From NCBI GenBank assembly GCA_020723935.1, contig DYHY01000025.1, positions 3,408 through 11,708 on the forward strand: a stretch of 8,301 nt of DNA, read 5' to 3'. Below, in pieces: positions 1 through 8,301 of the stretch (its first letter is position 1; each line of letters begins with the position of its first letter). Made by a program: the position numbers and the translations under genes. The notes under the pieces are model-generated. The model was not told the DNA's origin, ran no database searches, and saw nothing but the letters and a program-made list of their open reading frames with translations. Origin of the DNA: Candidatus Micrarchaeum sp. (lineage in GTDB: Archaea > SpSt-1190 > DYHY01).

Positions 1-1
1 G

Positions 2-868
2 GACGGATTGTTCAGGTGCACGACGCTGCCCTTGACCAGCATGGTGCCGTTCCTGAACCTGACGTACGGGGACACCAAGATATCGTACACATACAACGAG
101 ACCGCCGTCGGCTTAGCCAACAACCTGACAATAAAGGTTGACGGCGTCACGCCGATGACTGTCCCCGCTGGCGCGGTAGTTTTGAACGTCTCCGTCACTG
201 CGGCGAGCGGGACAGGCTTCACGAAGATCGGCCAGGGCCAGGGCGTAACAACGACCCTAGCTACCGACATCTTCTACGGGAGCGACCCGATAGGCGACAA
301 GGACTATGAGTACTGGACCTCATACGGTGCAGTCCTCTCGGCTCCGAAGACGACCCTGCCCAACAGCGAAGTCGTCCTGAAAGTACCTAGCGAGCAGAAC
401 AAGTACACCGTGATAATCGGGAAGGAAACGACGGTCAAGGAGCAGATCGCGGCCGGAATGACAGGACCCCTGTCAAAGGTCTCGATTGACTCAATCTCCG
501 TCGAGGGTGCGAAGACAGCAGTCAAGGCGCCGATAACGGCACCTGTCGCGGTCCTGGACACCGAAGTTTCCGACGACACTGGTAGCAACCTGGTCCTTGT
601 GGGCGGACCGTCCGTGAACAGCCTCGTCAAGAAGCTTGGCGGGATGTACGCGGATGCGAACACATACAAGGATGTCGGGAAGCTGTTCTGGGTTGATGGC
701 GCCTTCGGAGGCGCCAAGACGGCGGTAGTTGCTGCCGGATGGGATGCGGACAACACGCGCGCAGCGTCCTATGTCCTCGCCCACTACGATAGCAACGCAG
801 GCAGCCTTGCGGGCAAGGTGGAAGTAACCATCACCGGCAAGGACGTGAACAGCTTGTCGCTGTCCTAA
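2..868 (+). CDS. S-layer protein, C-terminal part (5' end outside window)
   Basis: The reading frame is open from the first bases, so the start lies upstream; about 288 codons are visible. The product would form the paracrystalline surface layer outside the membrane. What shows this is the C-terminal segment: LDTEVSDDTG, then NLVLVGGPSVNSLVKKL, then VVAAGWDADNTRAASYVL. This order (a conserved LD-T-E-V strand, a VGGP-N-S segment, and an AG-ADDTR-AA-like helix) is the hallmark of the archaeal S-layer family first defined in Methanocaldococcus. The earlier part is rich in Thr, Val and Gly and contains N-glycosylation sequons (NET, NLT, NVS), as expected for a secreted beta-rich protein. TTG at 8 and ATG at 41 are in frame but are internal codons, not starts. 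A hairpin terminator follows 32 bases after the stop. The family call is from recognised motifs; the exact family was not searched. Confidence 0.85.
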   Translation, partial: DGLFRCTTLPLTSMVPFLNLTYGDTKISYTYNETAVGLANNLTIKVDGVTPMTVPAGAVVLNVSVTAASGTGFTKIGQGQGVTTTLATDIFYGSDPIGDKDYEYWTSYGAVLSAPKTTLPNSEVVLKVPSEQNKYTVIIGKETTVKEQIAAGMTGPLSKVSIDSISVEGAKTAVKAPITAPVAVLDTEVSDDTGSNLVLVGGPSVNSLVKKLGGMYADANTYKDVGKLFWVDGAFGGAKTAVVAAGWDADNTRAASYVLAHYDSNAGSLAGKVEVTITGKDVNSLSLS

Positions 869-900
869 GACGACGGAACCAAGACACCACAAAAGTCAAG

Positions 901-941
901 GCCGGGGCGGCCAAGAGGTCGCCCCGGCTCATTTTTCTTTT
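901..941 (+). terminator. Hairpin plus T-rich terminator of the S-layer gene
   Basis: Bases 901-912 pair with 917-928: nine GC-rich pairs, a G-U pair, then two more pairs, closed by the loop AAGA (913-916). A T-rich tract (TCATTTTTCTTTT) follows directly. It begins 32 bases after the S-layer stop codon. Archaeal terminators often need only the T tract, so this bacterial-like stem is notable. It may also stabilise the 3' end of an abundant mRNA. Confidence 0.8.
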
Positions 942-1026
942 ATCCCGCTTCCCCCGGAGCAGTAGCAGCAGCCTTCTTTGGAAAAATAGGCCAAAAAATT
1001 CACCACCCGCCCAAGCAAAAGAAACT

Positions 1027-1033
1027 CTTTAAG
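1027..1033 (+). promoter_or_regulatory. TATA box upstream of small membrane peptide
   Basis: CTTTAAG is centred 30 bases before the ATG at 1060. The same core (CTTTAAA) precedes the ribosomal protein gene later in the window. Transcription would start at about 1055, giving an almost leaderless mRNA. It could instead drive a non-coding RNA covering the structured region 1159-1400. Confidence 0.55.
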
Positions 1034-1059
1034 CGAGGCCTGCATATCATAAGCGGGGG

Positions 1060-1158
1060 ATGGAAATGCTCGTGACAACGGGAGTCCTATTTGGGATAAT
1101 AGCGATTCTTGGAGCCGCAAACGCCCTTCTGTTCGGCAGGATGTTCCTCGTCGAATAG
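1060..1158 (+). CDS. Putative 32-residue single-span membrane peptide
   Basis: This short frame begins MEMLVTTGVL and ends GRMFLVE before a TAG stop. Residues 4-25 are almost entirely hydrophobic or small (Leu, Ile, Val, Ala, Gly, Phe) with no charge. They are bounded by Glu2 at the front and Arg27 and Glu32 at the back, so the peptide is long enough for exactly one membrane helix. A TATA box sits 30 bases before the ATG, the spacing seen for other genes here, which favours real expression with almost no leader. No known family is recognised. It lies alone between the S-layer terminator and a long structured non-coding region, so its context gives no function. It may be a small membrane regulator or a subunit of an envelope complex; it could also be a chance frame within an RNA gene. 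Confidence 0.45.
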   Translation: MEMLVTTGVLFGIIAILGAANALLFGRMFLVE

Positions 1159-1192
1159 GCAAAGAGGCGGGAGCAAGGATCAAGATCAACCC

Positions 1193-1217
1193 ATGGGCCT
1201 TCGGGTGTATGGCCCAT
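1193..1217 (+). repeat. Small perfect hairpin (7-bp stem)
   Basis: ATGGGCC (1193-1199) and GGCCCAT (1211-1217) are perfectly complementary around an 11-base loop. It lies 35 bases after the stop of the small peptide gene and has no T tract, so it is not a classic terminator. It may be part of a 3' UTR or structured RNA. Confidence 0.4.
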
Positions 1218-1283
1218 ACAACGACGAAATCCGAGGCAGGGCGCTAAGCCCCGATATTCCGCCGGCATTCCCAGCTCTCCGTG

Positions 1284-1362
1284 AAAAAAAGAGCTCCGCA
1301 GGAAGAGGAGAAGCGCGCGCCTTCCCTCCGAAAGGCCCGCCAGCATTCTTCCTGTGGAGCTC
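1284..1362. repeat. Long near-perfect inverted repeat next to an A7 run
   Basis: Bases 1291-1306 (GAGCTCCGCAGGAAGA) pair with 1347-1362 (TCTTCCTGTGGAGCTC), 16 positions with one exception that is a G-U pair in a + strand RNA and an A-C mismatch in a - strand RNA. The arms enclose about 40 bases that can form a further short stem (1320-1323 with 1332-1335). Directly to the left is A7 (1284-1290), so on the - strand the hairpin is followed by seven T residues, the form of an intrinsic terminator. No coding sequence is convincing here. It may be a - strand terminator, a structured RNA on the + strand, or a palindromic mobile remnant. Confidence 0.6.
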
Positions 1363-1407
1363 GGGACTTTGCATTCCCCGGCCCCTCCAGCCTTCCGATG
1401 CCAACCC

Positions 1408-1415
1408 AAATATAC
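1408..1415 (+). promoter_or_regulatory. TATA box of the thymidylate synthase gene
   Basis: AAATATAC is centred 33 bases before the ATG at 1445. It fixes the translation start, because in-frame upstream codons (ATG at 1193, for example) would lie before the transcription start. The core is also TATA-like on the - strand (GTATATTT), so it could fire leftward toward the inverted repeat. Confidence 0.55.
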
Positions 1416-1444
1416 GAGTGAGCCCTTCCCGCACTCCCTTGGAG

Positions 1445-2917
1445 ATGCCAGATTCCCCAGACTCCCCGGCAGCAGTGGCAGGGCGGGAGAAGTTCAATGT
1501 CGTCGGGCCGGAGGGTAGCATCCTCCTCCTCCTCGGGAGCACCGGATCCTCGGCAGTCGTCTGCACCCTCTGGACGCCCAAGGCCGCCTTCGCCCGCTTC
1601 GACAAGGAGACGTATTTCGCGCTCGGGAACTTGTATTCTATCGACGGGATCAACCTCCTCATCAGGAACCTCCTCCTCAACCCGCACTGCAGGACGCTCG
1701 TCGTTACGGGCCACGACCTTTCCGGAAGCGGCGAGGCGCTCCTGGCCTTCTTTTCCGGCCGGAAGGGAGACTACGAACCCGACGAGGGCCTCCCTGCCGG
1801 GGCGATCGGCCTTGTTAGGGCGAACGTCTCGGCAATCGACATGAGGAAGAAGCCGCTTTCCGAGGTGGAGGCTTTCCTCAAGGGCCTCGCGGGGAAGAAG
1901 GGGGCCGCGCCCCCGTATGCCGAACCCAAGAGCTACCCGATCCCCCCGAGGAAGCTGGACCCGACCTTGGATTCCGAGGAGGCGGGCTATTTCATCCGCC
2001 ACAAGACGATCGCGAACGCCTGGCTGGAAGCTCTGAGCCTCGTGGACAAGTTCGGCGCGGTGAAACGGACCGAATACGGCAACAAGATGCGCGAGATTTT
2101 CAACCTCGTCGCGGTGATCAACGAGGACGACGGGAGCCTCGCCGAGTTCTTCCCTTTCACGGCAAAGGACCTGGAGGCGTACCTCCCCTCCATCCTCACG
2201 CCCGAGCGGCCGGCCGCGATCTCCTACACCTACGGCTCGCGCCTCTTCTCGCGCGAGGACAGGATGAACGCCGACCAGGTGACCCTTGCCATCGAGCACC
2301 TGAAGAGGACCCCGCACACCCGCCGCGCCGTCGCCTTTACCTGGCGCGTCTCCGAGGATTCCGGGAGCGAGCATCCGCCCTGCCTCACCCAGATAGTGTG
2401 GGGGATACGAGAGGGCCGCCTCTTCCAGACAGTCGTCTTCAGGAGCCACGACATCTTCTCGGGCTGGCCGATGAACCTCCTCGCCCTTCGAAAGCTCCAG
2501 CAGAACGTGGCGAAGGAGGTGGGCGTGAAGACGGGCGCCCTAACGTGCGTTTCTAACTCGGCGCACGTCTACGAGGACAAGTTCGGGAAGATGCGAGAGA
2601 TCCTCAACAAGTACTACCACCACCACCACCACCACCGCCCGAGCCCCGCGCTCATAATTGACCCGCGCGGCTCCTTCGTGATATGCCTCAAACGCGAGGC
2701 GGGCGAGGTGTTCGTCGACCATTTCAGCACAGCCCACAAGAAGACCGGCTACTTCTTCCGCGGGAGGGAGGCGAAGGAGATTATCAGCAACATCCTCAAC
2801 GAGAACCTGGTGTCGCGCCTGGACCACGCATACTACCTCGGAAAGGAGCTTGAGCGCGCCTTCCGGGCGCTCAGGGAGGGGAAGCCCTACGTCCAGGACG
2901 AGAACAGCTGTCCCTGA
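1445..2917 (+). CDS. thyA: Thymidylate synthase with N-terminal MtrA-like domain
   Basis: A 490-residue protein that would methylate dUMP to dTMP using a methylene-carrying reduced pterin. Residues about 188-490 are the classical thymidylate synthase fold. They include catalytic Cys313 in HPPCLTQ, the phosphate-binding pair Arg293-Arg294, the RSHD motif (333-336), GWPMN with Asn344, and His374/Tyr376 in AHVYE. The retained Asn at 344, equivalent to Asn177 of E. coli, favours dUMP over dCMP. Residues about 17-150 are not part of ordinary thymidylate synthases. The stretch LLNPHCRTLVVTGHD followed by SGEALLAFF resembles subunit A of tetrahydromethanopterin S-methyltransferase and related DUF4346-type domains, as recalled from the family pattern. 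Residues 392-397 are six consecutive histidines, in a loop before strand ALIID. ATG 1445 was chosen because a TATA box lies 33 bases before it and the frame upstream looks non-conserved. The catalytic assignment is firm; the N-terminal domain's function is inferred. Confidence 0.9.
   Translation: MPDSPDSPAAVAGREKFNVVGPEGSILLLLGSTGSSAVVCTLWTPKAAFARFDKETYFALGNLYSIDGINLLIRNLLLNPHCRTLVVTGHDLSGSGEALLAFFSGRKGDYEPDEGLPAGAIGLVRANVSAIDMRKKPLSEVEAFLKGLAGKKGAAPPYAEPKSYPIPPRKLDPTLDSEEAGYFIRHKTIANAWLEALSLVDKFGAVKRTEYGNKMREIFNLVAVINEDDGSLAEFFPFTAKDLEAYLPSILTPERPAAISYTYGSRLFSREDRMNADQVTLAIEHLKRTPHTRRAVAFTWRVSEDSGSEHPPCLTQIVWGIREGRLFQTVVFRSHDIFSGWPMNLLALRKLQQNVAKEVGVKTGALTCVSNSAHVYEDKFGKMREILNKYYHHHHHHRPSPALIIDPRGSFVICLKREAGEVFVDHFSTAHKKTGYFFRGREAKEIISNILNENLVSRLDHAYYLGKELERAFRALREGKPYVQDENSCP
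2618..2635 (+). repeat. (CAC)6 triplet repeat encoding His6
   Basis: Six uninterrupted CAC codons inside the thymidylate synthase gene, directly after two Tyr codons and before an Arg codon. A pure triplet run like this can expand or shrink by slippage in steps that keep the frame. Confidence 0.9.
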
Positions 2918-2961
2918 CCCGCGCCGCCCGCCCGTCCTGCTGGCCGAAATATCGACAAATG

Positions 2962-2970
2962 TTATAAATA
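2962..2970 (+). promoter_or_regulatory. TATA box of the pilin gene
   Basis: TTATAAATA is a near-consensus archaeal TATA box centred 31 bases before the ATG at 2997. It lies in the short GC-rich gap after the thymidylate synthase stop, so the pilin is probably its own transcription unit. Confidence 0.75.
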
Positions 2971-2996
2971 CTAAACCTTCGCCCATTAGGCGCTGT

Positions 2997-3503
2997 ATGG
3001 CAACAAATGACGCGGCAGGCCATGTTTCCCGTTCAACCGGCAGGCGCCCGGCGCAAGGAGCCCTCGAATACCTGATAACCTACGGGTGGGCAATCCTCAT
3101 CATAGTCATTATCGGCGGCGCCCTGTTCGCCCTAGGCGTGTTCAACCCGAGCAGCTGGGTGTCGAACAAGCGCGCGACCGGGTTCACAGCGCTCCAGATC
3201 AAGGACTGGGCGTTCATGGGAACGACACCCACGGCGACGGTTAACGAGCTCATCTTCCGCTTCCAGAACAAGGCGGGATATCCAATCACGCTTTGGGGCG
3301 TTAATTCAACAGGTGAGCATGCTTGTGATAACGTTTTCTCCAATACACTCATACAGGAAGAAGATACCGTTGCAATTCCGACTCTTTGCAGCACCGGCGC
3401 GACCGAGAAGGGCAAATCATACACAATCAATCTCCTTCTCTACTACGAAGCCAACGGCCTGAACCACACCGACTTCGGAACCCTCGCAGGCAAGGCAGAA
3501 TAA
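2997..3503 (+). CDS. Class III signal peptide (archaeal pilin-like) protein
   Basis: A 168-residue pilin precursor. Residues 1-19 are a basic leader (SRSTGRRPA), followed by QGALEYLITYGWA from residue 20 and a hydrophobic helix to about residue 47. The Gln at +1 and Glu at +5 after the predicted cut match the class III signal (Q-X-S/A-X-E-X-X-X-L) processed by EppA-type prepilin peptidase, so cleavage is expected between Ala19 and Gln20. The hydrophobic helix would pack in the filament core, and the remaining ~120 residues form the exposed head. The head has a few sequons (NST, NHT) and two cysteines. ATG 2997 is chosen over upstream in-frame codons because of the TATA box and the normal short leader. 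The middle of the head (about 3300-3420) is less GC-rich than its surroundings. The next gene encodes a large surface glycoprotein. Whether the filament acts in adhesion or another role cannot be told. Confidence 0.85.
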   Translation: MATNDAAGHVSRSTGRRPAQGALEYLITYGWAILIIVIIGGALFALGVFNPSSWVSNKRATGFTALQIKDWAFMGTTPTATVNELIFRFQNKAGYPITLWGVNSTGEHACDNVFSNTLIQEEDTVAIPTLCSTGATEKGKSYTINLLLYYEANGLNHTDFGTLAGKAE

Positions 3504-3565
3504 ACTGCAAGAGAAGCGAAAACTTGCGATTAGCCCTGCCTTTAGTGACATTTGTCGGAAAAAAC

Positions 3566-3574
3566 TTTTAAATA
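3566..3574 (+). promoter_or_regulatory. TATA box giving a leaderless surface-protein mRNA
   Basis: TTTTAAATA, preceded by an A-rich stretch like a BRE, is centred 25 bases before the ATG at 3595. That is the distance at which archaeal transcription itself begins, so the mRNA is predicted to start at or beside the A of the start codon. Confidence 0.75.
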
Positions 3575-3594
3575 GTTCCATATTTCCAGGGTGA

Positions 3595-6042
3595 ATGGAC
3601 TTTTTTCCATCGAAAGCCTGTGTTTTTGTCTTATTTTTTCTGTTTTTGGCGATTGTTCCAGCTCATGCGGGCAGCGTGACCATCTGGGCCTCGAACATAA
3701 CTGTTTGGGGTTCTTGTGCTATGTCTTGTGTTTCTGCAAACTGTGCATATTGCGCAGTAGGAAGCGGGGCGAGTCAACCACAAACAAACACTACGGTGAA
3801 GTTCGTAGTTCCGAATTTATCATATTCTACAACCAATTATTCTTATTTGATTTTTACTGGTGGGGCAATAACGCCTTCAGGTTGGACTTACAATGCTAGT
3901 TCAGTTTCAAACAATTGGACAACTCAACCGTTAGCTACAAATTCTATGACTATTTGCGGATCATATTATTCATGTGCAATACCAAACACAACTCTTGATG
4001 GGCTTGAGCATTCCTTTTTACTTATTCCCACCCGTCTTAATTGGCCTGGTTGGATGGGCTGGACCGCAAACGTATCCCTCACAATAACCTACGAGGCCCT
4101 CTCCTTCCCCACCCCTTCCGCTGGAGGCTACGGCGGCAACAGCTCCTTTGCTCCCCTGACCGCAGTCTCCCCTAACATCACCTGCTCTTCCACGATAATC
4201 CCGTACGAGATGAACTCCACGAGCTTTCCGGCGAACTTTTCCTGGTATCGGAACGGGACGATACAGGCTTCCGAGAACGGGATCTGCCTCAACGCGACGG
4301 CCTGCTCCTCGACGATCTCCCCCACGTTTTCCAAGGGCGATTACTGGACCTGCTCGATTTCCGCCTTCGGCCGCTCGGCCAGCTCGGCCCCCGCAATCGT
4401 GCAGAACTCGCTTCCTGCGATATCTAACGAAGTGATCGGCTCGGCGAACGGCACACATTCCTTCACCGCCACGGCGCGCGCGACCGATCCGGACGGGGCG
4501 CCCGACATCGTCAGCTGCTACGTTTCGAACCCGTCCTGCAGGCCGACATATCTCTACGAGACGGGGAACCTGAACGAGAAGGAGTGCCGTTCGGACTGCT
4601 CTTCTTCCTTGCCTGCGCCGCTCCAGGTGGCAATGACTTTCTCGGACGCGGACGGGGCGAACGCGACGACGGGCTCCGCGAGCATCAACGTCCCGAACGC
4701 GCCGCCCGAGACAACGGAGGTTTCGGTTTCCCTGTCTTCCGCGAACGCGACGAGGAACTACGCCAGCATCTCTTGCATCGCGCAGGGGTCGGACCCGGAT
4801 GGCGACCGCCTCTCCCTCGAATATTCGTTCTCAAGCCAGAGTGAGACGCTCCTTCCGCTTTCATCTGACAGGCATTTCGAGTGCGCCGGAAGCCCCGGAT
4901 GCTACCGCGGCAGGAGAATACGCTGCTCGGCGCGGGCGACCGACTCGTTCCTCGCGGCTTCCGCCGAAACTCTCTCGGCGCAATACGTGGAAATAGAGAA
5001 CGCGCCGCCGGAGATCCCGCAGGTCGCCCGCGACCCGCGCGGCGGGACACTGAGCTTCGAATCCGTGCCCGACGAGGACGGCGATGCGCTCGGGTATTTC
5101 GTCCTCGGAGGCCAGACGAATCCTCCGGTGACGACAATCTATTCTGGGAATGCGACAATCTTCCAGTGGTCCCCGGCCGGCAGCGGGACGTTCTACTGGC
5201 TCGCGTTCTCCTCGGATGGCTTCTCCAATTCGAGCCCCTCGGCAACAATGAATTTCACCGTCGCACCTCATCCTCCCCCCGTGGCGACAACGACGATGCC
5301 TCTTTCCTCCGGAGAAGGGGCGCCTCCGTCAGGCGGAGTCTCCCCCGTCCCCCAGGAGCCCCTCACCCCCTCGCTTTCCGCGCCCGACGATGGCGGCGCC
5401 AGCCGCGACGGCCGCCTGGAACTCGTCGTCGACAACCCGACCAATTCCACCCTGCGCCTAGAGTACAATTCCAGCAATCCCATAGTGTCTTTGGACTGCG
5501 GGAATGTCGCGATCCAGCCGCGCTCGAACGGCACGCGCCTAACATGCATTGCGCACGGAACCGCCTCCAACTTCTCAGCGTCCTTCTTCCTCGTCTCGCC
5601 CGACGGCAGGGTAGAGAAATCCGTCTTCCTTTCCGGCCTCTCCCTGCGCGAATCCTCCTCGGGAAGTTCGCCGCTTGCGCCGGATGCAGACATCAAGGCA
5701 AGGGCCAGGGGCTGGATAGATGAGCTCTTCCTCGTCTGGTCCGACTGCGCCCTCCCGGAGGCGAAGGCGAAGATGGACGCGCTCCAGCTGCGCCTGGATT
5801 CCTACCGCCGCGCGCCCTCGAATTCGACGCAGGCGGCCCTCTCGTCCGCGCTCCTCCTTTCGCAGGCGGCAAATGTCTCCTGCCCGCAAAAGACGCCCGC
5901 GCAGGCCGGCAACGGGACCGGGGAAAGAAGGCTCCCGACCCCCGCCTTCACGGCTCCCGCGGACGGGGGCGCGCAGGGGCTTTTCGCGAGGATCCTCGCG
6001 TTACTTTCGCGGGTCCTCATGTGGTTCAAAAGCCTCTTCTGA
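3595..6042 (+). CDS. Large secreted multi-domain surface glycoprotein
   Basis: An 815-residue protein of unrecognised family. Residues 1-25 are a signal peptide with a long Phe/Leu core ending in AHA, so it should be exported. The N-terminal region (26-160) is Cys-, Ser-, Thr- and Tyr-rich (SCAMSCVSANCAYC). An Ig-like stretch follows (WYRNGT, GDYWTCSI). Then come at least three repeats with calcium-binding-like acidic loops: ATDPDGAPD, GSDPDGDRL and PDEDGDAL, with NAPPE linkers between some. These recall PKD or cadherin-like folds. A Pro/Gly/Ser-rich linker lies near 550-600, then another beta-rich domain. A helical segment (about 700-770) precedes a hydrophobic, basic C-terminal helix (LLSRVLMWFKSLF) that may bind the membrane. 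About 27 N-X-S/T sequons are spread along it, so dense N-glycosylation is likely. It follows the pilin and precedes a small secreted protein, suggesting an envelope or adhesion role (inference). Bases 3601-4020 are about 41% GC against over 60% later. Confidence 0.8.
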   Translation: MDFFPSKACVFVLFFLFLAIVPAHAGSVTIWASNITVWGSCAMSCVSANCAYCAVGSGASQPQTNTTVKFVVPNLSYSTTNYSYLIFTGGAITPSGWTYNASSVSNNWTTQPLATNSMTICGSYYSCAIPNTTLDGLEHSFLLIPTRLNWPGWMGWTANVSLTITYEALSFPTPSAGGYGGNSSFAPLTAVSPNITCSSTIIPYEMNSTSFPANFSWYRNGTIQASENGICLNATACSSTISPTFSKGDYWTCSISAFGRSASSAPAIVQNSLPAISNEVIGSANGTHSFTATARATDPDGAPDIVSCYVSNPSCRPTYLYETGNLNEKECRSDCSSSLPAPLQVAMTFSDADGANATTGSASINVPNAPPETTEVSVSLSSANATRNYASISCIAQGSDPDGDRLSLEYSFSSQSETLLPLSSDRHFECAGSPGCYRGRRIRCSARATDSFLAASAETLSAQYVEIENAPPEIPQVARDPRGGTLSFESVPDEDGDALGYFVLGGQTNPPVTTIYSGNATIFQWSPAGSGTFYWLAFSSDGFSNSSPSATMNFTVAPHPPPVATTTMPLSSGEGAPPSGGVSPVPQEPLTPSLSAPDDGGASRDGRLELVVDNPTNSTLRLEYNSSNPIVSLDCGNVAIQPRSNGTRLTCIAHGTASNFSASFFLVSPDGRVEKSVFLSGLSLRESSSGSSPLAPDADIKARARGWIDELFLVWSDCALPEAKAKMDALQLRLDSYRRAPSNSTQAALSSALLLSQAANVSCPQKTPAQAGNGTGERRLPTPAFTAPADGGAQGLFARILALLSRVLMWFKSLF

Positions 6043-6051
6043 GTAGTAATC

Positions 6052-6060
6052 ATTATAAAG
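6052..6060 (+). promoter_or_regulatory. TATA box of the small secreted protein
   Basis: ATTATAAAG is centred 27 bases before ATG 6083, immediately after the stop of the large surface protein. The spacing supports ATG 6083 rather than TTG 6071 as the start and predicts a leaderless mRNA. Confidence 0.7.
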
Positions 6061-6082
6061 AGGTTAATCATTGGCCGCCGGA

Positions 6083-6403
6083 ATGGCAAAACGCTCCGCA
6101 AAGCTGGCGCTTCTCGCGATAGCGGCAGTAGCCGCGATCGCGGCGGTCTATCTTGTGTTCGCTTACCCCGCAGGAACCCTAGCCTTCCCGTTCTCAACCG
6201 GCCCGCATGCGCAGCAGGCCTGCGGCGCGGCGGACGCAAATGAAACCTCCGCGACGTGCCAAGGGACAGTTCCGACATCCACGTTCTCCGCAGGCGCCTC
6301 GGCGTACAACGCGTCGAAATCCCAGGACGCCCCGCTCCAGGCCGCGATAGATTACATCGTGGGGCTCATCAAGGCAGTCCTGCCCTCGCCCCAGAGGCGC
6401 TGA
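6083..6403 (+). CDS. Small secreted or membrane-anchored protein, unknown family
   Basis: A 106-residue protein starting MAKRSAKLAL. Residues 7-29 form an Ala/Ile/Val-rich hydrophobic segment after a basic N-terminus. This could be a signal peptide or an uncleaved anchor that places the rest outside the cell. The exterior part has two cysteines (about 47 and 59) that could form a disulfide. It also has two glycosylation sequons (NET, NAS) and low-complexity Ser/Thr/Ala sequence, and ends in a predicted amphipathic helix (AAIDYIVGLIKAVL). No family is recognised. It has its own promoter but sits directly behind the large glycoprotein, whose tail also ends in a hydrophobic helix, so an envelope role is reasonable. 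ATG 6083 is used; TTG at 6071 would add only four residues and lies before the predicted transcription start. Confidence 0.65.
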   Translation: MAKRSAKLALLAIAAVAAIAAVYLVFAYPAGTLAFPFSTGPHAQQACGAADANETSATCQGTVPTSTFSAGASAYNASKSQDAPLQAAIDYIVGLIKAVLPSPQRR

Positions 6404-6443
6404 AAAAAACTTCCGCGGACCGGCGGGAAAGCCCATGGGAAAC

Positions 6444-6451
6444 CTTTAAAA
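6444..6451 (+). promoter_or_regulatory. TATA box and BRE-like sequence of L10e gene
   Basis: GGGAAAC followed by CTTTAAAA resembles a BRE plus TATA element and is centred about 26 bases before ATG 6474, predicting a leaderless mRNA. The octamer CCATGGGA occurs at 6433-6440, just before it, and again over the start codon at 6472-6479. Confidence 0.75.
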
Positions 6452-6473
6452 CGGCCCGCAGGGACGCCCTTCC

Positions 6474-7019
6474 ATGGGACTTCGACCTGCGAAATCGGTA
6501 AGGGCGCCTACCAATCCTCCGTACACCCGCGTCTCCAACAGGGTGATGAAGAAATCGTTCATCCGCGGAGTGCCCGGCTCGAAGATGCACACTTTCCAGA
6601 CCGGGAAGAGGGGCCTTTTCGGCTACAAGGTGACGCTCGTCGCGACCAAGAAGATGGTCCTGCGCCACAACCAGCTGGAAGCCGCGCGCGTGGCGGCGAA
6701 CGGCCACTGCACCCTGAAGCTGGGCCTCGAGGGCTACTTCATGAAGGTCTACGTCTACCCCCACCAGGTCATACGCGAGAACGCCCTAGCGACGGGCGCG
6801 GGAGCCGACCGCTTCCAGTCGGGGATGTCGCGCGCCTTCGGCAAGCCCACTTCCACGGGCGCCGTCGTCAAGAACGAGACCAAGATCATGGCCCTCTGGG
6901 TCCCAGCGGACAAGCTGGACGTCGCCAAGGAAGCATTCAGGCGCGCCGCGATAAGGCTCTCGGTGAAGACCAAGCTCGTCGTCGAGAAGGGCGCGATGGA
7001 TTCGAGGAAGGCGGATTAG
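6474..7019 (+). CDS. rpl10e: Large-subunit ribosomal protein L10e (uL16)
   Basis: A 181-residue protein of the large ribosomal subunit, the archaeal/eukaryotic counterpart of bacterial L16. It contacts 23S rRNA near the tRNA sites. Recognised segments, in order, are LRPAKS at the N-terminus, FIRGVPGSK, RHNQLEAARVAAN, VYPHQVIREN with ATGAGADR, SRAFGKP, and the C-terminal AIRLSVKTKLVVEKG. The length is usual for archaeal L10e. The start is fixed by the N-terminal MGLRPAK, typical of the family (M-L-R-P), and by a TATA box 26 bases upstream. A DUF457-like membrane gene follows after only 19 bases and probably shares the transcript. No missing key segment was seen. Confidence 0.95.
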   Translation: MGLRPAKSVRAPTNPPYTRVSNRVMKKSFIRGVPGSKMHTFQTGKRGLFGYKVTLVATKKMVLRHNQLEAARVAANGHCTLKLGLEGYFMKVYVYPHQVIRENALATGAGADRFQSGMSRAFGKPTSTGAVVKNETKIMALWVPADKLDVAKEAFRRAAIRLSVKTKLVVEKGAMDSRKAD

Positions 7020-7038
7020 CCGCGGCCTGCGCGCTCCC

Positions 7039-7506
7039 ATGCGCATAGGGAAGCATTTCCTCCTCTGCTGCCTGCTCGCCCTCCTCTATTTTTTTCTAGC
7101 GAGGGGCGCATCCCCCGCCGGCGTCCTCGTCATCTTCCTTTTCGGCTTCGCGATAGACCTGGACCACGTTGCCTCCTACCAGATAGTGAAAGGGGACCTT
7201 CTGAAGAAGGGCGCGCCGCCGCTGGAGAAGGTCCTTGGCTACTATTCGCCCGACAAGCCGCTGAGGAGGAGCGTCAATCTCCTGCATTTCGCGGAGACGG
7301 GCCTCCTCCTCTCCTTCCTCTTCGCAGGCCTCGGCCTCCTCGTCCCCTTCCTCCTGGGCTGGCTCTGCCACTTCGCGGCGGATTTCGTCTTCTTCCTCTT
7401 CGAGCGGGAGCGCAAGAGCCCGCGCGAGAATCCCCTGGACAAGACCCTGGCGAGGTACTTCCTCACATACCGGCTCGCGACGAGGCGCGAGCTCGTTTCC
7501 ACCTGA
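7039..7506 (+). CDS. DUF457/YdjM-like integral membrane protein
   Basis: A 155-residue membrane protein with hydrophobic segments at about 7-22, 27-40 and 88-108. It has a spaced set of His/Asp residues typical of the membrane-bound metal-dependent hydrolase families (DUF457/YdjM): His6, DLDH at 40-43, LHFAE at 82-86, and CHFAADF from 110 with His111 and Asp115. These residues could bind a metal near the membrane. The substrate is unknown, and the family link is an inference from motif spacing. It begins 19 bases after the L10e stop without a visible TATA box of its own, so it is probably co-transcribed with rpl10e. Its 3' end meets the convergent HD-domain gene across a 12-base gap with no clear terminator. 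The C-terminus is strongly basic and cytoplasmic. Confidence 0.7.
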   Translation: MRIGKHFLLCCLLALLYFFLARGASPAGVLVIFLFGFAIDLDHVASYQIVKGDLLKKGAPPLEKVLGYYSPDKPLRRSVNLLHFAETGLLLSFLFAGLGLLVPFLLGWLCHFAADFVFFLFERERKSPRENPLDKTLARYFLTYRLATRRELVST

Positions 7507-7518
7507 AGGCGCGGCGGC

Positions 7519-8176
7519 CTATTTCTTCCCGTCCCACTCGAAATAGAATTCCTCGAGGAAGCTCTCCATCACCTTCTGCCTTCCAGCCGCAAGCCTCTTC
7601 GCCTCGCGCGTGCGCAGGATATCCTTCAGGCGCAGGAGCTTCTCGTGGAAGTGGTTTATTGTGTGGCTGGCGCCGCGCCTGCGGTACTCGGCCTGCGTCA
7701 TCTTGAGTTTGGGCTTGACGGATGGCTCGTATATCGGGCGCCCCTTGGACCCGCCGTACGCGAAGGTCCTTGCTATCCCTACCGCCCCCATCGCGTCCAG
7801 GAAGTCCGCGTCCCTGACTATCTCGCCCTCGATTAAGGACATCCGCGGATTCTTCGCCCTAGTAGTGCCGGGGAAGTTCATCTCCGAGATTATCCCCGCC
7901 ACCTTGCCGGCCGTCTCGGGATTGACGCCTATCGAAAGTAGGAGCGCCCCCACCTTCCTCGGGCCTATAATGTCGTTCCCCTTGTTGAGCTTGTAATCGG
8001 CGATGTCGTGCAGGAGGGCCGCGAGCTCAACGACGAAGACGTCGGCGCCGCGCTCCTCCTCGCCGCCTTCCAGACCCGCCAGATGTGCCACCAGTCGTGC
8101 CGGAGGATTCGCCGGAATGCAGCTTCCTCATCCTTTCGGAGACGAGCTTCACAATCTTCTTGTGGGACGCGTCCAT
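7519..8176 (-). pseudogene. HD-domain phosphohydrolase, frame-broken near its 5' end
   Basis: Read from 8176 leftward, frame 1 gives MDASHKKIVKLVSERMRKLH and ends in GESSG. A second frame gives HDWWHIWRVWKAARR. A third frame gives GADVFVVELAALLHDIADYK and the whole remainder to the stop at 7519. Together these match one family, the YedJ-like HD hydrolases of nucleotides or phosphate esters. The first His-Asp and later His residues lie in HDWWH, the HD dyad in LLHDIAD, and the last Asp in DADFLDAMGAVGIAR. The C-terminal part of 190 codons is intact. The first break can be explained by one missing C between GESSG and HDWWH (about 8098-8103), and the second by loss of one or about ten bases in a GC-rich repeat (about 8050-8069). 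The metal-binding region spans three frames, so as written the protein could not work. Sequence error at both sites is also possible. ATG 8176 fits the family start and a TATA box 30 bases upstream. Confidence 0.75.
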
Positions 8177-8202
8177 GCCGCTGGCGCCCCTTGCCGCCTC
8201 CG

Positions 8203-8209
8203 TAAATAA
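8203..8209 (-). promoter_or_regulatory. TATA-like box of the HD-domain gene
   Basis: On the - strand this reads TTATTTA and is centred 30 bases before ATG 8176. That matches the spacing of the other genes in the window and supports the start at MDASHKK rather than the ATG at 8221. Confidence 0.4.
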
Positions 8210-8233
8210 CCCTTCCCCCATGGAAAACAAAAC

Positions 8234-8241
8234 CTTTAAAG
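8234..8241 (+). promoter_or_regulatory. Palindromic TATA-like box at the right edge
   Basis: CTTTAAAG is its own reverse complement and has the core seen before rpl10e. Read rightward it would start transcription near 8263. The window then ends within 40 bases, so the product cannot be identified. A frame opens at GTG 8284 (codons for MAEEAA), and the same bases can form a short hairpin (GGCC-GAGGA-GGCC), so either a protein or an RNA is possible. Confidence 0.4.
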
Positions 8242-8301
8242 AACGCCCGGAGGGTCCTTCCCACCCGCGGGCTGGTAGTTCTGGTGGCCGAGGAGGCCGC
8301 T

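Follow-up and report, generated by a model that had tools for sequence, protein, structure and literature searches.

The window, by which we mean the whole 8,301-nucleotide stretch of Candidatus Micrarchaeum sp. DNA that was analysed, carries a fused gene of three domains whose 490-amino-acid open reading frame was confirmed on the forward strand from the ATG at position 1445, within a frame that is open from position 1109 (Table 1). Homologues of the product begin at approximately residue 25, and the GTG at position 1475 is therefore a possible alternative start. The other genes noted in the window encode an S-layer outer-domain protein (8-868), a pilin-like protein with a class III-type signal (2850-3503), ribosomal L16/L10e (6474-7019) and an HD-domain protein (7519-8091), none of which has a relation to C1 metabolism. 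A sequencing frameshift or a chance fusion as the origin of the long frame was considered and excluded, as the same architecture occurs in seven other genomes and about 77 viral loci.

Table 1. Features of the fused gene, with positions counted from the first nucleotide of the window.
Feature	Position	Strand	Basis
Fused gene, 490 aa: MtrA-derived domain, methanogen-type ThyA and PterinBD-DUF4346	1445..2917	+	Open reading frame, family models
MtrA-derived domain, residues ~29-150, His84/Glu54 equivalents lost	1529..1894	+	Profile comparison
Methanogen-type thymidylate synthase domain, residues 183-390	1991..2614	+	TIGR03283, PF00303
Codon of catalytic Cys313	2381..2383	+	Column invariant in eight fusions
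Codon of Asn344	2474..2476	+	Alignment with other ThyA
His6 run, residues 392-397, CAC repeat, in linker	2618..2635	+	Sequence
PterinBD-DUF4346 domain, residues 404-486	2654..2902	+	PF14251

The central part of the protein was matched by two thymidylate synthase (ThyA) models, PF00303 at residues 261-405 (76.3 bits, cut-off 24.3, Pfam scan) and the methanogen-type TIGR03283 at residues 183-380 (E=1.3e-48, NCBIfam scan). The start of the latter match leaves about 180 residues ahead of the ThyA core, close to the approximately 170 given in the initial annotation. The fused ThyA missed the equivalog cut-off of TIGR03283 (165.2 vs. 174.55 bits); its ThyA region covered nearly the full length of the model in the alignment and shared all of the catalytic residues. 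In an alignment with other ThyAs, C313, R293/R294, R333, S334, D336, N344, H374 and Y376 fall on the catalytic columns, and the intact ThyA that the initial annotation had recognised by Cys313, Arg293-294, Asn344, His374 and Tyr376 is borne out with every residue at the position it gave. The Cys313 column shows no variation across eight aligned fusions, and the ThyA residues of the window protein are the same as those of methanogen ThyA. A dCMP-hydroxymethylase-like activity was ruled out by the retained Asn344, a dUMP-type residue at the ThyA position that we take to be associated with dUMP specificity. Compared with the methanogen-type ThyA of TIGR03283, the window protein differs in having extra N- and C-domains and in residing in a host without MtrH or a recognised SHMT. 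In ThyA trees, in which the deep forks are unresolved, it clusters with the proteins of G292, G115, G274 and G167, and the viral proteins form one clade. The window ThyA is closer to other fusions than to the operon ThyA of the sister genome G001, so that the fusion need not derive from the gene set of the sister. A search of genome contigs for relatives returned a single sequence, a Clostridia ThyA.

The C-terminal domain was matched by PF14251 at residues 406-485 (E=1e-22, 81.1 bits, cut-off 29.6, Pfam scan), a family labelled pterin-binding in its name alone and for which no convincing solved relative was found. DUF4346 occurs with MtrA, ThyA, SHMT and dihydropteroate-synthase-like barrels. 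The domain is shared with known PterinBD-DUF4346 proteins, which comprise stand-alone forms, MtrA+DUF4346 proteins (NF002128-like) and dihydropteroate-synthase-like proteins (TIGR00284), and which, unlike the window protein, have no ThyA domain. A second DUF4346 gene of the host, unfused to ThyA and above the Pfam cut-off, lies at G000:C27 17751-17990 (L037:7314-8000), downstream of a gene resembling an aspartyl-type tRNA synthetase. The six consecutive histidines of the linker that joins ThyA to DUF4346 are natural and are not conserved in homologues.

The Pfam model for MtrA (PF04208) found no match in the window protein or in the host genome at E<=1, and the NCBIfam MtrA model NF002126 matched the window protein weakly in a single-sequence scan (E=0.024). 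Comparison of the window domain with ten true MtrAs gave an hhalign probability of 96.7%; in HMMER, the profile of the same ten scored it at 22.6 bits, where the best of 2000 shuffles reached 3.3 bits, and a profile built from seven other fused N-domains scored it at 87 bits. Compared jointly with true MtrA, the eight fused N-domains reached 99.8% by hhalign (E=3e-29), and their profile retrieved MtrA chains only from the PDB, up to E=10, with 5LAA at E=4e-18. A sibling fusion, L089 (G238), is itself above the Pfam MtrA cut-off (53 bits vs. 25). Judged from these sequence profiles, the N-domain of the window protein is an MtrA by descent with a predicted MtrA-like fold; structures predicted from single sequences, for the full-length protein and for residues 1-172, had a pLDDT of 38, too low to be of use. 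The initial annotation had likened the N-terminal region to MtrA/DUF4346-type domains and proposed an MtrA-family domain joined to thymidylate synthase. The profile comparisons support this fusion and the MtrA part of the likeness, and the DUF4346 part falls away, an N-terminal DUF4346 being ruled out by the match at the C-terminus. Poor conservation of the N-terminal region in homologues, which it had named as evidence against such a reading, was not what we found: the domain was retained by eight archaeal genomes as well as by many viral relatives, and has conserved stretches (NLYS..GIN..LRN.L.NP and, in several fusions, GSG.AL).

MtrA (PF04208; PDB 5LAA, 5L8X) is the corrinoid subunit of the methyl-H4MPT:CoM methyltransferase, and the profile homology of the window domain extends across its cytoplasmic domain. 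The cobalt ligand of MtrA is His84, hydrogen-bonded in turn to Glu54, and conservation within the protein is highest in the loops and GAIPF meander that surround these two residues (PMC4915002). With residues numbered according to PMC4915002 and an alignment to 5LAA, we found E54, N55, G57 and His84 with its preceding glycine to be invariant in 10 of 10 true MtrAs, non-methanogen ones included, whereas the window domain has His84 deleted, Glu54 replaced, the GAIPF meander altered and a fusion to ThyA. All eight aligned archaeal fusions have a deletion of, or no match to, His84 and residue 85; they vary at position 54 (I, K, V, G, G, P, P, T) and retain Ser/Thr53 and Gly57; the GHxxG motif is also missing in the viral relatives. 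The loss of His84 and Glu54 makes it unlikely that the window domain holds a corrinoid as MtrA does, and the domain has probably ceased to work as a corrinoid carrier. The suggestion of the initial annotation that it serves in carrier binding or delivery of the one-carbon unit is consequently doubtful as regards MtrA-like corrinoid handling and could hold only in a changed form.

To define the distribution of the fusion, an MtrA profile was run against 297 archaeal genomes and the long frames were then read. The three-domain order of the window is also present in G238, G292, G115, G274, G195, G202 and G167, and a close variant occurs in G174 and G140, whose divergent tails are missed by the DUF4346 profile. 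Other combinations were found in the same survey: His-bearing MtrA with ThyA and without DUF4346 (G123, G245, G084), MtrA with DUF4346 and without ThyA (G010, G052, G199, G253), a 796-residue protein (G026, L102:815-3205) in which an MtrA-like region and a ThyA region are accompanied by two weak DUF4346-like ones, and, in G104, a fusion of MtrA to MtrH with a tandem ThyA gene after it. The latter gene (L124:4194-5558) has 454 residues; its first half has the Cys and has lost several other catalytic residues, and its second half is apparently ThyA-like. Among the control genomes, that of Synechococcus elongatus gave matches to both MtrA and DUF4346.

In IMG/VR, relatives were identified on 93 contigs, most of these proteins matching over nearly the full length. 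Eighty loci were retained, of which 77 have the N-domain and ThyA in a single frame, and DUF4346 was detectable in 62 of those 77. A dCMP deaminase gene directly follows the fused gene on four of the 77 contigs. Among the viral contigs that were examined more closely, a portal gene of the Mu type was found on one and a gene for the large subunit of terminase on a second; others have parts of bacterial DNA polymerase III and a ribonucleotide reductase akin to the B12-dependent kind. At least some of the contigs are accordingly taken to be tailed bacteriophages. One such reductase gene (L153:1369-3813) lies upstream of a viral fused ThyA on a contig that also has a DNA polymerase III beta clamp. 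Cultured phages and plasmids yielded no full-length relative and ThyA-like matches only.

MtrH (PF02007) was found neither in the host (G000) nor in any fused genome tested and was present in 11 of 36 genomes; as some His-bearing MtrAs occur without MtrH, the link between MtrA and MtrH is one-way. ThyX, the alternative dTMP synthase, has a fold unrelated to ThyA and uses flavin chemistry. It was found in some genomes of the set and is absent from the host by family-model search, which leaves the fused gene as the only recognisable dTMP synthase there at the sensitivity of the models. Conversely, G115, G274 and G292 have ThyX besides the fusion, which need not be their only dTMP synthase. Tandem double-ThyX frames of 430-601 residues were observed at G292:C9, G143:C59 and C27, G044:C25 and G064:C25. 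SHMT is absent from the host and 14 more of the 28 genomes searched, nearly all of which have MtrA-ThyA fusions (14/14 controls were positive). DHFR_1 was above cut-off in none of the 28, host included, and several control archaea are likewise without it. MTHFR is clear in G001, G089, G022 and G122, and the host has a 24-bit fragment only. These absences are to be read with the host genome being 91% complete, so that a gene could be missing, and with the genomes being related, so that they are given as counts and not as probabilities; a Fisher value for MtrH against fusion type was set aside, as its groups had been picked with the data in view and the genomes are related.

The three parts of the fused protein are encoded separately elsewhere. 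In the sister genome G001, mtrA-mtrH-thyA-DUF4346 are four touching genes, with a divergent SHMT gene alongside and MTHFR elsewhere, and in G089, which belongs to a different family, the order is mtrA-mtrH-thyA-DUF4346-MTHFR. The MtrA of the separate-gene operons retains the full TEN...GH...GAIPF set. G022, G044 and G064 have the order dCMP deaminase-mtrA-mtrH, followed in G022 by thyA, MTHFR, SHMT and DUF4346 within approximately 17 kb. In both G022 (L040:8961-10543) and G044 (L039) a DUF4346 gene directly follows SHMT, and the SHMT gene of G044 has a tandem ThyX gene diverging from it. Further links to dUMP supply are an mtrA adjoining dCTP deaminase (G263), an MtrA adjoining dUTPase_2 (G012, with a similar order in G237) and a dCMP deaminase after the fused gene of G195. 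The MtrA beside the dUTPase_2 gene (L117:3605-4395 in G012, L118 in G237) is a short protein of 155 residues with the GH motif, and both genomes checked in this family are without MtrH. In G122 the mtrA-mtrH pair is followed by a MetE-core gene. Outside methanogenesis, MtrA thus recurs in the company of genes for dUMP supply and dTMP synthesis and, in a single case in this set, of methionine synthesis, and these operons, together with the fusions, tie the orphan MtrA/MtrH to thymidylate synthesis. The intact operons with MtrA, MtrH, ThyA and DUF4346 support the general idea of the initial annotation better than the window protein does.

We consider the fused protein to be, as its residues and domains suggest and with somewhat better than even confidence, a working dUMP-methylating ThyA of the tetrahydromethanopterin (methanogen) type with two cofactor-handling flanking domains and no His-ligated corrinoid. 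The ThyA core would methylate dUMP using the one-carbon unit on a reduced pterin, which may be scavenged or produced by unrecognised enzymes. The MtrA-derived domain would no longer carry a His-ligated corrinoid and would have been retained, its loop altered (to 'D..GSG.AL' in the window and in several relatives), either to bind all or part of a cofactor or to serve as a docking surface. DUF4346, whose partners here are pterin or methyl-transfer proteins, may help to keep the pterin close to the active site. Both flanking domains have counterparts that are separate neighbouring genes in G001. Besides the ThyX of G115, G274 and G292, the grouping of the window ThyA in the trees and the low pLDDT, it counts against this explanation that in genomes without SHMT and DHFR the canonical methylene-pterin route is short of its usual supply and recycling partners, and that we know of no activity or structure for any fused member.

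An unlikely alternative is that thymidylate synthesis is methyl-corrinoid-dependent, with the C5 nucleophile of dUMP in the operon ThyA taking the methyl straight from MtrA. SHMT and MTHFR would provide methyl-pterin and MtrH would transfer the methyl to the cobalt on MtrA, so that neither dihydropterin nor DHFR would be required, and the fused forms would be either single-chain versions in which, as in the corrinoid iron-sulphur protein, no His ligand is needed to hold the corrinoid, or else degenerate descendants. Consistent with this, the genes of the chain are co-located in G089, G001 (apart from MTHFR) and G022, DHFR_1 was above cut-off in none of the 28 genomes, ThyA is fused directly to MtrA and not to MtrH, and the mtrA-mtrH of G122 stands ahead of a MetE-core gene, an enzyme kind that includes MesA. 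Among the folate-independent methionine synthases MesA-D, which offer an analogous idea, MesA belongs to a MetE-core-type family predicted to take its methyl from MtrA (PMC7857596); however, the acceptor there is the homocysteine thiol and the fold is another, whereas here the acceptor would be a carbon of dUMP. Against the methyl-corrinoid route, His84 and Glu54 are missing from the window domain and its fused relatives, none of which has MtrH, and G123, G245 and G084 retain the His yet are without MtrH, SHMT and MTHFR. We know of no precedent for a methyl group passing from cobalt to a carbon of a pyrimidine. The ThyA residues do not differ from those of methanogen ThyA, several control archaea lack DHFR_1 anyway, and Methanosarcina extracts formed dTMP from formaldehyde and tetrahydrosarcinapterin, as reported in PMC9931769. 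In its most far-reaching form, which we rate as quite unlikely, the intact-operon archaea would produce dTMP by direct methylation of dUMP from the methyl-cobamide of MtrA, and the fused protein of the window, of other small archaea and of viruses would be a compact descendant, perhaps still using a corrinoid that no His ligates. If true, this would be a third chemistry for thymidylate synthesis, one that spares the pterin from oxidation.

It is decidedly unlikely that the N-domain is a decayed passenger, that is, a relic MtrA serving as a ligand-free structural spacer or dimer support. The lost ligand residues and the missing MtrH speak for such decay, but every fused archaeal lineage and 77 viral loci have retained the domain, and it has the specific conserved stretches described above, which are rare in pure spacers. 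A shared general C1 metabolism (e.g., methionine synthesis) as the whole basis of the adjacency of MtrA/MtrH and ThyA, with a mechanistically uninformative fusion, is very improbable, for although mtrA-mtrH also occurs beside the MetE-core gene of G122 and elsewhere beside unrelated genes, the dUMP-supply neighbours recur (dCMP deaminase in G022, G044 and G064, dCTP deaminase in G263, dUTPase_2 in G012 and G237) and MtrA is fused directly to ThyA in many lineages.

Each domain of the protein belongs to a known family. What appears to be undescribed is how the domains are combined, how widely the combination occurs in archaea and viruses, and the link to the operons, although sequence databases may already show the architecture. 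In the open-access literature, outside which most subscription journals lie, we found no paper on the fusion or mentioning DUF4346, and MtrA by its full subunit name never occurs together with thymidylate. The role of MtrA/MtrH outside methane metabolism has been called unclear (PMC9635834), and archaeal thymidylate synthases are hardly characterised (PMC9931769). The recurrent operon and the fusion merge both gaps into one question, namely, does MtrA/MtrH feed dTMP synthesis? That a fused enzyme is present in small archaea without recognisable SHMT or DHFR raises the question of the source of the thymine methyl, and the same enzyme is carried by uncultured viruses, some of them tailed phages. 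Together, the fusion and the operons point to a way of supplying methyl groups to DNA synthesis that has yet to be described.
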